The notes under the pieces: model-generated
What the model saw: the letters and a program-made list of their open reading frames with translations, nothing else
What the model was told of the DNA's origin: nothing
The model's database searches: none
Program-made: the position numbers and the translations under genes
Part shown: positions 1-64,000 of the stretch, in pieces
Position numbering within the stretch: the stretch's first letter is position 1
Layout of the letters: every line of letters starts with the position of its first letter
NCBI RefSeq assembly: GCF_004099695.1
Contig: NZ_SCHL01000002.1
Location: 62,001-126,000, forward strand
Length of the DNA stretch: 64,000 nucleotides
From: Methanosarcina sp. MSH10X1
GTDB lineage: Archaea > Halobacteriota > Methanosarcinia > Methanosarcinales > Methanosarcinaceae
Direction of reading: 5' to 3'

Positions 1-45
1 AATCTAGGACTAAACTTTACCTCTGGCAAAAAAGGTGCGTGAAAA

Positions 46-915
46 ATGATAGAAAGTATACTCTGGCTCGCAGTCGGGTTAATGGTTGCGTCATCCGCCA
101 TCCCCAGAACCCTCAGGGGTCGTAAACTGGTCGGAGGGATTGGGTGGGGTGTATTTTCCATCCACTGGAGTTATCAGCCTCTCCATTATCTCGAGATTCA
201 GGACTATGCTAATGTGCTCCTCACAATAGTAGTAACCCTGTTTTGTCTACTTGTAGCGTATATAATGTTTCAGGAGTACAGGGAAGGCCCTCTCCATATA
301 AGAAATAATAGAGAAGTGCTGCATTCTAAATTTTCAAGTCAGGGTGAAGCCGGTTCCCTTGATATAACCTCGATGCTTACCAGTGCCAGTGCACTAGGAG
401 CTCTTGTCTATTTCCCATTTGCGAATCTCCCTGCTCTAAATACCTGGATTATAGGAGGGGTTACTTCCCAGGTTCTCTGGGTTCTCCAGTATTTCGAGAT
501 TCCTGCGTACATGAAAGCCTGGAATATGATAACACTTAACGGCTATACAGTTGAGATTATCCTGGCCTGTACGGCAATTGAAAGCATTGCCCTTTTTATG
601 GGGCTTATAGGTGCGGTAAGAGCTCCCCTCAACCGCCTGGCTATGGCTTTTATCGCGTCCGTGCCAGTTATTTATATACTTAATCTTATCAGGGATATTT
701 TCGTGGTAGTTGCCTACGGGGAGCAATGGTTTGGAGCTGACAGTTTTATAATTGCACATAATTATATTGCAAAGGCTGGCTCAGGCATTGCCCTTTTTAT
801 AATTTCATATGTAGTGCTCAGGATTCTGCCCGAACTATTCGGAATGATTGATGGGCTCTGGGTAATATTTTCTCAGCAATTGAGGTCCCTTCTGCACAGA
901 TCCGGGGGGGATTAA
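46..915 (+). CDS. artA: Archaeosortase A, PGF-CTERM protein sorting
   Basis: Multi-pass membrane transpeptidase-like enzyme that removes PGF-CTERM tails from surface proteins and hands them to a lipid anchor. The 289-residue protein is strongly hydrophobic with about seven or eight membrane segments. The catalytic pattern is visible: Cys175 in LACTAIES and Arg216 in LNLIRDIF, spaced 41 residues as in the Haloferax ArtA pair C173/R214, plus His238 in IAHNYIAKAG. The ATG follows a short GGTG ribosome site. It is followed within 5 bases by pssD and then by overlapping pssA. Genes for archaetidylserine synthesis are known to travel with artA and to be needed for lipid attachment in haloarchaea. 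Family assignment is firm; the substrates are not in this window. Confidence 0.9.
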   Translation: MIESILWLAVGLMVASSAIPRTLRGRKLVGGIGWGVFSIHWSYQPLHYLEIQDYANVLLTIVVTLFCLLVAYIMFQEYREGPLHIRNNREVLHSKFSSQGEAGSLDITSMLTSASALGALVYFPFANLPALNTWIIGGVTSQVLWVLQYFEIPAYMKAWNMITLNGYTVEIILACTAIESIALFMGLIGAVRAPLNRLAMAFIASVPVIYILNLIRDIFVVVAYGEQWFGADSFIIAHNYIAKAGSGIALFIISYVVLRILPELFGMIDGLWVIFSQQLRSLLHRSGGD

Positions 916-920
916 GGCTA

Positions 921-1544
921 ATGCTTGCAAAGGGCTCGGAACCCTGGCTTTTTACTGCTGCGCTTGTAACCACAATGTTTGCAGTGCTCTCCAGGGCAAT
1001 GAACAGCTCCCATCTAACCCACGCTGCTTACATAGCAATGGCACTGACTTTCTTTATGGTTCTTTTTTTCAGAGATCCTGAAAGAAAGGTGGAAGTTTCG
1101 GACACTTATATGATTTCCCCGGCCGATGGCACTATCATAGACATTCGAGGCCGGAAAGTCTGTATTTTCATGTTTCTGCAGAATGTACACGTAAATAGGG
1201 CTCCGATTTCGGGAAAGATCAGGGAAATAACTTACAGGAAAGGAGGATATCTTCCTGCTTTCTGTAAAGACTCTGAAAGAAACGAAAGAAATGAGTTTAT
1301 TATTCACAGCAAGTATGGGGATGTCAGTGTCACGCAGATTGCAGGCACGATTGCCAGGCGAATTGTCCCCTATTCTCGGGTAAATGATATCATCGAACAG
1401 GGACAGCGTATCGGAATGATTCGTTTCGGATCAAGAGTTGATGTGACGATTCCTCATGACTTTGAAATCATAGTACGGAAAGGAGAGCGGGTACTTGCAG
1501 GCAAGACCATTATAGCAACAATAAAAAATGACAGGGATTTTTGA
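921..1544 (+). CDS. pssD: Archaetidylserine decarboxylase (PSD-A type)
   Basis: Converts archaetidylserine to archaetidylethanolamine at the membrane. The 207-residue protein has an N-terminal hydrophobic hairpin (about residues 10-50), the ISPADGTI segment, the NVHVNRAPISG segment typical of the family, and the self-cleavage site FGSRVDV near residue 167-173, where Gly-Ser cleavage gives the pyruvoyl group. Its length matches the short PSD-A class that makes a pyruvoyl enzyme without a long leader. It lies 5 bases after artA and its stop overlaps the upstream candidate start of pssA, so the three genes probably form one transcript. Confidence 0.92.
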   Translation: MLAKGSEPWLFTAALVTTMFAVLSRAMNSSHLTHAAYIAMALTFFMVLFFRDPERKVEVSDTYMISPADGTIIDIRGRKVCIFMFLQNVHVNRAPISGKIREITYRKGGYLPAFCKDSERNERNEFIIHSKYGDVSVTQIAGTIARRIVPYSRVNDIIEQGQRIGMIRFGSRVDVTIPHDFEIIVRKGERVLAGKTIIATIKNDRDF

Positions 1545-1546
1545 GC

Positions 1547-2338
1547 ATGAACGTATTTCAAATGTTAAGACTCCCGGACCTGGTCTCTCTTTTGAACCTT
1601 ATCTGCGGAATTAGCTCAATTGCGGTAGCTGCCCAGGCTGCAGTCCAGGTTGCCACACTTCAAACTGCGGCGGCCCAGGACAGTTTTGCTCTGGCTTTGA
1701 TCTTACTTCTTGTTGCAGCAATTGCAGATGGAGCGGATGGATATATTGCAAGGCGATTTAAAGGAGGGGAACTTGGGGAACAACTTGACTCCCTGGCAGA
1801 TGCAGTCTCTTTCGGGGTAGCTCCTGCTCTTCTCATATACCTGCAGTTCGGACGAATAAACCCGATTGTCGGGGAACCGGACCCTCTTGTGGCGGTATTT
1901 CCTGCGTTTTACGCTGTTTGCGGCGTACTCAGGCTTGCACGTTTCAATTCCATGGCTTCCCGTAAAACAGGATTTGAAGGCCTTCCCATAACTGCAGGCT
2001 GCGTAATGCTTGTTACATACATGTTGCTCGGTGAAAGTCTTGTCAAGATAGACTTCCTTTTAGCGCTTACCCTTGGTCTCTCTATTCTTATGGTAAGCTC
2101 GGTAAATTATCCGAAGATCAGGAATGTCAGAATTCTGGTCTTCGTAGCTTCCATTTTCGGGATAACTATGCTGCTCTACCTGTATAATGTCGAGTATATG
2201 AGGGCCTTCTCGATTTTGCCTTTTATCCTCATGCTAACATACATCTTTTCTCCTTTCTTCAAAGTCCCCCTATTAAATAATCTGGGGAGCAAGGAATATC
2301 GGAATAAAGGGCTGAGCACCAGGAAAGAAAAACAGTAA
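1547..2338 (+). CDS. pssA: Archaetidylserine synthase, CDP-alcohol phosphatidyltransferase
   Basis: Joins serine to CDP-archaeol to make archaetidylserine. The CDP-alcohol phosphatidyltransferase signature (DG-xx-AR, then G, D and D at set spacing) is seen as DGADGYIARRFKGG followed by LDSLADAVSFG. Six or more hydrophobic segments follow. Two starts are possible: TTG at 1541, overlapping the pssD stop, or ATG at 1547 (MNVFQMLRLPDLV), which I prefer because it directly precedes the conserved N-terminus. The C-terminus ends in a basic tail (RNKGLSTRKEKQ). It is the last gene of the artA-pssD-pssA group. Confidence 0.92.
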   Translation: MNVFQMLRLPDLVSLLNLICGISSIAVAAQAAVQVATLQTAAAQDSFALALILLLVAAIADGADGYIARRFKGGELGEQLDSLADAVSFGVAPALLIYLQFGRINPIVGEPDPLVAVFPAFYAVCGVLRLARFNSMASRKTGFEGLPITAGCVMLVTYMLLGESLVKIDFLLALTLGLSILMVSSVNYPKIRNVRILVFVASIFGITMLLYLYNVEYMRAFSILPFILMLTYIFSPFFKVPLLNNLGSKEYRNKGLSTRKEKQ

Positions 2339-2390
2339 ATCTATTTATTTTGAGACACTTAACAATGAATTTCCATAGGGAGAGATTTAT

Positions 2391-2759
2391 TTGGTCCAAG
2401 AAAAAGTAATTGACAGAGATAACGCACTCTTTGAAGCAGGAATAAAACTCGGAGCCCTTTACCATCAATTCACAGGCTCTCCTGTGAATCTGAATACGGC
2501 TTCAAGCCTTGAGAGGGCCATTCAGGAAAGCATTTCAGTCCAGCCCTATGTAGAAGAAATCTCCGTAAAAATCGATAGGGATATGTTAAAAAGCAAACTG
2601 AACAACGAATTCGGTTACTCTGAACTTCAGGGACCCATGCTTAAAGTAAAAATAACCGTAAAATACGGCTCCTCAAAGATAAAAGTCGGAATGGGATATG
2701 ACCCTGAACTGAATTATCCGCTGATGAAAATTTTAGAAATTGAAGAGATAAACGTTTGA
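2391..2759 (+). CDS. mptD: Dihydroneopterin aldolase, archaeal MptD family
   Basis: Likely cleaves 7,8-dihydroneopterin to 6-hydroxymethyl-dihydropterin, a step in tetrahydromethanopterin synthesis. The 122-residue length and the stretches FEAGIKLGALYHQF and GSPVNLNTASSLERAI match the archaeal-only MptD (DUF372) family as I remember it, which is unrelated to bacterial FolB. The start is TTG, preceded by AGGGAGAG at about 9 bases. It has its own AT-rich leader after pssA and ends in a strong hairpin shared with convergent hisC. Assignment is by remembered family pattern, so somewhat less certain than the neighbours. Confidence 0.78.
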   Translation: MVQEKVIDRDNALFEAGIKLGALYHQFTGSPVNLNTASSLERAIQESISVQPYVEEISVKIDRDMLKSKLNNEFGYSELQGPMLKVKITVKYGSSKIKVGMGYDPELNYPLMKILEIEEINV

Positions 2760-2827
2760 TACAGGCGACCCTGCAAAAAAACCTTAAAATAGATAAAATA
2801 ACCAATACAGCTTAAAGTAAGGAAATA

Positions 2828-2850
2828 GAGGCTTTTAAGCCTCATTTTTT
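2828..2850. terminator. Hairpin terminator between convergent mptD and hisC
   Basis: Perfect inverted repeat GAGGCTT-TT-AAGCCTC at 2828-2843 followed by ATTTTTT on the + strand. It terminates mptD and lies over the hisC stop codon (2835-2837), so it can also fold in the hisC transcript. Confidence 0.75.
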
Positions 2851-3938
2851 ACGATCTCAAAAGCCCTGACAACTTTTTCGTTCTGTTCCGGAGTCCCGAC
2901 GGTTACCCTTATAAAAGTATCTCCCGCCTCCCTGAAGGAGTCACAGGAACGTACAATAATTCCCCTTCTCATGAGATTCTGTGTAACGGCGTTTGCTTTA
3001 AAAGGGGCAACATCTACAAGTACGAAATTTGCCTGGGAAGGATAAACCGTAAAAGGAATCTTCTCTTTCAGATATTCTCTGCCTTCTCTTGCGATTTCTA
3101 TGCTTTTTCTCAGATGTTCGGAATCCGAAAGGGCAGCTATTCCTGCTTTTAAAGCCGGGAGGCTTACTGAAAACGGAGTTGCTGCTCTTATGTACTCTTT
3201 TGCCAGCCATTCGGGCATGATCCCATAACCCAGGCGCAGGCCTGCAAGCCCGAATACCTTGGAAAAAGTCCTGCCGACAACAAGATTATCGTATTCCCGT
3301 ACAAGCCCCGCAAGGGTGTTGTCCGCAAACTCGACATACGCTTCATCAACGAACACGAGAGCCCTGGTATTTTCAAGGACTTTCCTCAAATCGTTTTCTG
3401 GAAGGAGATTCCCCGAAGGATTATTGGGAGAGCAGAGAAAGATTATTTTTGCTCTTACGGACTCGGCTTCCAGAAGCTTCTCCGGATCAATTGAGAAATC
3501 CTTATTTCTCCTGACAAAAACCGGCTTTCCCCCGCATGCCCGTGCTGGCAGCTCATAATAGGCAAATGTCGGAGTAGGAACTATAACCTCGTCCCCTTTT
3601 TCAATAATAAGCCTGCAAAGCCCGTCAAGAAGTCCGTCCATTCCCGGTCCCGAGGCTATAAGGTTTGAGACCGGAAAGCCTGTGTATTTCGAGAGAGCTT
3701 CCCTGAGCTCTATCGCATCGGCTGAGGGATAAATATTTGCGCAGGGAGCTGTGTCCACCAGAGCCTGAACAGCTTTCGACGAGGGGCCGAGCGGATTTTC
3801 ATTTGAACCGAGTTTGATAATTGAAGCCGGGTCAAGCCCGTAGGCAGAAGCTATTTCTTCAATTGATGTTCCCGGAACGTATTCTGCGATATCAGAGATT
3901 TCCTTCTTTATCAGTTCAGGCCTGCTCAAGAACATCAA
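2835..3938 (-). CDS. hisC: Histidinol-phosphate aminotransferase
   Basis: PLP-dependent class I/II aminotransferase converting imidazole-acetol phosphate to histidinol phosphate in histidine synthesis. Family marks are SNENPLGPS near residue 44, [10 protein letters not shown] near 168, FVDEAYVEF near 197 (the PLP-pyridine Asp), and [18 protein letters not shown] near 222 with the Schiff-base lysine. The 367 residues match the family. The gene overlaps the 3' end of argD by 23 bases; starts at 3938 (TTG), 3935 (ATG) or 3926 (TTG) are all possible inside argD. The overlap implies translational coupling of an arginine and a histidine aminotransferase. Confidence 0.93.
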
Positions 3939-5121
3939 CTACCGTATCAATCTGTTCTTTAGTAATCACGAGTGGAGGAACCAGACGAAGCACAGAATCC
4001 GAGGTACAATTTACGAGCACGCCGTACTCCCTTGCAAAATCCACAAATTTGCTGCAGGGATATTTTATCTCGACTCCTATCATGAGACCTTTCCCACGGA
4101 CTTCTACAACATCTTCCCTGTCCATGTTCCTCAGCTTCCCCATGAAATAAGCTCCGTTCTCTTTTGAGCGTTTGAGGAGCCCTTCTTTCCTGATTGTTTC
4201 GATTGAAGCAAGTGCAGCTGCACAGGCAAGCGGCCCGCCACCGAAAGTAGAAGCATGCTGTCCGCGAGCAAAGCTGAGCCCCTCCCTGGCTGCGATAGCG
4301 CCCATTGGAAAGCCTCCGCCTATTGCCTTTGCCATACTTATGATATCGGGTTCCGCGCCGAACTGCTCTTTACAGAACCAGGTACCTGTCCTTCCAAAGC
4401 CTGTCTGTACTTCGTCAAAGATAAGGAAAGTTCCCGTCTCATCACAGATTTCCCTGACTTCTTTGAGGTATTCGGGATCTGGTATATTTACTCCGCCTTC
4501 ACCCTGAATGGGCTCAAGAACAACGGCTGCCGTGTTTTCCGAAATAGCCTTCCTGAGTGCCTCAGTATCGGAGTACGGGACGAAAGTAGTCTCAGAACTC
4601 ACAGGAGGCATAAAAGGGTCCCTGTAAATGCTCTTATGGGTTACGCTGAGTGCTCCTATAGTCCTGCCGTGAAATGAGTGCTCAGCTGCTACAAAAGCGG
4701 TTTTTCCCGAAGCCACGCGGGCTAGTTTCATTGCAGCCTCAACTGCTTCAGCTCCGGAATTACAGAAAAATACACGCTCCATACCCGTAACCAGGGCAAG
4801 GGCTTCTGCTAGTTCGGCCTGGATTTCGGTATAATAAAGATTGGAGACATGCATCAGCTTCTCAGCCTGAGCCTGGATTGCCCTGACAACAGCTGGATGG
4901 CAGTGCCCGATATTGTTTACTGCAATCCCTGCCACACAATCAATATACTCTTTGCCGTAAATATCCCTGACAACTGCCCCCCTGCCTTCGGAGAGTACAA
5001 GGGGCTGGCGCCCGTAGGTCTGCATTACGTATTTTGAATCTTTTTCTATAATTGAATCATATTTTGCCTGTAGACTCTCAGGCTCTATAACATTATCAGT
5101 TTCTGTAATATTCTCTGTCAA
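3916..5121 (-). CDS. argD: Acetylornithine aminotransferase
   Basis: Class III PLP aminotransferase of arginine synthesis (N-acetylglutamate semialdehyde to N-acetylornithine). Visible marks are [19 protein letters not shown], the [17 protein letters not shown] loop, [26 protein letters not shown], the lysine-containing [15 protein letters not shown], and [15 protein letters not shown]. The first 30 residues are a nonhomologous extension compared with the bacterial enzyme. A promoter for the argD-hisC pair should lie in the 5122-5573 gap. Members of this class can act on several omega-amino substrates, so the exact substrate is by pathway logic. Confidence 0.9.
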
Positions 5122-5573
5122 TTGGATTCCTTCCTGAAATTTGTTCCTTTAAATCGATCGGAAAGTTTAACGAATTTAGCCTGGATTATTCTGAATTTAT
5201 ATCTCATTCCAGAAGCCTCACAGCTCGAAATGAGCATTGATTAAATTTTGAAAATATTCACTCTGGGGATTTAAGGAGTTTACAGTTGAGCCTCACAGTC
5301 AATTATTTAACAATTGAATTTCCCAACTTAATTATTCTCTTTTTTCTCCGGAATCCAGATAATTCCCTGATTGCCTAAGAATGTTACTGGTCCTTCTCAA
5401 AAAAGTAATTTTACCTCAATTCTTCAGCCCTGGGCATGAACTCATACTCTGCAGGGATGAAATTTACTGTGTTAGGATAAAATCCAGAGAAGGATTCAGG
5501 TCAGGGGAAATTCCGGATTCTTTGGGACGTCAAAAGTTTGCGGACGGGCTCGAATCGAAGTAGTTACTCCCGG
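5122..5573. other. Intergenic, upstream of argD, no gene supported
   Basis: AT-rich sequence carrying the presumed argD promoter on the minus strand and the downstream end of the bactofilin-like gene. A 60-codon open frame on the + strand (5381-5563) has no ribosome site and no recognisable family, so I do not call it. Confidence 0.4.
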
Positions 5574-6560
5574 TTACTCTCCGGATTTCTGCTCTTTTCT
5601 GTAAGCCCTGGCTCCTGTGAAGCGCCTGGATCTTTCCAGAGCCCGGGTTCTGGCAGTTTTTCGTTTTCTACCAGGCACAAAAGTATTTCCGGCTTTTGCA
5701 CCCTGCTTGACGGGCGAATCTATTTCCACGGAATTCAGGGCTTTAACGGGTTCATCCTGAGATGCATATTCGGGCAATTCATGCGTTTCACGCATGATTA
5801 CTTTCCCTAAAGCATTAACCTCTGCAAGAACAGGCTTTTCTGCGGCGTCCCGTAAAAAGGACACTCCCGAAGGCGCTTTTATTGTACCGTCTACCCTTGC
5901 ATTTTCATGCAGTAATACTGAATCGGCTTTTATTCCCCCAAAGACCCGGCTGTTCCGGCCAATCTGCACCTGCCCTTTTGAATAAAGATTTCCATAGACA
6001 GTGCCATTTTCTCCGATATCGATCTTACTCTCAGAGTAGATGCTTCCTTTGAGGGTCAGTTTTTTCCCTGTCTCGACAGCCTGTGCCCGGATATTTCCTA
6101 TTAACAGGCAGTTGTTCCCTATAACGGCTCCCCCGGTAACCTCAATAGTTTCGGGAGAAAGCTTTGCCCCGGCAGGTATGATCAATATATTTTCTCCCGG
6201 TTCTTTTCCTTCGAAACCCTGGATTTCCTCGGAATCATCAAAAAGTTCTTCTACAGCCTTTTCAATTTCCTCGCCTTTGCCTAGACGCATCATTTCCCGT
6301 ATGTAAAGAAATAGAAATATAATTACAGGGACTGGATTCCTTACCACTATCCATCCTTTGGCTTCGAAACCTCCCCGGATTTTAACCTCTTTTCCTACGT
6401 CAAGATCTCCTTCTACGAGTAGCTTTCCGTCAATGGTTACAAATTCTCCCAGATAGGCATTCCTTCCGACCTCTACCCTGCTCCCCATTTTTGACCACAT
6501 ATCAATCCTGATATCGGAACTTGCCGCGATATCCCCGGAAACGCTCACTCCTTCTCCCAT
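5574..6560 (-). CDS. Bactofilin-like polymer-forming protein, start uncertain
   Basis: Predicted right-handed beta-helix protein of the polymer-forming (DUF583/bactofilin-like) type. Two blocks of short G/V/I-rich repeats (GRNAYLGEFVTIDGKLLVEG and TVYGNLYSKGQVQIGRNS) are separated by one hydrophobic stretch (VVRNPVPVIIFLFLYI) that could anchor it in the membrane. The C-terminal 60 residues are basic and low complexity (RKRKTARTRALERSRR). The listed ATG is probably internal: the same frame runs on upstream to a stop at 6735-6737, and those roughly 58 codons also look like beta-helix repeats (NRITVEGDVIVGNHSNIEYG), yet they contain no ATG, GTG or TTG. Role unknown; scaffold or cell-envelope function is inference. 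Confidence 0.7.
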   Translation of the reverse strand: MGEGVSVSGDIAASSDIRIDMWSKMGSRVEVGRNAYLGEFVTIDGKLLVEGDLDVGKEVKIRGGFEAKGWIVVRNPVPVIIFLFLYIREMMRLGKGEEIEKAVEELFDDSEEIQGFEGKEPGENILIIPAGAKLSPETIEVTGGAVIGNNCLLIGNIRAQAVETGKKLTLKGSIYSESKIDIGENGTVYGNLYSKGQVQIGRNSRVFGGIKADSVLLHENARVDGTIKAPSGVSFLRDAAEKPVLAEVNALGKVIMRETHELPEYASQDEPVKALNSVEIDSPVKQGAKAGNTFVPGRKRKTARTRALERSRRFTGARAYRKEQKSGE

Positions 6561-7010
6561 AATAACTGTATCGCCGAGTATACCGTATTCAATATTAGAG
6601 TGATTGCCGACAATAACGTCTCCCTCGACTGTAATCCTGTTTGCTTCGATTCTGGTGTTATCTGGAACCAGGAAATATTTTAGAATCTGTTCTGGCTCTG
6701 GAATATGCTCACTCTCCGGGAAACTGTTATCTCTTTAATCTCTGGATTTCAGGGTTGAGGCTGCTCTTTTAAAGAGCTTTTTCCTTAATGGTATTCATTC
6801 AAAAGTTACTATCTATCATATATTCTTATTCATTTTATCCTTTCATTATAAGAATATTTCAGCAATATAAGTAGCGTCTTATATACTCTATTTAACTATA
6901 TGTAAATTTGTGTATAACTTAGAAAGCTAATTTCTTAGCATAAAATTTAACACCAATTTTCCCTTTCTTGCGTATCTTTTATCTTTTCAAGGATCTCCGA
7001 AAGCCTTGAT

Positions 7011-7493
7011 TCATTTTTCTTTTTTCGAAGCAACTCCGACTCTTACATCTACGGCTGCGCCACTGTTAAGAGCCAGAATTTCTGCAGGAGAGAGAAGCAG
7101 TTGCCCTGTTGCGAGCAGTTTATCCGCTTCGTCTGTTACGAGTACCTCTTCTCCTGCCCTCAGTTCAGGATCAATCTCAACTACATGCTTTATAAAAGCT
7201 GTTTTACCCTTCTCCACAAAAGGGGCAGCTTCCTCTGAGATAACGACCCTGAACTTTTTTTCTGGCAAAAGCCTGTGTACAACGGAAGCCCCTTCAATAC
7301 TCAGGGTAAAAAAACCATCCTTTGCTCTTGCCGTAGCTATACGCTTTCCTGAATGAAGGACCTGGCGTACTCTTTTTGTCCGGGATAACTGGAACGTTGA
7401 GCCTTCAGGAAATAGCTCTTTGCCGATGCCCTTCCCAAACTGGTAATCCGCAATCATGCGGACTCTGGTAAGCCTTTCGGTATCACTACTCAT
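7011..7493 (-). CDS. PUA-domain RNA-binding protein
   Basis: A 160-residue protein whose C-terminal half (about residues 80-155) reads as a PUA domain, with FVEKGKTAFIKHVVEIDPEL then GEEVLVTDEADKLLATGQLL, the usual G-x-x-V-x-V-x-D pattern. The N-terminal half (QFGKGIGKELFP, RVRQVLHSGKRIATARAKDG) resembles the domain preceding PUA in archaeal transglycosylase-related proteins. Likely binds or helps modify RNA; the target is unknown. It is transcribed away from the RHH paralogue cluster, with a 332-base spacer between. Confidence 0.75.
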   Translation of the reverse strand: MSSDTERLTRVRMIADYQFGKGIGKELFPEGSTFQLSRTKRVRQVLHSGKRIATARAKDGFFTLSIEGASVVHRLLPEKKFRVVISEEAAPFVEKGKTAFIKHVVEIDPELRAGEEVLVTDEADKLLATGQLLLSPAEILALNSGAAVDVRVGVASKKEK

Positions 7494-7825
7494 GAGACTA
7501 GGTAATATATGCAGACCTTAAAGCCATTCCGGTTGCACCGAACTTCCAGAGCCGTATCGCAAGAAAACCTCTAAAATTTAATTTTTCGAAGGAAATACTA
7601 AAATATTTATATTTGATATATTTTAAACAATATCTGTAAGATAAGTGCCAGAAAAGGCATTAGTATAAAAAAACATATGGTGTTGAACCTGTTTAATAGA
7701 ACTCTAAAAATAAATAGTCGTATTGAATCTCAATAATTTTCGTTAATTTCCGGAGAAACTTCAGGTGCTGAACCAAGCAGACCTTAATCTCTCCAGAGAA
7801 TTAATCGCATTTTTAGAAAAACACA
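7494..7825. other. Divergent promoter region, PUA gene and first RHH gene
   Basis: AT-rich spacer with TATA-like runs such as AAATATTTATATTTGATAT near 7601-7620. It must hold promoters for the PUA gene on the minus strand and the RHH paralogue on the plus strand. No further gene seen. Confidence 0.45.
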
Positions 7826-8920
7826 ATGAGGGTCGTGTTGATTCGAAAAAACGTTTCCCTTGATGAAACTCACCTTCAGAAGCTTCAGCCTCTTCTGGAA
7901 AAACATAAAGGGAATTTGAGCGCAGCAATAAGGGAAGCTATTGACCTGGTTAGCCCTGACCTTGAAAATTACGGAACTCCTGAGGAAACGGATAAGAAAC
8001 TGATAAAAGAGAGAAAATCTCAAGCGGCAAAGGAAGAACTTTTCAGGAGCGAAGAATCCGTAACTATGAACCAGCAAATGATGAAATGGCTTGTCAGAAA
8101 TTGTGCTGGCAAACTTATGGATGAAGATGTTATTCATGGGTTTATAAATCCTTACATTATCACCACACTTCCCGAACTGGAAGAACATCTTAACCGCAGT
8201 AGTAAAAAAATGGACTGGAAGATTGAGGTTTCCGGCCCGCGTAGAGAAGATGCTGAAAATGGGCCAGCTATCATGGATTTTACTGGCGGAGATCGGGATT
8301 TTCGTGAGTTTCTTCTAGAGGCAGTTTGCATCTTCCTTTCACGCTGGATGAACCTGGATGTAGAGGCCCTGCATAGAAAGTCTAACTCAGTTACTGTCTA
8401 CCTGCAACCTTTTCTCAGGCAGGAACCGGAAGAAGCAGCCACTGGGGTCAGGAAACACTTCGGTTCCAGAGACTTCTTTTACAGAGAGCTTGAGAAAAGA
8501 CCTCAGTTCTGGATTACACTTGCTGAGCTTTATGCGAAGTTCAATTATAGGAGAGTAAATCTTGATAAGGACCTTTTTAAAGCTCTTATAGCAGGTGAAG
8601 TTCCGGATATTACAAAATATTTTGAGATCAAAGCGGACCGCTCCCTCCGTGAAATCCCGCTTTCGGAACTCCTTCCACTTTTCAAGTATCTTGTGACGAC
8701 ATCTCAGCTAGTTAATGATGTGGAGATCTGTACAGAAAAAGGAAAGGAATATATAAAAATCAGGCATGATTATTCCGATGAAAGAGTTATTGAAAAAATG
8801 ATACAGCTATTTTCCAGTGTATTCGAAGCTGGCTGGCATAAATTCAACCTTAGTTCGGTATCGGAACTTATAATCTTTAATTTTTCTTCTTCTGATATTT
8901 CAAACGAAAAAACCGACTAA
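7826..8920 (+). CDS. RHH-domain protein, tandem paralogue 1 of 3
   Basis: Unrecognised 364-residue protein. Residues 5-45 look like a ribbon-helix-helix DNA-binding domain: a short strand (IRKNVSLD), helix one (ETHLQKLQPLLEKHKG), then NLSAAIREAIDLV, the classic second helix with its turn. The remaining 300 residues form a domain shared only with the two neighbours, with conserved HRKSNSVTVYL, KRPQFWITLAELY and a terminal IKIRHDYSDERVIEKM block that looks like a small alpha/beta fold. The ATG at 7826 lacks a ribosome site; TTG at 7838 has GAGGGT about 6 bases upstream and aligns with the start of paralogue 3, so it may be the true start. A regulatory role is inference. Confidence 0.75.
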   Translation: MRVVLIRKNVSLDETHLQKLQPLLEKHKGNLSAAIREAIDLVSPDLENYGTPEETDKKLIKERKSQAAKEELFRSEESVTMNQQMMKWLVRNCAGKLMDEDVIHGFINPYIITTLPELEEHLNRSSKKMDWKIEVSGPRREDAENGPAIMDFTGGDRDFREFLLEAVCIFLSRWMNLDVEALHRKSNSVTVYLQPFLRQEPEEAATGVRKHFGSRDFFYRELEKRPQFWITLAELYAKFNYRRVNLDKDLFKALIAGEVPDITKYFEIKADRSLREIPLSELLPLFKYLVTTSQLVNDVEICTEKGKEYIKIRHDYSDERVIEKMIQLFSSVFEAGWHKFNLSSVSELIIFNFSSSDISNEKTD

Positions 8921-9002
8921 ATTTATCTGGATCAGGGCTTTTAATTAAAAATAACAATTTATATATAAGTACCGATCTACTAAAACGTATAAGTTTTAAG
9001 TT

Positions 9003-9034
9003 CAGCCGCACCTCCTTTACTGTGAGGCTGTTTT
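9003..9034 (+). terminator. Bulged hairpin with T run after RHH paralogue 1
   Basis: Arms CAGCC (9003-9007) and GGCTG (9026-9030), with inner CAC/GTG pairing, followed by TTTT. Lies between paralogues 1 and 2, suggesting each has its own transcript. Confidence 0.45.
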
Positions 9035-9049
9035 CAAAAATGAACTATA

Positions 9050-10123
9050 TTGAAAAGGCGGGAACAATTTGTGGTTCGTAAAAACGTTTCCATGGAAGAT
9101 ATACACCTTCGGAAGTTGCAGCCCTTCCTGGATAAAAACAACGGAAATCTAAGTGCTGCAATTCGAGATGCTATAGAGCTTGCAGATGCAGCTCTTGAGG
9201 GATACGAGTCCGTAGAGGATGCATTGGGGTATTTTACAGAAGGTTCTGCGAAATACCCTGGGATAAGAAATAACTTGATTGAAAGTGGGGAATGTATACT
9301 TATAAGCCAGCTTTCCTTCAGATGGTTTATTGAAAACACTGACGGAATTCTTGTTGCTGATGAACTCGTAAGTGAGCTTTTTAATCCCTATCAGATAAAA
9401 AGCACCTCCGACCTTCTGGAATACCTGAACAAACGCAGCAAGAACCACGGTTGGGGAATCGAAGCCTCCATTATCAACTGGGAAGAAGACAAGACCGAGG
9501 TAATAGTAATCGAACACGGAGACCCCAGTTTAAGGGCTTTCCTTGCTGAGGCGTTCTCTATTTTCCTTGGCCGTTATTTGAATTTTGATGTTTCATTTGT
9601 TCATCGCAAGTCCAACTCTATCCTGATTTTCCTTAAAGAATACAAGTCTGATACTGAGATTCCACCTGGTATCAGGAAAAACTTTGGAACTCTGGATTAT
9701 ACATTTAAAGAAATAAAAAACAAGCCCGATTTCTGGACAACGCTTGTAGAAAGGTATATGCTGCATAGATATGAAAGAGTAAACTTTAATAGAGACGTAT
9801 TCGAAGTCTTCCTCTCGGGAGAAATTCCGGATATAACAAGCTTTCTTGAAACATTTGCAGGCAAACCCATTCGTGAGATTCCTCTCTCCGAGCTATTTAT
9901 CATCTGCAAAAAAGTAATCTCAGTTACCCAGCTTGTAAGTGAGATTGAAAGGACCAGTGAAGGCGGGAAAATGCATTTAAAGATCAGGCACAGTTTTTCT
10001 GACGAAAGGGCTGTTCTAAAGTTGGTCGAACTTTTCTCAAAAGTATTCCGGGCAGCAGGTCACATATTCGAGGTCAGAACCATATCGAATCTGATCATCT
10101 TCGAGTTTGCAGGGGCGTGTTAA
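9050..10123 (+). CDS. RHH-domain protein, tandem paralogue 2 of 3
   Basis: A 357-residue relative of the previous gene. The RHH-like N-terminus reads VVRKNVSMEDIHLRKLQPFL then NLSAAIRDAIELADAALEGY. The C-terminal domain keeps HRKSNSILIFLKEY, NKPDFWTTLVERYMLHRYER, FLSGEIPDIT and LKIRHSFSDERAVLKLVELF. The start given is TTG at 9050; GTG at 9071 would begin directly at VRKNVS as in the other copies. An AT-rich promoter-like stretch (ATTTATATATAAG) sits at about 8957-8970, upstream of the terminator-like hairpin. Function unknown. Confidence 0.75.
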   Translation: MKRREQFVVRKNVSMEDIHLRKLQPFLDKNNGNLSAAIRDAIELADAALEGYESVEDALGYFTEGSAKYPGIRNNLIESGECILISQLSFRWFIENTDGILVADELVSELFNPYQIKSTSDLLEYLNKRSKNHGWGIEASIINWEEDKTEVIVIEHGDPSLRAFLAEAFSIFLGRYLNFDVSFVHRKSNSILIFLKEYKSDTEIPPGIRKNFGTLDYTFKEIKNKPDFWTTLVERYMLHRYERVNFNRDVFEVFLSGEIPDITSFLETFAGKPIREIPLSELFIICKKVISVTQLVSEIERTSEGGKMHLKIRHSFSDERAVLKLVELFSKVFRAAGHIFEVRTISNLIIFEFAGAC

Positions 10124-10446
10124 TACACACTTCAGGCTGCCCAAAGATTTTCCTGCAAAACTCTCCCTCCTATCGCCAACATAAAATATATTTTTAGCAA
10201 CTTATCCTTTCACTCAGGATATTGAATTTTGCTCTCGATGTTTATCCCCTACTCTGACAATGTTGTTTTTCTTTCAATTCATTTTGTTTACTTTCTTTTA
10301 ACATACGTTTTTTTGCTCTTGATTATAGCAAAAATATTAAGAAGTATGAGCACTAATTTATTAACTGGTTTACGAAAATGAGAATGTGCATATGCCAGGA
10401 AATTTAAGCTGCTTGTGGTCTCAAAAAGGCAGAAGAGGGAATTCCC
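10124..10446. other. Intergenic, promoter of RHH paralogue 3
   Basis: AT-rich spacer with no recognisable gene. It ends in AGAAGAGGGA, a ribosome site just before the TTG at 10447. Confidence 0.4.
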
Positions 10447-11556
10447 TTGATAGTTCGAAAAAATATCTCTATTGACCAGTGTTATGTGGATAAATTAAAG
10501 CCCTTTCTGGAAAAAAATAACGGAAACTTAAGTGCGGCAATAAGGGATGCTATCGAAACTGCCTCTCTCGCTCTGGCTGGAAACACCGGTGAAAGTGAAG
10601 AAAATGATCCAGGTAAGGTCTCACAGAACGCAGAATTCCGTAATAAATTAATTGAGGAAGAAGAATTCCTGCTTGTTCATCATACACTATTCGAATGGCT
10701 TGTAAAAAAGACTTCAGGATTAATGATTGACGAGTCAATTGTATATGAGGTAATCAATCCCTATAAAGTTAAACGGATCCCTGATGTTATCAGTTACATA
10801 AATTCACTCAATGAGAAAATGGGCTGGAAAGTTAAGGTTGAGGCGGAATATAGTCAGGATCCGGAGCCGGAAGCTGCAAGTCTTATCCTCTCAAACGGGA
10901 ATTCCTACTTCAGGGGAATTATGGCTCATAGCCTGGCTATTTATCTGGCAAAACAGATGAAACTGGATGTTCAGGGTATTTTCTGCAGATCAAACATAAC
11001 AAAAGTTTATTTTAAAAGATTCGAGTTTCTTGACTATCAAAAGGTTCCTAAGGGGCTTGAGAAATATTTCGGGCCGATGGAAAGGGCGTTCCGGGAAATT
11101 CAGAAAAAGCCGGAATTCTGGAAAAATCTTATCAAAACCTACAGGCAGCAAAATTACCAGCGGCTCAGTATGAATAGAAAGACTTTTGAAGCTTTTGTTT
11201 CAGGAAATCTTCCATCCATGGCTGAAGTTACAAGAAACTTTGAGTTAGCTACAGGCAAGCCCCCCTCAGCTTTCACGCTTTCCGAGCATATCATGATTTT
11301 CAAAGAAATTTACCTGACAGACAGCATCGGGAGTGACATTGAGATTTGCACTGAAATAGGCAGAGAGTACGTAAAACTTATCCACGACTATTCTGACCGA
11401 AAAATGTGCGAAACTATTACAAAATATTATTCTACTATTTTCAAGTCGATTGGCTACCCTTTTACAGCCACTGTTAGCCCTCACATGATATTGTTCGAAT
11501 TCGGGAAAAGACCTGGTTCTGCATGTTTCCCCGAAATAACGGGTCTGGAATCTTGA
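10447..11556 (+). CDS. RHH-domain protein, tandem paralogue 3 of 3
   Basis: A 369-residue third member, more diverged. N-terminus IVRKNISIDQCYVDKLKPFL then NLSAAIRDAIETASLAL again reads as ribbon-helix-helix. The C-terminal domain keeps CRSNITKVYFKRF, KKPEFWKNLIKTYRQ, FVSGNLPSMAEVT and VKLIHDYSDRKMCETITKYY. The TTG start at 10447 has a good GAGGGA ribosome site 6 bases upstream, which fixes the family's N-terminus. Three copies in a row, all same strand and with separate leaders, suggests duplication followed by divergence. Confidence 0.77.
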   Translation: MIVRKNISIDQCYVDKLKPFLEKNNGNLSAAIRDAIETASLALAGNTGESEENDPGKVSQNAEFRNKLIEEEEFLLVHHTLFEWLVKKTSGLMIDESIVYEVINPYKVKRIPDVISYINSLNEKMGWKVKVEAEYSQDPEPEAASLILSNGNSYFRGIMAHSLAIYLAKQMKLDVQGIFCRSNITKVYFKRFEFLDYQKVPKGLEKYFGPMERAFREIQKKPEFWKNLIKTYRQQNYQRLSMNRKTFEAFVSGNLPSMAEVTRNFELATGKPPSAFTLSEHIMIFKEIYLTDSIGSDIEICTEIGREYVKLIHDYSDRKMCETITKYYSTIFKSIGYPFTATVSPHMILFEFGKRPGSACFPEITGLES

Positions 11557-11623
11557 CTTTGTCAATTCTCTAATATTCAGTAAGATAGATAAATTCATAT
11601 GTGGGAGTTTCCTATCCTCCTTC

Positions 11624-12190
11624 ATGAGTGACGTAATTTTGCTATGGGACTGCCCTCTCCTTTTTGAAAAACTGTTTGTGGAATATGGGCTTGAATGCAG
11701 CCGTGCGCTCTCAACATCTCTTGGTACTCCTTACCTTCCCGCCTGCAAGGTTTTGATCCTACCGACAGGTTTTGCAAATAAACAATATACAAAAACAGGT
11801 GCAGGACTCGCACGCGGCAGGCACTGCCTTGAGAAGTTTGTGAAAAAAGGAGGAACTCTTCTTGTTTTCAGCCCTCTGGTTCCGGAATACGAATATGAAT
11901 GGCTTCCTTTCTCTCTGAAATATATAATGGAAGAGAACCCATGTACACCTCAGCCTGTGGGTAAGCACGATGCCCAGAAGCTTGTGGAAAACCTTGTCCT
12001 CCCTGCAGGATGCGACGGTTACTTTTCTGAAACCGATGCCGATGTCGTGCTCAAGGATGACAGGGGAAGGCCAATAATGGTTGTAAAAGAGCTCGGAGAA
12101 GGTCTGATTGTTGCGACTACGATACATGAACTCCCTGCAGCCGGATTCTTTGAGTGCAGGGTCGCTTGTACGAAAAAAGTGAAAGCCTGA
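11624..12190 (+). CDS. Uncharacterised GATase-like alpha/beta protein
   Basis: A 188-residue protein. Strand-turn patterns KVLILPTGFAN, LEKFVKKGGTLLVFSPL and IMVVKELGEGLIVATTIHEL resemble the flavodoxin-like fold of ThuA or class I glutamine-amidotransferase-like proteins, but I see no convincing catalytic Cys-His-Glu triad. It begins ATG at 11624, 67 bases after RHH paralogue 3. I do not recognise a specific function. Confidence 0.65.
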   Translation: MSDVILLWDCPLLFEKLFVEYGLECSRALSTSLGTPYLPACKVLILPTGFANKQYTKTGAGLARGRHCLEKFVKKGGTLLVFSPLVPEYEYEWLPFSLKYIMEENPCTPQPVGKHDAQKLVENLVLPAGCDGYFSETDADVVLKDDRGRPIMVVKELGEGLIVATTIHELPAAGFFECRVACTKKVKA

Positions 12191-12284
12191 AAAAAGATAA
12201 GACCAGAATGAGCATAAAGCAAACTTCAGGAAGATATACATTACATGCAATAAGCAGTTACAGCCGATAACCGGTTTATTAATC

Positions 12285-12587
12285 TCACTTTATTTTTTTT
12301 ACATTTTTGTCCTTTTTATACTGATTTCGGAGTCTCTGTATTTCTTCAACTTCGTTCTCGAGTTTAATTACGAAGAATCCGAAGCAGGGCTTTATGAACT
12401 GGAATATAATCTCATTTCCTGAAAAGCCAACAGGAGAAGTCATGCCGAGCAAGGTGATGCCTTTTACCTTATACCCTCCAGGTACAAGGTATACGCTCTC
12501 AGAATGCTCTTTAATGTAATTTTCACATTCTCTGGGAGTTGTGTTTTTCAGGAGAATCTCATACCTGTATTCTCTTAAGCACACCAT
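12285..12587 (-). CDS. DUF1894 family protein, stand-alone copy
   Basis: About 100 residues, homologous to the protein at 13416-13790: REYRYEILLKNTTPRECENYI here aligns with EQMKYEILLQRISFKEAREYI there, and both share the IFQFIKPC / IFPYTKPC segment followed by a lysine-rich tail. DUF1894 is a methanogen family of unknown function. The frame extends upstream to 12638 (MLEYSEIDIKKN...) but the paralogue alignment supports the ATG at 12587. It points away from the DUF1890-DUF1894 pair. Confidence 0.7.
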   Translation of the reverse strand: MVCLREYRYEILLKNTTPRECENYIKEHSESVYLVPGGYKVKGITLLGMTSPVGFSGNEIIFQFIKPCFGFFVIKLENEVEEIQRLRNQYKKDKNVKKIK

Positions 12588-12960
12588 TTCCGTACCTGTA
12601 ATGTTTTTCTTTATATCAATTTCAGAGTATTCTAACAACTGTTAGTATCGCAGCCGACTGCCAATTAAATTTATAAATTAAAATATGAGGAAATAGTATA
12701 TGAGATATTTCATTCTGAAAAAAAGGATCAGAAGGTTTTACAGGAAACTTTGAAAAATAGGGAATAATCTACCAAAGCGCTTCAGAAAATAAAAAATTTA
12801 GAATTAGACCTGGAGATATTAAGACAGGGAAATACAGAATAAAGTAAAATTAAAAGATGCTGTCCAGGTTTCAAGAATTTCATCCGATGTGTTAATTGCA
12901 AAGGTTGAAATCAGGATTAACCTTACATTCTTACAGATAAAATACGTTAGAGATAAAATT
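12588..12960. other. Intergenic between divergent DUF1894 and DUF1890
   Basis: AT-rich stretch with TATA-like AAATTTATAAATTAAAATATG near 12666-12686 (only part shown as a motif). No start-bearing open frame with a recognisable product. Probably holds promoters for both flanking genes. Confidence 0.35.
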
Positions 12961-13419
12961 ATGACCGACTCAAAAGTGCTTCTTATGATGGGATGTCCTG
13001 AGGTCCCGATTCAAACCAGTATTGCCCTGTATCTTTCCCACAAGCTCAATAAGTCAGGATTTGATGTAACTGTTGCTGGGAATGATGCCGTAATCAAGCT
13101 TGTAAAAGTTTCAGATTTCGATGGTTATTATGTAAAAAAAATGGTTAATCTCGACAAAACCCTGGAGGATATAATTGAGAAAAGATTGGATTTCGATATC
13201 TGCTTTGCCTTTATGCACAACGATTCCGGATTGACCTTTGCAGCAACAATGAGCGCCATTTCTCAGGCCAAAATGTACTCTATAATCTTTGGCAAGAACG
13301 CGGAGGCTCTCGAAGAAGCCATTGAGTTCGACTGTGTTAAAATAGTCGCAAGCGATGTTCATAATCCTACCCGGCTGAAGAATAGGCTGGATAAGGTAAT
13401 TGAGGAGATAGTTAAATGA
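12961..13419 (+). CDS. DUF1890 family protein
   Basis: A 152-residue protein from the ATG at 12961 (MTDSKVLLMMGCPEVPIQTS); the frame is open to 12889 but those codons do not look coding. It reads as a Rossmann-like alpha/beta protein, with SKVLLMMGCPEVPIQTSIA at the N-terminus and VKIVASDVHNPTRLKNRLDK at the C-terminus. DUF1890 is found almost only in methanogens and is often next to or fused with DUF1894. Its stop overlaps the next start as ATGA, indicating coupling. Biochemical role unknown. Confidence 0.8.
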   Translation: MTDSKVLLMMGCPEVPIQTSIALYLSHKLNKSGFDVTVAGNDAVIKLVKVSDFDGYYVKKMVNLDKTLEDIIEKRLDFDICFAFMHNDSGLTFAATMSAISQAKMYSIIFGKNAEALEEAIEFDCVKIVASDVHNPTRLKNRLDKVIEEIVK

Positions 13420-13790
13420 GCTGTATTGAGCAGATGAAGTATGAAATCCTTCTGCAAAGGATAAGCTTCAAGGAAGCTAGAGAGTATATTGAGAAAAACT
13501 CTGATGAGGTTTATTATGTATCTCCTGGCTACAAAATCTTTAAAGATTACTATATAATAGGAGTACCGCCCATTGCAGTGGGCGCGAAGGGCAATGCTCT
13601 GATTTTCCCCTATACGAAACCCTGTCATGGAAGCTTTGTCCTGAGCATAGAAAACGAGGACAGCATAAAGGAGATAACCCGGCTCAGGGAGACGGGAAAG
13701 GAGAAGGAAACGGACTCATCGAAAAAAAGTAAACCTTATGAAAGCCCCAGGGTCTCCGCAACCAGTTATCAGGATATGTGGAAAGAATGA
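13416..13790 (+). CDS. DUF1894 family protein, coupled to DUF1890
   Basis: A 124-residue protein starting at the ATGA overlap with DUF1890. Core residues 8-75 match the DUF1894 copy at 12285-12587. The C-terminal 40 residues are charged and probably disordered (KEKETDSSKKSKPYESPRVS). The coupling to DUF1890 suggests the two products work together, a conclusion from gene order only. Confidence 0.8.
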   Translation: MSCIEQMKYEILLQRISFKEAREYIEKNSDEVYYVSPGYKIFKDYYIIGVPPIAVGAKGNALIFPYTKPCHGSFVLSIENEDSIKEITRLRETGKEKETDSSKKSKPYESPRVSATSYQDMWKE

Positions 13791-13900
13791 AATCTTAGAA
13801 ACTGGCTGTAATCAGGATAACAGGGTAAGAGAAAAGATTTTCTAAAATAAGGGGGAGAGTAGAATCCCAATATCAGGAAAAGACTGGAAGATCTAATTAT

Positions 13901-13942
13901 GGAGGGAAAACTTCAGGGAAAAATTTTCTCTCATTTCCCTCC
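13901..13942. terminator. Inverted repeat between convergent DUF1894 and purM
   Basis: Perfect 9-base arms GGAGGGAAA (13901-13909) and TTTCCCTCC (13934-13942), with a 24-base loop. It lies between two convergent genes and may end both transcripts; no long T run is present, so moderate confidence. Confidence 0.45.
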
Positions 13943-13969
13943 GCTTTATATTATATTTTGTGCTTGTTG

Positions 13970-14971
13970 TTACTCTATTACCAGGTCTTTGACCCTGATT
14001 CCGCTTTCTACGATTTTCCCTACAATTTTCCCACCGGTAATTTCTGCAGCTTTTGCAGCATCTTTTTCCGGCAGGATGACGAGGAAGCCCATACCCATAT
14101 TGAAGGTTCTGTACATTTCGAGCTCTTCCACTCCGCCCTCTTCCTGAAGGAATTTAAATACCTCCTGGGGCTCAAGTGGATCATAAAAATCGAAGCCGAG
14201 TTTTGTTACTCTTCTCAGTTTCAAAAGCCCGCTGCCCGTTATATGGGCAAGCCCATGGACTTCGCATGCCTTCAGGACATCAAGAATCTCAATGTAAATC
14301 CTTGTTGGAACAAGGAGCTCGTCTCCTATAGTCTTTGAACTGTCGTAGGGGCAGGAGTCGTGATAAGAATATCCGGATTCCTCTACGATCTTCCTTACAA
14401 GTGTGTACCCGTTGCTGTGAATGCCTGAGCTCGGGATACCTACTATCACGTCACCTACTCTGACTTTTTCTCCCTCGACAACCTGATCCTTTTTGACAAT
14501 TCCAAGGCATGTCCCTGCAAGGTCAAAACCTCTAATTATTCCGGGAAGGGTTGCAGTCTCTCCGCCGACAATTGACATCCTGGAGATTTCCGCACCTTTT
14601 ACCAGCCCTTCTCCGATCTGGGCGGCAAAGCCTTCCTCATGCTTTTCCACGGCAAGGTAATCTACAAATGCTACAGGTTCGGCTCCTATAGCCAGAAGGT
14701 CGTTAACGTTCATGGCGATACAGTCTATACCTACTGTGTTCCACCGCTGCATCTCGTTTGCAATAAGAACTTTTGAGCCTACCCCATCCGTTGTCAGGGC
14801 AAGGGCATACTCTCCGAAGTCCAGGAGCCCTGCATAATGCCCTATTCCTGTCAGGGGAGCTCCGATGCCCTTTCGAACGTAACTGAGCTTTTCGATAAGG
14901 GTTTTGACGGTTTTCTCTTCCTTTGCGATATCCACGCCTGAATCTGCGTACGTTAGGTGCTTTTCGCTCAT
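13970..14971 (-). CDS. purM: Phosphoribosylformylglycinamidine cyclo-ligase (AIR synthetase)
   Basis: Purine synthesis enzyme closing the imidazole ring of AIR with ATP. Full length (333 residues) with YADSGVDIAKEEK at the N-terminus, LTTDGVGSKVLIA, the IDCIAMNVNDLLAIGAEP ATP/Mg segment, GGETATLPG, and GIPSSGIHSNGYTLVRK. It lies 23 bases downstream of lysC on the same strand, so the two are probably co-transcribed. Confidence 0.95.
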   Translation of the reverse strand: MSEKHLTYADSGVDIAKEEKTVKTLIEKLSYVRKGIGAPLTGIGHYAGLLDFGEYALALTTDGVGSKVLIANEMQRWNTVGIDCIAMNVNDLLAIGAEPVAFVDYLAVEKHEEGFAAQIGEGLVKGAEISRMSIVGGETATLPGIIRGFDLAGTCLGIVKKDQVVEGEKVRVGDVIVGIPSSGIHSNGYTLVRKIVEESGYSYHDSCPYDSSKTIGDELLVPTRIYIEILDVLKACEVHGLAHITGSGLLKLRRVTKLGFDFYDPLEPQEVFKFLQEEGGVEELEMYRTFNMGMGFLVILPEKDAAKAAEITGGKIVGKIVESGIRVKDLVIE

Positions 14972-14994
14972 TTCTGCCCCTCACTCTGCCTGCT

Positions 14995-16413
14995 TTACAG
15001 CTGTTTTCCAGTTCCATTTCCATTATATAATTCAAATTCATCATGCAGGGTCTTGACTGCGGCAAATGCATCGTCTTCTCTCACTACGAACGAAATATTG
15101 TACTGAGAAGAGCCCTGACTGATCATGATAATATTAGTCATGGAGTTTCCGAGTGCTCCGAAGACCCTTTTTGCCACACCTGGCGTCCCTGCCATACCCG
15201 CACCCACGACTGCGACTACGCAAACGTTTCTGTCCGAAGTGATTTCTTTTACGATTTCCCGGTTGAATTCCTCATGGAGAGCTTTTAAAGCAGACTCAAC
15301 GTGCGTCTCACTGACCACGAAAGAAATATTGGACTCGGAGGAACCCTGGCTGATCATAACAACGTTAACGCCTGCCTTCGCAAGTGCTGTAAAGAGCCTC
15401 GCTACAGTCCCGACTGTTCCTGCCATCTCTGCGCCTGAGATATTGATGAGAGCCACATTTTTAATCAGACTTACGGCTTTTACAACGTGCCTGCACTGGA
15501 ATTTTTCCGCAACCACGAGTGTGCCGGGTAATTCCGGCTCAAAAGTATTCTTAACCCGCACAGGAATATGTTCGCGCATGGCGGGCTCTATAGTACGCGG
15601 ATGCAGTACGTTTGCTCCGAAATAAGAAAGTTCCATGGCTTCGGCGTAAGAAATTTGGGGGATTGTTTTTGCTTCTGGCACAATTCTCGGGTCAGTTGTC
15701 ATAATTCCGCTTACTTCTTTCCAGAGCCAGATCTCATCGGCTTTCAGGGCTGCACCCAGGATAGAGGCTGAGAAATCAGACCCACTCCTTCCTAGGGTGG
15801 TAATAATCCCGTCTTCATTTTCTCCTATGAATCCCGTAACCACTATAACCTGGGATCCGAGTCTGCATTCAAGCCTCTTTTTTACAAGATCATAAGTTTT
15901 TTCAAGGGGCCTGGCATTTCCGTAATCCGATGAGGTTATAATTCCTGCTTCTCCACCTGTGAATTCTATTGACGAAATTCCAAGGGAACGGATAGCTCCT
16001 GATACGATCGGAGCAGCCAGGCGTTCTCCATAAGAGCAAATATAGTCAATTGATCTTGGTGTAAGCTCACCGAGATAGCAAATCCCGATCAGGGCTTTTT
16101 CAAGCTCGTCAATGCGGAGGTCAAGAGTCTGGATAACTTCTTTTGCGACTGTGGGATCATCAATGGCATCCTTTACGGCTTCATGGTGTTTGTTTGTGAT
16201 TTCGGTTTTAAACTCCTTCACAAGGGCGACTTTGCCTTTTGTTGAGGCAAACAGTGCATTTTCCAGAAGCCCATCGGTTACTCCACCGAGTGCCGAGGTT
16301 ACTACCACGATCTGGTTGCCTTCTTCACGATATCTTTTCAGAAGCTGGGCAACATGACGGATTTTTTTCCCGTCCCCAACGGAAGTTCCTCCAAATTTCA
16401 TTACAATTTTCAT
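14995..16413 (-). CDS. lysC: Aspartate kinase with tandem ACT domains
   Basis: Phosphorylates aspartate, the entry to lysine, threonine and methionine synthesis. The kinase domain starts MKIVMKFGGTSVGDG, and continues with VVVTSALGGVTDGLL, FIGENEDGIITTLGRSGSD and YAEAMELSYFGANVLHPRT. Two C-terminal ACT domains each carry the VNVVMISQGSSESNISF type of motif, the usual place of feedback control by end-product amino acid. I prefer the ATG at 16413; the frame is open seven codons further to 16434. A TATA-like ATTTATATATTA on the opposite strand near 16600-16611 could be its promoter, giving a long leader. Confidence 0.93.
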   Translation of the reverse strand: MKIVMKFGGTSVGDGKKIRHVAQLLKRYREEGNQIVVVTSALGGVTDGLLENALFASTKGKVALVKEFKTEITNKHHEAVKDAIDDPTVAKEVIQTLDLRIDELEKALIGICYLGELTPRSIDYICSYGERLAAPIVSGAIRSLGISSIEFTGGEAGIITSSDYGNARPLEKTYDLVKKRLECRLGSQVIVVTGFIGENEDGIITTLGRSGSDFSASILGAALKADEIWLWKEVSGIMTTDPRIVPEAKTIPQISYAEAMELSYFGANVLHPRTIEPAMREHIPVRVKNTFEPELPGTLVVAEKFQCRHVVKAVSLIKNVALINISGAEMAGTVGTVARLFTALAKAGVNVVMISQGSSESNISFVVSETHVESALKALHEEFNREIVKEITSDRNVCVVAVVGAGMAGTPGVAKRVFGALGNSMTNIIMISQGSSQYNISFVVREDDAFAAVKTLHDEFELYNGNGTGKQL

Positions 16414-16810
16414 GATCGGATCACGTTTTGGCATTAACTGGTTATTCTTACACCATTTACTTAAACTGTTGATCTAATTTTAGTTATTTCCATTAAATGT
16501 TCCGGAATGGAATGAATGTTCCGGGAATTCTGCAGGTTTACAGAGTATTTCTTTACAAAATAATTCTTTGTAGAGACAGCTATATGCCAGCTCTTTTATC
16601 ATTTATATATTATGCTGAGAACCTGTTCTGTATAGGATATGGATACTATATTATAATGTTTGTGTAAAATTGGTGTAGCAATTAAAATTTCCGGATAAGC
16701 AGAAAGACCTGCTGGCAAATACCGATAAATCAAGGTAAAGGTATAGGGTAGAAAATAATATATTTTATTCCCGAGATCAATGACTAAAACAGTTGGAGAC
16801 AGGTGAAGCA
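16414..16810. other. Divergent promoter region, lysC and apgM
   Basis: AT-rich spacer without a gene. A TATA-like AATAATATATTTTATT at about 16755-16770 stands at a suitable distance from the apgM ATG (16811), and another TATA-like stretch at about 16600-16611 faces lysC. Confidence 0.5.
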
Positions 16811-18016
16811 ATGAAATACGCTGTACTTATAGGAGACGGAATGGCTGATTACCCGATAGAGGAACTTGGTGGAAAGACCATTCTGCAGGCAGCCCGAACC
16901 CCTGCTATGGATTATATAGCAGCCCACGGAAAAGTCGGGCTTGCAAAAACCATACCTGAAGAATTCTCTCCCGGAAGCGATGTTGCAAATATGTCCATTC
17001 TCGGGTACGATCCGGCAGTGTATTATTCCGGTCGGGCCCCTCTGGAAGCTGGCAGCATGGGGGTTGCTCTTGCACCTGATGATGTGGCTTTCAGATGCAA
17101 TCTTATAACTATTGAGCACGGAAGAATAAAAGATTACAGCGCAGGGCATATTAGCAGTGAGGAAGCCAGGATTCTCATTGAAACCCTTGATGCGGAACTC
17201 AGTACCGAAGAACTGAGCTTTTATCCGGGAATCAGCTACAGGCACTTGATGGTTGCCAGAAAGAATTTGGGAGCTGACACGGAATGTACTCCACCGCATG
17301 ATATTACGGGAAAGAAGATTGAAGAATATCTGCCCGAAGGAAAGGATGGTGATTTCTTTTCCGACATTATAAAAAAATCTATGATTGTTCTTGAGATGCA
17401 TCCGGTTAATCTGAAAAGGATTGAAGAAGGTAAAAATCCTGCAAACTCTATATGGGTCTGGGGTCAGGGGTATGCTCCAAAGTTTACTCCGTTTCAGGAA
17501 CTGTATGGGAAAACCGGGGCGATTATTTCGGCAGTCGATCTCCTGAAAGGCATTGGAGTTTATGCAGGTCTGGATGTAATTGAGGTTGAGGGAGCAACAG
17601 GTTATCTGGACACTAATTATGAAGGAAAAACCAGCGCTGCGATCGAAATCCTGAAAGCCAGGGACCTTGTTTTCGTCCATGTAGAGGCTCCGGATGAAGC
17701 CGGTCATGAAGGAAGTATTGACAAAAAATTAAAAGCTGTCGAGGATTTCGATAACCGAATAGTGGCTCCAATCCTTAAGCATGCTCAGGCTTCAGACGAA
17801 CCTTTTACAATTCTCATACTGCCCGATCATCCAACTCCGATTTCCGTAAAGACCCACACTCGAGACCCCATTCCCTTTGCAGTCTACAGAACTGACAACA
17901 CGGATTCTGATGGGATTGATGGGATACAGACCTTTGATGAGGACTCGGCTAAAAAAGGTTCTTTGGGACTTGTGAAAGCATCGGACCTGGTAAAAATGCT
18001 TGTAACGGCAAAATAA
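16811..18016 (+). CDS. apgM: Cofactor-independent phosphoglycerate mutase, archaeal type
   Basis: Interconverts 3- and 2-phosphoglycerate without 2,3-BPG. The archaeal aPGAM pattern is clear: [14 protein letters not shown] (metal Asp), [18 protein letters not shown] (phosphate-accepting Ser), [17 protein letters not shown] and [20 protein letters not shown] (metal His/Asp). The ATG at 16811 follows GGAGACAGGTGAAG and removes a six-codon TTG extension. About 401 residues, full length. Confidence 0.93.
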
Positions 18017-18173
18017 CTGACATTCCATTATTCTTTATTTAGTGTTCCTATTTGTCCAGCTTTCTATAAATTTACCGGAAATCCCTGCTTCGGGTTTTCG
18101 GATTTTTTCTTTTATCATTCAGGTTCTTTTTGTACTACGCTTTTGTTAAATTGTTCAGGAAAATGTATATATC

Positions 18174-18183
18174 CTTTCTCAAT
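18174..18183 (+). promoter_or_regulatory. TATA box of hsp20
   Basis: TGTATATATC about 60-70 bases before the hsp20 ATG, in an AT-rich stretch, with AGGGGG ribosome site at about 18228-18233. Confidence 0.55.
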
Positions 18184-18242
18184 ATATTCAGAATAGCACA
18201 TAAAAGTCTGTGTTATCATTTTAATTTAGGGGGTATTTTAAT

Positions 18243-18704
18243 ATGAGATGGCCTATGAGAAGAACATTTTCAGGACCTGCACGCTGGGATCCATTTGAAG
18301 AGATAAGAAGGACGCAGGAACGCCTCAACCAGTTGTTTGAAGATTTTATGCCAATGGAAGAATGGGGAGGCGGAAGAGTCTACACGCCTGCTGTCGACAT
18401 TCAGGAAGAAGAAGACAAACTTGTAGTCACCACCGACCTGCCTGGTATTGATAAAGAGGATGTCCAAATTAATCTCAGAGAAGATATGCTTGAGATCAGT
18501 GCAAAGACCGGGAAGGAAAAAGAGACTGAAGAAGAAGGATATCTGCGCCGGGAAAGGGCATACACGCAATTTTACAGGGCAATCCGTCTGCCTGCAAGCG
18601 TTAAGGAAGAGGGAAGCACCGCGAAAATGGAAAATGGCGTCCTGACAATAACGCTGCCAAAACTGCAACTGGAAGAGCCGGCAAAGAAAATAGCTATCGA
18701 GTAA
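18243..18704 (+). CDS. hsp20: Small heat-shock protein, Hsp20/alpha-crystallin family
   Basis: ATP-independent holdase chaperone. The alpha-crystallin domain covers about residues 42-150, from TPAVDIQEEEDKLVVTTDLP to the C-terminal ENGVLTITLPKL motif (GVL plus I/L-x-I/L). The N-terminus is short and aromatic/Arg-rich (RWPMRRTFSGPARWDPFEEI), as in oligomerising archaeal members. A strong ribosome site (GGGGGT) precedes the ATG. Single gene with its own promoter. Confidence 0.95.
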   Translation: MRWPMRRTFSGPARWDPFEEIRRTQERLNQLFEDFMPMEEWGGGRVYTPAVDIQEEEDKLVVTTDLPGIDKEDVQINLREDMLEISAKTGKEKETEEEGYLRRERAYTQFYRAIRLPASVKEEGSTAKMENGVLTITLPKLQLEEPAKKIAIE

Positions 18705-18917
18705 TCTTTCAGAATGAAAACAATCCTGAATACAGGGTGAAATTGCAGGTTTTACCTACAATTCTTACTTTTTTCAACTATCATATTAAATTGTCAGGTT
18801 TATCCCAGCCCAGAATTCAATTTTTGATTCTTATGCAGGATAATTCACTGAGTATCCGCCTGTTTTTTCTTAATAGCTCAATGCAAGAGGTTCTCAATCT
18901 GATTCTCAATTTTCATC

Positions 18918-19913
18918 TCATGATCTCATTCTATTATTTTTTCTGGACATATCCTTACTATAATTTTCGAAATCAGAGCACGGCTCCACATGAATTGAGA
19001 AGTGACCGTTTTTTCCACAGGTCTCCTTTAATCGATCTTCTATCCGCGTTGAGATTTCATGTGCATCCACGATACTCAAATCCCGGTCAACCTCAATATG
19101 GACATCTGCGGCCATGGCATTCCCTATTTTTCGGGTTTTTAGCTCATGGAAACCTAGAACGCCTTCAGTAGAAATCAGAATCTCTTCAATGTTTTTATAA
19201 GTTTCCGAGTCGAGCGAAGCTTCTAACAGTTCGTTCAGGTTTTTATAGGATATATCAAATGCCACTTTTAAGATAAAGAAACTCAATACTACTGCGGCTA
19301 TCGGATCGAGCACAACCCACTTCCCTCCCAGAAGAATAGCACCACCTATTCCGATCATAGTTCCTATAGAAGAGAAGGCATCCGAACGGTGGTGCCAGGC
19401 GTTTGCTATAAGGGCGTCGCTCTTGAGTTCCCTGGCAGATACCATAGTATAACGGTAGAGCCATTCTTTTAACACAATTGAGAGAATTGCCGCAAGAAGC
19501 GCAATCAAACTTGGAGCGGGCAACGTTTCTCCCCGGAAAAATGCAAGAATCTTATCAAGCCCGCCCCAAAAAATTCCAAATGCCACCACAGCAAGGACGA
19601 GCCCGATGAATACAGCAGCCAGAGTCTCAATTTTTCCGTGCCCGTAGTTATGCGTACTGTCCCCGGGTTTTGTAGCAACCCTTAAACCCACTATTACCGC
19701 AATGTCAGTCACGAAGTCGGATAGAGAATGAACTGCATCAGCAATCATTGCCGAGCTGTTTCCCGCAATTCCTGCCACAAATTTAAAACCTGTCAATAAA
19801 AAATTGACTGCAATAGTAGCTTTTGTTACGTAAGCTGCCCTGGAATATCTGGTATTCTCATTCTCCTCATAATCAAAAAAACTGTCTTTACTTATATTGC
19901 CAGTGTCTTCCAT
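18918..19913 (-). CDS. Cation diffusion facilitator (CDF) metal transporter
   Basis: A 331-residue inner-membrane metal/H+ antiporter with six membrane segments and a cytosolic C-terminal domain. Metal-site residues are visible in AMIADAVHSLSDFVTDIAV (helix 2, H/D pair) and in NAWHHRSDAFSSIGTMIG (helix 5, HxxxD). NYGHGKIETLAA is the usual loop. Probable substrates are Zn, Fe, Mn or Co; the sequence does not decide. Convergent with hsp20. Confidence 0.9.
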   Translation of the reverse strand: MEDTGNISKDSFFDYEENENTRYSRAAYVTKATIAVNFLLTGFKFVAGIAGNSSAMIADAVHSLSDFVTDIAVIVGLRVATKPGDSTHNYGHGKIETLAAVFIGLVLAVVAFGIFWGGLDKILAFFRGETLPAPSLIALLAAILSIVLKEWLYRYTMVSARELKSDALIANAWHHRSDAFSSIGTMIGIGGAILLGGKWVVLDPIAAVVLSFFILKVAFDISYKNLNELLEASLDSETYKNIEEILISTEGVLGFHELKTRKIGNAMAADVHIEVDRDLSIVDAHEISTRIEDRLKETCGKNGHFSIHVEPCSDFENYSKDMSRKNNRMRS

Positions 19914-20320
19914 AATTTCTCATATCATCTTGATTATTTGAACAGATTTGAGATATTATATTTCAATATGTATTCTATACTATTTGACGAGAGCATAAAA
20001 ATTAGCGATCATTAGATATAAGTTTATCTTTCAACGATTAAGAAGTTTACAAGGCTTCCTATTGCTTTTTACAGACAAATATGACTCCAATATTAAAGAA
20101 ATCTTGTAAAAAATAATGCTTACTTTATGAATTGGTAACTTCTTACAGACCTCCATAAATGTTACTATGTTAAAAAAAATTATACCTGTATATCTCTTAA
20201 GCTAGTCTCTTTGCCAGTTGGAGGCCGAAATTTACAGTGTTACATAAATTTATTTATCTGATTATCCCTTTCCAGTCACTTTTTTATTTCCGCATCCAGG
20301 CGAACAGCCCATCTGGATTT
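19914..20320. other. Intergenic upstream of CDF gene
   Basis: AT-rich sequence holding the CDF promoter on the minus strand (AACTTATATCT read on that strand near 20019-20030). No gene or repeat recognised. Confidence 0.35.
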
Positions 20321-20716
20321 TCAGCTATAGTGTGGGAATCTGTACTTTATTTCCTTGACTCTCTCTTCTCCTTCTTTTTCTCCAACTTCGTCAGGAAATT
20401 CTTTACTTTTCAGGGCTTCAGCCTGCGCAATCTCAGGGTGCTGTTTCAGAAATTCAGTTGAATATTCAGTAAGTCCCTTTGCTGCCGATTGAAATGTTTT
20501 ATCTATCTCGTCCCTGCTGAACTGCCCATGGTAAAGAAGAAGCTGAGTTACTTTTTGCCTGGTAGCTTGAGGTTCGTTTTCATAGTCCAGGGAGTAGTAC
20601 AGTTTGCTTATAATGACTCTTAAACTCCGAAGTCGACTTAGTTCGTTATCTTTCAGGTCAAAAGGACTTTTATCCTTTATCTTTTTTATAATCTCGTTCA
20701 GGTCATACTGGCTCAT
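20321..20716 (-). CDS. Small helical protein of unknown function
   Basis: About 131 residues starting MSQYDLNEIIKKIKDKSPFD. The ATG at 20716 has AGGAG 8 bases upstream, which decides against the GTG three codons earlier. Predicted mainly helical (LSRLRSLRVIISKLYYSLDY, YSTEFLKQHPEIAQAEALKS) with a charged C-terminal tail. I do not recognise the family. Confidence 0.65.
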   Translation of the reverse strand: MSQYDLNEIIKKIKDKSPFDLKDNELSRLRSLRVIISKLYYSLDYENEPQATRQKVTQLLLYHGQFSRDEIDKTFQSAAKGLTEYSTEFLKQHPEIAQAEALKSKEFPDEVGEKEGEERVKEIKYRFPHYS

Positions 20717-21090
20717 GTTTAACACTCCTATAGAATTTGATTTGAAAACAGATAAAGGCTCTTAAAGCGTCCGGAAAAAGATATTATTGGTAAGTAAGGT
20801 AAGTAAAAATTTATGTAAAAATTAGAAAGTTGTGTAAACTAGAATTCACTGTAAACTGAAAAAATAAGAATTCAGAATAAGTGAAAAGCGCGGCATCAGG
20901 AAATTGTTCTCATCATCTTTTGCTCAGCTGGGGTAACTCTCATCATCGCCGCAAGAACCAGTATATCGGTGGTCTTATTTATGGTTACTGCCTTTACTGC
21001 TGCAAATTATTGATTTAATGGATTATTTCCTGTATCTGACGGAACAACATTCAATTGCTTTTATTTATTTAAAGATCTTGAGGAAGACAC
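20717..21090. other. Divergent spacer upstream of cofE
   Basis: Holds promoters for the small helical protein and for cofE. On the minus strand at about 20895-21010 there is a startless open frame of about 35 codons (ends AEQKMMRTIS) that could be a gene remnant but cannot be called. Confidence 0.35.
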
Positions 21091-21861
21091 TTGAAATTCG
21101 AAGCCATAGCCGTTGAGAATATTCCCCTAATACATGCCGGGGACAACCTGCCCTCGATTATTTGCGAGAATATCGAACTTCAAGACAGGGACATTGTTAT
21201 CGCTGCCTCGACCGTTGTTGCTAAAGCTGAAGGGGAGATCTTCAAGCTTGAGGATATTACCCCAGGGAAGACGGCATTTGAGGTCGCAGCCCGGACCGGA
21301 AAAGATGCGAGGTTCATTCAGGCTGTACTTTCCCGAAGCAGGGAAGTTCTTGTGGAAAAGCCCTTTATGCTTGTGACGACTCTCGCAGGGCATACCTGTG
21401 TAAACGCAGGAATTGATGATTCGAATATTGAGGGCGGATTTTTGCTCTATCCACCGAAAAATCCGGATGTCAGTGCTTCAGTGCTAGGTCAGGAGCTCGA
21501 AAAGCTTAGCGGAAGAAAGTTAAGTGTCATTGTCACGGACACAAACGGGAGGGCTTTCAAGATAGGACAGACCGGCGCTGCCATAGGAATTTATAAAGTA
21601 AAACCTGTAAAGCGCTGGATAGGGGAAAAAGACCTTTTTGGAAAACTTCTCGAAATCACAGAAGAAGCGATTGCCGATGAACTTGCAGGCGCTGCAAACC
21701 TTCTGATGGGCGAAGGGGCGGGTGGGATTCCTGTGGTTGTTATTCGCGGGCTTGATCATTATTGTGAGGAGGAGACTTCTATAAAAGAAATATATCGCCC
21801 TGAAGAATATGACGTAATTAAAAAAGGGCTTCGCTGTCTGCAAAAAAAAGAGTTGAATTGA
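21091..21861 (+). CDS. cofE: Coenzyme F420:L-glutamate ligase
   Basis: Adds glutamates to F420-0 using GTP, giving mature F420-2. The 256 residues match the archaeal stand-alone enzyme. Conserved parts are IVIAASTVVAKAEGEIFKLE, the FMLVTTLAGHTCVNAGID segment, VIVTDTNGRAFKIGQTGAAI with metal-binding Asp, and GEGAGGIPVVVIRGL. Start TTG with TTGAGGAAG as ribosome site. F420 is the hydride carrier of methanogenesis, which fits the host. Confidence 0.95.
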   Translation: MKFEAIAVENIPLIHAGDNLPSIICENIELQDRDIVIAASTVVAKAEGEIFKLEDITPGKTAFEVAARTGKDARFIQAVLSRSREVLVEKPFMLVTTLAGHTCVNAGIDDSNIEGGFLLYPPKNPDVSASVLGQELEKLSGRKLSVIVTDTNGRAFKIGQTGAAIGIYKVKPVKRWIGEKDLFGKLLEITEEAIADELAGAANLLMGEGAGGIPVVVIRGLDHYCEEETSIKEIYRPEEYDVIKKGLRCLQKKELN

Positions 21862-22007
21862 GAAGGGAAAAGCTTCAGAACTCAGGTACCGGTTTCAAAG
21901 ATATGAGAACTTCTGCTTTAAAGAGTTCAGCAGTATTATATGATTCGACTCTTTTCTGAAACAATTTGCTGCAGGCTATGAGGCTCAATAGTAATAATTC
22001 AATAATA

Positions 22008-22331
22008 TTAAGACCGGATCATGGTTAGAATCATTTTGAACCTTTCCGGGGCTTGGAGTGAATGGGGTTCACTGGCAGGCATTATAATCATATCTCCTTT
22101 CTCCAGAACATTCTTATTCCCGGATATGGTAATTTCTGCCTTCCCATCTATTACCTGAACCATAGCGTCGAAGGGGGCAGTATGCTCACTCAGTCCTTCT
22201 CCTTTATCGAAAGCAAATATGGTCACTGTCCCGGTGCCCTTACGGATAATCTCTTTGCTTACAACGGCTCCGTTCTGATACTCAATTAAATCTTCTACCC
22301 TTATCGGCCTGGCCTTTAATTCTTGAGACAT
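22008..22331 (-). CDS. Single-domain cupin protein
   Basis: A 107-residue protein with both cupin motifs: GEGLSEHTAPFDAMVQVIDG (motif 1, with one His rather than the full HxH) and EKGDMIIMPASEPHSLQA (motif 2). Metal binding and substrate are unknown. Good ribosome site (AGAGGTGA) before the ATG. Confidence 0.85.
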   Translation of the reverse strand: MSQELKARPIRVEDLIEYQNGAVVSKEIIRKGTGTVTIFAFDKGEGLSEHTAPFDAMVQVIDGKAEITISGNKNVLEKGDMIIMPASEPHSLQAPERFKMILTMIRS

Positions 22332-22483
22332 CGGTTCACCTCTTATCCTTACTCCTTAGTTCATATAGCCTATCCAGTCACCTGACGATGTTCTCAGGGA
22401 GTGAAGTGCAATAATTCCCGGTTCCATACTGTTTCTTTCATTGTTCTGGATAATGAGTACATGAGGCTGCTGAATCCTGTAAG

Positions 22484-22963
22484 TTATTTTCCGCCTGAAA
22501 TCTCATGTTTCAACTCAAAAGATATATATTCCACTTCCACACCCGCATCCCTGAAAAACTTTAGTGAATCGGTGTCAGGATAGAGAGTTGCATATACAAC
22601 TCTTTTGATGTTTGAGTTGATAATCATTTTCGTGCAAAGAATACATGGCTGGTGTGTACAGTAGATAGTTGCTCCTGCTATACTTACCCCATGGATTGCA
22701 GCCTGGATAATTGCATTCTGTTCCGCATGTACTGCCCTGCACTTTTCGTGCCTCGTGCCTGAAGGGATATTTTCCAGATCCCGGATACATCCGACTTCAA
22801 GGCAGTGTTCCATGCCGCTTGGTGCACCATTATATCCGGTTGAGAGAATCCGTTTATCCCGGACGATCACAGCTCCCACATTATTTCGGAGGCAGGTAGC
22901 CCGTTTGCCTACGACAAAGGCTATTTCAAGGAAGTATTCGTCAAGGGAAGGTCTTTCTATCAT
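22484..22963 (-). CDS. dCMP deaminase family protein
   Basis: Zinc-dependent cytidylate deaminase fold, 159 residues. Zinc site residues are in VHAEQNAII (His with catalytic Glu) and [15 protein letters not shown] (two Cys). The N-terminal [20 protein letters not shown] and [13 protein letters not shown] match the ComEB/dCMP deaminase group. Likely provides dUMP for thymidylate synthesis. Confidence 0.88.
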
Positions 22964-23380
22964 TATTTTTAATGAACAGTAACTGGTATATATAGCTGTG
23001 ACGTTAGAACATGTGCCATTTTTAACAGTTAATTTTAAGTGGAATGAATTAACGGTGTATAGAAAAAAATTGGTTTACGGGGAAGAATTAATATAATCTG
23101 TGAGAATACAGGATTAAAACAAATTAACTTATTAATAATATTAACGTATTTATATTATTGAAACATCCAGAACGTTGTCCCCCTTACCTGAATCCGAATA
23201 GCCAGGATAAGTTCAAGATCATCAAACAATCTGATTATAACTCTGATTGTAAACCTGATTATAAATCTATATACAAATTTCGTGTTCTGGATTATACATC
23301 CGGACTATATATCCGGGTGTGATGAGCTATTCGGACAGATCTAATGAAATAATAGATGCATGCATCCGGAGTATTAAATT
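22964..23380. other. Divergent regulatory spacer before secF
   Basis: Contains three near-copies of CTGATTATAA/CTGATTGTAA between about 23230 and 23268, TATA-like ATCTATATACAAAT near 23266-23279, and a perfect 12-base palindrome GATGCATGCATC at 23355-23366 just before the secF ribosome site. No gene recognised. Confidence 0.5.
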
Positions 23381-24286
23381 ATGGCAACAGGGTTGACCGA
23401 ATTTTTAGATAATTTCGTGAAGAGTCACGATAATCGCCAGTTGCTGGCATTACCCCTGGCAGTACTTGCAGTTTCCTTATTAATACTGCTGGTTTCCTTT
23501 GTAAGCAGTGGGACGCCGGTAAACCTGGGAATGGAATTCCAGGGCGGTACCCAGATTTCGGTAGAAACAGCTGACTCTCCTGCAATGCTTGAAGAAACAT
23601 ATTCTTCTTATCCCTTGACAGACGCCCGACAGGCCGGAAGCAGGGTTATCATGCAGTTCGGGGTTATGGACAATGAACAGCAGCAAGAACTCGAAAATGA
23701 TATTATGGGCAGTTATCAGCATGTCGAGATCCGGCAGGTTGGACCAATCTACGGCCGTGACCTGCAGGTTCAGGCTGTTCAGGCTATGATTATTTCCTTT
23801 ATAGGGATGTCTATTGTAGTATTCCTGATCTTTCGAACCCTGATACCTTCCTTTGCAGTGATACTATCGGCATTTTCCGATATCATGATTGCTGCTGCTT
23901 TCATGAACATTGCAGGGATAGACCTCTCCCTGGGAACACTTGCCGCCCTGCTCATGCTTATAGGTTATTCTGTAGATAGTGACATTCTGCTCACAAACAG
24001 AGTAATTAAACGCCGGGGCACAATAGATGAGAAAATTTCCCGAGCTATGCACACAGGTATTACCATGACCACTACAACCCTTGCAGCACTTGCGGTCATG
24101 TACTTAGTCTCGACTTTCTCCTACCTTGTAATTCCCTCATTCACACAGATTACTCTGCTTTCGCAGATCTCAATAGTGCTGATTGCAGGGCTTATTGCAG
24201 ATATGATGAATACCTGGCTCCTGAACACGGGAATTTTACGCTGGTACGTAACGAAGCCCGAATTCAGAGGGAGGTATAATAGATGA
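23381..24286 (+). CDS. secF: Protein-export membrane protein SecF
   Basis: RND-type subunit that works with SecD on the periplasm-like side of the Sec translocon. The 301 residues have one N-terminal membrane helix, the NLGMEFQGGTQISVET segment after it, and five helices in the C-terminal half with the LMLIGYSVDSDILLTNRV signature. In Euryarchaeota secF precedes secD, as here. The stop overlaps secD start (ATGA). Confidence 0.95.
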   Translation: MATGLTEFLDNFVKSHDNRQLLALPLAVLAVSLLILLVSFVSSGTPVNLGMEFQGGTQISVETADSPAMLEETYSSYPLTDARQAGSRVIMQFGVMDNEQQQELENDIMGSYQHVEIRQVGPIYGRDLQVQAVQAMIISFIGMSIVVFLIFRTLIPSFAVILSAFSDIMIAAAFMNIAGIDLSLGTLAALLMLIGYSVDSDILLTNRVIKRRGTIDEKISRAMHTGITMTTTTLAALAVMYLVSTFSYLVIPSFTQITLLSQISIVLIAGLIADMMNTWLLNTGILRWYVTKPEFRGRYNR

Positions 24287-25995
24287 GTGATAAAAAAGCC
24301 CTTTTTAAAAATACAAGAGTTATCATCTTCACCCTTCTCCTGCTTGGTTCTATAGTGGCTATCCATCCAAGCTATACTCCCGGAGAAGGGATAACTACTA
24401 ACCTTAACTTCGGGCTTGATCTGGAAGGCGGATCCTGGCTTCAGATTAAACTGGAAGGAGCGGTTGCCCAGGTAGATGCAGACGCCGGAGAGCTTGTGAG
24501 TGAGATGGTCGGGCCTATAATTGGAGCACCTATTGAGGTCACAAGTAATAACCTTAATATGGGCGGCTCAGATGCTACAGGTAAATCTATAACTTTTACT
24601 ACATCTGCTCCGGTTAGCTCACCCCAACTTGAGTCTCTGGAACTGGGTACTGTAAGCGTGGACAAACTGAGCGATACCCAGACTCAGGTAACTATCTCTG
24701 ACACCAGTAAGGAATCATTGATTAAGGCCTATCTCTCAAAATCCCTTGATGCCGAGGTAGTCCCATTCGATACTGAGAGTGGAATAGTTTATGAGATCAG
24801 GACTGCAGTTTCCCAACAACAGCTTGAGGCTCTTATGCAGGAAGTCGGGGGCTCGATTGTCAATGACGAAAATGGAGCTACAACTTATAAAGAAGGAGTT
24901 ACCAGCGAGACAAGGGATCTGACAAGAGACATTCTTAATGACAAACTCAACTCGCTTGGCCTGAAAGATATCCCTGTCAGGACTGTAGGAGAAGACTATA
25001 TTCTCATCGATTTTGCAGGCATTGATCTGGCAACTGCCAAGGAAATCGCCGAAAAACCAGGAAAGTTTGAGATCCGGATCCAGACAACAGGAAATGAAAC
25101 TCAACACGTGCTTTATGGCGATTCTATCGCAAGTGTGGGAATTCCGAGTTTCCATGACGGGCAGTGGCACACTCCCTTTACCCTTAAAGAAGACGGAGCC
25201 CGGACACTCCAGAAAGTCGCACTCGAAACGGGGGCAATCGACAATCCGGAGGAACATTACCTGAACATGTATCTGGATGAGGTTCAGATTTATGGGGCTC
25301 CTCTGAGTCCGGAAGCAGCCGAGAAATTGAGAGAGGGTCCAATATATTCCTGGGAAGCTTCCACAGGCACGGATGAGGCTGCCAAAACCGAGGCTGAAGC
25401 CCTTCAGATTCACCTCAGAGCAGGGGCTCTTCCGGTAAATGTGGTGCTTGTAGGTTCAGGGCATGTAGACGCAGGGCTCGGGTCCCAGTTCAAAACCGCA
25501 GCCGTAATTACAGGTATCATGTCCTTGATTGCAGTAGCAGCCGTGGTCTATTTCAGGTACAAGAGACCTGAAATCCTGGTGCCCATGGTAGGGACCTCTG
25601 TCAGTGAAGTCATTATGATCCTTGGAGTTGCATCACTTATAGGCTGGCAGCTTGACCTGGCATCAATTGCAGGTATTATCGCTGCCATAGGTACAGGGAT
25701 TGACCACCTTGTAATTATTACGGACGAGGTACTCTACGAAGGCAAGCTTCCTCCAACGAAGGTTTTCGCTTCCAGGTTAGGAAAGGCTTTCTCAATCATT
25801 TTAGGAGCAGCCGCTACAGTTATTATCGCCATGTCCCCTCTGGTCATAATGGGCTTCGGCTCTTTGAAAGGTTTTGCCATCACAACCATCATTGGTGTCT
25901 TGATTGGTGTGATTATTGCAAGGCCGGTCTACGGTGTAATAATCAAGGAGCTTCTCCATGTAGATGAGAGAGGAAACGGAAATATAACCGAGTAA
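24283..25995 (+). CDS. secD: Protein-export membrane protein SecD
   Basis: A 570-residue partner of SecF. N-terminal helix, FGLDLEGGSWLQIKLEG (the D1 motif), a large external domain (about residues 50-390) and six C-terminal helices including IAAIGTGIDHLVIITDEVL. Coupled to secF by ATGA overlap and followed almost directly by an RFC subunit gene, so all three may be in one transcript. Confidence 0.95.
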   Translation: MSDKKALFKNTRVIIFTLLLLGSIVAIHPSYTPGEGITTNLNFGLDLEGGSWLQIKLEGAVAQVDADAGELVSEMVGPIIGAPIEVTSNNLNMGGSDATGKSITFTTSAPVSSPQLESLELGTVSVDKLSDTQTQVTISDTSKESLIKAYLSKSLDAEVVPFDTESGIVYEIRTAVSQQQLEALMQEVGGSIVNDENGATTYKEGVTSETRDLTRDILNDKLNSLGLKDIPVRTVGEDYILIDFAGIDLATAKEIAEKPGKFEIRIQTTGNETQHVLYGDSIASVGIPSFHDGQWHTPFTLKEDGARTLQKVALETGAIDNPEEHYLNMYLDEVQIYGAPLSPEAAEKLREGPIYSWEASTGTDEAAKTEAEALQIHLRAGALPVNVVLVGSGHVDAGLGSQFKTAAVITGIMSLIAVAAVVYFRYKRPEILVPMVGTSVSEVIMILGVASLIGWQLDLASIAGIIAAIGTGIDHLVIITDEVLYEGKLPPTKVFASRLGKAFSIILGAAATVIIAMSPLVIMGFGSLKGFAITTIIGVLIGVIIARPVYGVIIKELLHVDERGNGNITE

Positions 25996-26058
25996 GTATT
26001 GAGGAAAAATAAAGACCCTCAAAGTAATATTCAAAAACTGAAAAACAAGGTGGAAGGT

Positions 26059-27081
26059 ATGCAGGATCTCTGGACTTTGAAATACAGGGCAGGCACCCTG
26101 AAGGAAATGCTTGGAAACGAACATGCCGTTGCCACGCTTTCCGAACTGACACAGTCAGGAACTCTGCCCCACCTCATTTTATACGGTCCTGAAAACTCCG
26201 GAAAAACGACAGCTTCTCTTGCTCTAGCCAGGCAGCTCTATGGAAGTACCTGGAAAAATAATTTTGCATATTTTAATGCTTCGGACTTCTTTGACCAGGG
26301 GAAGCGTTATCTTGTCCGGGATAAGCGTTTCGTGCGTATGCTGGGCACTGATGACCCCAAAAAAATCTATAAAAGCGTAATTGATATTTTTAAGCAAGTT
26401 ATCAATGAGTATGCAGGAATGGCTTCAATTGATGCTGATTATAAGTTAATCTATATCGATAATGCCGAGTCTCTTAATTCGGATGCACAGCATGCCCTCA
26501 GGCGAATTATGGAGAAGTACAGTGCAACATGCAGGTTTATCCTTTCCACTACCAAGCCTTCCAAACTTATTGCTCCGCTCCGCTCAAGAGGTCTCCAAAT
26601 TTTTTTCACATATGTTCCTGATTCCGTGTTGAAAGCCCATCTTGAGAACATCGGGTGTGCTGAAAAGTTACAGCTTTCGGAAGGCGCATTAGATGCAATT
26701 CTTTATTCTGCGCAGGGAAACGTTGCAAAAGCTGTGCAGACCCTGCAGCTTGTCTCCATGCTTGCGCCCGGCTCAGTCGTTACTGATGAGATAGTATTTG
26801 AAGCTACTAAAAGCAGAGACGAAAATCTCGATAATCTGCTTTCTGCGGCTCTTGGAGGAGATTTCTCCAGAGGGCGGCAGCTTATCGACGAGATGATAGT
26901 CGAAAAGGGGTTGTCAGGAATTGAAATTCTCGAAGGGCTTTCCGAAGCTCTCGCAGATTCGGGAGAAACGGATGAAGATGTTGCTCGCCTTATTGTGAAA
27001 ATCTCCGAAACCGACGCTCGCCTTAAAGACGCAGCCAATGATAGAATCCAGCTAGAAAAACTCATTTCTAATTTCTCTTAA
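26059..27081 (+). CDS. Replication factor C small-subunit paralogue
   Basis: AAA+ clamp-loader subunit, about 340 residues from the ATG at 26059 (MQDLWTLKYRAGTLKEMLGN); this start has GGTGGAAGGT upstream, whereas the TTG at 25999 adds 20 unrelated residues. Walker A is GPENSGKTT, Walker B is KLIYIDNAESL (DNAE in place of the usual DEAD), sensor 1 is FILSTTKPSKL, and the SRC arginine-finger motif appears as SRG. The collar domain follows. Methanosarcina is known to have two different RFC small subunits plus a large one; these departures from consensus fit the second, specialised small subunit. Confidence 0.85.
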   Translation: MQDLWTLKYRAGTLKEMLGNEHAVATLSELTQSGTLPHLILYGPENSGKTTASLALARQLYGSTWKNNFAYFNASDFFDQGKRYLVRDKRFVRMLGTDDPKKIYKSVIDIFKQVINEYAGMASIDADYKLIYIDNAESLNSDAQHALRRIMEKYSATCRFILSTTKPSKLIAPLRSRGLQIFFTYVPDSVLKAHLENIGCAEKLQLSEGALDAILYSAQGNVAKAVQTLQLVSMLAPGSVVTDEIVFEATKSRDENLDNLLSAALGGDFSRGRQLIDEMIVEKGLSGIEILEGLSEALADSGETDEDVARLIVKISETDARLKDAANDRIQLEKLISNFS

Positions 27082-27576
27082 TTTTTACAACTCTAATTTC
27101 TCTCAATTTTTACAGGCTCAGGCCATTTCCCTTCTACCCACTCTTCAACACTCGTTTTCAAAATCTCCTATATATATGCTTCCGTCTAGAGTTCTTTACA
27201 AACCGAAAATTATATATATCAAACTTCTTTAATTAAAATCGGCGTAGTAAAATATATATACTATTAGCTTTTATCTTTTATTGTAGATAGGCCAGAAACT
27301 CAGGTTTCTCAGGAGTTAAGGGGCTCCACTATACTTCTTAAGGAATGTACGGATCCAGTTTCAGATATCCCGAGTGGTATACCGTACTTTCTGAGATGGT
27401 ATCGAGCCCGGATTCCCTCGAGCAGAAGCCGAATCGGGTCTGTCAGACAAATCCACAAATCCCTCCATTGCTCCCTGAATAGCTCCCTCTTTCAGGGAAG
27501 CCACATTTATAGGCAGAATAGAATCCTGATATGCGCTCGAAAAGGGGAACATTCTGCTTTAATTTAAAAAAGATTG
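27082..27576. other. Intergenic with promoter-like and structured sequence
   Basis: AT-rich TATA-like runs at about 27210-27265 (AAATATATATAC) are followed by sequence able to fold (AGAAACTCAGGTTTCT near 27294; CCCGGATTC near 27408 pairing with GAATCGGG near 27432). A 63-codon minus-strand frame (27361-27552) has an ATG but no family resemblance or ribosome site. A small RNA or a gene relic are both possible. Confidence 0.35.
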
Positions 27577-27603
27577 TCTGCCTGAACTTCCTCTTCAGGC
27601 AGG
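27577..27603 (-). terminator. Terminator of the mtmP operon
   Basis: Perfect 9-base stem CTGCCTGAA / TTCAGGCAG (27578-27586 and 27594-27602), 7-base loop. On the minus strand it is followed by AATCTTTTTT. It lies 33 bases after the last small gene of the permease group. Confidence 0.8.
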
Positions 27604-27635
27604 CATTTGTTTTAATGTGTTTTTCAATTTATTTC

Positions 27636-27872
27636 TCAGTACTTGTAGTGCTTTACCGAGTGATAGAGAATCACAACAAAGAAAGCAACTATTACCAGCA
27701 AGAAACTGAAGAAACCAACCGGGTCCCAGAGAAAGCCTATTCCTGCCCCTCCTTCTTCCCAGGAAACCAGCACGGCTCCCTGGAGCACTGTGGGAATAAC
27801 CACACAGGCGAAGGCAAGCACGAAAATAAACACAATATCAAAGATCTCTGTAATAATGCCTTTTTCTGCCAT
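27636..27872 (-). CDS. Small membrane protein of mtmP group (78 aa)
   Basis: Two predicted membrane helices (FDIVFIFVLAFACVVIPTVL and FFSFLLVIVAFFVVILYHSV) separated by an acidic loop with WEEGGAG. No family recognised. Third small membrane protein of the permease operon; last gene before the terminator. Possibly an accessory subunit of the permease, by position only. Confidence 0.75.
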   Translation of the reverse strand: MAEKGIITEIFDIVFIFVLAFACVVIPTVLQGAVLVSWEEGGAGIGFLWDPVGFFSFLLVIVAFFVVILYHSVKHYKY

Positions 27873-27887
27873 TTCTTCAGCCTCCTC

Positions 27888-28136
27888 TCAGTCATAGTAC
27901 TTGAACTCAAACATATGGTTCTTTATCGATTGGCGTACACTCAGGCAGCCAACTGTTTCAATTCCTATCACAAGACCTACGAAGATTATGTAGAGATAGA
28001 AGAAGTTCCCGGAAATTTCCCAGGTTTCTGAAAGTACCTTGTAAAGGACAAACCCTTCTACGCCTACAAGCAGGAGAAGCATACCTATAATTAAGCCTGT
28101 ATCCCCGTTGAGCTTGCTATAATACTTACTTTCCAT
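27888..28136 (-). CDS. Small membrane protein of mtmP group (about 82 aa)
   Basis: Starts MESKYYSKLNGDTG, from the ATG eight codons inside the open frame (GTG at 28160 would overlap mtmP). Two predicted membrane helices (GLIIGMLLLLVGVEGFVLY and FFYLYIIFVGLVIGIETVG) and a short basic/aromatic tail. No family recognised. Lies 7 bases after mtmP. Confidence 0.75.
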   Translation of the reverse strand: MESKYYSKLNGDTGLIIGMLLLLVGVEGFVLYKVLSETWEISGNFFYLYIIFVGLVIGIETVGCLSVRQSIKNHMFEFKYYD

Positions 28137-28143
28137 TGCCTGG

Positions 28144-29547
28144 TTACTCGTCTCCAACACTCATCGCCTCCTTTCCTATCCTTGCATTCTCCGAACCTCT
28201 GGGCAGGGGCCATCCCATTTCAGCCCAGTTATTTTCTGCATTTGAACTCCTGTGCCTGTGGCTGAAGTAGAAATACGCGATACCATAGAACACAAAGGCA
28301 AAGATCAGGTTATACTTGTAGCCCCAGAACAGCGTTGAGAGAATTGTTATTGCGATTGCGATTGCAAAGTATGCAATATACGGCTGGAGAGGGCCCACGA
28401 AAGGTCTGACCTTGCTTGTGGTCTCAGGGAAGAGGTTCCTGAAGCGGATTAATGAGAAAGGAATCAATACGTAACAGAGCAGTCCCGAGATAATGGAGAA
28501 GGTAATAACCTGATCCAGAAAACCGCTAAAGGCAAATCCGATCGCTACAGGCATCGTGAAGATTACAGCCCGGTATGGGGTGTTATATCTTGGATGTACT
28601 GCCGAAAACCACGAGGACACATACTTATCCCTTGACAGAGCGAACCACGAGCGTGAGGAGTCACACACGCAACCGTTTGCACTGGCAACGCAGGTTAGAA
28701 ATGTCCCAAGTCCAAGCAGAGCAATAAATATAAACACTTCGCTGTTCTGAGCCGCTTCAAAAAGCGGATACACGGAAACTCCCAGAAGGTCTGTAGGAAT
28801 CAGCACTGCACAGAGGTAGAGAGTCATTGCTGCTCCAATCAGCAGGGTGATCATACCTGCCTGCTGTCCAAGAGGCACCGCTCTTGAGGGATGCTTGCAC
28901 TCTTCAGCGCACATTGCCGCTCCTTCTATCCCGAGGTAGAACCAGGGTCCAAACTGCAAGGCTGCAAAGAGACCTATCATTCCATTTGGAAGAGCACCCT
29001 GGAATAGATATTCAGGATGGATATTAACGGTTCCAAAGGCAGTTGCAAAGAAGAAAGCCACTATTGCAATAAAAGCAATCATGGTCAGGAAAAAATTCAG
29101 TGTCAGGGCTGCAACTACACCCCGGTAGTTAATGAAGGTCAGAAGTGCTATGACAAGCAGCGTCACAGGAAAAACCTGTAGCTCCGGAAAGATGCTCTGT
29201 GCAATAAATGCGACGACAATAGCATCTGCCGCTTCAAGGGCTATATATTCCATATACACTGCAAGTCCCACACTGGCAGCCGCTCCGGGTCCGATAAATA
29301 ATCTTGCCCAGTCGTAAGGTCCTCCTGCAAGTTTTGTTGATGATCCGAGTTCACTTGCGCATAGGGAAATCGCAACATACATGGTTCCTGCAACCAGCAT
29401 GGCAAGCATGGAACCCAGAATACCTCCCTTTGCAACCGTAAAGTTCCAGCCCATGTATTCTCCGACCAGCACAATACCGACTCCGAGAGCCCATATATGG
29501 AAAGGTCGCAGAGTCTTTACTAAGCTGGTAGATTCATGTTCAGACAT
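28144..29547 (-). CDS. mtmP: Monomethylamine permease, APC superfamily
   Basis: A 467-residue, twelve-helix amino acid/polyamine/organocation transporter. Helix 1 carries the APC substrate loop (ALGVGIVLVGEYMGWNF), and a conserved GPWFYLGIEGAAMCAEE segment marks helix 6. Position directly beside mtmC-mtmB and its own terminator fits the Methanosarcina monomethylamine permease MtmP. Substrate is by gene context. Preceded by a 34-residue peptide gene whose stop is 5 bases from this ATG, with ribosome site GAGCGGG. Confidence 0.85.
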   Translation of the reverse strand: MSEHESTSLVKTLRPFHIWALGVGIVLVGEYMGWNFTVAKGGILGSMLAMLVAGTMYVAISLCASELGSSTKLAGGPYDWARLFIGPGAAASVGLAVYMEYIALEAADAIVVAFIAQSIFPELQVFPVTLLVIALLTFINYRGVVAALTLNFFLTMIAFIAIVAFFFATAFGTVNIHPEYLFQGALPNGMIGLFAALQFGPWFYLGIEGAAMCAEECKHPSRAVPLGQQAGMITLLIGAAMTLYLCAVLIPTDLLGVSVYPLFEAAQNSEVFIFIALLGLGTFLTCVASANGCVCDSSRSWFALSRDKYVSSWFSAVHPRYNTPYRAVIFTMPVAIGFAFSGFLDQVITFSIISGLLCYVLIPFSLIRFRNLFPETTSKVRPFVGPLQPYIAYFAIAIAITILSTLFWGYKYNLIFAFVFYGIAYFYFSHRHRSSNAENNWAEMGWPLPRGSENARIGKEAMSVGDE

Positions 29548-29552
29548 CCCGC

Positions 29553-29657
29553 TCAGCCCCTTCCTTTTGAAACCTTACTGGCATCCAGTAAGACCCAGCC
29601 CATCAATGCGAAAGCCAGGAGATATATAAGTCCGTTTATAATAGTCCACAAATCCAT
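29553..29657 (-). CDS. 34-residue membrane peptide upstream of mtmP
   Basis: Tiny gene, start ATG at 29657 with AAAGGGGAT ribosome site, stop TGA at 29553-29555. It encodes one hydrophobic helix (IINGLIYLLAFALMGWVLL) and a short basic tail (KVSKGRG). Spacing to mtmP (5 bases) and the clear ribosome site argue it is translated. The overlap-free coupling resembles small subunits placed before sodium symporters. No known family. Confidence 0.65.
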   Translation of the reverse strand: MDLWTIINGLIYLLAFALMGWVLLDASKVSKGRG

Positions 29658-29767
29658 TTTGATATCCCCTTTTATATATTATAAATAATTATATTCGTTC
29701 CACTATACATGGAAAAAAATTCTATATGAATCGTAATTGGTCCTTATAATAGTTTCGCCCGAGTTTT

Positions 29768-29800
29768 TAAAAAAAATTAGTCAGCGAGATACTCGCTGAC
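29768..29800 (-). terminator. Terminator of mtmC-mtmB
   Basis: Perfect stem GTCAGCGAG / CTCGCTGAC with a 3-base loop at 29780-29800; on the minus strand it is followed by TAATTTTTTTT. It lies 41 bases after the mtmB stop, separating mtmCB from mtmP. Confidence 0.9.
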
Positions 29801-29841
29801 CTTCAGTATAGTCAGTAAGACTTCAGATTTGAATTTTCGGC

Positions 29842-31218
29842 TCAGAATACAAGTCCGAGCTCTTCGAGCTTCTTTCTTGCTCCGTCGTAAACCTGCACGT
29901 ATTCTTCAGTTGGGGTTACAGTCTTTACGTCGTAGCATTCCTGGAAGGTCTTTCCTGCGGGTGCAGTTGCGTAGTTCTTCTCATAAAGCGGCACAAGAGC
30001 GTCAAGAATCTTGTTAACCTCTGAGATTTCCATGCCTGAAGTTGCCCTTGCCACTTCACCCATCATTCTGGCTTCCATACCTGTGGTCTTGTCGGTCACG
30101 ACACCCTTTGCGGCGGCTACACCTGAGAGGATTTCCCTGCCTGATGCCGTGTCAGTTATGGACTGGGCTGAGGCCTCAAGCAGGCACATTTCTGTGCACG
30201 GACCTGCACAGGGGTAGTACTGGTTGCCTGAAAGGATATCCGTAAACTCAGAAATTGTTGCACATGCCCAGCCTGCAATCGTCAGGGTTTCCCTTGTGTT
30301 GGTTGAGCCCCAGCGTATGTGAACAGGACCATCAAGGTGCCAGCTTGCGCTGCTCATGAGAACGGCGTTGATGTGGGTTGCAATGTCGACTATTGTGGTT
30401 TCTTCAATGCCGCCTGCATATCCACCGAAGATTGGCATCTGTTCGTCCATGATGATGTCGCTGTTTCCTTTGTAGTGGGCAATAACGGCGATTGCATCCA
30501 GGTCGATCTTGAGTTCGTTGAGTTGCGAGACTTCGTGGCTGTCTGAGGAAACCTGGCCGCCATAGCAGTCAGATGCGATATTTCCCTGAGCGGACAGGGA
30601 AGTCTCTGGGCCCTATATGCCCATACCTGGGCGGCCTGCGATTGCGCATGCCTGCTTAATCAGTCGGGTCTCTGTCTTTGCGGCAAGGACTTCATAGGGG
30701 CTGCCAGGGATAGGAGATTTGCCGCGGACAGAAGTCATGACACCATCTACAATTGTGTCGACTTCCCTTTCCAGGGCATAGCTCATATGAACAGGCATAA
30801 ATACGTCTTCTGAAATCGGAGAACCTGTAGGACCTCCCTGGATTATGGGTTTTCTCTTGTCCGCAACATTTCTCTTTTTTACATTTACGGAATCCCTGCC
30901 TGTACCTAGCACGAATTCCTTCTGCACATTGTTAATTGCATCCCAGATTTCGTCTTCGGTGTATTTTACGACTCTTTTTGTGTCGGTACAGTAGATACCG
31001 CATTCAAGCAGCATGTCAAAGCCTGCGTGGAAGAGTTTTTCCATCATGTCCTTGTCTGTTGGGACAAACTCTCCCTTGAAGTCAAGCCCATACTTCTGCT
31101 TGAGTTCCATTGCCTTCATCGGAATCCTCATAAGATCCCAATCATCCTGGGTACACTTCTCGCCTACTTTCGCCCTGTCATAAAAGTCAAAGCAGTCAAA
31201 TGATTTTCTAAATGTCAT
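29842..31218 (-). CDS. mtmB: Monomethylamine methyltransferase with in-frame amber (pyrrolysine)
   Basis: Moves the methyl group of monomethylamine to the corrinoid of MtmC. The gene looks broken into two frames, 30613-31218 and 29842-30450, but they are the same frame joined through codon 202, which is TAG (30613-30615): AGRPGMGI, amber, GPETSLSAQGNI. With pyrrolysine at 202 the product is 458 residues, the exact length and amber position of MtmB (the dimethylamine enzyme MtbB has it at 356, trimethylamine MttB at 334). The rest matches MtmB throughout (FRKSFDCFDFYDRAKVGEK, DEQMPIFGGYAGGIEET). It follows mtmC by 19 bases. Confidence 0.97.
30582..30601 (-). promoter_or_regulatory. Stem-loop just after the mtmB amber codon
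   Basis: Perfect 7-base stem TTCCCTG / CAGGGAA with a 6-base loop, starting 11 bases after the TAG on the coding strand. This is where the reported pyrrolysine-insertion-stimulating (PYLIS) structure lies in mtmB. It may help read-through but known work shows it is not strictly needed. Confidence 0.6.
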
Positions 31219-31237
31219 ATTCTTTTGCCTCCCAGGA

Positions 31238-31891
31238 TTATTTCATTACTTCAAGTGCTACTTTTGCCGCCTCGGCAGCGTTCTCTGCAGTAGCGTCTGC
31301 ACCAATCTCGTCAATCCATTTCTTGGATACAGGCGCTCCTCCGAACATGCACTTTACGCTGTCCCTGAGGTTTTCTTCCCTGAGCATGTCCATCAGGTCT
31401 TTCTGGCCGAGCATGGAGGTGGTCATAAGGGCTGAGCCAACAAGAATAATTTTCTGCCCTTTGTGCTTTGCAGCCTCTTCTACAACGGCTTCATTAAGGA
31501 CGTCAACTCCAAGGTCGAGGATTTTAAAGCCGTTTGCTCCGAGCATGGTGCTAACAAGTCTGTGTCCGATGTCGTGGATATCTCCTTCTGCAACGAAAGT
31601 GATTGCAAGTCCTACTTCATCTCCTTCCTGCTTGTTCTTTTCAAGTTCAGGGGTAAGGATTTCCATCGCATTGCTCATAGCTTTTCCAGACATCATAATC
31701 TGGGGCAGAAAAACCTCGGCTGCTTCGAACTTGTCACCGATAATCTTCATTCCAACAGAAAGACCCTTTGTAATAATATCAATAGCTGGAATTCCTGCAT
31801 CAAGGGCTTCCTGGGTTAATTGTGCAACGCCTGCGACGTTCTGATTTACGATTGCGTCGCGTAACTTATCAAACATCTCTTGGTCTGCCAT
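31238..31891 (-). CDS. mtmC: Monomethylamine corrinoid protein
   Basis: Cobalamin-binding methyl carrier between MtmB and MtbA. From the ATG at 31891 (MADQEMFDKLRDAIVNQN) it is 217 residues, the family length; the frame stays open to 31999 but that is leader. The N-terminal four-helix cap (residues 1-88) is followed by a B12-binding domain with EGDIHDIGHRLVSTML; His106 in DxHxxG would be the lower cobalt ligand, and GSALMTTS closes the fold. Confidence 0.97.
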   Translation of the reverse strand: MADQEMFDKLRDAIVNQNVAGVAQLTQEALDAGIPAIDIITKGLSVGMKIIGDKFEAAEVFLPQIMMSGKAMSNAMEILTPELEKNKQEGDEVGLAITFVAEGDIHDIGHRLVSTMLGANGFKILDLGVDVLNEAVVEEAAKHKGQKIILVGSALMTTSMLGQKDLMDMLREENLRDSVKCMFGGAPVSKKWIDEIGADATAENAAEAAKVALEVMK

Positions 31892-32580
31892 TTTTGTAAA
31901 CCTCCACTGAGATTCGCTGTTTTGCGCAGTAGCTTTGGGTTGTACAATGTCTTCAGACAACTCTTCTCGTAAAGGCTTTATACTTGAGTACAGACCCAAG
32001 CTCCGCTAACTAAAAAGAGCATTTGCATGGGGTTCTCAATTTATGGTCAGATCCCTGCTGCCTTATATTTTTCAGCCATTAGGCGCGGGGAAACACCTTC
32101 ACGAATTTTAGAATTGTCTTTAGCTGAAATTATCCACTGCCATTTGCCATTTTATCCGATAAGGCTCGGATTTTTTGTGAATAACTTCTACTCTCCTGAC
32201 ATTGTTACGGGGGAATTTATTTGCTGAACTGCAAATCTGTTTCCCAGTCGAATTAGACTCATATCCCAAATTTCCCAACAGTATACCTGATGGGACTGCT
32301 GGAATTGCCCTGAATGTCCAGACTCAATTCCTAAGTAAAGATTGAAATTCTAGTATATAAACAGATACTATATTTATTGACAATATATAACTGTAAAAAG
32401 CTCTGAATAAGATATTTCGGAAATTTATACTTCAAGAACTGAGGTTTTTTCCCTATTCCTTTCCTCGAAGTCTCAGATCAGGGCATGAAAGCAAAAAGTA
32501 TAAATACTAGAATTTTTAATTACTGCGATTTACTTCAATATATGTAGACTCCGGCTTTGAAATTCAGGTGCTGCAAATCT
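31892..32580 (-). promoter_or_regulatory. Promoter and long leader of mtmC-mtmB
   Basis: No gene on either strand. On the minus strand TATA-like TTTATATACT lies near 32353-32362 with a second AT-rich run (TTATATATTG) near 32379-32388, which would give an mRNA leader of more than 400 bases. An inverted repeat GGAATTG/CAATTCC (arms 32301-32307 and 32325-32331) falls at the predicted start of transcription. A long leader suits regulation by substrate. Confidence 0.45.
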
Positions 32581-32701
32581 TTCTAAGAGTAAATCTTTAA
32601 GTAGCAGACTTGATGTGGGCAGGATATCGGATTTCTCCGGAAAATGCAGGATTGGACGAGTGAGAACAAGCCGGACACGAAGCAACTTTCTGAAAAATTG
32701 C

Positions 32702-32731
32702 TAAAAAAATTAGACCGGCTTTGAGGCCGGC
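32702..32731 (-). terminator. Terminator of mtbA
   Basis: On the minus strand GCCGGCCTCAAAGCCGGTC is followed by TAATTTTTTTA. The stem is short (5-6 bases) but GC-rich. It stands 75 bases past the mtbA stop. Confidence 0.65.
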
Positions 32732-32805
32732 GATATGTCTCTTTTAATCCAGTACACTGCCAGTATACGAATACTCTCAGTATCTGGATATGTTCAATAG
32801 TATTT

Positions 32806-33825
32806 TCAGTACGTGTGGCTTTTTGCGCACTCAACCATTTTCTGAAGGTTGGCTGTAGGAGTCATACTGACAATTCCGCAACCAACTGTGAGTATCCCGA
32901 CACCTGCGTCGAGTACCTTCTTTGAAGCTTCTGCGACATCCTCAGGAGTCCCGTTCCAGAGCACGGCTACAGGGTCAAGGTTTCCGACAATGATGGCATT
33001 TTCCACATTCCCTGTTGCGGTCTTGATGTCTACTCTCTGGTCGACACTGATGGCGTTAACTCCGGTTTTATCCATGATTCCGAGGCCGTTGGTTGTGTTT
33101 CCGCAGATATGAAGGACAGTAGCTACATCGAGTTCTTTCATTGCGTCAACAATTTTCTTCTGGTAAGGAAGGGCATATTTCTCATAGAATTCCCCGCCGA
33201 TCAGCTCATAGCTTGCGGTTGGGTCAATAATGGCTATGGTATCTGCCCCGTTCTCAACCATTGCTTTTGCATATGCCACATTGAAGTCTGCGCAGAAATC
33301 CAGAAGCGCGGGGACAATTTCCTCTCCTGTGAATATATTTCCGAACCAGGCATCTCCGTTAATGTGCTGGGCTAGCGAGAAAGGCCCTATCATGGACCCT
33401 ATCACAGGGAGCTCTTTTCCATATTTGTCGGAAAGAATCTTAATCGCTTCCAGGATTAAACCGATTCTACCTTCTTTCAGGTTGTAATTCCTTATCTTCT
33501 CCAGATCTTCCATGTTTTTAACGCTGTGCTTGATCACTGACGGCTGCTGTTTCAGGTCGCCAGCCTTGATTCCGCAGCCAAAAAGTTCGGCTTCAGCCGT
33601 TATGTCAAAGGGAACTCTGACAGCTTCAAAACCTACTACAGTGTGCGCTGCTTCCGCAAGAGTTGCCATTTTCTCTGCGTCGGCATGGGCTTCTGGCCAG
33701 TAGGCTCCGCAAGCTTCCATCTGTTCAACAGTTGCAGTCTGAGTGAAACAGACAGCTGGCATCCGGTCCACCTGTTGTTTCCTTAATGCACGGTATAATC
33801 TTTCTTTTGGGGTATATTGTGTCAT
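32806..33825 (-). CDS. mtbA: Methylcobamide:CoM methyltransferase, methylamine-specific
   Basis: Takes the methyl group from MtmC and gives it to coenzyme M. The 339 residues fit the uroporphyrinogen-decarboxylase-like MtbA family. Zinc ligands that activate the CoM thiol are His239 and Cys241 in [11 protein letters not shown] and Cys316 in TVGCGIVSM. The N-terminus [17 protein letters not shown] is typical. AT-rich upstream sequence on the minus strand (ATTTATTTATAG near 33880-33891) is a good TATA candidate. It faces away from the SAM methyltransferase. Confidence 0.96.
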
Positions 33826-34209
33826 CTATAATCCCTCTCTAAGTTATATAGACAGAACTAAATTCAAAAATCCATACTATAAATAAATATGTATTTTTAT
33901 TTTTTAATTAAAGAATACATTATAAAAAGCTGTTAATTAAATAGCCGGGATAAGCTGAAAATTTTCTCAAGACAAGTAAATTTGTTTTATTTTCACCTGC
34001 CGGACAATAAACTTAAAATAGCTTGTGATTTCCTATTTTACGATGTTTTTATCAATTGTCTAGAGCTGAAACCGATTGTTGCCTGGAAACTAAGGAACGC
34101 AAAAGAGAATCAGTTTTATTACTTTTTGTCTTTGATAAAGCAGGCAGTGGAATGCCTGATGGCAGGAAAGCCAGTATTATCGGCTGACAGACTAAAGAAA
34201 GGGACCTAT
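33826..34209. other. Divergent spacer mtbA / SAM methyltransferase
   Basis: Contains the mtbA promoter. The + strand is an open frame from 33982 in phase with the next gene (KPIVAWKLRNAKENQFYYFL), but without a good start signal, so I treat it as non-coding; an N-terminal extension of the methyltransferase cannot be fully excluded. Confidence 0.4.
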
Positions 34210-34911
34210 ATGAGCCAGTATCCGCAATGGTATTATGATGAATTCAAACAGATAGGGGTGGATTATACAGATCTCGAAGAAGCACAGGCTTATGATCTAC
34301 GTATGCAGGCATTAAGAGATACTGAAAATGAAGCTAACAATCTTCGAGAGCTTCTCGGAATCAAGAATACGGATCGAATTCTTGAAATTGGGACAGGAAC
34401 AGGAGAGCTGGCACTCAAGCTTTCAGAACACTGTAAAAAGATTGTAGCTATTGATGTTTCAAAAACTATGGTAGAGTTTGCAAAGATGAAAGCTGAAAGC
34501 CAGAACAAAAAAAGTATACAGTTTTATACGGCCGGCTTTTTAACATATGAACACTGCACCGAACCTTTTGACGTGATTATTACTCAGCTAGCTTTACACC
34601 ATCTCCCAGACTACTGGAAGCTGATAGCATTAAGAAGAGTCTATGGAATGTTGAGAGAAGGTGGGAAATTCTATTTGCTTGATGTTGTGTTTCCTTCACA
34701 GATCCGGGATTATGACAGTTATTTTAATAAAATTATAACTAACCTCAGGGAAACTGCAGGGAATGAGCTCGCCGAAGAAACAGAAACCCACATAAGAGAA
34801 GAATTTTCAACGCTGGATTGGATTATGGAGGGCCTTCTTAAAAGTGCTGGGTTTTACATTGAATCTGTTAATTATGATGGGTTTATGGCAGGTTATCTTT
34901 GCAGAAAATGA
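34210..34911 (+). CDS. Class I SAM-dependent methyltransferase
   Basis: About 233 residues from the ATG at 34210 (MSQYPQWYYDEFKQIGVDYT), which has AAAGGGA 7 bases upstream. Motif I is ILEIGTGTGELALKL, followed by IVAIDVSKTMVEFAK (acidic residue binding the ribose), and LALHHLPDYWK. The N-terminus and overall form resemble methyltransferases common in anaerobic bacteria such as Clostridium. Substrate unknown. It sits between mtbA and ramA and points toward ramA, but a 260-base spacer with a promoter separates it from ramA. Confidence 0.85.
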   Translation: MSQYPQWYYDEFKQIGVDYTDLEEAQAYDLRMQALRDTENEANNLRELLGIKNTDRILEIGTGTGELALKLSEHCKKIVAIDVSKTMVEFAKMKAESQNKKSIQFYTAGFLTYEHCTEPFDVIITQLALHHLPDYWKLIALRRVYGMLREGGKFYLLDVVFPSQIRDYDSYFNKIITNLRETAGNELAEETETHIREEFSTLDWIMEGLLKSAGFYIESVNYDGFMAGYLCRK

Positions 34912-35010
34912 TATGTTCGGCAAATAGCAGTTTTGGCAAATAACAGTAGTCTGATATTTGTCAGTTGTTTGATAACCAGTTATCAGTATCTTCTAGCAAC
35001 GATTAGTAAT

Positions 35011-35021
35011 AGTTTATATAA
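35011..35021 (+). promoter_or_regulatory. TATA box of ramA
   Basis: AGTTTATATAA about 150 bases before the ramA ATG, giving a leader of about 125 bases. Two near-copies of GGCAAATARCAG lie upstream at about 34919-34945. Confidence 0.5.
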
Positions 35022-35171
35022 TTCATAAGTTCTAAAATTATTACATTCTTTTCCCTATTGCTGTTGAATTAGATTACAGCAAAATTAAAATTGTCATATC
35101 CCAGCCTTTTATGGGGCAGTCCAGGCTGCCGGACGCCTCAAAACGTCATACTTTCCCGGAGGAACTGAAAA

Positions 35172-36797
35172 ATGTATGGAATAGCACTTGATCTGGGCAC
35201 CAGTGGTTTTAGAGCCCAGCTTATCAATCTTGAAACGAAAGAAACCTTAAAGACGGTCATAACTATGGGACACCCCCTCCCTGGGGGAAATGTTATGGAC
35301 CATCTGGATTTTGCAATTACAACAGGCGAGGACGTAGCTCATGCAGTAATTCTTGAAACCATCAGGAGGATGTTCCTGCGGTTCGATATTGATCTTTCCG
35401 GGGTGAAACGGCTGGCAGTCTGTGGAAACCCTATTCAATTATCCCTTTTCCAGAATATCGAAATAAGGGATCTGGCTTATGCAGGAGAAAACAAGCAGAG
35501 AATGCTTGGGGTCCAGAATGTAAAAAGGGATGCCCGTGTCTTTCCTGCCTCCGAGATCTTCGGGGAAAAAGATCTGCCCAACTGTGAAGTTATTGTGCCC
35601 CCTGCAATCAAACATGAGATCGGAGCTGACGCCCTGGCTATGATGCTTGAAACCGACTTCCTTACCCAGCCCGAACCTTCACTTGTAACGGACTATGGTA
35701 CAAATGCCGAAATGGCTCTGAAGATCGGGGACAGGATTATCACGGCAAGTGCGGCAGCAGGACCTGCAATTGAGGGTCAGGGCATAAGTTCAGGCATGCT
35801 TGCAAGCCCGGGCGCGATTTGCGATGTAAAGCCTGCTGAAGGGCAGCACTGGCGAATTATGGTACTTGATAGGGAAATGGAAAAACAAAACGCTTACCTC
35901 ATTCACCCGGTCACAGGGGAGATAAAAGAGTCCTATGGTTACGAGGCAGCAGGAATCACCGGCACAGGCGTTATCTCGGCCTTTGCCCTTGCACTTAAAA
36001 GCGGGCTCATCGAAAAACCTCCAAACCTCCCTAACGGAAAGTTGATTCTCGGCCCAGGAATTGAGATCACTGAGAAGGATGTAGAAGAAGCCGGAAAAGC
36101 TATCGGTGCAATCCGGGCTGCCCATATGACCCTTATCATCGAATCCGGGATTAAGTATGAGGATCTGGAGTATGCATATATGTCAGGAGCCTCTGGAGCT
36201 TATGTAGATGCTGAAGACGCCCGCAGGCTCGGCGCTGTGCCGGGATTTGCAAAAAGAATCGTCCAGTTCGGGAATACGTCGCTTGCGCTTGCCCGTGAAC
36301 TTGTGATGGATAAATCAAGGCTGGATGATGTAGTGAGGATCGCAAGGAAAATTACTGCCGATCATCTCATGATGGCGACCAGCGATACCTTCAACAATTT
36401 TTACCTCTGTGAGCTTTCCTACTGGACCATGGGAATGCCCCTTGAGATGTACAACCAGATGCTTGAGCTCTACGGCCTGCCTTCCCTCCCTAAGACTCTT
36501 GAGCATGCTAGCATCGAAAAGCGGGTTCGCAAAGATATCGAACAGGTAGGACCAGGTGGGCTTTCCATCCTCAAAGAAATAGGCATAATCCTTGAAGTCC
36601 TTGTGGAAAAATGCATTTATTGTAAAAAATGCGTAAAAGAATGCCCTGAAAAAGCCTTGGAAATCGTAGAAATAGATGGCCAAAGGATCGCAAAATACGA
36701 CAGCCAGAAATGCCTCGGTACAAGCTGCCGCCGATGTATTGCTATCTGTCCCGAAAATGCTATTGACATAACGAAACTGAAAATTACAGCAAAATAA
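35172..36797 (+). CDS. ramA: Corrinoid methyltransferase reductive activator
   Basis: ATP-dependent protein that reduces oxidised Co(II) corrinoid on MtmC back to Co(I). The 541 residues start with MYGIALDLGTSGFRAQLIN, an actin/HSP70-like ATPase start, with TDYGTNAEMALKIGD and MSGASGAYVDAEDAR further on. The C-terminal ferredoxin part holds two 4Fe-4S sites: Cys481, 484, 487, 491 (CIYCKKCVKEC) and Cys514, 519, 522, 526 (CLGTSCRRCIAIC). Ribosome site GGAGGAACT before the ATG. Expected neighbour of mtbA and pyl genes. Confidence 0.96.
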   Translation: MYGIALDLGTSGFRAQLINLETKETLKTVITMGHPLPGGNVMDHLDFAITTGEDVAHAVILETIRRMFLRFDIDLSGVKRLAVCGNPIQLSLFQNIEIRDLAYAGENKQRMLGVQNVKRDARVFPASEIFGEKDLPNCEVIVPPAIKHEIGADALAMMLETDFLTQPEPSLVTDYGTNAEMALKIGDRIITASAAAGPAIEGQGISSGMLASPGAICDVKPAEGQHWRIMVLDREMEKQNAYLIHPVTGEIKESYGYEAAGITGTGVISAFALALKSGLIEKPPNLPNGKLILGPGIEITEKDVEEAGKAIGAIRAAHMTLIIESGIKYEDLEYAYMSGASGAYVDAEDARRLGAVPGFAKRIVQFGNTSLALARELVMDKSRLDDVVRIARKITADHLMMATSDTFNNFYLCELSYWTMGMPLEMYNQMLELYGLPSLPKTLEHASIEKRVRKDIEQVGPGGLSILKEIGIILEVLVEKCIYCKKCVKECPEKALEIVEIDGQRIAKYDSQKCLGTSCRRCIAICPENAIDITKLKITAK

Positions 36798-36867
36798 CCC
36801 CTGGTGGAAATTAATTCCCACCAATTTTTGTTTTCTCCACCCTGCGTGCATGAAAGCAAAGCACAAT

Positions 36868-37030
36868 TTTACGCTAATCACGCCGCTTTGTCGGTTTAGA
36901 TAAAGCATTAGTTTTTGATTAAACCTTTTTAAAAAAGTTTGCGCCGGTTTATCACCCACAAGAGAGGGTTTTCGCTCAAGCCTTTTTTGAAAAGGTTTGC
37001 GGTCAAGGATTTTTTGAAAAGGCTTGTGAC
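36868..37030. repeat. Left inverted repeat beside pyl operon
   Basis: About 160 bases whose reverse complement matches the sequence at about 42117-42330 on the other side of pylTSBCD. The best block, CAAGCCTTTTCAAAAAATCC through GGCTTGAGCG, spans about 60 bases with only two differences; further blocks include TGATAAACCGGCGC and ATGCTTTATCTAAACCG. Each copy contains small palindromes of the AAGCCTTTT/AAAAGGCTT kind. The peptide frames it creates on the two sides (KPFQKILDRK) are shadows of the repeat. Confidence 0.85.
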
Positions 37031-37180
37031 CATGCCGCTGAGTCTTTCTCATAAATAAGCTCTCTTGAGCGAAGTGGAAAGGGCCCATCCTCCTGGGACG
37101 GAACTCAGGTTCAACAATTATAAATAAGAGTATGTTTTTTCTTAAAGTTTTGACCAATAAACATATATATCAAACAACAT

Positions 37181-37190
37181 TATTTTATAT
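37181..37190 (+). promoter_or_regulatory. TATA box of the pyl operon
   Basis: TATTTTATAT about 61-70 bases before the first base of tRNA-Pyl, in an AT-rich stretch, with no other promoter-like element between. Would start transcription about 37210-37215. Confidence 0.55.
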
Positions 37191-37250
37191 AACTAATAAA
37201 CATAAATATACAGGAAGCAAAACGCTTTGTTAAACCTATTTTGTCTAGGA

Positions 37251-37322
37251 GGAAACCTGATCATGTAGATCGAATGGACTCTAAATCCGTTCAGCCGGGT
37301 TAGATTCCCGGGGTTTCCGCCA
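37251..37322 (+). tRNA. pylT: tRNA-Pyl (CUA anticodon, amber suppressor)
   Basis: 72 bases including an encoded CCA. Acceptor stem GGAAACC pairs with GGTTTCC; discriminator G at 37319; anticodon CTA at 37281-37283 in ACTCTAAAT. The unusual small D-loop and the single base between acceptor and D stems, both typical of tRNA-Pyl, are present (CCTGATCATGTAGATCGAA). Directly upstream of pylS in the same orientation, as in all Methanosarcina. Confidence 0.98.
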
Positions 37323-37531
37323 TATTTCTGAATCCCGGAATGGCATTCATAACATTCCATTGAAATGTTTTATAAAATCTGGAGATTTCTTCCAGCACTT
37401 ATAAATTGTTTCTATTACTTGGGATCGCTTTTATTTTCCGGGTAGCTGTCAGCAAATTCCTGACTCCTTGCTTATATTCAATAAGCCGGGATTCTGAAAT
37501 ACTGTTTCTTGGAGATCATCCGGGCTTTTAA

Positions 37532-38779
<1,248 letters not shown>

Positions 38780-38837
38780 GCTGGAAAATTCGCTAAGGTA
38801 ACCTTGAGCGGCTAAAAACAGATTGAGATATTAGAAC

Positions 38838-39020
38838 GGCAACATTTGAATGGCAAAAAGAATGGCAATATTGAACCGCAAAATAGAATAGCAGTATTGA
38901 ATGGCAAAAAGTAGAATGAAATCTAGAATAGCAATTTCAATGGCAATATTAAATGGCAAATCTGGATGGTAAAAACTCGAAATGTCAAAAAAGGCTAAGT
39001 AACGAGATTGAAATGGCAAT
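38838..39020. repeat. Degenerate GAATGGCAATATTGAA repeat between pylS and pylB
   Basis: At least ten imperfect copies of a GAATGGCAA core, several extended to GAATGGCAATATTGAA or with AGAATAGCA variants, fill most of the 295-base spacer. Copies are irregularly spaced (about 10 to 25 bases) so no single period fits. The rest of the pyl operon is tightly packed. Could be a slippage product or a protein/RNA-binding array. Confidence 0.65.
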
Positions 39021-39074
39021 TCGGTCTCAATAAAGCCGGAATAAATATCAGGAAATTTATGAGAGGGTGAAATT

Positions 39075-40127
39075 TTGATCCAAAAAATGGCACTTGACGA
39101 ATTTGGCAGGCTAGGAGAAAGAATCATTGAAGGTTATCAGTTGTCGGATGAGGACCTGAGGGCTCTTCTTTCCCTTGAATCCGAAGAAGACCTGGAAAGA
39201 CTCTATTCCGCAGCGCGAAGAGTAAGAGATCATTATTTTGGCAACAGAGTATTCCTTAATTGTTTCATCTATTTCTCCACTTACTGTAAAAATCAATGCT
39301 CTTTTTGCTACTATAACTGTAGAAACGAGATCAATAGGTATCGTTTGACCATAGATGAAATAAAAGAAACCTGCAAATCCCTGAAAGGCGCAGGTTTCCA
39401 TATGATTGACCTGACCATGGGAGAAGATCCCTATTACCATGAAGACCCTGACCGGTTCGTTGAGCTTGTCCATATAGTAAAAGAGGAGCTGGGGCTTCCT
39501 ATAATGATTTCTCCAGGCTTAATGGATAATACCACTCTTCTCAAAGCCAGGGAGAAAGGAGCAAACTTCCTGGCTCTTTACCAGGAAACCTATGATACTG
39601 AACTCTATCAGAAACTCCGGGTTGGGCAGTCATTCAATGGACGTGTCAATGCACGCCTTTTTGCGAAGGAACAGGGATACTGTGTAGAAGACGGCATACT
39701 CACAGGCGTTGGAAACGATATCGAATCTACCATCCTTTCCTTAAGAGGAATGAGCACGAACGATCCTGATATGGTCCGGGTTATGACCTTCCTGCCCCAG
39801 GAAGGAACTCCGCTTGAGGGTTTCAGGGACAAATCAAATCTCTCGGAGCTGAAAATTATATCGGTTCTCAGGTTACTGTTTCCGAAACGCCTTATCCCTG
39901 CCTCCCTTGACCTGGAAGGCATTGACGGCATGGTTCACCGCTTAAATGCAGGGGCAAACATTGTTACTTCAATTCTTCCTCCGGATTCCAGACTGGAAGG
40001 TGTTGCAAACTACGACCGCGATCTTGAAGAACGGGATCGGGATATAAATAGCGTAGTTCGCAGGCTCGAAACTATGGGTATGGAACCTGCAAGGCAGGCT
40101 GAATTTGAAGCAGTCCTGGGGTGCTAG
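39075..40127 (+). CDS. pylB: Methylornithine synthase, radical SAM
   Basis: Isomerises lysine to 3-methylornithine, first step of pyrrolysine synthesis. 350 residues. Radical SAM cluster Cys71, Cys75 and Cys78 in CKNQCSFCYY. Other marks: FLNCFIYFSTY, LTMGEDPYYHEDPDRFVELV, SPGLMDNTTLLKAREKGANF. Start TTG at 39075 with GAGAGGGTGA ribosome site, giving MIQKMALDEF as in known PylB. The stop codon is TAG (40125-40127), unusual here, followed one base later by the pylC ATG. Confidence 0.97.
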   Translation: MIQKMALDEFGRLGERIIEGYQLSDEDLRALLSLESEEDLERLYSAARRVRDHYFGNRVFLNCFIYFSTYCKNQCSFCYYNCRNEINRYRLTIDEIKETCKSLKGAGFHMIDLTMGEDPYYHEDPDRFVELVHIVKEELGLPIMISPGLMDNTTLLKAREKGANFLALYQETYDTELYQKLRVGQSFNGRVNARLFAKEQGYCVEDGILTGVGNDIESTILSLRGMSTNDPDMVRVMTFLPQEGTPLEGFRDKSNLSELKIISVLRLLFPKRLIPASLDLEGIDGMVHRLNAGANIVTSILPPDSRLEGVANYDRDLEERDRDINSVVRRLETMGMEPARQAEFEAVLGC

Positions 40128-40128
40128 C

Positions 40129-41220
40129 ATGAAAACGATCTGCCTTGTGGGCGGGAAACTCCAGGGCTTCGAAGCTGCGTACCTGTCTAAAAAAGCCGGA
40201 ATGAAGGTAGTTCTGATAGATAAGAACCCGCAGGCTCTGATCCGAAATTATGTGGATGAATTCCACTGTTTTGACGTAATAAAGGAGCCTGACAAACTTC
40301 TGGAACTCTCAAAGAGTATTGACGCTTTACTTCCTGTAAATGAAAACCTCGCCTGTATCGAATTTCTGAATTCAATTAAGGAGAAATTCTCCTGCCCGGT
40401 ACTTTTTGATTTTGAAGCTTATCAGATCAGCAGGGATAAGAAAAGTTCAAAAGACTACTTTAAGTCCATAGGAATTCCGACTCCCCGGGATAACCCCTCA
40501 GAACCGCCTTATTTTGTAAAACCTCCCTGCGAAAGCAGCAGTGTAGGAGCCAGGATAGTTTATAATAAAGATGAACTTGAAGCCCTTGAACCTGGCATGC
40601 TGGTTGAAGAATACGTTGAGGGCGAAGTCGTTTCTCTCGAGGTAATCGGGGATGGAAGTAATTTTGCAGTGGTAAAAGAAACTCTAATCCATATAGACGA
40701 AACTTACGACTGCCATATGGTAACTCCACTTCCTGCTGATCCTTCCTTCAGGCAGATCTCCCATGCTCTCGCAGCAAATCTTCCCTTGAGGGGAATTATG
40801 GACGTAGAAGCAATCTCCGGTCCAAAAGGGCTCAGGGTGATCGAAATCGATGCCCGTTTTCCGAGCCAGACCCCAACAGCCGTTTACTATTCTTCCGGAA
40901 TCAACCTGATAGAACTTCTTTTCAGGGCCTTCACTGGTGGCATCGAAGAAAACGAAGCTCTTCCTGAAGATAAATATTGCATTTATGAGCATCGCATTCT
41001 CGGAGAAAACGGAATCCTCGTTCCTGCAGGAGAACAGGTACTTTCCATGGGCAGCGAATATGGGAAATTCCATGAAGAACCCGGAATTGAGATTTTACTT
41101 TGCAAAGCAGAAAACCCGGTATTCACCCTGATTTTCTGGGGTAAGGATAGGGAAGAAGCTGAGGCAAAAAAATGCAAAGGGCTCTCGATTCTCAAAGACC
41201 GTTTCGGAGCTGCGGTGTGA
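40129..41220 (+). CDS. pylC: Pyrrolysine synthesis ligase PylC
   Basis: ATP-grasp enzyme joining 3-methylornithine to the epsilon amine of lysine. About 363 residues from ATG 40129 (MKTICLVGGKLQGFEAAYLS); the TTG further upstream is inside pylB. ATP-grasp marks: YFVKPPCESSSVGARIVY, GMLVEEYVEGEVVSLEVIG and GIMDVEAISG...VIEIDARFPSQ. Full length and colinear with the known enzyme. Confidence 0.97.
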   Translation: MKTICLVGGKLQGFEAAYLSKKAGMKVVLIDKNPQALIRNYVDEFHCFDVIKEPDKLLELSKSIDALLPVNENLACIEFLNSIKEKFSCPVLFDFEAYQISRDKKSSKDYFKSIGIPTPRDNPSEPPYFVKPPCESSSVGARIVYNKDELEALEPGMLVEEYVEGEVVSLEVIGDGSNFAVVKETLIHIDETYDCHMVTPLPADPSFRQISHALAANLPLRGIMDVEAISGPKGLRVIEIDARFPSQTPTAVYYSSGINLIELLFRAFTGGIEENEALPEDKYCIYEHRILGENGILVPAGEQVLSMGSEYGKFHEEPGIEILLCKAENPVFTLIFWGKDREEAEAKKCKGLSILKDRFGAAV

Positions 41221-41296
41221 AGGAATAGAGAAGAGGAAGGTTAAGTAAAGAGTTAGGGAAATCAGGATTTTCCAGAAGCAGGAAATGGAGACAAAA

Positions 41297-42076
41297 ATGG
41301 CACTTTTAACCCAGGATGATTTGATAAATATTAATATGCAACTTCAGAAAGCTGATTCTAATGTACGGAAAGTAACAGGACTTGACATAAAAGGTGTTTG
41401 CAAAGCCCTCTACGGCGTCCCCCGGAACTCCGAGAAAGTCGGTATTGTGCCTATAACCTCGGGAAACGGGATAATAGGAAACTTCTCGGCTTCTCTGCAT
41501 GCGATTACAAAATATTTCGGATTTGATAGTTTTGTCACGGATATGCCGGATGTCAGCGGCTATTACGAGGCTGTAAGGAATGGAGCTGAAATCATCCTTA
41601 TGGCAGACGACCACACCTTTCTTGCGCATAACCTTAAAAATGGAAAAATAGCCAACAACCAGCCATGCACAGGCGTCATCTATGCTGAAATCGCCTCCAG
41701 GCACCTGAAAGCCGATTCAAAGGAGGTACTTGTTGTGGGGCTGGGGAAGGTAGGTTTTCCGGGAGCAGCGCACCTTATGAATAAAGGTTTCAAGGTTTAC
41801 GGGTATGATGCTGATAGCGTACTCCTCAAGAAGGCGGTCTCAAGTCTCGGAATTGCCCCTTTCAACCTTGAAAACCCAAAAAAGTTTTCCATTATTTTCG
41901 AGGCGACCCCCTGTGCAAATACAGTTCCTGAAGCCGTAATCTCGAAAAATTGCGTACTTTCCACCCCCGGAATTCCCTGCGCAATCTCCGAGGAGCTTCA
42001 AGAGAAGTACAATGTGGAACTCATAATGGAACCCCTGGGAATAGGAACGGCATCAATGCTGTACTCTGTGCTATAA
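41297..42076 (+). CDS. pylD: Pyrrolysine synthesis dehydrogenase PylD
   Basis: Oxidises the lysine-methylornithine dipeptide so it cyclises to pyrrolysine. 259 residues from ATG 41297 (MALLTQDDLININMQLQKAD), with ribosome site GGAGACAAAA; the four-codon-longer frame is not needed. Rossmann fold with VLVVGLGKVGFPGAAHLM; C-terminal EPLGIGTASMLYSVL is typical. Last gene of the pyl operon. Confidence 0.96.
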   Translation: MALLTQDDLININMQLQKADSNVRKVTGLDIKGVCKALYGVPRNSEKVGIVPITSGNGIIGNFSASLHAITKYFGFDSFVTDMPDVSGYYEAVRNGAEIILMADDHTFLAHNLKNGKIANNQPCTGVIYAEIASRHLKADSKEVLVVGLGKVGFPGAAHLMNKGFKVYGYDADSVLLKKAVSSLGIAPFNLENPKKFSIIFEATPCANTVPEAVISKNCVLSTPGIPCAISEELQEKYNVELIMEPLGIGTASMLYSVL

Positions 42077-42109
42077 AACCCGAGCCTCGTAAACTTTTTG
42101 AGTAAAGCG

Positions 42110-42330
42110 TTTAACTGCAAGCCTTTTCAAAAAATCCTTGACCGCAAGCCTCTTCAAAAAAGGCTTGAGCGCAAACTTTTTCAAAAAAAGTTTGATCAAA
42201 AACGCATGCTTTATCTAAACCGGCTTAACCGGAGCGTGATAAACCGGCGCAACGGTTTCAACGCAAGCCTTTTCAAAAAAGGCTTGAGCGAAAATCCCCA
42301 GGCAACGGCGTGATAAACCGGCGCAACGGT
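42110..42330. repeat. Right inverted repeat beside pyl operon
   Basis: Inverted copy of 36868-37030. Begins soon after the pylD stop with AAGCCTTTTCAAAAAATCC, runs through two AAGCC...GGCTT palindromes, ATGCTTTATCTAAACCGG and GTGATAAACCGGCGCAACGG (the latter given twice at about 42234-42254 and 42310-42330). The copy is longer than the left one because some blocks are duplicated. Confidence 0.85.
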
Positions 42331-42375
42331 TTCGGGTCAACGGTTTCGGGTCAACGGTTTCGGGTCAATGGTTTC
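42326..42375. repeat. 14-base tandem repeat
   Basis: Three exact copies of ACGGTTTCGGGTCA at 42326-42367 followed by a partial copy (ATGGTTTC). It grows out of the end of the right inverted repeat, which ends in CAACGGTTTC, so it probably arose from it by slippage. Confidence 0.9.
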
Positions 42376-42468
42376 ATCACAACGGCTTGGTCTGTCACTT
42401 CAACTGGGCGGTTATTCATGGCTTCTGAAAGCATTGCCTAAGATCCTCCTCTAAATCGTTTATTATGA

Positions 42469-42621
42469 TGGAGCGATGAATTTCCTTATGAAGTTCAGAT
42501 TCTGTTTGATAAAAATGCTTCACGCTTTCTGGAGTTTGAATGTTTGGCTTTTTTAGAGGGATACCTTGCAAGAGCGATGATTATGACAGCTAAACCAGGA
42601 GATATAACCGGATGGGTGTAA
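42469..42621 (+). pseudogene. Coding-like fragment without start
   Basis: A 50-codon stretch reads WSDEFPYEVQILFDKNASRF then LEFECLAFLEGYLARAM and ends at TAA. It has normal amino-acid composition and codon use for this genome but no start codon and an upstream stop, so it looks like the 3' remnant of a lost gene. Family not recognised. It lies outside the right inverted repeat. Confidence 0.4.
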
Positions 42622-42734
42622 TACTGTGAATATATAATATGAAATGTAAGATGTTTCTCATTTAATAAATCAAAAAACTAAGTTTATATGAGTGAGCAAT
42701 ATCAATTAACTCATTAAAGAATACAAGTGTTGTT

Positions 42735-43313
42735 ATGAAAGATATAAACCAGACTAATCAAAAAATACTTCACTATGCAAGGAATTTTTTGCAATGTAGG
42801 GGCTATAATGGATTTAGCTACAAAGATATTTCTCAAAAACTGGGAATAAAGAATGCAGCAATTCATAACTACTATCCCAAAAAAGAAGATCTGGTTGCAG
42901 CATTGCTCGAGGACAGCAGAAAGAGTTTAGCTGCAAATACTGCTCAAATAGTGGAATCCGGGGGATCAGCTCGTGATCAGCTTCAGTCCTACTTCGATTA
43001 CGCATTGAAAGAGTTCGATGAAGGCAAATGTATCTGTCCTCCAGGTTCGGTAATTCTCGATTTTGAAGAACTTCCTGAAAAGGTTAAAAAACAAAACCTT
43101 TTGTTGCTGGATGACATTCTAACCTGGATTTCCAGAGTTCTTAAAATAGGTCTGGAACAAGGGGAGTTTAATTTCTCTGGTTCTGTAGAAGCACGTGCAG
43201 AATTAGTAGTTGAAGCCTTAATGGGTGCCAGACAATTATCCAGTATCAAGGGACGGAAAAGACTCGTTAGATCCATTTCTCTCATTAAATCCGATCTTGG
43301 GTGGAAGGATTAA
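42735..43313 (+). CDS. TetR family transcriptional regulator
   Basis: 192 residues. N-terminal helix-turn-helix (residues 10-55) reads ILHYARNFLQCRGYNGFSYK then DISQKLGIKNAAIHNYYPKK, the typical TetR pattern with DLVAALLED after it. The C-terminal ligand domain is like the TetR_C_6/33 group with a CICPPGSVILDFEELP segment. First gene after the pyl operon, same strand, with its own promoter. Bacterial-type regulator; likely controls itself and the DUF1638 genes. Confidence 0.92.
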   Translation: MKDINQTNQKILHYARNFLQCRGYNGFSYKDISQKLGIKNAAIHNYYPKKEDLVAALLEDSRKSLAANTAQIVESGGSARDQLQSYFDYALKEFDEGKCICPPGSVILDFEELPEKVKKQNLLLLDDILTWISRVLKIGLEQGEFNFSGSVEARAELVVEALMGARQLSSIKGRKRLVRSISLIKSDLGWKD

Positions 43314-43332
43314 TTTTTTCCTAACCATTACC

Positions 43333-43348
43333 TACTTGTATGTAAGTA
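43333..43348. promoter_or_regulatory. Candidate TetR operator
   Basis: Partly palindromic TACTTGTATGTAAGTA (arms TACTT/AAGTA), immediately after tetR and upstream of a TATA-like TTAATATAG that precedes the first DUF1638 gene. The match to operators is by form only. Confidence 0.35.
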
Positions 43349-43430
43349 AGTATCTTGTCTTAATATAGTCAAAATATATTGCTCGAAAAAAATTAGGTTT
43401 TCTGGCATAATTCCTGAGGAGAATATCTCA

Positions 43431-44228
43431 ATGCCCATCATGAGTATTATTTCATGCAAGATAATGCAGGACGAAATCATCTGGATTCTTGAAAGTGACT
43501 CTTCCATTGATGAGATCATTGTAGTTGATAATGAAAATATCCGGGAATTCGTAGAAAAACTGGACAAAGTAAATCTCCAGTATAAAGTGCTCTCTCTGGA
43601 AGATATTTCTTCACTTCCAGAAATTAAAATCGAATGCAAGAAATATACGGTTTTGGTCCATTTGATGGAATTGGGCCTTCATAGAAGTCCTAAAGAGTTG
43701 AAAATTAAGGTATATGAGACCATAAAGACTCTGACTCCTTTTTCGTCGGGAATTTTACTCTTCTACGGTTTATGTGGGAATGTACTTGGAGATGTTGAAA
43801 AAGATTTTCAACGTAGTTCAATCTCATGTCCGGTTCGGATTCTTAAAGACAAAGATCACAGGATTGTCGATGACTGCATAGGGGCTACTGTGGGAGGAGT
43901 CAAGAACTATCTAAGGATACTTAAAAGTGTTAGTGATGCCGGAACATACCTCTTTACTCCCATGTATAGCAAGGGCTGGAAGGAACTATTTGACATGAAT
44001 AGGCTAAATAAAGACCCCGCCAAAGCATTGAAATTAATGAAGAAGACTCACGAAATGATTGGTTATAAAAGAGTTGCTAAGATTAATACTGGCCTTAAAT
44101 ACACTGAAAATTTCGACGCTTCTATTCGAGAATTTGCAGATTTGTTTGGTTTCGAAATTTTGGAATTCGATGATGGTAATCAAGAAATCTTTAAAGATTG
44201 TTATCACGAACTCAAAATGGAGCTTTAG
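43431..44228 (+). CDS. DUF1638 protein, copy 1 (ends in TAG)
   Basis: 265 residues. Shares with copy 2 the block order MPxxSIIxC, LLFYGLCGNVLG, ILKDKDHRIVDDCIGATVGG and a C-terminal RVAKINTGLKYTENFDAS. DUF1638 proteins are common beside corrinoid methyltransferases and RamA in anaerobes; the conserved Cys residues in the YGLCG and DDCIG motifs could bind a metal or corrinoid (inference). Its stop is TAG at 44226-44228; read-through would add pyrrolysine and five residues before TGA. Function unknown. Confidence 0.8.
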   Translation: MPIMSIISCKIMQDEIIWILESDSSIDEIIVVDNENIREFVEKLDKVNLQYKVLSLEDISSLPEIKIECKKYTVLVHLMELGLHRSPKELKIKVYETIKTLTPFSSGILLFYGLCGNVLGDVEKDFQRSSISCPVRILKDKDHRIVDDCIGATVGGVKNYLRILKSVSDAGTYLFTPMYSKGWKELFDMNRLNKDPAKALKLMKKTHEMIGYKRVAKINTGLKYTENFDASIREFADLFGFEILEFDDGNQEIFKDCYHELKMEL

Positions 44229-44280
44229 GAAAAATCAAAGTGTTGACAAAATTTTGTATTTGTAAATGAGTGGTGAGCGG

Positions 44281-45186
44281 ATGCCTGTACTTAGCATAAT
44301 TGCCTGTGAAATGCTTGAAGACGAACTGGCATATGTCCTCTCAGAAGACCGTGACTTAAATCAACTGATTGTAGTTGAAAACAGGCAGAGTTTCAGGTTT
44401 GTTCGAAAGCTTAAATCCAAAAATTGCCATCTCAGATTTTTTCCTTTGGACAAGGTACCTATTTTTTTAAAAGAGGCAAATAACTCTATACCTTTGAATA
44501 TTTCGAAACTTTTATTAAAATTTCCGTTTTTTAAGAAAATACCTCATAATATCAGAGGAAAGAGTAAAGAAAAGAACAAAGAAAAGCCTATTGTCGTTGT
44601 AGACACTCTGAAGCTTGGTCTACATGCAGATCGTGAACTCTTAAGGTCTGAGATCTACCAGCATATTAAGAAAATGGCAGCTTTTTCAGATGGCATTCTT
44701 ATTTTCTATGGAAATTGTGGGCACTCTCTGAGGAACACGAAAGAAGACTTTAAAGATCTCCCCTGCTCTCTTTATTTTCTCAAAGATGAAAAAGGAGAGA
44801 TTGTAGATGATTGTATCAGTGTAGCTCTTGGGGGCAACGATAATTATGCTGAAGTTATGCAGAGTGGGAATGGTACGGGTATGATATACCTGACTCCTAT
44901 GTGGGCCTCCAGCTGGAAACAAATGAGAAAGGAATCTAACGGCACTTCTAACTTCAATGAAAACTTCTTGAAAAAGCATTACCGAAAGGTTGTCAAAATC
45001 GGTAATAAAATTTCTATAGAAAGTGAATTCGATAGAAACGTCTTAAATTACGCTCGAACTTTTAATATGAGTATTGCTGAAATGGAAGGCAGTATGAAAA
45101 TAGCAAGTAAGTCCTATATAAGTGCCAAAAGCGATATCTGCAAAAAAAGCAGTATCAGATTAAAGAATATTGAGTGGATATGCTGA
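44281..45186 (+). CDS. DUF1638 protein, copy 2
   Basis: About 301 residues from the ATG at 44281 (MPVLSIIACEMLEDELAYVL), preceded by GTGGTGAG and aligned with copy 1; the ATG at 44266 adds five residues. Contains the same ILIFYGNCGHSLRN and VDDCISVALGGNDNYAEVM blocks, plus an insert of about 30 basic residues (about 70-105) absent from copy 1. 52 bases after copy 1, so same operon. Function unknown. Confidence 0.8.
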   Translation: MPVLSIIACEMLEDELAYVLSEDRDLNQLIVVENRQSFRFVRKLKSKNCHLRFFPLDKVPIFLKEANNSIPLNISKLLLKFPFFKKIPHNIRGKSKEKNKEKPIVVVDTLKLGLHADRELLRSEIYQHIKKMAAFSDGILIFYGNCGHSLRNTKEDFKDLPCSLYFLKDEKGEIVDDCISVALGGNDNYAEVMQSGNGTGMIYLTPMWASSWKQMRKESNGTSNFNENFLKKHYRKVVKIGNKISIESEFDRNVLNYARTFNMSIAEMEGSMKIASKSYISAKSDICKKSSIRLKNIEWIC

Positions 45187-45231
45187 AAATAAAAGAAGGG
45201 AAAAAGATAAAGAAGATAAGTTCTTCTCTTC

Positions 45232-45975
45232 TCAAATCTTCTTGTAGAGACCAAGAGTGCTTAGAGTCAATGCGGTGGCGTTTATGTCATCGTTTTTATT
45301 TCCCCAGGCACCGCTTTCGTGGACATTGTTCAGGAGCCAGTGGATTGAGGCTTCAAGTTTTTCTTTAAAGCCTGCAAGAAGCAGGGCTTGAATCGCCAGG
45401 TTGCTTGTGGAAATGTGTTCCCAGCCTCCATCAGTATCTCTCTTTGAAAGGATCCATTCAGCTTTTTCCCGGATAAAGGGTTCAAAGGTTCTGGTTTTTG
45501 CCAGGTTATCCTGTTTTTTGAGAGCAGTAATGATGAGGGATGTAGTGCCTACCTGTTCCCAGGCAGGGCAGTAATGTTCATATAGCCAGTTACATCCGCT
45601 TTTGTCCTGAGTTCCAGTATCTGCAAGAGCCCCAAGGGCATAGGCTGTATCGTAAACATCCCTGTTCCAGGAATTTTTGCTTTTTTCGGCAAGCAGCCAT
45701 TTTGCTGCGGACATGAATACAATTCCTTCCGTTGAAAGGGCTGAACAGGCCCTTGCGGTATCCCTTATTGAAAAGTTCCAGGAACCATCATTTTCCTGTT
45801 CAACGATCAGGCGGGTTATATAAGGGTTCGGGAGCGCCCAGAGGGCATGTGCGGATAAAGTACTTGAAAGTTCCTTTACTGACCTAATTTGCTGTGCAGA
45901 GAGCCATTCAAAACTTTTTTTCACAATATCAAGTTCCAGGTCGTTTAACATTTCACTGTGCTTTTCAGATTCCAT
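45232..45975 (-). CDS. Prenyltransferase/squalene-oxidase repeat protein
   Basis: 247 residues built of repeating helix pairs with the QW-type signature: QENDGSWNFSIRDTARACSA, SWNRDVYDTAYALGALADTG, RDTDGGWEHISTSNLAIQAL and ESGAWGNKNDDINATALTLS. Predicted alpha/alpha toroid as in terpenoid cyclases and protein prenyltransferase beta subunits, but too short and without the DxDD acid motif, so probably not a cyclase. Role unknown. Convergent with DUF1638 copy 2. Confidence 0.8.
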   Translation of the reverse strand: MESEKHSEMLNDLELDIVKKSFEWLSAQQIRSVKELSSTLSAHALWALPNPYITRLIVEQENDGSWNFSIRDTARACSALSTEGIVFMSAAKWLLAEKSKNSWNRDVYDTAYALGALADTGTQDKSGCNWLYEHYCPAWEQVGTTSLIITALKKQDNLAKTRTFEPFIREKAEWILSKRDTDGGWEHISTSNLAIQALLLAGFKEKLEASIHWLLNNVHESGAWGNKNDDINATALTLSTLGLYKKI

Positions 45976-46077
45976 ATATTAAAACCTGACCGAACACCTT
46001 ACTGAAAGTGTTATCCTCTTCTGTAACTGTTTTTCCAAAACTCGGGATTTGTTTTGTTTCACCCTTTCTACTATAGA

Positions 46078-46575
46078 TTATCTCAGAGAAGGTCTTTTTG
46101 CCAGTTCCTGATCAACTGAAGGAATTACATATTCGTTTTTATCGACGCCTCTCAGTTTGGCAATAATTTCTTTATCATTTTCTTCCTCTTCCTCCTGCTC
46201 TTCAACGTACCACTGCAGAAAAGAAGCTGTAGTGTCATCCTTCTCAGCGTTAGCAAGCTCTACCAGTTCATTAATCGAGCGGGTGATGAACTGTTCATGC
46301 TCCAGGGTCTGCTGAAACATTTCCACAGCTGTCCCGAAATCCATAGGCGGCTCTTTAATTTCCTTCAGTTTCACCCTTCCATCCTGATCGTTTATGTAAT
46401 CAAAAAGCCTCATTGCGTGCATATTTTCTTCCTCTGCCTGTACTCTAAACCAGTGAGCAAAACCCGGAAGCCCTGCCGACGAACTGTATGCCGACATAGC
46501 AAGGTACAGATAGGACGAATACATTTCTTTATTGATCTGTTCATTCAGTGCTTCTTGCATCTTTTCCTTCAGCAT
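46078..46575 (-). CDS. ftn: Ferritin
   Basis: 165-residue four-helix iron storage protein. Di-iron site residues are visible: Glu17 (NKEMYSSYLYLAM), Glu50 and His53 (EEENMHAMRLFDYI), Glu94 (LEHEQFITRS) and QWYVEEQEEEEE with Gln and Glu126-130. Slightly unusual run of acidic residues after QEE. Full length. Confidence 0.95.
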   Translation of the reverse strand: MLKEKMQEALNEQINKEMYSSYLYLAMSAYSSSAGLPGFAHWFRVQAEEENMHAMRLFDYINDQDGRVKLKEIKEPPMDFGTAVEMFQQTLEHEQFITRSINELVELANAEKDDTTASFLQWYVEEQEEEEENDKEIIAKLRGVDKNEYVIPSVDQELAKRPSLR

Positions 46576-46752
46576 TAGTTTCCCCCATTCTTAAATTCGC
46601 ATGCTGGCAGATATATTCTACGATTCCCCTTTCAGAATATGTTTGATGCAGAATCTATCTTTTTGGTCAACTGCGAGCAGAATTTTTCTGTAAGGTTTTC
46701 GTTTCATAGAGTGCCCTCCCGGTCCAGCCTTCTTGATGCTAAACTGTGCTTT

Positions 46753-47295
46753 TCACTGCATCTCTTCATGCATGACAGTGGCTGAGGCTCTTTCGCTCTC
46801 TTGACCACAAGTGACAAACCTCTCAGGTTTAATCTTTTCACGTACGACAAGTACAGGGATTTTTGAGTTCCTCACGACTTTCTCGGATACGCTCCCAAGC
46901 ATAAAGCGTCCAATTCCGCTTTTTCCAGTAGAGCCCACAACGATCATGTCAACTTTCTGATTTTCCGCAAAATCCAGGATTTTTTCAGCCGGATTTCCTT
47001 TAAGCAATACGGGTGCAGCTTCTATTCCTGCAGCTCCTGCACTTTCTTCTATGCAGCATATCGCTGCACGACCAACTTTCTCAAACTGCTCGTAGGCATT
47101 TTTTACCCACGATTCATCCATCAGAATTGAATCAAAAAAAGTTATATCGATGACGTATAAAGCATATATTTTTGCCCCATTCCACTTCGCAATCTCTACC
47201 CCGAGATCTGCTACGTTTTCACAGGCTTTTGAGCCGTCAGTAGCGATAAGAATTCGTCTTTGCGGTTTAGATTTAAGTTCACTACTCTCCTCCAT
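46753..47295 (-). CDS. Universal stress protein
   Basis: About 180 residues from the ATG at 47295 (MEESSELKSKPQRRILIATD), with GGGGGTAGGT ribosome site. UspA nucleotide-binding pattern: ILIATDGSKACENVADLGVE at the N-terminus and VGSTGKSGIGRFMLGSVSEK at the C-terminus (G-xx-G-x9-G-S). Has a C-terminal tail of about 25 residues after the UspA domain. One of three uspA-like loci in this stretch. Confidence 0.92.
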   Translation of the reverse strand: MEESSELKSKPQRRILIATDGSKACENVADLGVEIAKWNGAKIYALYVIDITFFDSILMDESWVKNAYEQFEKVGRAAICCIEESAGAAGIEAAPVLLKGNPAEKILDFAENQKVDMIVVGSTGKSGIGRFMLGSVSEKVVRNSKIPVLVVREKIKPERFVTCGQESERASATVMHEEMQ

Positions 47296-47389
47296 ACCTA
47301 CCCCCCAATATTCGTAATTAAATTTTAAGCCAATAAAAGTCTTAATTGTCAACTAATGTACATATTCCATATTTCCGTGCTTTTCAGTG

Positions 47390-47609
47390 TTACTTCCCAT
47401 GCGCAACAAGCATCGGAACCTTTGCATTCCTGACTACTTTTTCAGATACGCTTTCAGGAAGGAAACTATCGGCATCGATTTCCCTCGCTTAGCCTTGCAA
47501 TCTCCATCCCGGCATTTATTGCGTGTGTACTGCTTTCCGAGCCGTCAGTAGCGATAAGGATCTTTTTGTAAGAACCTCTCTCCTCCCCACTTCCCCATTT
47601 TAAGCTCAT
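47390..47609 (-). pseudogene. Degraded universal stress protein gene
   Basis: Same strand as its neighbours. An intact beginning (MSLKWGSGEERGSYKKILIA then TDGSESSTHAINAGMEIARL) breaks off at a stop codon after about 48 codons; the end (LPESVSEKVVRNAKVPMLVA, GK, stop) is present in a different frame. The central half of the domain (about 80 codons) has been deleted. It lies between two intact uspA genes, so the cluster was once a triplet. Confidence 0.85.
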
Positions 47610-47704
47610 TCTTAATTTAATGGCTGATTCTGAGTAGATTTTTCTATACAGAACCAGCTTGTCTTATTTATTCTTTCAGGGAGCCGTTTATGCCTATAAC
47701 AGAA

Positions 47705-48199
47705 TTATGCCTGTATCAGTTTTTTATCGCTTTTGTGCCTTTCCCGGACAACCAGCACCGGAACCTTTGCATGCCTTACGACTTTTTCGGATACGCTCCC
47801 AAGTACGACTTTCTCGTATCCGCCTTTTCCAAGCGACCCCACTATAATCATATCAATATTATTGTCTTCTGCAAAAGTCACAATTTTTTCTGCCGGGTGC
47901 CCCCTCAGGATCCTGGATTCAGCCTCTACCCCTGCATCTTTTGCGATTTTCTCTATATAAGAGGTCGCTTCATGCCCCGCTCTCTCAAATTCGTCAAGTG
48001 TCTCTTTTGACCATATCTTATCCAGCGAAACTGAGCGATAGGGAGTTGTATCAATTACATACACGGCATATACTTTTGCCCCACTGCACCCAATCATTTC
48101 CATTGCGAAATCTGCGGCTTCGTTTGCGGTCTCTGAGCCGTCTGTAGCGATCAGTATCTGTCTTCGCGGTCTAGATATGACATCAATATTTCCTTCCAT
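47705..48199 (-). CDS. Universal stress protein
   Basis: 164 residues. N-terminal RRQILIATDGSETANEAADF, C-terminal VGSLGKGGYEKVVLGSVSEK then VVRHAKVPVLVVRERHK, the ATP-binding UspA form. Standard length without tail. The ATG follows GGGGTAATT. Related to the two copies just downstream. Confidence 0.93.
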   Translation of the reverse strand: MEGNIDVISRPRRQILIATDGSETANEAADFAMEMIGCSGAKVYAVYVIDTTPYRSVSLDKIWSKETLDEFERAGHEATSYIEKIAKDAGVEAESRILRGHPAEKIVTFAEDNNIDMIIVGSLGKGGYEKVVLGSVSEKVVRHAKVPVLVVRERHKSDKKLIQA

Positions 48200-48576
48200 A
48201 ATTACCCCTCATATTTTTGTTTGCTATCCCTGTATCGTGTTCCCGTATTCCGGATTTTCATCTTTTTACAGGCTTGTGCTTTTCCAGTAACTTCAGAGCC
48301 AAAGGTCGCAGTTAGATTTCTTCAGGATTGCGCTCTATGCTCTGACCACATCATTTTACTCCTTATCTGAATATTGATGTGTTCATATTAATAATTTTCA
48401 TCCAATTGTTTCCCGGGGAAAGTAAAAGGTGTTCCTGAAGGTAAAAAACATACACTTTGAAATATAATTTATTTTTTGGAGGGCAGATTTTGAGAAAACC
48501 GGGAATCAAACTTTACATTGTAAAACTTTGAAAAAATCTGAAAATGGGAAAGTGCTGATCTGAGGGGCTTGAAGTT
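48200..48576. other. Intergenic between tfuA and uspA
   Basis: Promoter region of the uspA gene. A 13-codon TTG frame near 48491 has a GGAGGG ribosome site but no recognisable product. Nothing else seen. Confidence 0.35.
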
Positions 48577-49236
48577 TCAGGCCTCTTCAATCAGCTTTTT
48601 TACGGTTTTGAGCACAAGGATTGCATCTTCTCTTTTTATGTCAACTTGACTGCCTGTGCAAAAATCCAGAATGGCTTTTTTCTTTTCTTCCGGAATCAGC
48701 CCTTTTTTCGCCCCTTCTTTCACAAGCCCGAGATAGCTCCGGTCAGGGTAGTAGGTATCAATTGCAAGCTTCAGGAGTCCTTTATATTCCTCCTCGCTCA
48801 CAAATCCCGAAATGAATGCGGCTTTCAAGGTTTCCCTTATATTGACAAGAGGCACGGAAATGGGTTCGAAAGTGTCAGGGTTTGTGCTTACTGCGACCTC
48901 ATCATCGGACTCGATTACACCGTCCCTATACCATTCGTAAACTCTTCCTGCGCCTATCATCCCGTGGGTATCCAGTTCCGAAGCCCGTAGAGCTCCCATA
49001 CTGGCGCCGCCTACGACTTTTACGCCTGCATCAAGCGCAGAGAGAATCTCCCTGTGCCCTACAGCAGCCCTATCAAAAAAGATTCCGTCAATTATTCCTA
49101 TTACCCTGTACCCTTGCTGGACAAATTTTTCAAGCTGGAACCTGCGTACGGGGGGCTGGTAATTTGCCCTCAGGATTTTTCTTGCGTCCTCATGGCTGAT
49201 GCTGTTGCCTGTGAAGATTACCGCCCTTGCTTTCAT
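48577..49236 (-). CDS. tfuA: TfuA-like protein, partner of YcaO
   Basis: 219 residues from the ATG at 49236 that overlaps the ycaO stop as ATGA. Family marks are AVIFTGNSISHEDARKIL, GIIDGIFFDRAAVGHREIL and GASMGALRASELD. In methanogens TfuA works with YcaO to install thioglycine in McrA (backbone thioamide), shown genetically in M. acetivorans. Probably supplies or handles the sulfur donor. Confidence 0.93.
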   Translation of the reverse strand: MKARAVIFTGNSISHEDARKILRANYQPPVRRFQLEKFVQQGYRVIGIIDGIFFDRAAVGHREILSALDAGVKVVGGASMGALRASELDTHGMIGAGRVYEWYRDGVIESDDEVAVSTNPDTFEPISVPLVNIRETLKAAFISGFVSEEEYKGLLKLAIDTYYPDRSYLGLVKEGAKKGLIPEEKKKAILDFCTGSQVDIKREDAILVLKTVKKLIEEA

Positions 49237-50507
49237 CGTCTCTTCCACGGCTTTTCATTTTTATCTCTGGAAAATTCTCTCTTCCTCTGGGAGCCAATTC
49301 TTTTTCCCTTTCGGTCCCGGTCAATAGTGAAAAGTTCAAACCCAGGGATTATCACCCTGACAACCGGCACTTTAACCTCTTCTCTTGAGAGGTCTACTAC
49401 AAGCACCCTCTCAGCAAGTCCCTTAAGTTTTTCGAGTATAACATCAATATTTTCTGCAGGGCTTTTCCTTGACAGATCCTGCACTTGAGAAAGTGAAATT
49501 TTTTCTCCTTCTTCGAACCAGAACCCGTTCAAACGTTTCATGCGGTCATACCCTACACTTCGTATGAAATCTTCCCTATCCGTATCTTCCCTTGCACCCT
49601 GAATCTGGACTACCCGTGATTGGGCAGCTTCGGTTATCGCCCTGGCAACTGCAATTTCGGGTTTCAGGTGAGAGCCTGCCCCCATAACAAGAAGAGCCGG
49701 ATCTTTGAGTTTTAAGTCGTCAGTTACCGCAATTACTGTCGGAATGCCGGTATCGGTCGGAACCAGCCAGACCTTGAGTTCTATTCCTGCATCTTTGAAC
49801 TTGCTGGCAAGTTCGTACAGGTATCCGTCTTCTTCAGTCAGCACGATTTCTTTTCCCAGGTTGCGGGAAAACTGCCCTATGCTAATTACATCCCTTTCTA
49901 TAACCTCAAGCAACCCGTGGAGAATAGCTTCCTCAATAATGTTTCCGGAAGCAAGCCCATTGGTATTGCTAAGGAAAAGTTTCTGGCACTGCCCTGGCGA
50001 GTTATACGGATGGTAAACCGCATTGGCGCTTACGAACACCTCTTCGCTGTTAATTATATCATATGCACCAACCCACTCACACAGGGACTGGGGAAGATGG
50101 GGCTGGGGCAGAAGTAGAGTTGCCGGGTCGAGAACTGTACAGCTTTCTCTGGAGGTGTTATAGGATTCCACAAGCGCAGGGGCTGAAATCTCGCTTTTTA
50201 TATTTGCGTTCAGGCCAGGCCTTTCTGCCAGACAGCGCTCAAAACTTTCCATTATTGCCGAGATTCGGGCTCTCTGCTCGGTTGAACCTTTGCCTGAGTA
50301 AATACTGATAGCTCCCTTTGCTGCACTGGGGCGGATTGCCGAGAAAATAGGGATTCCAAGCCTGTCCAGGTTCGTAATATCAGCAATTCGGGTAACGCCT
50401 ATTTTTTTTATCTCATCTTTAGTGTTTTCCAGGGTTGTGGCTTCGTCATATACTCGCTGCGTGCCTTCGAGATATGAGATCGATCTGTCAATTTTTATTT
50501 CAGGCAT
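49233..50507 (-). CDS. ycaO: YcaO thioamidation enzyme for McrA
   Basis: ATP-dependent cyclodehydratase-fold enzyme that activates the backbone amide for thioglycine formation in methyl-CoM reductase. About 424 residues from the ATG at 50507 (MPEIKIDRSISYLEGTQRVY); the upstream 33 codons look non-homologous. ATP-binding glutamate-rich segments: SAIMESFERCLAERP, EEAILHGLLEVIERDVISI and AVARAITEAAQSR. The C-terminal DRDRKGKRIGSQRKR is basic. Coupled to tfuA by overlap. Confidence 0.93.
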   Translation of the reverse strand: MPEIKIDRSISYLEGTQRVYDEATTLENTKDEIKKIGVTRIADITNLDRLGIPIFSAIRPSAAKGAISIYSGKGSTEQRARISAIMESFERCLAERPGLNANIKSEISAPALVESYNTSRESCTVLDPATLLLPQPHLPQSLCEWVGAYDIINSEEVFVSANAVYHPYNSPGQCQKLFLSNTNGLASGNIIEEAILHGLLEVIERDVISIGQFSRNLGKEIVLTEEDGYLYELASKFKDAGIELKVWLVPTDTGIPTVIAVTDDLKLKDPALLVMGAGSHLKPEIAVARAITEAAQSRVVQIQGAREDTDREDFIRSVGYDRMKRLNGFWFEEGEKISLSQVQDLSRKSPAENIDVILEKLKGLAERVLVVDLSREEVKVPVVRVIIPGFELFTIDRDRKGKRIGSQRKREFSRDKNEKPWKRR

Positions 50508-50626
50508 AGTTAGAAACCTTCTATCTCTTGTTATATATAATGCGATTTTTCGGGTATCGAAACTTTTCAGGGTTCTTACATAATTTCTCTGAAGACTTTT
50601 TGACAATTATAGACTAATACAAACAC

Positions 50627-50714
50627 AATACACACATACTGCAAATATAATACAAACATACTGCGAACATAATACAAACATACTGCGAACATAATATAAA
50701 CAGAGTATAAACAG
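50627..50714. repeat. 22-base tandem repeat before DUF2892 gene
   Basis: Four units of 22 bases: one variant, two identical (AATACAAACATACTGCGAAC plus AT), one diverged, with a partial copy upstream. AT-rich and with no spacers, so not CRISPR. Lies between the divergent ycaO and DUF2892 genes where promoters should be. Confidence 0.9.
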
Positions 50715-50777
50715 AATAATGCTATATATTGAAGGCTCTATAAGTATGTAAGAGGGCTTATAAGGGGGTTTTGTCCG

Positions 50778-51005
50778 ATGAATATTAGAAAATTATTTCT
50801 GGAGGAAAATGTAGGGGGCTTTGATCTCCTGTTCCGAACCATATATGGAATACTTGCAACTCTCGCACTGGCAACAGGAGTTGTGAAAAGGTCTCCCTGG
50901 AAGTGGATTGTTGCAGCTATAGCTTTTACAGGGCTCTACAGCTCAATCCTCAGGCACTGCACTCCTTATGCAATTCTAGGAATCAGTACCGCAGAGAAAA
51001 AATGA
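50778..51005 (+). CDS. DUF2892 membrane protein
   Basis: 75 residues. NVGGFDLLFRTIYGILATLA then a second helix (WKWIVAAIAFTGLYSSILRH) and the conserved HCTPYAILGIST ending, as in the DUF2892 (YgaP transmembrane-like) family. Conserved Cys after His near residue 62 is typical. Function unknown. Confidence 0.88.
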   Translation: MNIRKLFLEENVGGFDLLFRTIYGILATLALATGVVKRSPWKWIVAAIAFTGLYSSILRHCTPYAILGISTAEKK

Positions 51006-51201
51006 AACTTCTGTGCAGGAAGCTTACTTCAGTGAACAGTACATTCGGAGATACTAATTCTCCAGTTTTCTTTCAACTTACGCTTCGAAGGCAAAAAACG
51101 CATTGAAGTTGTTAGTCTTACCCAGCCTCTTCTTTCGATGGGATTCTATCCGGCATTCCTGTAATATTCAGGACAAATGAAAAATAATCAGGGGAAGCAC
51201 C

Positions 51202-54021
51202 ATGACCATTGAGCAGGATCAGATTATTCCTTATCAACAGTCAACTAATGAAGTATTAACTGCACTAGGCACGGATGCGCACACTGGTTTGAGCGAAAAT
51301 GAGGCACAGGCGCGGCTAGACAGGTACGGCAGGAATGAACTGACGGCAGAAAAGCCCGTGCCTGCGTGGAGAAAGTTCCTGGCACAGTTTCAGGATGTGC
51401 TTGTTATCCTGCTGCTTATCGCAACACTGATTTCGGCAGGACTGTGGCTTTATGAGCGTGATTCGGCACTGCCTTACGAAGCGATTGCTATCTTCGCTGT
51501 CGTACTGCTCAATGCGGTTATGGGTTATGTTCAGCAGTCACGGGCTGAAGAAGCGATGGCTGCATTGCGTCAGATGACGGCGGCACACGCAAACGTCATT
51601 CGGGACGGGACACGGCAGAGCATTCAAGCGACTGATGTCGTACCCGGTGACATTATAGTTATCGAAGAAGGCAATACTGTCCCGGCAGACGCTCGAGTGA
51701 TCCAGTCAACTGCACTGCAAACAGCCGAAGCAGCACTGACAGGTGAAAGCCTGCCTGTTTTGAAAGACAATCTCACGATTACGGAAGAGGTTGGAGTCGG
51801 CGACCGGGACAATATGATCTTTAGCGGCACTGTGGCTGTTTACGGGCACGGGCGTGCGGTGGTAACAGCAACTGGAATGCAGACCGAAATGGGGCGAATT
51901 GCCGGAATGCTCAAAGAAACGCCGATAGAAACTACCCCTCTACAGGAGGAACTCCACCGCGTCGGCAAACTGCTCGGGATCGTCGTTATCGCCATTGCAG
52001 TAGTAATAATCACAACAATCATCCTGATCGAAGATGTTAGAGGTTTCTCAGCCCTTTTTGACGTGCTCATATTAGGTGTGGCGCTTGCGGTCGCGGCGGT
52101 ACCGGAAAGCCTGCCCGCGGTGGTAACAGTTGTGCTCTCTCTTGGTGTGCAGCGCATGGCGCGGAAAAATGCCATCGTACGCCACCTTGCAGCTGTCGAA
52201 ACTCTGGGCTCGGCTAACGTCATCGCTTCCGATAAAACGGGTACGCTGACGAAGAATGAAATGACAGTACTTGGAGTCGTCACCGCAAGCGGGAGAGTCG
52301 ATTTAGAAGGTACGGGTTACTCCCCTGAAGGGGAGGTGCGCAGGGAAGGAGGGGGAAAAATCGATGGCGCACTGGAGTTCGAGTTCGTCCGTACACTTGC
52401 AGCCGCCGACCGGGCCAGCAATGCCGTACTGCATGAGCGCGACGGGCGCTGGGCTGTACATGGAGACCCGACCGAAGGGGCACTGATTGTAGCGGCGCGC
52501 AAAGCGGGGCTGGAAGCTGAGGCGCTCAATGCACGGCTGGAACGTATCGGAGAAGTGCCTTTCTCTTCCGAGCGCAAACTGATGAGCACGGTCCATACTG
52601 ATACCGAACAGAAGGGACGGCTCCTTAGCTTTACCAAAGGTGCACCTGATGTATTGCTTGCCCGCTGTACCCAGGAGCTTGTTGGAGACAAAATCAAACC
52701 TCTGACTGCGGAACGCCGTGCAGAAATTTTGAAAAGCAATGAAGAACTGGCAGGTGAAGCCCTGCGAACACTTGCGGTTGCTTTTCGCGCGATGTCAAAA
52801 GACACGTTTGAGCAAGAGGGCCTTGATGAGGACGTCGAGAAAGAACTCGTCTTCCTGGGGCTGATTGGGATGATTGATCCCCCGCGCATGGAAGCTAAGG
52901 ATGCAGTTGCACGCGCTATGGCTGCGGGGGTCCGTCCTATTATGATTACAGGCGACCATCCCAAAACCGCTACAGTCATTGCTGAGGGACTTGGCATTCC
53001 AGTTCACGGGCAGGCTGTCACGGGCACCGAACTTGAGAAGATGACTGAGGAAAAACTTGACCAGACGGTTCAAACGGTGTCGGTTTATGCGCGCGTTAAT
53101 CCCGAGCATAAACTTCGGATCGTGGAAGCGTTAAAACGTGCAGGGTCGATTGTGGCAATGACGGGCGACGGGGTCAACGATGCACCCGCCTTGAAAACTG
53201 CCGATATAGGGATAGCAATGGGCATTACAGGAACGGATGTTTCCAAAGAAGCCTCCGATGTTGTGCTCGCAGATGATAATTTCGCGACCATTGTAGGGGC
53301 TGTTGAAGAAGGACGCGCAATTTTCTCTAATATCCGCAAGTTCCTGCGCTACCTGCTGTCATCAAATCTCGGGGAAGTAATGATAATGTTCTTCGGTTTG
53401 CTGCTGGCGGACGTAATAGGTTTGACTGCGGAAGGCGGGACCGGGATAGTGCTGCCTCTGCTGGCGACTCAGATCCTCTGGATCAATCTTATTTCAGACG
53501 GGCCACCTGCGCTCGCGCTCGGAGTTGACCCTGCGGAGCCAGGGTTGATGAGAGAACCACCGCGCCCCAGGGAAGAAGGAGTGATCACCCGCAGCATGTG
53601 GGCTGGCAATCTCTTTACCGGGGCAATCATGGCAGTCGGGACTCTGCTAGTACTGGATGCCAGCCTACCCGGCGGTCTGATCGAAGGAGCGGGCAATCTG
53701 CGGTATGCGCAAACGATGGCCTTTACTACTGTGGTTTTCTTTTCACTGTTCGTCGTTTTTAATGCACGTTCGGATAAGCAGAGCGCATTTGTCGGACTGC
53801 TCTCAAACAAATGGCTGTGGGGAGCGGTCCTGTTATCTTTTCTACTGCAACTGGCAGTTGTTTACATCCCGTTTTTGCAACAGGCATTTTCGACCGTGAG
53901 CCTGAACCCTGGCGATTGGCTACTCTGTGCAGCAGTAGCGAGCTCGGTGCTATGGCTGCGTGAATTAAGCAAAATCATTGTACGCGCGTGGGAAAACCGA
54001 ACAAAAAGAGATCTCGTGTGA
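51202..54021 (+). CDS. P-type cation ATPase (P2, calcium-type)
   Basis: 939 residues. Phosphorylation site Asp344 in ASDKTGTLTKNEM, actuator LTGESLPVL, PEGL-like AVPESLPAV in helix 4, hinge MTGDGVNDAPALKTADIGIA, and about ten membrane helices. Cation-ATPase N-terminus (TDAHTGLSENEAQARLDRYG). It resembles SERCA/PMA-type Ca2+ ATPases found in bacteria and methanogens. Codon use is visibly richer in GC-ending codons (GCG, CGC, CTG) than the neighbouring genes, which fits later acquisition. Ion specificity not certain. Confidence 0.9.
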   Translation: MTIEQDQIIPYQQSTNEVLTALGTDAHTGLSENEAQARLDRYGRNELTAEKPVPAWRKFLAQFQDVLVILLLIATLISAGLWLYERDSALPYEAIAIFAVVLLNAVMGYVQQSRAEEAMAALRQMTAAHANVIRDGTRQSIQATDVVPGDIIVIEEGNTVPADARVIQSTALQTAEAALTGESLPVLKDNLTITEEVGVGDRDNMIFSGTVAVYGHGRAVVTATGMQTEMGRIAGMLKETPIETTPLQEELHRVGKLLGIVVIAIAVVIITTIILIEDVRGFSALFDVLILGVALAVAAVPESLPAVVTVVLSLGVQRMARKNAIVRHLAAVETLGSANVIASDKTGTLTKNEMTVLGVVTASGRVDLEGTGYSPEGEVRREGGGKIDGALEFEFVRTLAAADRASNAVLHERDGRWAVHGDPTEGALIVAARKAGLEAEALNARLERIGEVPFSSERKLMSTVHTDTEQKGRLLSFTKGAPDVLLARCTQELVGDKIKPLTAERRAEILKSNEELAGEALRTLAVAFRAMSKDTFEQEGLDEDVEKELVFLGLIGMIDPPRMEAKDAVARAMAAGVRPIMITGDHPKTATVIAEGLGIPVHGQAVTGTELEKMTEEKLDQTVQTVSVYARVNPEHKLRIVEALKRAGSIVAMTGDGVNDAPALKTADIGIAMGITGTDVSKEASDVVLADDNFATIVGAVEEGRAIFSNIRKFLRYLLSSNLGEVMIMFFGLLLADVIGLTAEGGTGIVLPLLATQILWINLISDGPPALALGVDPAEPGLMREPPRPREEGVITRSMWAGNLFTGAIMAVGTLLVLDASLPGGLIEGAGNLRYAQTMAFTTVVFFSLFVVFNARSDKQSAFVGLLSNKWLWGAVLLSFLLQLAVVYIPFLQQAFSTVSLNPGDWLLCAAVASSVLWLRELSKIIVRAWENRTKRDLV

Positions 54022-54487
54022 AGATTTATGCAGCATTTTATAAGATAGCGAAGGCGGGCAGTCCGCCAGAAACGGAGTTCTCGTTTCCAGACCAGCCAAT
54101 AAAGAATATTCTCAACTTCTTCAGTTTTTCAACAATGCCTTTAAGCTAATAAAGCTTCCTGACAATGCAAAACGAACTTTCAAAAGTTTTTTAAGCAATA
54201 GGAAAGTTTACTATTCTGGCAAGAAAAGAGAAAGTTATCCCCTCCATGTTCTCTTTTCTTTTTCTTTTTTTCCGGCTTAAACTGTCTCTCTTTTTTTCCG
54301 TGAATTCTAATGCATCCAGTCAGGAGGAAATTGATGTATAGATATTCTAGAAAGAGTATGCCATTCATGGATTTCGGTTTCTGCTCAAAAGATGCTGCTT
54401 TTTTAAATCTGATACACATTAAAGCATTCTTTCCGCTGTATAAGACAATTAGATAAGTTTATTATATCCAAGCACGTAGATTAAAAT
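54022..54487. other. Spacer after P-type ATPase, no gene
   Basis: Carries a strong hairpin terminator (54221-54272) and, near 54456-54466, TATA-like TTTATTATAT, which can serve the 51-residue gene that follows. No other open frame is supported. Confidence 0.45.
54221..54272 (+). terminator. Long hairpin terminator after cation ATPase
   Basis: Perfect 12-base arms AAGAAAAGAGAA (54221-54232) and TTCTCTTTTCTT (54249-54260), followed by TTTCTTTTTTT. On the + strand this looks like an intrinsic terminator 200 bases past the ATPase stop. Confidence 0.75.
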
Positions 54488-54643
54488 ATGACTACATTGC
54501 TTGAGGATTATGGGTCTATCAGTCACATTCCTCTGGACGTAGCCTTTAGGGATGCTATTCTCATCGGGATCTTAAGCGTTGTTATGTTCTTTATTCTGGT
54601 TCTTGCCGTGCGTCGTAGTATGAGGAAAGCTCAGAGCAGTTAA
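54488..54643 (+). CDS. 51-residue single-helix membrane protein
   Basis: ATG start (MTTLLEDYGSISHIPLDVAF), one hydrophobic helix (AILIGILSVVMFFILVLAV) and a basic tail (RRSMRKAQSS), stop TAA. A TATA-like TTTATTATAT lies 22-31 bases before, allowing a very short leader. Between two metal ATPases. Family unknown; supported by form and promoter only. Confidence 0.6.
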   Translation: MTTLLEDYGSISHIPLDVAFRDAILIGILSVVMFFILVLAVRRSMRKAQSS

Positions 54644-54921
54644 GTCCCGTTACATGCGTGTTACGTGTTTTTCTTTTGTTTTCCCTTTCAGGATGTCCTA
54701 TAGTAGCTTAGCTCTGGTTCTTTTTCCCTGCGTTTGTTTAGAATATTCTTAGTTTCTTTCCAAGTTCTCCTGTTTTTTATTCTTCGGATATCAGTTCTCT
54801 GGACTGGCTGGTCATAAAAGGTTTATCTTTTTCCTGACTCAGGATATTTGGTTCTTTTATTTTCAAATATATTAAAAATTATAATATTTATTATAATTAA
54901 AATCAGGGGAATTGGGAAGAT

Positions 54922-57282
54922 ATGCAGGCTGAAGAGAGGGGAGTGAATACTGATAGTTCTAAAACTCAGGTAAATGAACCTTCCTCTCATGATAAAAGTC
55001 ATAGCTCAGGAAGAGAAACGCCAGGGAATTCCCATGAATCTCATGGAGAAAGCGGGAATAAGCCTGCCGGAAATAAACCTGCTGGAAACACAATACATCA
55101 GGGACATCCCGAAGATCAAACTATGCTTACCGAAGAGAAATCGCTGGATCACGGTCAACACGAAGAAATGGAGCGAAGCCCTGAGCAGCACGAAGAGATG
55201 AAGCATGCAGAAACGGAACACGGACAACAAGGTGAAATGGAACACAAGGCTCATGAACCGCATGCAGGAATGAAACACGAAGGAGCGGAGCATGAGGGTC
55301 ATGGGGCTGCTGGCGGGAAAGGGCACGGCAACCATCATGCCCATATGCTTGAAGACTTTAGAAGGAGATTTCTCGTTTCTTTAGTGTTAACTTTCCCGGT
55401 TTTGCTGCTTTCGTCTACGATCCAGGATTTTTTTAACTTCGAGCTTCAGGTTCCGGGAGCGGATTACCTTAGCTTTTTGCTTTCCTCGGTCGTCTACTTC
55501 TACGGCGGGTACCCATTTCTCAGGGGGATAAAAGAAGAACTTTCTGATAAATCGCCCGGAATGATGACCCTTATAGCCATTGCAATCAGCGTGGCTTATT
55601 TTTACAGCTCGGCTGTGGTTTTCGGGCTGGATGGGGAGGTGTTTTTCTGGGAGCTTGTAACCCTTATTGATGTAATGCTGCTCGGGCACTGGCTTGAAAT
55701 GCGTTCGGTCATGGGAGCTTCAAGAGCCCTTGAAGAACTGGTAAAAATCATGCCTTCGGTTGCCCACCTGAAGAAAAATGGAGACTTTGTCGATGTAGAG
55801 GTTGACAAGCTAAAAATCGGGGATGAGGTTCTCATCAAACCCGGAGAAAAGGTGCCTGTGGACGGGACAGTTGTGGAGGGGGCAAGCAGTGTCAACGAGT
55901 CCATGCTTACAGGGGAGTCGAAACCTGTCACGAAAAAGCCCGGAAACGATGTTATCGGCGGTTCGATTAACGGGGAAGCCGCTTTTGTCGTCAGGGTAGA
56001 AAAAACAGGAAAGGACACCTATCTAAGCCAGGTTATTGAACTTGTCAGGACTGCCCAGGAAAGCAAATCAAAAACTCAAGATCTGGCAAACCGAGCTGCG
56101 CTATACCTGACAATTATAGCCCTTACTGTGGGAACTCTCACTTTTACTCTCTGGATTCTCTTTGGTCAGCAGCTTGTCTTTGCGCTGGAAAGGGCAGTGA
56201 CTGTAATGGTCATTACCTGCCCTCATGCCCTTGGGCTTGCAATACCTCTAGTAGTTGCAGTTTCAACGTCTATTGCCGCAAAATCCGGACTTCTCATTCG
56301 GGACAGGCAGGCGTTTGAAAAAGCACGCAATCTTCAGGCTATTATTTTTGACAAAACCGGTACACTTACCGAAGGAAGGTTTGGGATCACGGATGTGGTT
56401 TCGTTTTCTGGCGAGAAAAACGGAGAAGATAATGAAAGAATCTTAAGCCTTGCCGCCTCGCTGGAAGCCAGTTCGGAACATCCAATTGCGACAGGCATTG
56501 TGGAAAGTTCACGGGAAAAAGGGCTGCAAACCCAATCCGTAGAAGAATTCAGTTCTATTCCGGGAAAAGGGGTACAGGGTATGGTTGAAGGAAAAAAGTT
56601 CCTTGTTGTAAGCCCTGGCTATCTTGAAGAAAAAGGGCTTACCCTGAAAGACGAGGAAATTGAAGAAATCAAGGCACAGGGAAAGACCGTTGTGTTTCTG
56701 CTTGAGGAGGACAGGATACTCGGAGCCCTTGCACTTGCTGATATTGTCAGGAAGGAATCGAGGGAAGCTATCTCGAAACTTAAAAGCATGGGAATTAAAT
56801 GCCTCATGCTTACGGGGGATAACCGATATGTTGCAGCCTGGGTCTCCCGGGAACTGGGGCTTGATGATTATTTCGCAGAAGTCCTTCCTCATGAGAAAGC
56901 TGAAAAGGTCAAAGAAGTTCAGGCTCAGTACATTACAGGCATGGTCGGGGATGGAGTTAATGACGCACCTGCCCTGGCTCAGGCTGATGTCGGAATAGCC
57001 ATAGGGGCTGGTACGGATGTCGCAATCGAAACCGCTGATATAGTCCTGGTAAAAAACGATCCGAGAGATGTAGTTTATATTATCGGGCTTTCCAGGAAAA
57101 CTTACTCCAAGATGTATCAGAATCTTCTCTGGGCAACAGGGTATAATCTTTTTGCAATTCCCCTTGCAGCAGGGGTGCTTTATGGATACGGAATCCTGCT
57201 GAGCCCTGCTATAGGTGCCGTTCTTATGAGCCTGAGTACCGTCATAGTAGCAGTAAATGCGAGAACTTTAAAGATGGGGTGA
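54922..57282 (+). CDS. copB: Copper-type P1B ATPase (CopB, CPH class)
   Basis: 786 residues. The first 150 form a His/Glu/Met-rich metal-binding tail (HGQHEEMERSPEQHEEMKHA, HGNHHAHMLEDF) in place of a CxxC heavy-metal domain. Transport motif CPH at 433-435 (TCPHALGLAIP), phosphorylation Asp477 (FDKTGTLTEG), LTGESKPVTKK, HP near residue 526 (SSEHPIATG) and MVGDGVNDAPALAQADVGIA. CPH with His-rich tail is P1B-3, usually Cu(II) or Cu(I)/Ag. Four residues after its stop begins a small gene. Confidence 0.9.
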   Translation: MQAEERGVNTDSSKTQVNEPSSHDKSHSSGRETPGNSHESHGESGNKPAGNKPAGNTIHQGHPEDQTMLTEEKSLDHGQHEEMERSPEQHEEMKHAETEHGQQGEMEHKAHEPHAGMKHEGAEHEGHGAAGGKGHGNHHAHMLEDFRRRFLVSLVLTFPVLLLSSTIQDFFNFELQVPGADYLSFLLSSVVYFYGGYPFLRGIKEELSDKSPGMMTLIAIAISVAYFYSSAVVFGLDGEVFFWELVTLIDVMLLGHWLEMRSVMGASRALEELVKIMPSVAHLKKNGDFVDVEVDKLKIGDEVLIKPGEKVPVDGTVVEGASSVNESMLTGESKPVTKKPGNDVIGGSINGEAAFVVRVEKTGKDTYLSQVIELVRTAQESKSKTQDLANRAALYLTIIALTVGTLTFTLWILFGQQLVFALERAVTVMVITCPHALGLAIPLVVAVSTSIAAKSGLLIRDRQAFEKARNLQAIIFDKTGTLTEGRFGITDVVSFSGEKNGEDNERILSLAASLEASSEHPIATGIVESSREKGLQTQSVEEFSSIPGKGVQGMVEGKKFLVVSPGYLEEKGLTLKDEEIEEIKAQGKTVVFLLEEDRILGALALADIVRKESREAISKLKSMGIKCLMLTGDNRYVAAWVSRELGLDDYFAEVLPHEKAEKVKEVQAQYITGMVGDGVNDAPALAQADVGIAIGAGTDVAIETADIVLVKNDPRDVVYIIGLSRKTYSKMYQNLLWATGYNLFAIPLAAGVLYGYGILLSPAIGAVLMSLSTVIVAVNARTLKMG

Positions 57283-57286
57283 TTTA

Positions 57287-57391
57287 GTGTTTGGAATATT
57301 CCGCAGTATAAAAAAGATAATCGCTTTAGCCGCACTAGCTTCGGCAGTAGTCGGATTTATCTCAAGACTTATGGGAAAGAAAAAGAAGTAA
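57287..57391 (+). CDS. 34-residue membrane peptide after copB
   Basis: GTG start with GGGGTGA 5-10 bases upstream, overlapping nothing; stop TAA. Product: basic N-terminus (FGIFRSIKK), one hydrophobic helix (IIALAALASAVVGFIS) and basic tail (RLMGKKKK). Four bases separate it from copB, so it is probably translated with it. Confidence 0.6.
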   Translation: MFGIFRSIKKIIALAALASAVVGFISRLMGKKKK

Positions 57392-57552
57392 TAAATTTAA
57401 GGTTCGGATAGAAAGTTATAGCTCGGGAAATTCACGAAAAGCTGCTGGAAAGGAATTAGCCTCAAGTAAGCTACTAAAAGCAGGTATATTTCACTTTCCA
57501 GCTTCTATACAACCTTCGTGTAAGCGCCGGTTCAAACTTTTCTCTTTTTTAT

Positions 57553-57999
57553 TCAATTTACGGTCTCATTCTCTACAGTTGCAGAACCGATTTTGATCTC
57601 GCTTTTATGCAGGTTGATTCCGCCTTTATCCTCAATCACAGTTTCCAGTTCATATGTGGAATTTTCCTTTCTTGGGAATTCGAGCACAATAGGATTTTCA
57701 GACGAGACATTCCCGTAAAATTTTTTATCAGCAGTTTCGAGGATATTTCCATCTTCCCTGAACTCATAACTCATGTAGCAATCAAATCTGGAGTCCGGGC
57801 TTCTTGGAGCGCAGGTAAACACAAACCTGTCTTCGTAGCTGTGGGATTCGCTTACGAATGCGTCAAGAGATCCTTTCCCAATGATGTCTTCTCGATTCAC
57901 TGCTCCGTTTTCTCCCGGAGGCCGATCAATCAATTGTGCAACTACTAACGCAGTCACGACCAGGAGAATAATCATCAATAATTTGGTTGTATTGCTCAT
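57553..57999 (-). CDS. Surface protein with N-terminal anchor
   Basis: 148 residues. Signal-anchor helix at residues 7-23 (LLMIILLVVTALVVAQLI), then a soluble beta-rich domain with CAPRSPDSRFDCYMSYEF, suggesting a disulfide outside. No lipobox or C-terminal sorting motif. Unrecognised family; ribosome site GAGGTTT before ATG. Confidence 0.7.
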   Translation of the reverse strand: MSNTTKLLMIILLVVTALVVAQLIDRPPGENGAVNREDIIGKGSLDAFVSESHSYEDRFVFTCAPRSPDSRFDCYMSYEFREDGNILETADKKFYGNVSSENPIVLEFPRKENSTYELETVIEDKGGINLHKSEIKIGSATVENETVN

Positions 58000-58186
58000 A
58001 ATAAACCTCGGTCTGAGATCCCGTTTTTTATCTGCCGGGATTTTCCGGTTCGATCTTTCGTCTAATTATAATTGTCTTTGAAAATGTAATTTATTTAGTT
58101 TAAAATATGCGATTTAAATGTATAACTTAAATTTTCTCTTGAGTCTTTATCTAAGATGATGAAAATTCCTGAACCAGGTTAGCAGG

Positions 58187-59527
58187 TCAGTATTTTAAAT
58201 TTTCTTCAAAATGCCTGAGCCGGAAATCGAGCAAAAAAACGGTGTAGATCACCAGGCCCGCAATTAAAAAAGAAAATCCTGCAAGCGTTTCGTATAAAAG
58301 GCCTCCAAGGATTAGCCCGGTAATGGCGGCAAGGCCTCCGAAACTGCTGGCAAACCCCTGTATCGTGCCCTGGCATTTTCTTCCTGCAACTTTCGATAAA
58401 AGGGAAAGAAAGGAAGGCCACATAAGCCCGTCTCCAAGTGCGAAAAATCCTGCTGCAAGGTAAGTCAGGAAAAAATTTCCAGGAATGAGAAGTAAAAAAT
58501 TCGTACCGAGCATAAGGCTTCCAAATATCATAAGGACTGCATCCGAATATTTTCTTGAAGCCCTGGGAAGTACAGTACTCTGTACGATTATCAGAAGCCC
58601 GCTAAGTACAGTGAAATAAACGCCCATATCCGCAATGCTCCAGTTAAGAGTTAAAACCGCGTGCAGGGGAAAAGCTGTGTAGAATATACTATAACCAAGA
58701 TCGATTAGGAAATACAGGCCCAGCATATAAGGAATATCCGGAAGTCTAAGAACTTCCCTGAAATGCGGTTTCCTTGTTTCGTGGGGGGTTTTGCATTCTC
58801 TAATCTCATAACCGAAAACTTTTCGTACATTGTCTATTCCTTCAAACCTCTCAAATGCACACTCTTTACTTTCGGGAAGATAAAATACGATTAGCAATGT
58901 TCCAATAACCGAGATTGCTATTGCTCCCAGGACAGGGGCTATGTCTCCATATTCTGTCACACTCAATATTCCTGCAAGGGCAGGACCAACTATAAATCCA
59001 AGGTTTTCGGAAATCGACATTTTCCCGAAATTCCGACTTCTATTGCCCTCTGAGGTAATATCGGCCAGATAGGCATTGGCTACCGATACATTTCCCCCGG
59101 TCAACCCGTCAAGCGCTCTGGCAAAAAAGAGTACTGCAAGGGGCAGGGTAATAGTAAAAGCTCCCAGAACTCTGGAATCGACCTTAAAGAGACTTATAAC
59201 GGGAAGAAAAAGAACTCCAAGAAAAATAATCCACGAGAGCAGCGTGCCTAGCTGGCTTAAAAACAGAAGTTTTTTACGACCATAAGTGTCAGACCACCTG
59301 CCGAGAATAGGGGCGCCTATTAGCTGGAAAGCCGGATATATAGCACTTGCAAGGCCGTAAATGAAAGCATTTCCTCCCAACCTGTTAACAAGAAATACCA
59401 GAAACGGGAGCACAATACTGAACCCGAGCGTTCCTATGAAATTGACAGCAAGGATTGGAAGGAGGGAACTGTTTTCTCCGGTATGAGGTTCTGGTTTGTT
59501 TTTCCGGTTTCTTTTTTCTTTTTCCAT
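58187..59527 (-). CDS. Major facilitator superfamily transporter
   Basis: 446 residues from the ATG at 59527 (MEKEKRNRKNKPEPHTGENS), with AGGGAAG before it; the frame stays open to 59677 across the next gene, which argues against a longer protein. Twelve helices; MFS motif A between helices 2 and 3 is GAPILGRWSDTYGRKKLLF, and ARALDGLTGGNVSVANAYLA is motif C-like. TetA/multidrug-type exporter; substrate unknown. Confidence 0.9.
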   Translation of the reverse strand: MEKEKRNRKNKPEPHTGENSSLLPILAVNFIGTLGFSIVLPFLVFLVNRLGGNAFIYGLASAIYPAFQLIGAPILGRWSDTYGRKKLLFLSQLGTLLSWIIFLGVLFLPVISLFKVDSRVLGAFTITLPLAVLFFARALDGLTGGNVSVANAYLADITSEGNRSRNFGKMSISENLGFIVGPALAGILSVTEYGDIAPVLGAIAISVIGTLLIVFYLPESKECAFERFEGIDNVRKVFGYEIRECKTPHETRKPHFREVLRLPDIPYMLGLYFLIDLGYSIFYTAFPLHAVLTLNWSIADMGVYFTVLSGLLIIVQSTVLPRASRKYSDAVLMIFGSLMLGTNFLLLIPGNFFLTYLAAGFFALGDGLMWPSFLSLLSKVAGRKCQGTIQGFASSFGGLAAITGLILGGLLYETLAGFSFLIAGLVIYTVFLLDFRLRHFEENLKY

Positions 59528-59633
59528 GTCTTCCCTGGGGTTTGTTCCCGAAAACCTTTCCAGACTTTCAGGTTCCCTTCTTCCATAACCGGTATACTCA
59601 GCTTCCAAATAATGGCTACTTTTTAAGGATAAC

Positions 59634-59900
59634 TCACTCTTTAATTTTAAGAATATCAGCCCAGGCGCGTTTCCCACACTTAGGGCACTTCACGTACTTT
59701 TTGTTCCCACCATTAGGGCTGAGGAAATCTTCAAACGTTGAAACCTCAAACACTTCACCGCATCCGGGACAGAGATAGGCAAAGTTTTTTGTGTGCCATA
59801 CTACAAGCAGGGAGACGCCTCCGACTATTATAATGAGCCAGAGATACCAGTAATCAGGAAGCAGGAAAACCGATGATATTACAATTATTGCCATGAACAC
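59634..59900 (-). CDS. Two-helix membrane protein with zinc ribbon
   Basis: 88 residues as listed: helices MFMAIIVISSVFLLPDYWYL and LWLIIIVGGVSLLVVWHT, then a zinc ribbon with Cys pairs in YLCPGCGEVF and VKCPKCGKRA. The listed start is GTG at 59900, but the same frame continues upstream in hydrophobic, coding-like sense (SDWYGTVLVLLVFM) with no ATG, GTG or TTG before an in-frame TAG. True N-terminus uncertain. Function unknown. Confidence 0.7.
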   Translation of the reverse strand: MFMAIIVISSVFLLPDYWYLWLIIIVGGVSLLVVWHTKNFAYLCPGCGEVFEVSTFEDFLSPNGGNKKYVKCPKCGKRAWADILKIKE

Positions 59901-60259
59901 TAAAAGTACCAGAACTGTTCCGTACCAATCGCTCTGTGAGATTCCTCTATACCTGTTTCTGCTCGTAACTGACCCCCCGGTCCTGTTTCTTCCCCTAACA
60001 TTCTATATTAGAAAATGGAATTTGGGATATTTAATGGTATTTTCGCCCTTTCTCTTCGGGCTAAGTCATCGGAAAACTCTGTAAAACCCAGGATGCTTAA
60101 AAACTTACTATGAGAAGGTAAAAATCAGAAATAGTAAAAAGTTGATTGTGCCCGAAACTTGCAGGTTTGATCCGGAACTAGTCCTGACAGCCTTTTAGTC
60201 AAAATTATCCGCATAACAAAAAAGTAAAGAAACTCCAATGGAGCCCATATTTTGTTCAC
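59901..60259. other. Spacer between minus-strand small genes
   Basis: Contains the possible N-terminal extension of the zinc-ribbon gene (first 60 bases) and AT-rich sequence. No other gene or repeat recognised. Confidence 0.35.
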
Positions 60260-60583
60260 TTATTTTGTCTTTACTAATAGTCCCTGAATTTTATCGCCAG
60301 AGTACCAGACCTGTACTTCCAGGCGTTCCGGACATTTGCAAAAGGCATTCTGCACAGAGATCTGGGTACCAAGGTCCGGGTCGTCGAGATGCCTCCACTC
60401 ATCATTGACAAAAAGCCATAAACTTCTTGCGCTGCCTGCGGGATAGGGTATCAGTTCAAGCCAGTACCGAATCGCGATGCCAGTTTCTGCAGTTGCCGCT
60501 TGTGTATCCGCTCCCTTTTCATTTTCCGGGACATTCGGCAGGTCTTCAGGTGAAGTCCCAGATTCTGACGAGTTATTTGTCAT
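60260..60583 (-). CDS. Uncharacterised 107-residue protein
   Basis: N-terminal 35 residues are acidic and low complexity (MTNNSSESGTSPEDLPNVPE). The rest is an aromatic, beta-rich domain (RYWLELIPYPAGSARSLWLF, WRHLDDPDLGTQISVQNAFC, LEVQVWYSGDKIQGLLVKTK). The pattern suggests a small ligand-binding or lipocalin-like sheet; I do not recognise a family. ATG preceded by AGAGGTAAAC. Confidence 0.65.
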   Translation of the reverse strand: MTNNSSESGTSPEDLPNVPENEKGADTQAATAETGIAIRYWLELIPYPAGSARSLWLFVNDEWRHLDDPDLGTQISVQNAFCKCPERLEVQVWYSGDKIQGLLVKTK

Positions 60584-60823
60584 CTGTTTACCTCTTTTAG
60601 TTAAGTGCTATGACGTATAATCTTGCCTGATCTTTCAACTAATACACATATAATTATATATTAGTCTACGAAAATATGTTTAGGAACTAAAATCCCGTAA
60701 GGTGTATCCTCCCGACTTTACACCCCCCATCTTCCGTAACCTTGATAGTCGTATTTTCCGGTTTTAAGGTAAAAATAAAAGTTTTAACCTGAGAACCTCA
60801 GGTTATGAGCCTGGAATCCAATT

Positions 60824-62302
60824 TCAGGTCCTGCAAACTTCGTTCTTCCTGAGCCAGTCAATATCAGACTGGTAAAGGAGCCTGAGGTCTTTAAGTCCCA
60901 GTTTCAGCATAGCAAGTCGGCTTACCCCAAGTCCCCAGGCAAGAACAGGCTCTTTAATCCCCAGAGGTTCAGTAACTTCTTTCCTGAAAACGCCTGCGCC
61001 TCCAAGTTCAACCCATCCCAGGCCGTCCACATAAACCTCGGGTTCCACGCTCGGTTCAGTGTAGGGGAAATATCCCGGGCGGAAGCGAATTTCTTCGAAT
61101 CCCAGCCTGTGGTAGAATTCTGCCAGTAAACCGAGCAGGTCCGCAAAAGACATATCCTTATCCATTACGACACCCTCAAGTTGTTCGAATTCCGGGGTAT
61201 GCGTAGGGTCGATCGTTTCCCTGCGGTAAGCTCGGTCAATGCAGAAAGCTTTTACAGGCGGTTCGGGATTGTCTGCGAGATACTTGATAGTGACGGCTGT
61301 TGTATGGGTTCTCAGCACATTGCGTCCTGCAAGTTCCTTATCCCAGACTCCTCCCCAGCCGCAGGAGTCGATCTCTCCTCCTCGCTCGTGCATTGCGGCA
61401 ACCTTTTCAAAGTATTCAGAAGGGAGCTGGCAGGCAGTGTTCAGGTGGAAGGTATCCTGCATATCCCTTGCGGGGTGGTCCTGCGGCTGGAAAAGGGCGT
61501 CGAAATTCCAGAAAGAACTCTGGATTATTCCGCCTTTTATCTCGGTAAAGCCCATTTCCAGGAAGATCTGGCGCATCTGCTCTATAAGGCGCCTGTAAGG
61601 ATGAAGCTTGGCACCGTAAAGGGCTTTCGGAGTAATGTCAAGACGGTAAGGCCTGAACTTTTTCCCTTTCCAGGCTCCACTCTTCAGTAAATCGGGTGTG
61701 AGCTGGGCAATTTCCTCCTCAAGCACGAGTCCCCGGGCTGCAAGTGCGTTCCCTGAATCAGTTATGGAAACCGTTCTGAATTTTTCTTCATGCTTTATAA
61801 TGAGCTTGCGTTTGAGCAGATCTTTTATTGTTCCTTCGTCGGATGCAAGCTCTTCCAGAGTCTTTACTTTGCCTGTGAAAGCCGCAAGCGTCTCCTCATC
61901 TTTCTCTGCATTTACTTTTCCGGACGGCACCATCACCCCGTTTTCAACCTTTGCCCATCCTTTTTTTACGAGCCAGCCCGTAGCAATTCCAACCATTTGC
62001 GGAGAGAAACGGCTCCTCAGCTCTTCAAGTGAGGTCGGAGCTTTGAGGGAGTCAAGAATCTGGCGCTCAGGAAGCCCGTTTTTTGTGTACTCTTCCCCTT
62101 CTTTTGTAAGAGAATAGCGTTCCAGTACCTTTTCGGAAACTGAAACCAGACCTTTTTCCGCAAGCATGAAAGCTGCCTGCATTGCCGCGTCTACCTGCAA
62201 CCCTGATTTCTCCTCCAGTTTTTCGGGAGTTGCAGACCCCAGCGCCTCAAGGGCAAGCAGGACTTTTTTCTCGTTAATTGTGAGGTTTTCCTGAATACTC
62301 AT
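60824..62302 (-). CDS. pheS: Phenylalanyl-tRNA synthetase alpha subunit
   Basis: 492-residue archaeal-type subunit with long N-terminal winged-helix extension (about residues 1-190: [20 protein letters not shown]). Class II motif 1 near [20 protein letters not shown], motif 2 [20 protein letters not shown], motif 3 [15 protein letters not shown]. Aminoacylates tRNA-Phe together with PheT, not in this window. Followed by 75 bases and trpS upstream on the same strand. Confidence 0.96.
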
Positions 62303-62382
62303 ATTATAGTCACATCCTGGAATTTTTGAAAATCCTAAAAACGGTATTTTATGATTACTTTATGGTAATTTAATCTGTAAGT

Positions 62383-63858
62383 TTATTTTTTGGAGATTAT
62401 CTTATATTCATCGAGCTGTTCCCTTGCAAGCTCTCTTTTTTCCTGATGGTCTTTCAGGAATTCGGACATTTTTTCGGCTGCAAGTTGCTTGCATGAGCCG
62501 CACATCCTGGACCCTGAGATACATTCCTGCCTGATTTCCAGTAATTCCTCATCATCTCCAAGCAGGTGGAAAAGCATTACCTCAAAGACTGAGCATTCTT
62601 CAGGTTTTCCACCCAGTTTTTTCTGCTCTTCGAGTGTTACACAGCCTCCAGTTTTTGCCCTCTTTACCTTCTTTGCCCCTTCCTTCGGGTCGTCAGTGAG
62701 AGCAATATAGCTGTCAGGAACACTGCTCGACATTTTTCCCCCCTGCAGTCCGCTCATAAAGCGGTGATAGGTGGAGGCAGGAGGAATGAAAGCATAACCT
62801 CCGAACTCGGCTGCAACTTCTGCAACGATTTGCTCCAGCATCTTTCTGGTAAGTTTCCAGATTTTTCTGAAAACAAAATATTTTTCGTACTCAACGAATT
62901 CGGGCGGCTTGGCTTCTTTCATAAACCTGGAAGCATCTTCAATTTCGGCCAGGTACTGTTCTTTCCTATCAGTTTTTCTGACCTCCGAACCAAGCCTTGT
63001 CAGGAACGGATAATCAGGAGTCTGGAGCACATCAATATGCTCTTCGTAGAGTTTTACCTTCCCAGGAATGCGTTTTTTGAGTTCCCGTAAAGCTTCCTTC
63101 GGAGCCCCTTTTCCTCTGATGCTGAGATATTTCCATCCGTTTGCGTTTTCCCTTTCCTCGATCCTGAACATATTCATTTTGCCTGCGAGTCCCCTTGTAA
63201 GGCGAAGGTGAGGATCCTGGTCCGGACCTACAGGAACTACAACGGGTTTTTGTCCTCCGAATTCTTCCAGCTCAGGCTGGAGAATATCTGCAGCCTGGGT
63301 TGCCACACTTATCATGTGAGAGAGGTTTGTTTCTCCTGAAAAACCATATATCGCGCTCAGTTCCGAGAAATTAACCTTGACCCCGAGTTCAAATGCCAGA
63401 TCTTTTACGCTTTCACAGCCTGACTGGAAGTAAATAAGACCATCGGGCTTGAAACCGAGAGCAATAAGACTTAATATATATTCTTCTGTCCCGATCTCCC
63501 TGCATTTTTGCCAGGAAAAGCCGCGTACTGAGAAAGCTTCCCTGTCTGCGATCCCGACAAAAGCCGACGCTCCCATTTGCTGGTGCCAGATTATCTGGTC
63601 CATAACCATCTTGTGCCCGAGGTGAACTTTTCCCGAAGGCATAAAACCGTCCATAACAGAAAAAGGAGCACCTGTGCGCATAGCCTCTGCAATCTGTTCA
63701 TAATCACGGTGCCCGAAGATGACCCTTCTCCGCATGTACGTGCTTGGGGAAGGAACTTCCGGAAGAATCTCATCAAAAGGAGAAATCCCGAATTCTTCGA
63801 ATAATTTGGAATAGTCAGTAATGTCGCTTGAACTCCATGGGTCAAGTTTATTAGTCAT
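62383..63858 (-). CDS. trpS: Tryptophanyl-tRNA synthetase, archaeal type
   Basis: About 491 residues from ATG 63858 ([20 protein letters not shown]), with GAGGGATTTA ribosome site; ATG at 63870 and 63927 are alternatives. Class I motifs: HIGH as HLGH ([13 protein letters not shown]) and KMSKS as [11 protein letters not shown]. The C-terminal [19 protein letters not shown] holds four Cys as in archaeal/eukaryotic TrpRS. Same strand as pheS; the two synthetases are probably one transcription unit. Confidence 0.95.
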
Positions 63859-63927
63859 TAAATCCCTCATTGCTGTCGTTTCCTGAAGAAACACCTTCGG
63901 AAGGCAGCCTTTTCTTGCTGGAAACAA

Positions 63928-64000
63928 CTAAAGATATGAACGCAGTTCCAGCTAAATCTCTCTTTTAAAATACCTGCTTATATGTAAATGTTTATCTTCG
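63928..64000 (-). promoter_or_regulatory. Upstream region of trpS
   Basis: On the minus strand TATA-like AATACCTGC... region gives TTTACATATAAGC near 63977-63990; the window ends here. Probably the trpS promoter, low confidence. Confidence 0.35.

Follow-up and report, generated by a model that had tools for sequence, protein, structure and literature searches.

The amber stop codon of pylB is retained throughout nearly all of Methanosarcina and in five further genera with the start of pylC one base beyond it, and this kept arrangement suggests a self-limiting switch on the production of pyrrolysine (Pyl). In the reading preferred here, to which we assign a probability of roughly 45%, the pylB UAG is a selected, pyrrolysine-sensitive termination signal at a coupled junction and provides negative feedback on pyrrolysine. 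More tentatively, Pyl may suppress the amber stop and thereby uncouple the translation of pylC, such that across much of the Methanosarcinaceae the expanded genetic code would sense its own amino acid.

The window (the whole stretch of DNA analyzed, 64,000 nucleotides from Methanosarcina sp. MSH10X1) holds a complete pyl cluster on the forward strand, its genes each scoring above the curated cut-off of the family: pylT (37251-37322, located with ARAGORN), encoding a tRNA-Pyl whose CUA anticodon (CTA in the DNA) reads UAG; pylS, pyrrolysyl-tRNA synthetase, with a TAA stop (37550-38779; NF007083, 697 bits); pylB, methylornithine synthase, with a TTG start and a TAG stop (39075-40127; TIGR03910, 565 bits); pylC, 3-methylornithine-lysine ligase, with an ATG start and a TGA stop (40129-41220; TIGR03909, 543 bits); and pylD, the final enzyme of Pyl biosynthesis, with a TAA stop (41285-42076; TIGR03911, 374 bits). 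All prerequisites for decoding UAG as Pyl, namely tRNA-Pyl, PylS and PylBCD, are present in the window. The junction reads ...CTG GGG TGC TAG C ATG AAA..., with TGC at 40122-40124, the conserved amber stop, a putative Pyl-tRNA-sensitive switch, at 40125-40127, a single spacer base at 40128 and the pylC ATG at 40129-40131, in agreement with a preliminary description of this DNA in which pylB ended in TGC TAG with the pylC ATG one base on. A Shine-Dalgarno-like run on the same strand, GGGGTG (40118-40123), lies within the final pylB codons 5 nt ahead of the pylC ATG; we take it to be a match to the 16S rRNA tail, and its GGGG columns are near-invariant across Methanosarcina. Also as described earlier, if the TAG is read as Pyl the protein gains Pyl plus 20 residues, the read-through product being O-HENDLPCGRETPGLRSCVPV; this forward-strand frame (40128-40190) overlaps pylC out of frame and ends in TAA at 40188-40190.

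The preliminary count proved correct: in the window, TAG ends two intact genes only, pylB and a DUF1638 gene at 43431-44228. A further TAG-ended frame on the reverse strand (30613-31218) is not an intact gene and represents mtmB cut at its own Pyl codon; with the in-frame TAG at 30613-30615 read through, mtmB spans 29842-31218 on the reverse strand and matches Pfam MtmB with 770 bits. An 83-aa TAG-ended frame at 32583-32834 is unconserved. The DUF1638 gene is the first of a pair of adjoining DUF1638 genes lying just 3' of the pyl cluster (43431-45186), and its TAG stop is kept in genome G079.

Conservation of the pylB TAG, the check proposed in the preliminary description, was evaluated in the 99 genomes with a detected pylB, out of 112 in the family, the locus being read in nearly all of them; Pyl bacteria and Methanomassiliicoccales lie outside the sampled genomes. 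Of 26 Methanosarcina genomes, 25 have TAG as the stop and the other (G079) has TAA. TAG also ends every sampled pylB in five more genera, g7 (n=11; Methanococcoides by matching named contigs), g10 (n=8; includes Methanohalophilus), g5 (n=4), g4 (n=2) and g3 (n=1), and the UAG thus occupies the same place across relatives, as is the case for a Pyl-decoded UAG. The close relatives of Methanosarcina therefore do not end pylB freely in TAA or TGA, an outcome that had been named in advance as one that would count against the proposal. In the same genomes TAG ends neither pylS nor pylC in any case, and the only 4 members of the family in which it ends pylD all lie outside the six genera with pylB TAG. 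Two metagenome assemblies, G076 (L143) and G100 (L062/L343), carry pylB genes that end in TAG but are broken by frameshifts or N runs, which are likely assembly errors. Rother and Krzycki (2010, PMC2933860) give TAG as the pylB stop of M. mazei, M. acetivorans and M. burtonii, and TAA as that of M. barkeri; G079 is probably M. barkeri, in agreement with that source. The TAG ending in some Methanosarcina has thus already been published, and the firmness of its retention is the new result.

That firmness bears directly on whether the TAG could be an ancestral codon inherited neutrally and without function. Since both main branches of the tree carry it, it may be old, and TAG has a single one-step exit to another stop codon, a property that would favor passive persistence. 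However, TGA likewise has one single-step exit and is retained only to ~54-68% between the window's genome and genome G075, and on the same tree both neighboring genes and other TAG-ended genes changed their stop codons several times. When 50 genomes from the TAG-bearing genera are placed on one tree, the stop of pylB changes once (TAA in G079, the lone exception among them), versus 8 changes for pylS, 8 for pylC and 13 for pylD, never to TAG in these three genes; if the rates were equal, the Poisson probability of so few changes in pylB would be ~0.0007. Within Methanosarcina alone pylB again shows 1 change versus 5, 4 and 7 for pylS, pylC and pylD, and versus 5, 8, 7 and 4 for four other TAG-ended genes. 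These four genes of the window's genome keep TAG in 10/27, 1/28, 1/26 and 0/29 congeners (own copy excluded), or ~11% overall. Background rates were taken from four Methanosarcina stretches of 360-400 kb with a simple reading-frame filter rather than a gene caller, and by this measure TAG ends 4.6-6.0% of the kept reading frames. Comparison of the window's contig with G075 gave 161 ortholog pairs after filtering, of which only 2, pylB and mtmB, have TAG in both genomes, and in mtmB it is a true Pyl codon, unlike an ordinary stop. From the low turnover and this pattern of sharing it follows that the pylB TAG is retained in the manner of a true Pyl codon and not of an ordinary stop; neutral inheritance is accordingly regarded as quite improbable.

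The retained TAG is accompanied by an invariant geometry. The pylC start follows the pylB stop at +1 nt in the window, as it does in each of the 51 genomes checked (clades g1, g3, g4, g5, g7, g10 and g13), placing the stop within a few nucleotides of the next start, as in pairs coupled by termination-reinitiation. Where pylC stands at +1, pylB ends in TAG in 49/51 genomes, in TAA in 2 and in TGA in none. In g6, g8 and g9, where pylC is more distant, the pylB stop is TAA or TGA, and in Methanolobus-like and related clades pylB and pylC form an ATGA overlap, which forces the TGA stop seen there. Outside these arrangements, G053 (L096) has a pylB TAG within a 13-nt overlap (-13) and G066 (L102) one ahead of a 10-nt gap (+10), possibly as independent gains. 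A distant genome of the phylum, G129, has two pylB copies (L341 and L342), each near a pylS-like gene and both ending in TAA; no pylC was found beside them.

The association of TAG with the +1 geometry, together with its position in the spacer between the GGGGTG run and the pylC start, would also be expected if the codon were kept for a reason independent of Pyl, such as release kinetics at UAG or a base composition before the pylC start that favors pylC initiation. Such an explanation is considered unlikely in view of the following. The other stop-N-ATG pairs of Methanosarcina (n=13) use TAA in 10 cases and TGA in 2, and the 1 case of TAG is pylB itself; as other +1 pairs mostly use TAA, the geometry alone does not demand TAG, and the possibility that it forces the choice of stop codon was rejected. 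The TAG lies outside the Shine-Dalgarno-like run, and the bases that flank it vary: over 49 genomes the commonest letter reaches 53% at the base before TAG and 37% at the base after it, versus 98% for the G of TAG, so that the codon forms an island of constancy between a variable preceding codon and a variable following base. In most Methanosarcina, moreover, the TAG sits within CTAG, a tetramer found at 0.42-0.69 of expectation, three of the four genomes showing a depletion of about two-fold.

The start codon of pylC is TTG or CTG in 19/24 Methanosarcina and ATG or GTG in all other +1 genera, and these weak starts fit a dependence of pylC on coupling. In some species pylC might begin further upstream; the idea that TAG is constrained as pylC coding sequence by such a start was rejected, since the codons that would then contain the TAG differ between species, and 14/51 genomes, including G075, have no upstream ATG, GTG or TTG for pylC.

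Read-through could alternatively serve to make a longer PylB with altered activity or stability, which was one of the two effects raised in the preliminary description. The frame is indeed open for 14-42 codons, and in g7 and g10 the extensions are longer than most obtained by randomization (p ~0.04-0.05), each clade being in effect one observation. Against this, the length of the extension varies both between and within genera (14, 20, 23, 39 and 42 residues), and when the codons of pylC are randomized synonymously the lengths in Methanosarcina are typical of chance (mean p 0.50). The third positions of pylC codons are the first positions of the extension frame, and they vary by 0.342 per pair in the first 21 codons versus 0.26-0.43 elsewhere; no synonymous slowdown of pylC under the extension was found by this comparison of the first 21 codons with other windows. 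Conservation of the protein after the UAG is therefore absent in these tests, and as the downstream frame is variable, chance-like and free of synonymous slowdown, pylB was not classed as a Pyl-containing protein. A stable conserved structure of the PYLIS type was not found right after the UAG, where the consensus fold has z = -0.26, and Rfam gave no match at 36500-42500. Conserved RNA structure at the junction as a whole, also considered, was set aside as weak (z -1.9 over 123 nt). Because the tests of length, synonymous sites and RNA structure show nothing, the extended protein does not appear to be a target of selection; a longer PylB as the selected product was rejected as the main reading by the extension-length and synonymous-site tests, and is judged very improbable. 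Of the two effects proposed, an altered PylB is thus left unsupported, and coupling to pylC is favored, since the TAG and the spacing are kept (+1 being invariant wherever the TAG is conserved) while the extension is unselected.

The favored reading, a Pyl-sensitive termination signal, would operate as follows. When Pyl-tRNA is scarce, ribosomes would halt at the pylB UAG and restart at the pylC start one base on. When it is plentiful, part of the ribosomes would decode the UAG as Pyl, cross the pylC start out of frame and terminate only after a further 14-42 codons, too distant to reinitiate; the output of PylC, and so of Pyl, would drop relative to that of PylB, constituting a negative feedback loop. 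Such a mechanism would need no particular extension sequence but would need a nearby pylC start, and this need would explain why the TAG and the +1 spacing are kept together. The conservation of the TAG and of the spacing is observed directly; we infer the coupling at the junction, the suppression at the UAG, and both the direction and the magnitude of the effect. Two doubts stand out. First, the TAG is dispensable, since G079 and G072 have TAA and the Methanolobus-like and related clades, with their ATGA overlaps, manage without it. Second, the suppression reported is modest: in an M. acetivorans reporter, UAG was decoded as Pyl at 20-30% (PMC2933860), a level at which the effect on pylC would be modest too.

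Coupling by termination-reinitiation is established for archaeal gene pairs that overlap or are separated by a +1 gap, and in the +1-nt pair HVO_0685/0686 it is strict, with reinitiation lost at 22 nt (PMC10666635, PMC6728339; Huber et al. 2019, 2023). The pylB-pylC pair resembles these in its very short stop-to-start distance and differs from them in that its coupling is proposed from the arrangement and that its stop is the one codon open to override by the product of the pathway itself, by virtue of which the coupling could be tuned. It likewise resembles the methylamine methyltransferase genes mtmB, mtbB and mttB, which in pyl organisms have a UAG kept from species to species; in those genes, however, the protein continues and is conserved past the UAG, whereas the frame downstream of pylB is short, variable and unselected. 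Another analogue is the frameshift in bacterial RF2 (prfB), a case of autoregulatory recoding: a stop codon within the expression unit of a decoding factor responds to how much of that factor is present. The pylB stop would act as a sensor of the same kind; RF2, though, employs a frameshift in its own gene, while suppression at pylB would affect the gene that follows it in the pathway, and the pylB TAG is not placed in any such family.

No earlier proposal of a feedback role for the pylB TAG was found in the open-licence literature searched. The 2010 account deals with the same codon and, in the part available, cites it to illustrate UAG in the role of a plain stop, with no wide survey, geometry or feedback proposal appearing there; it also reports that M. 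acetivorans pylB with TAA is functional in E. coli, a result without bearing on regulation (PMC2933860). If the preferred reading holds, the UAG stops of Pyl-using archaea would not all be leftovers to be avoided, and the pylB amber codon would be a candidate sensor, one codon in size, by which cells that read UAG both as a stop and as an amino acid may match the supply of Pyl to demand.
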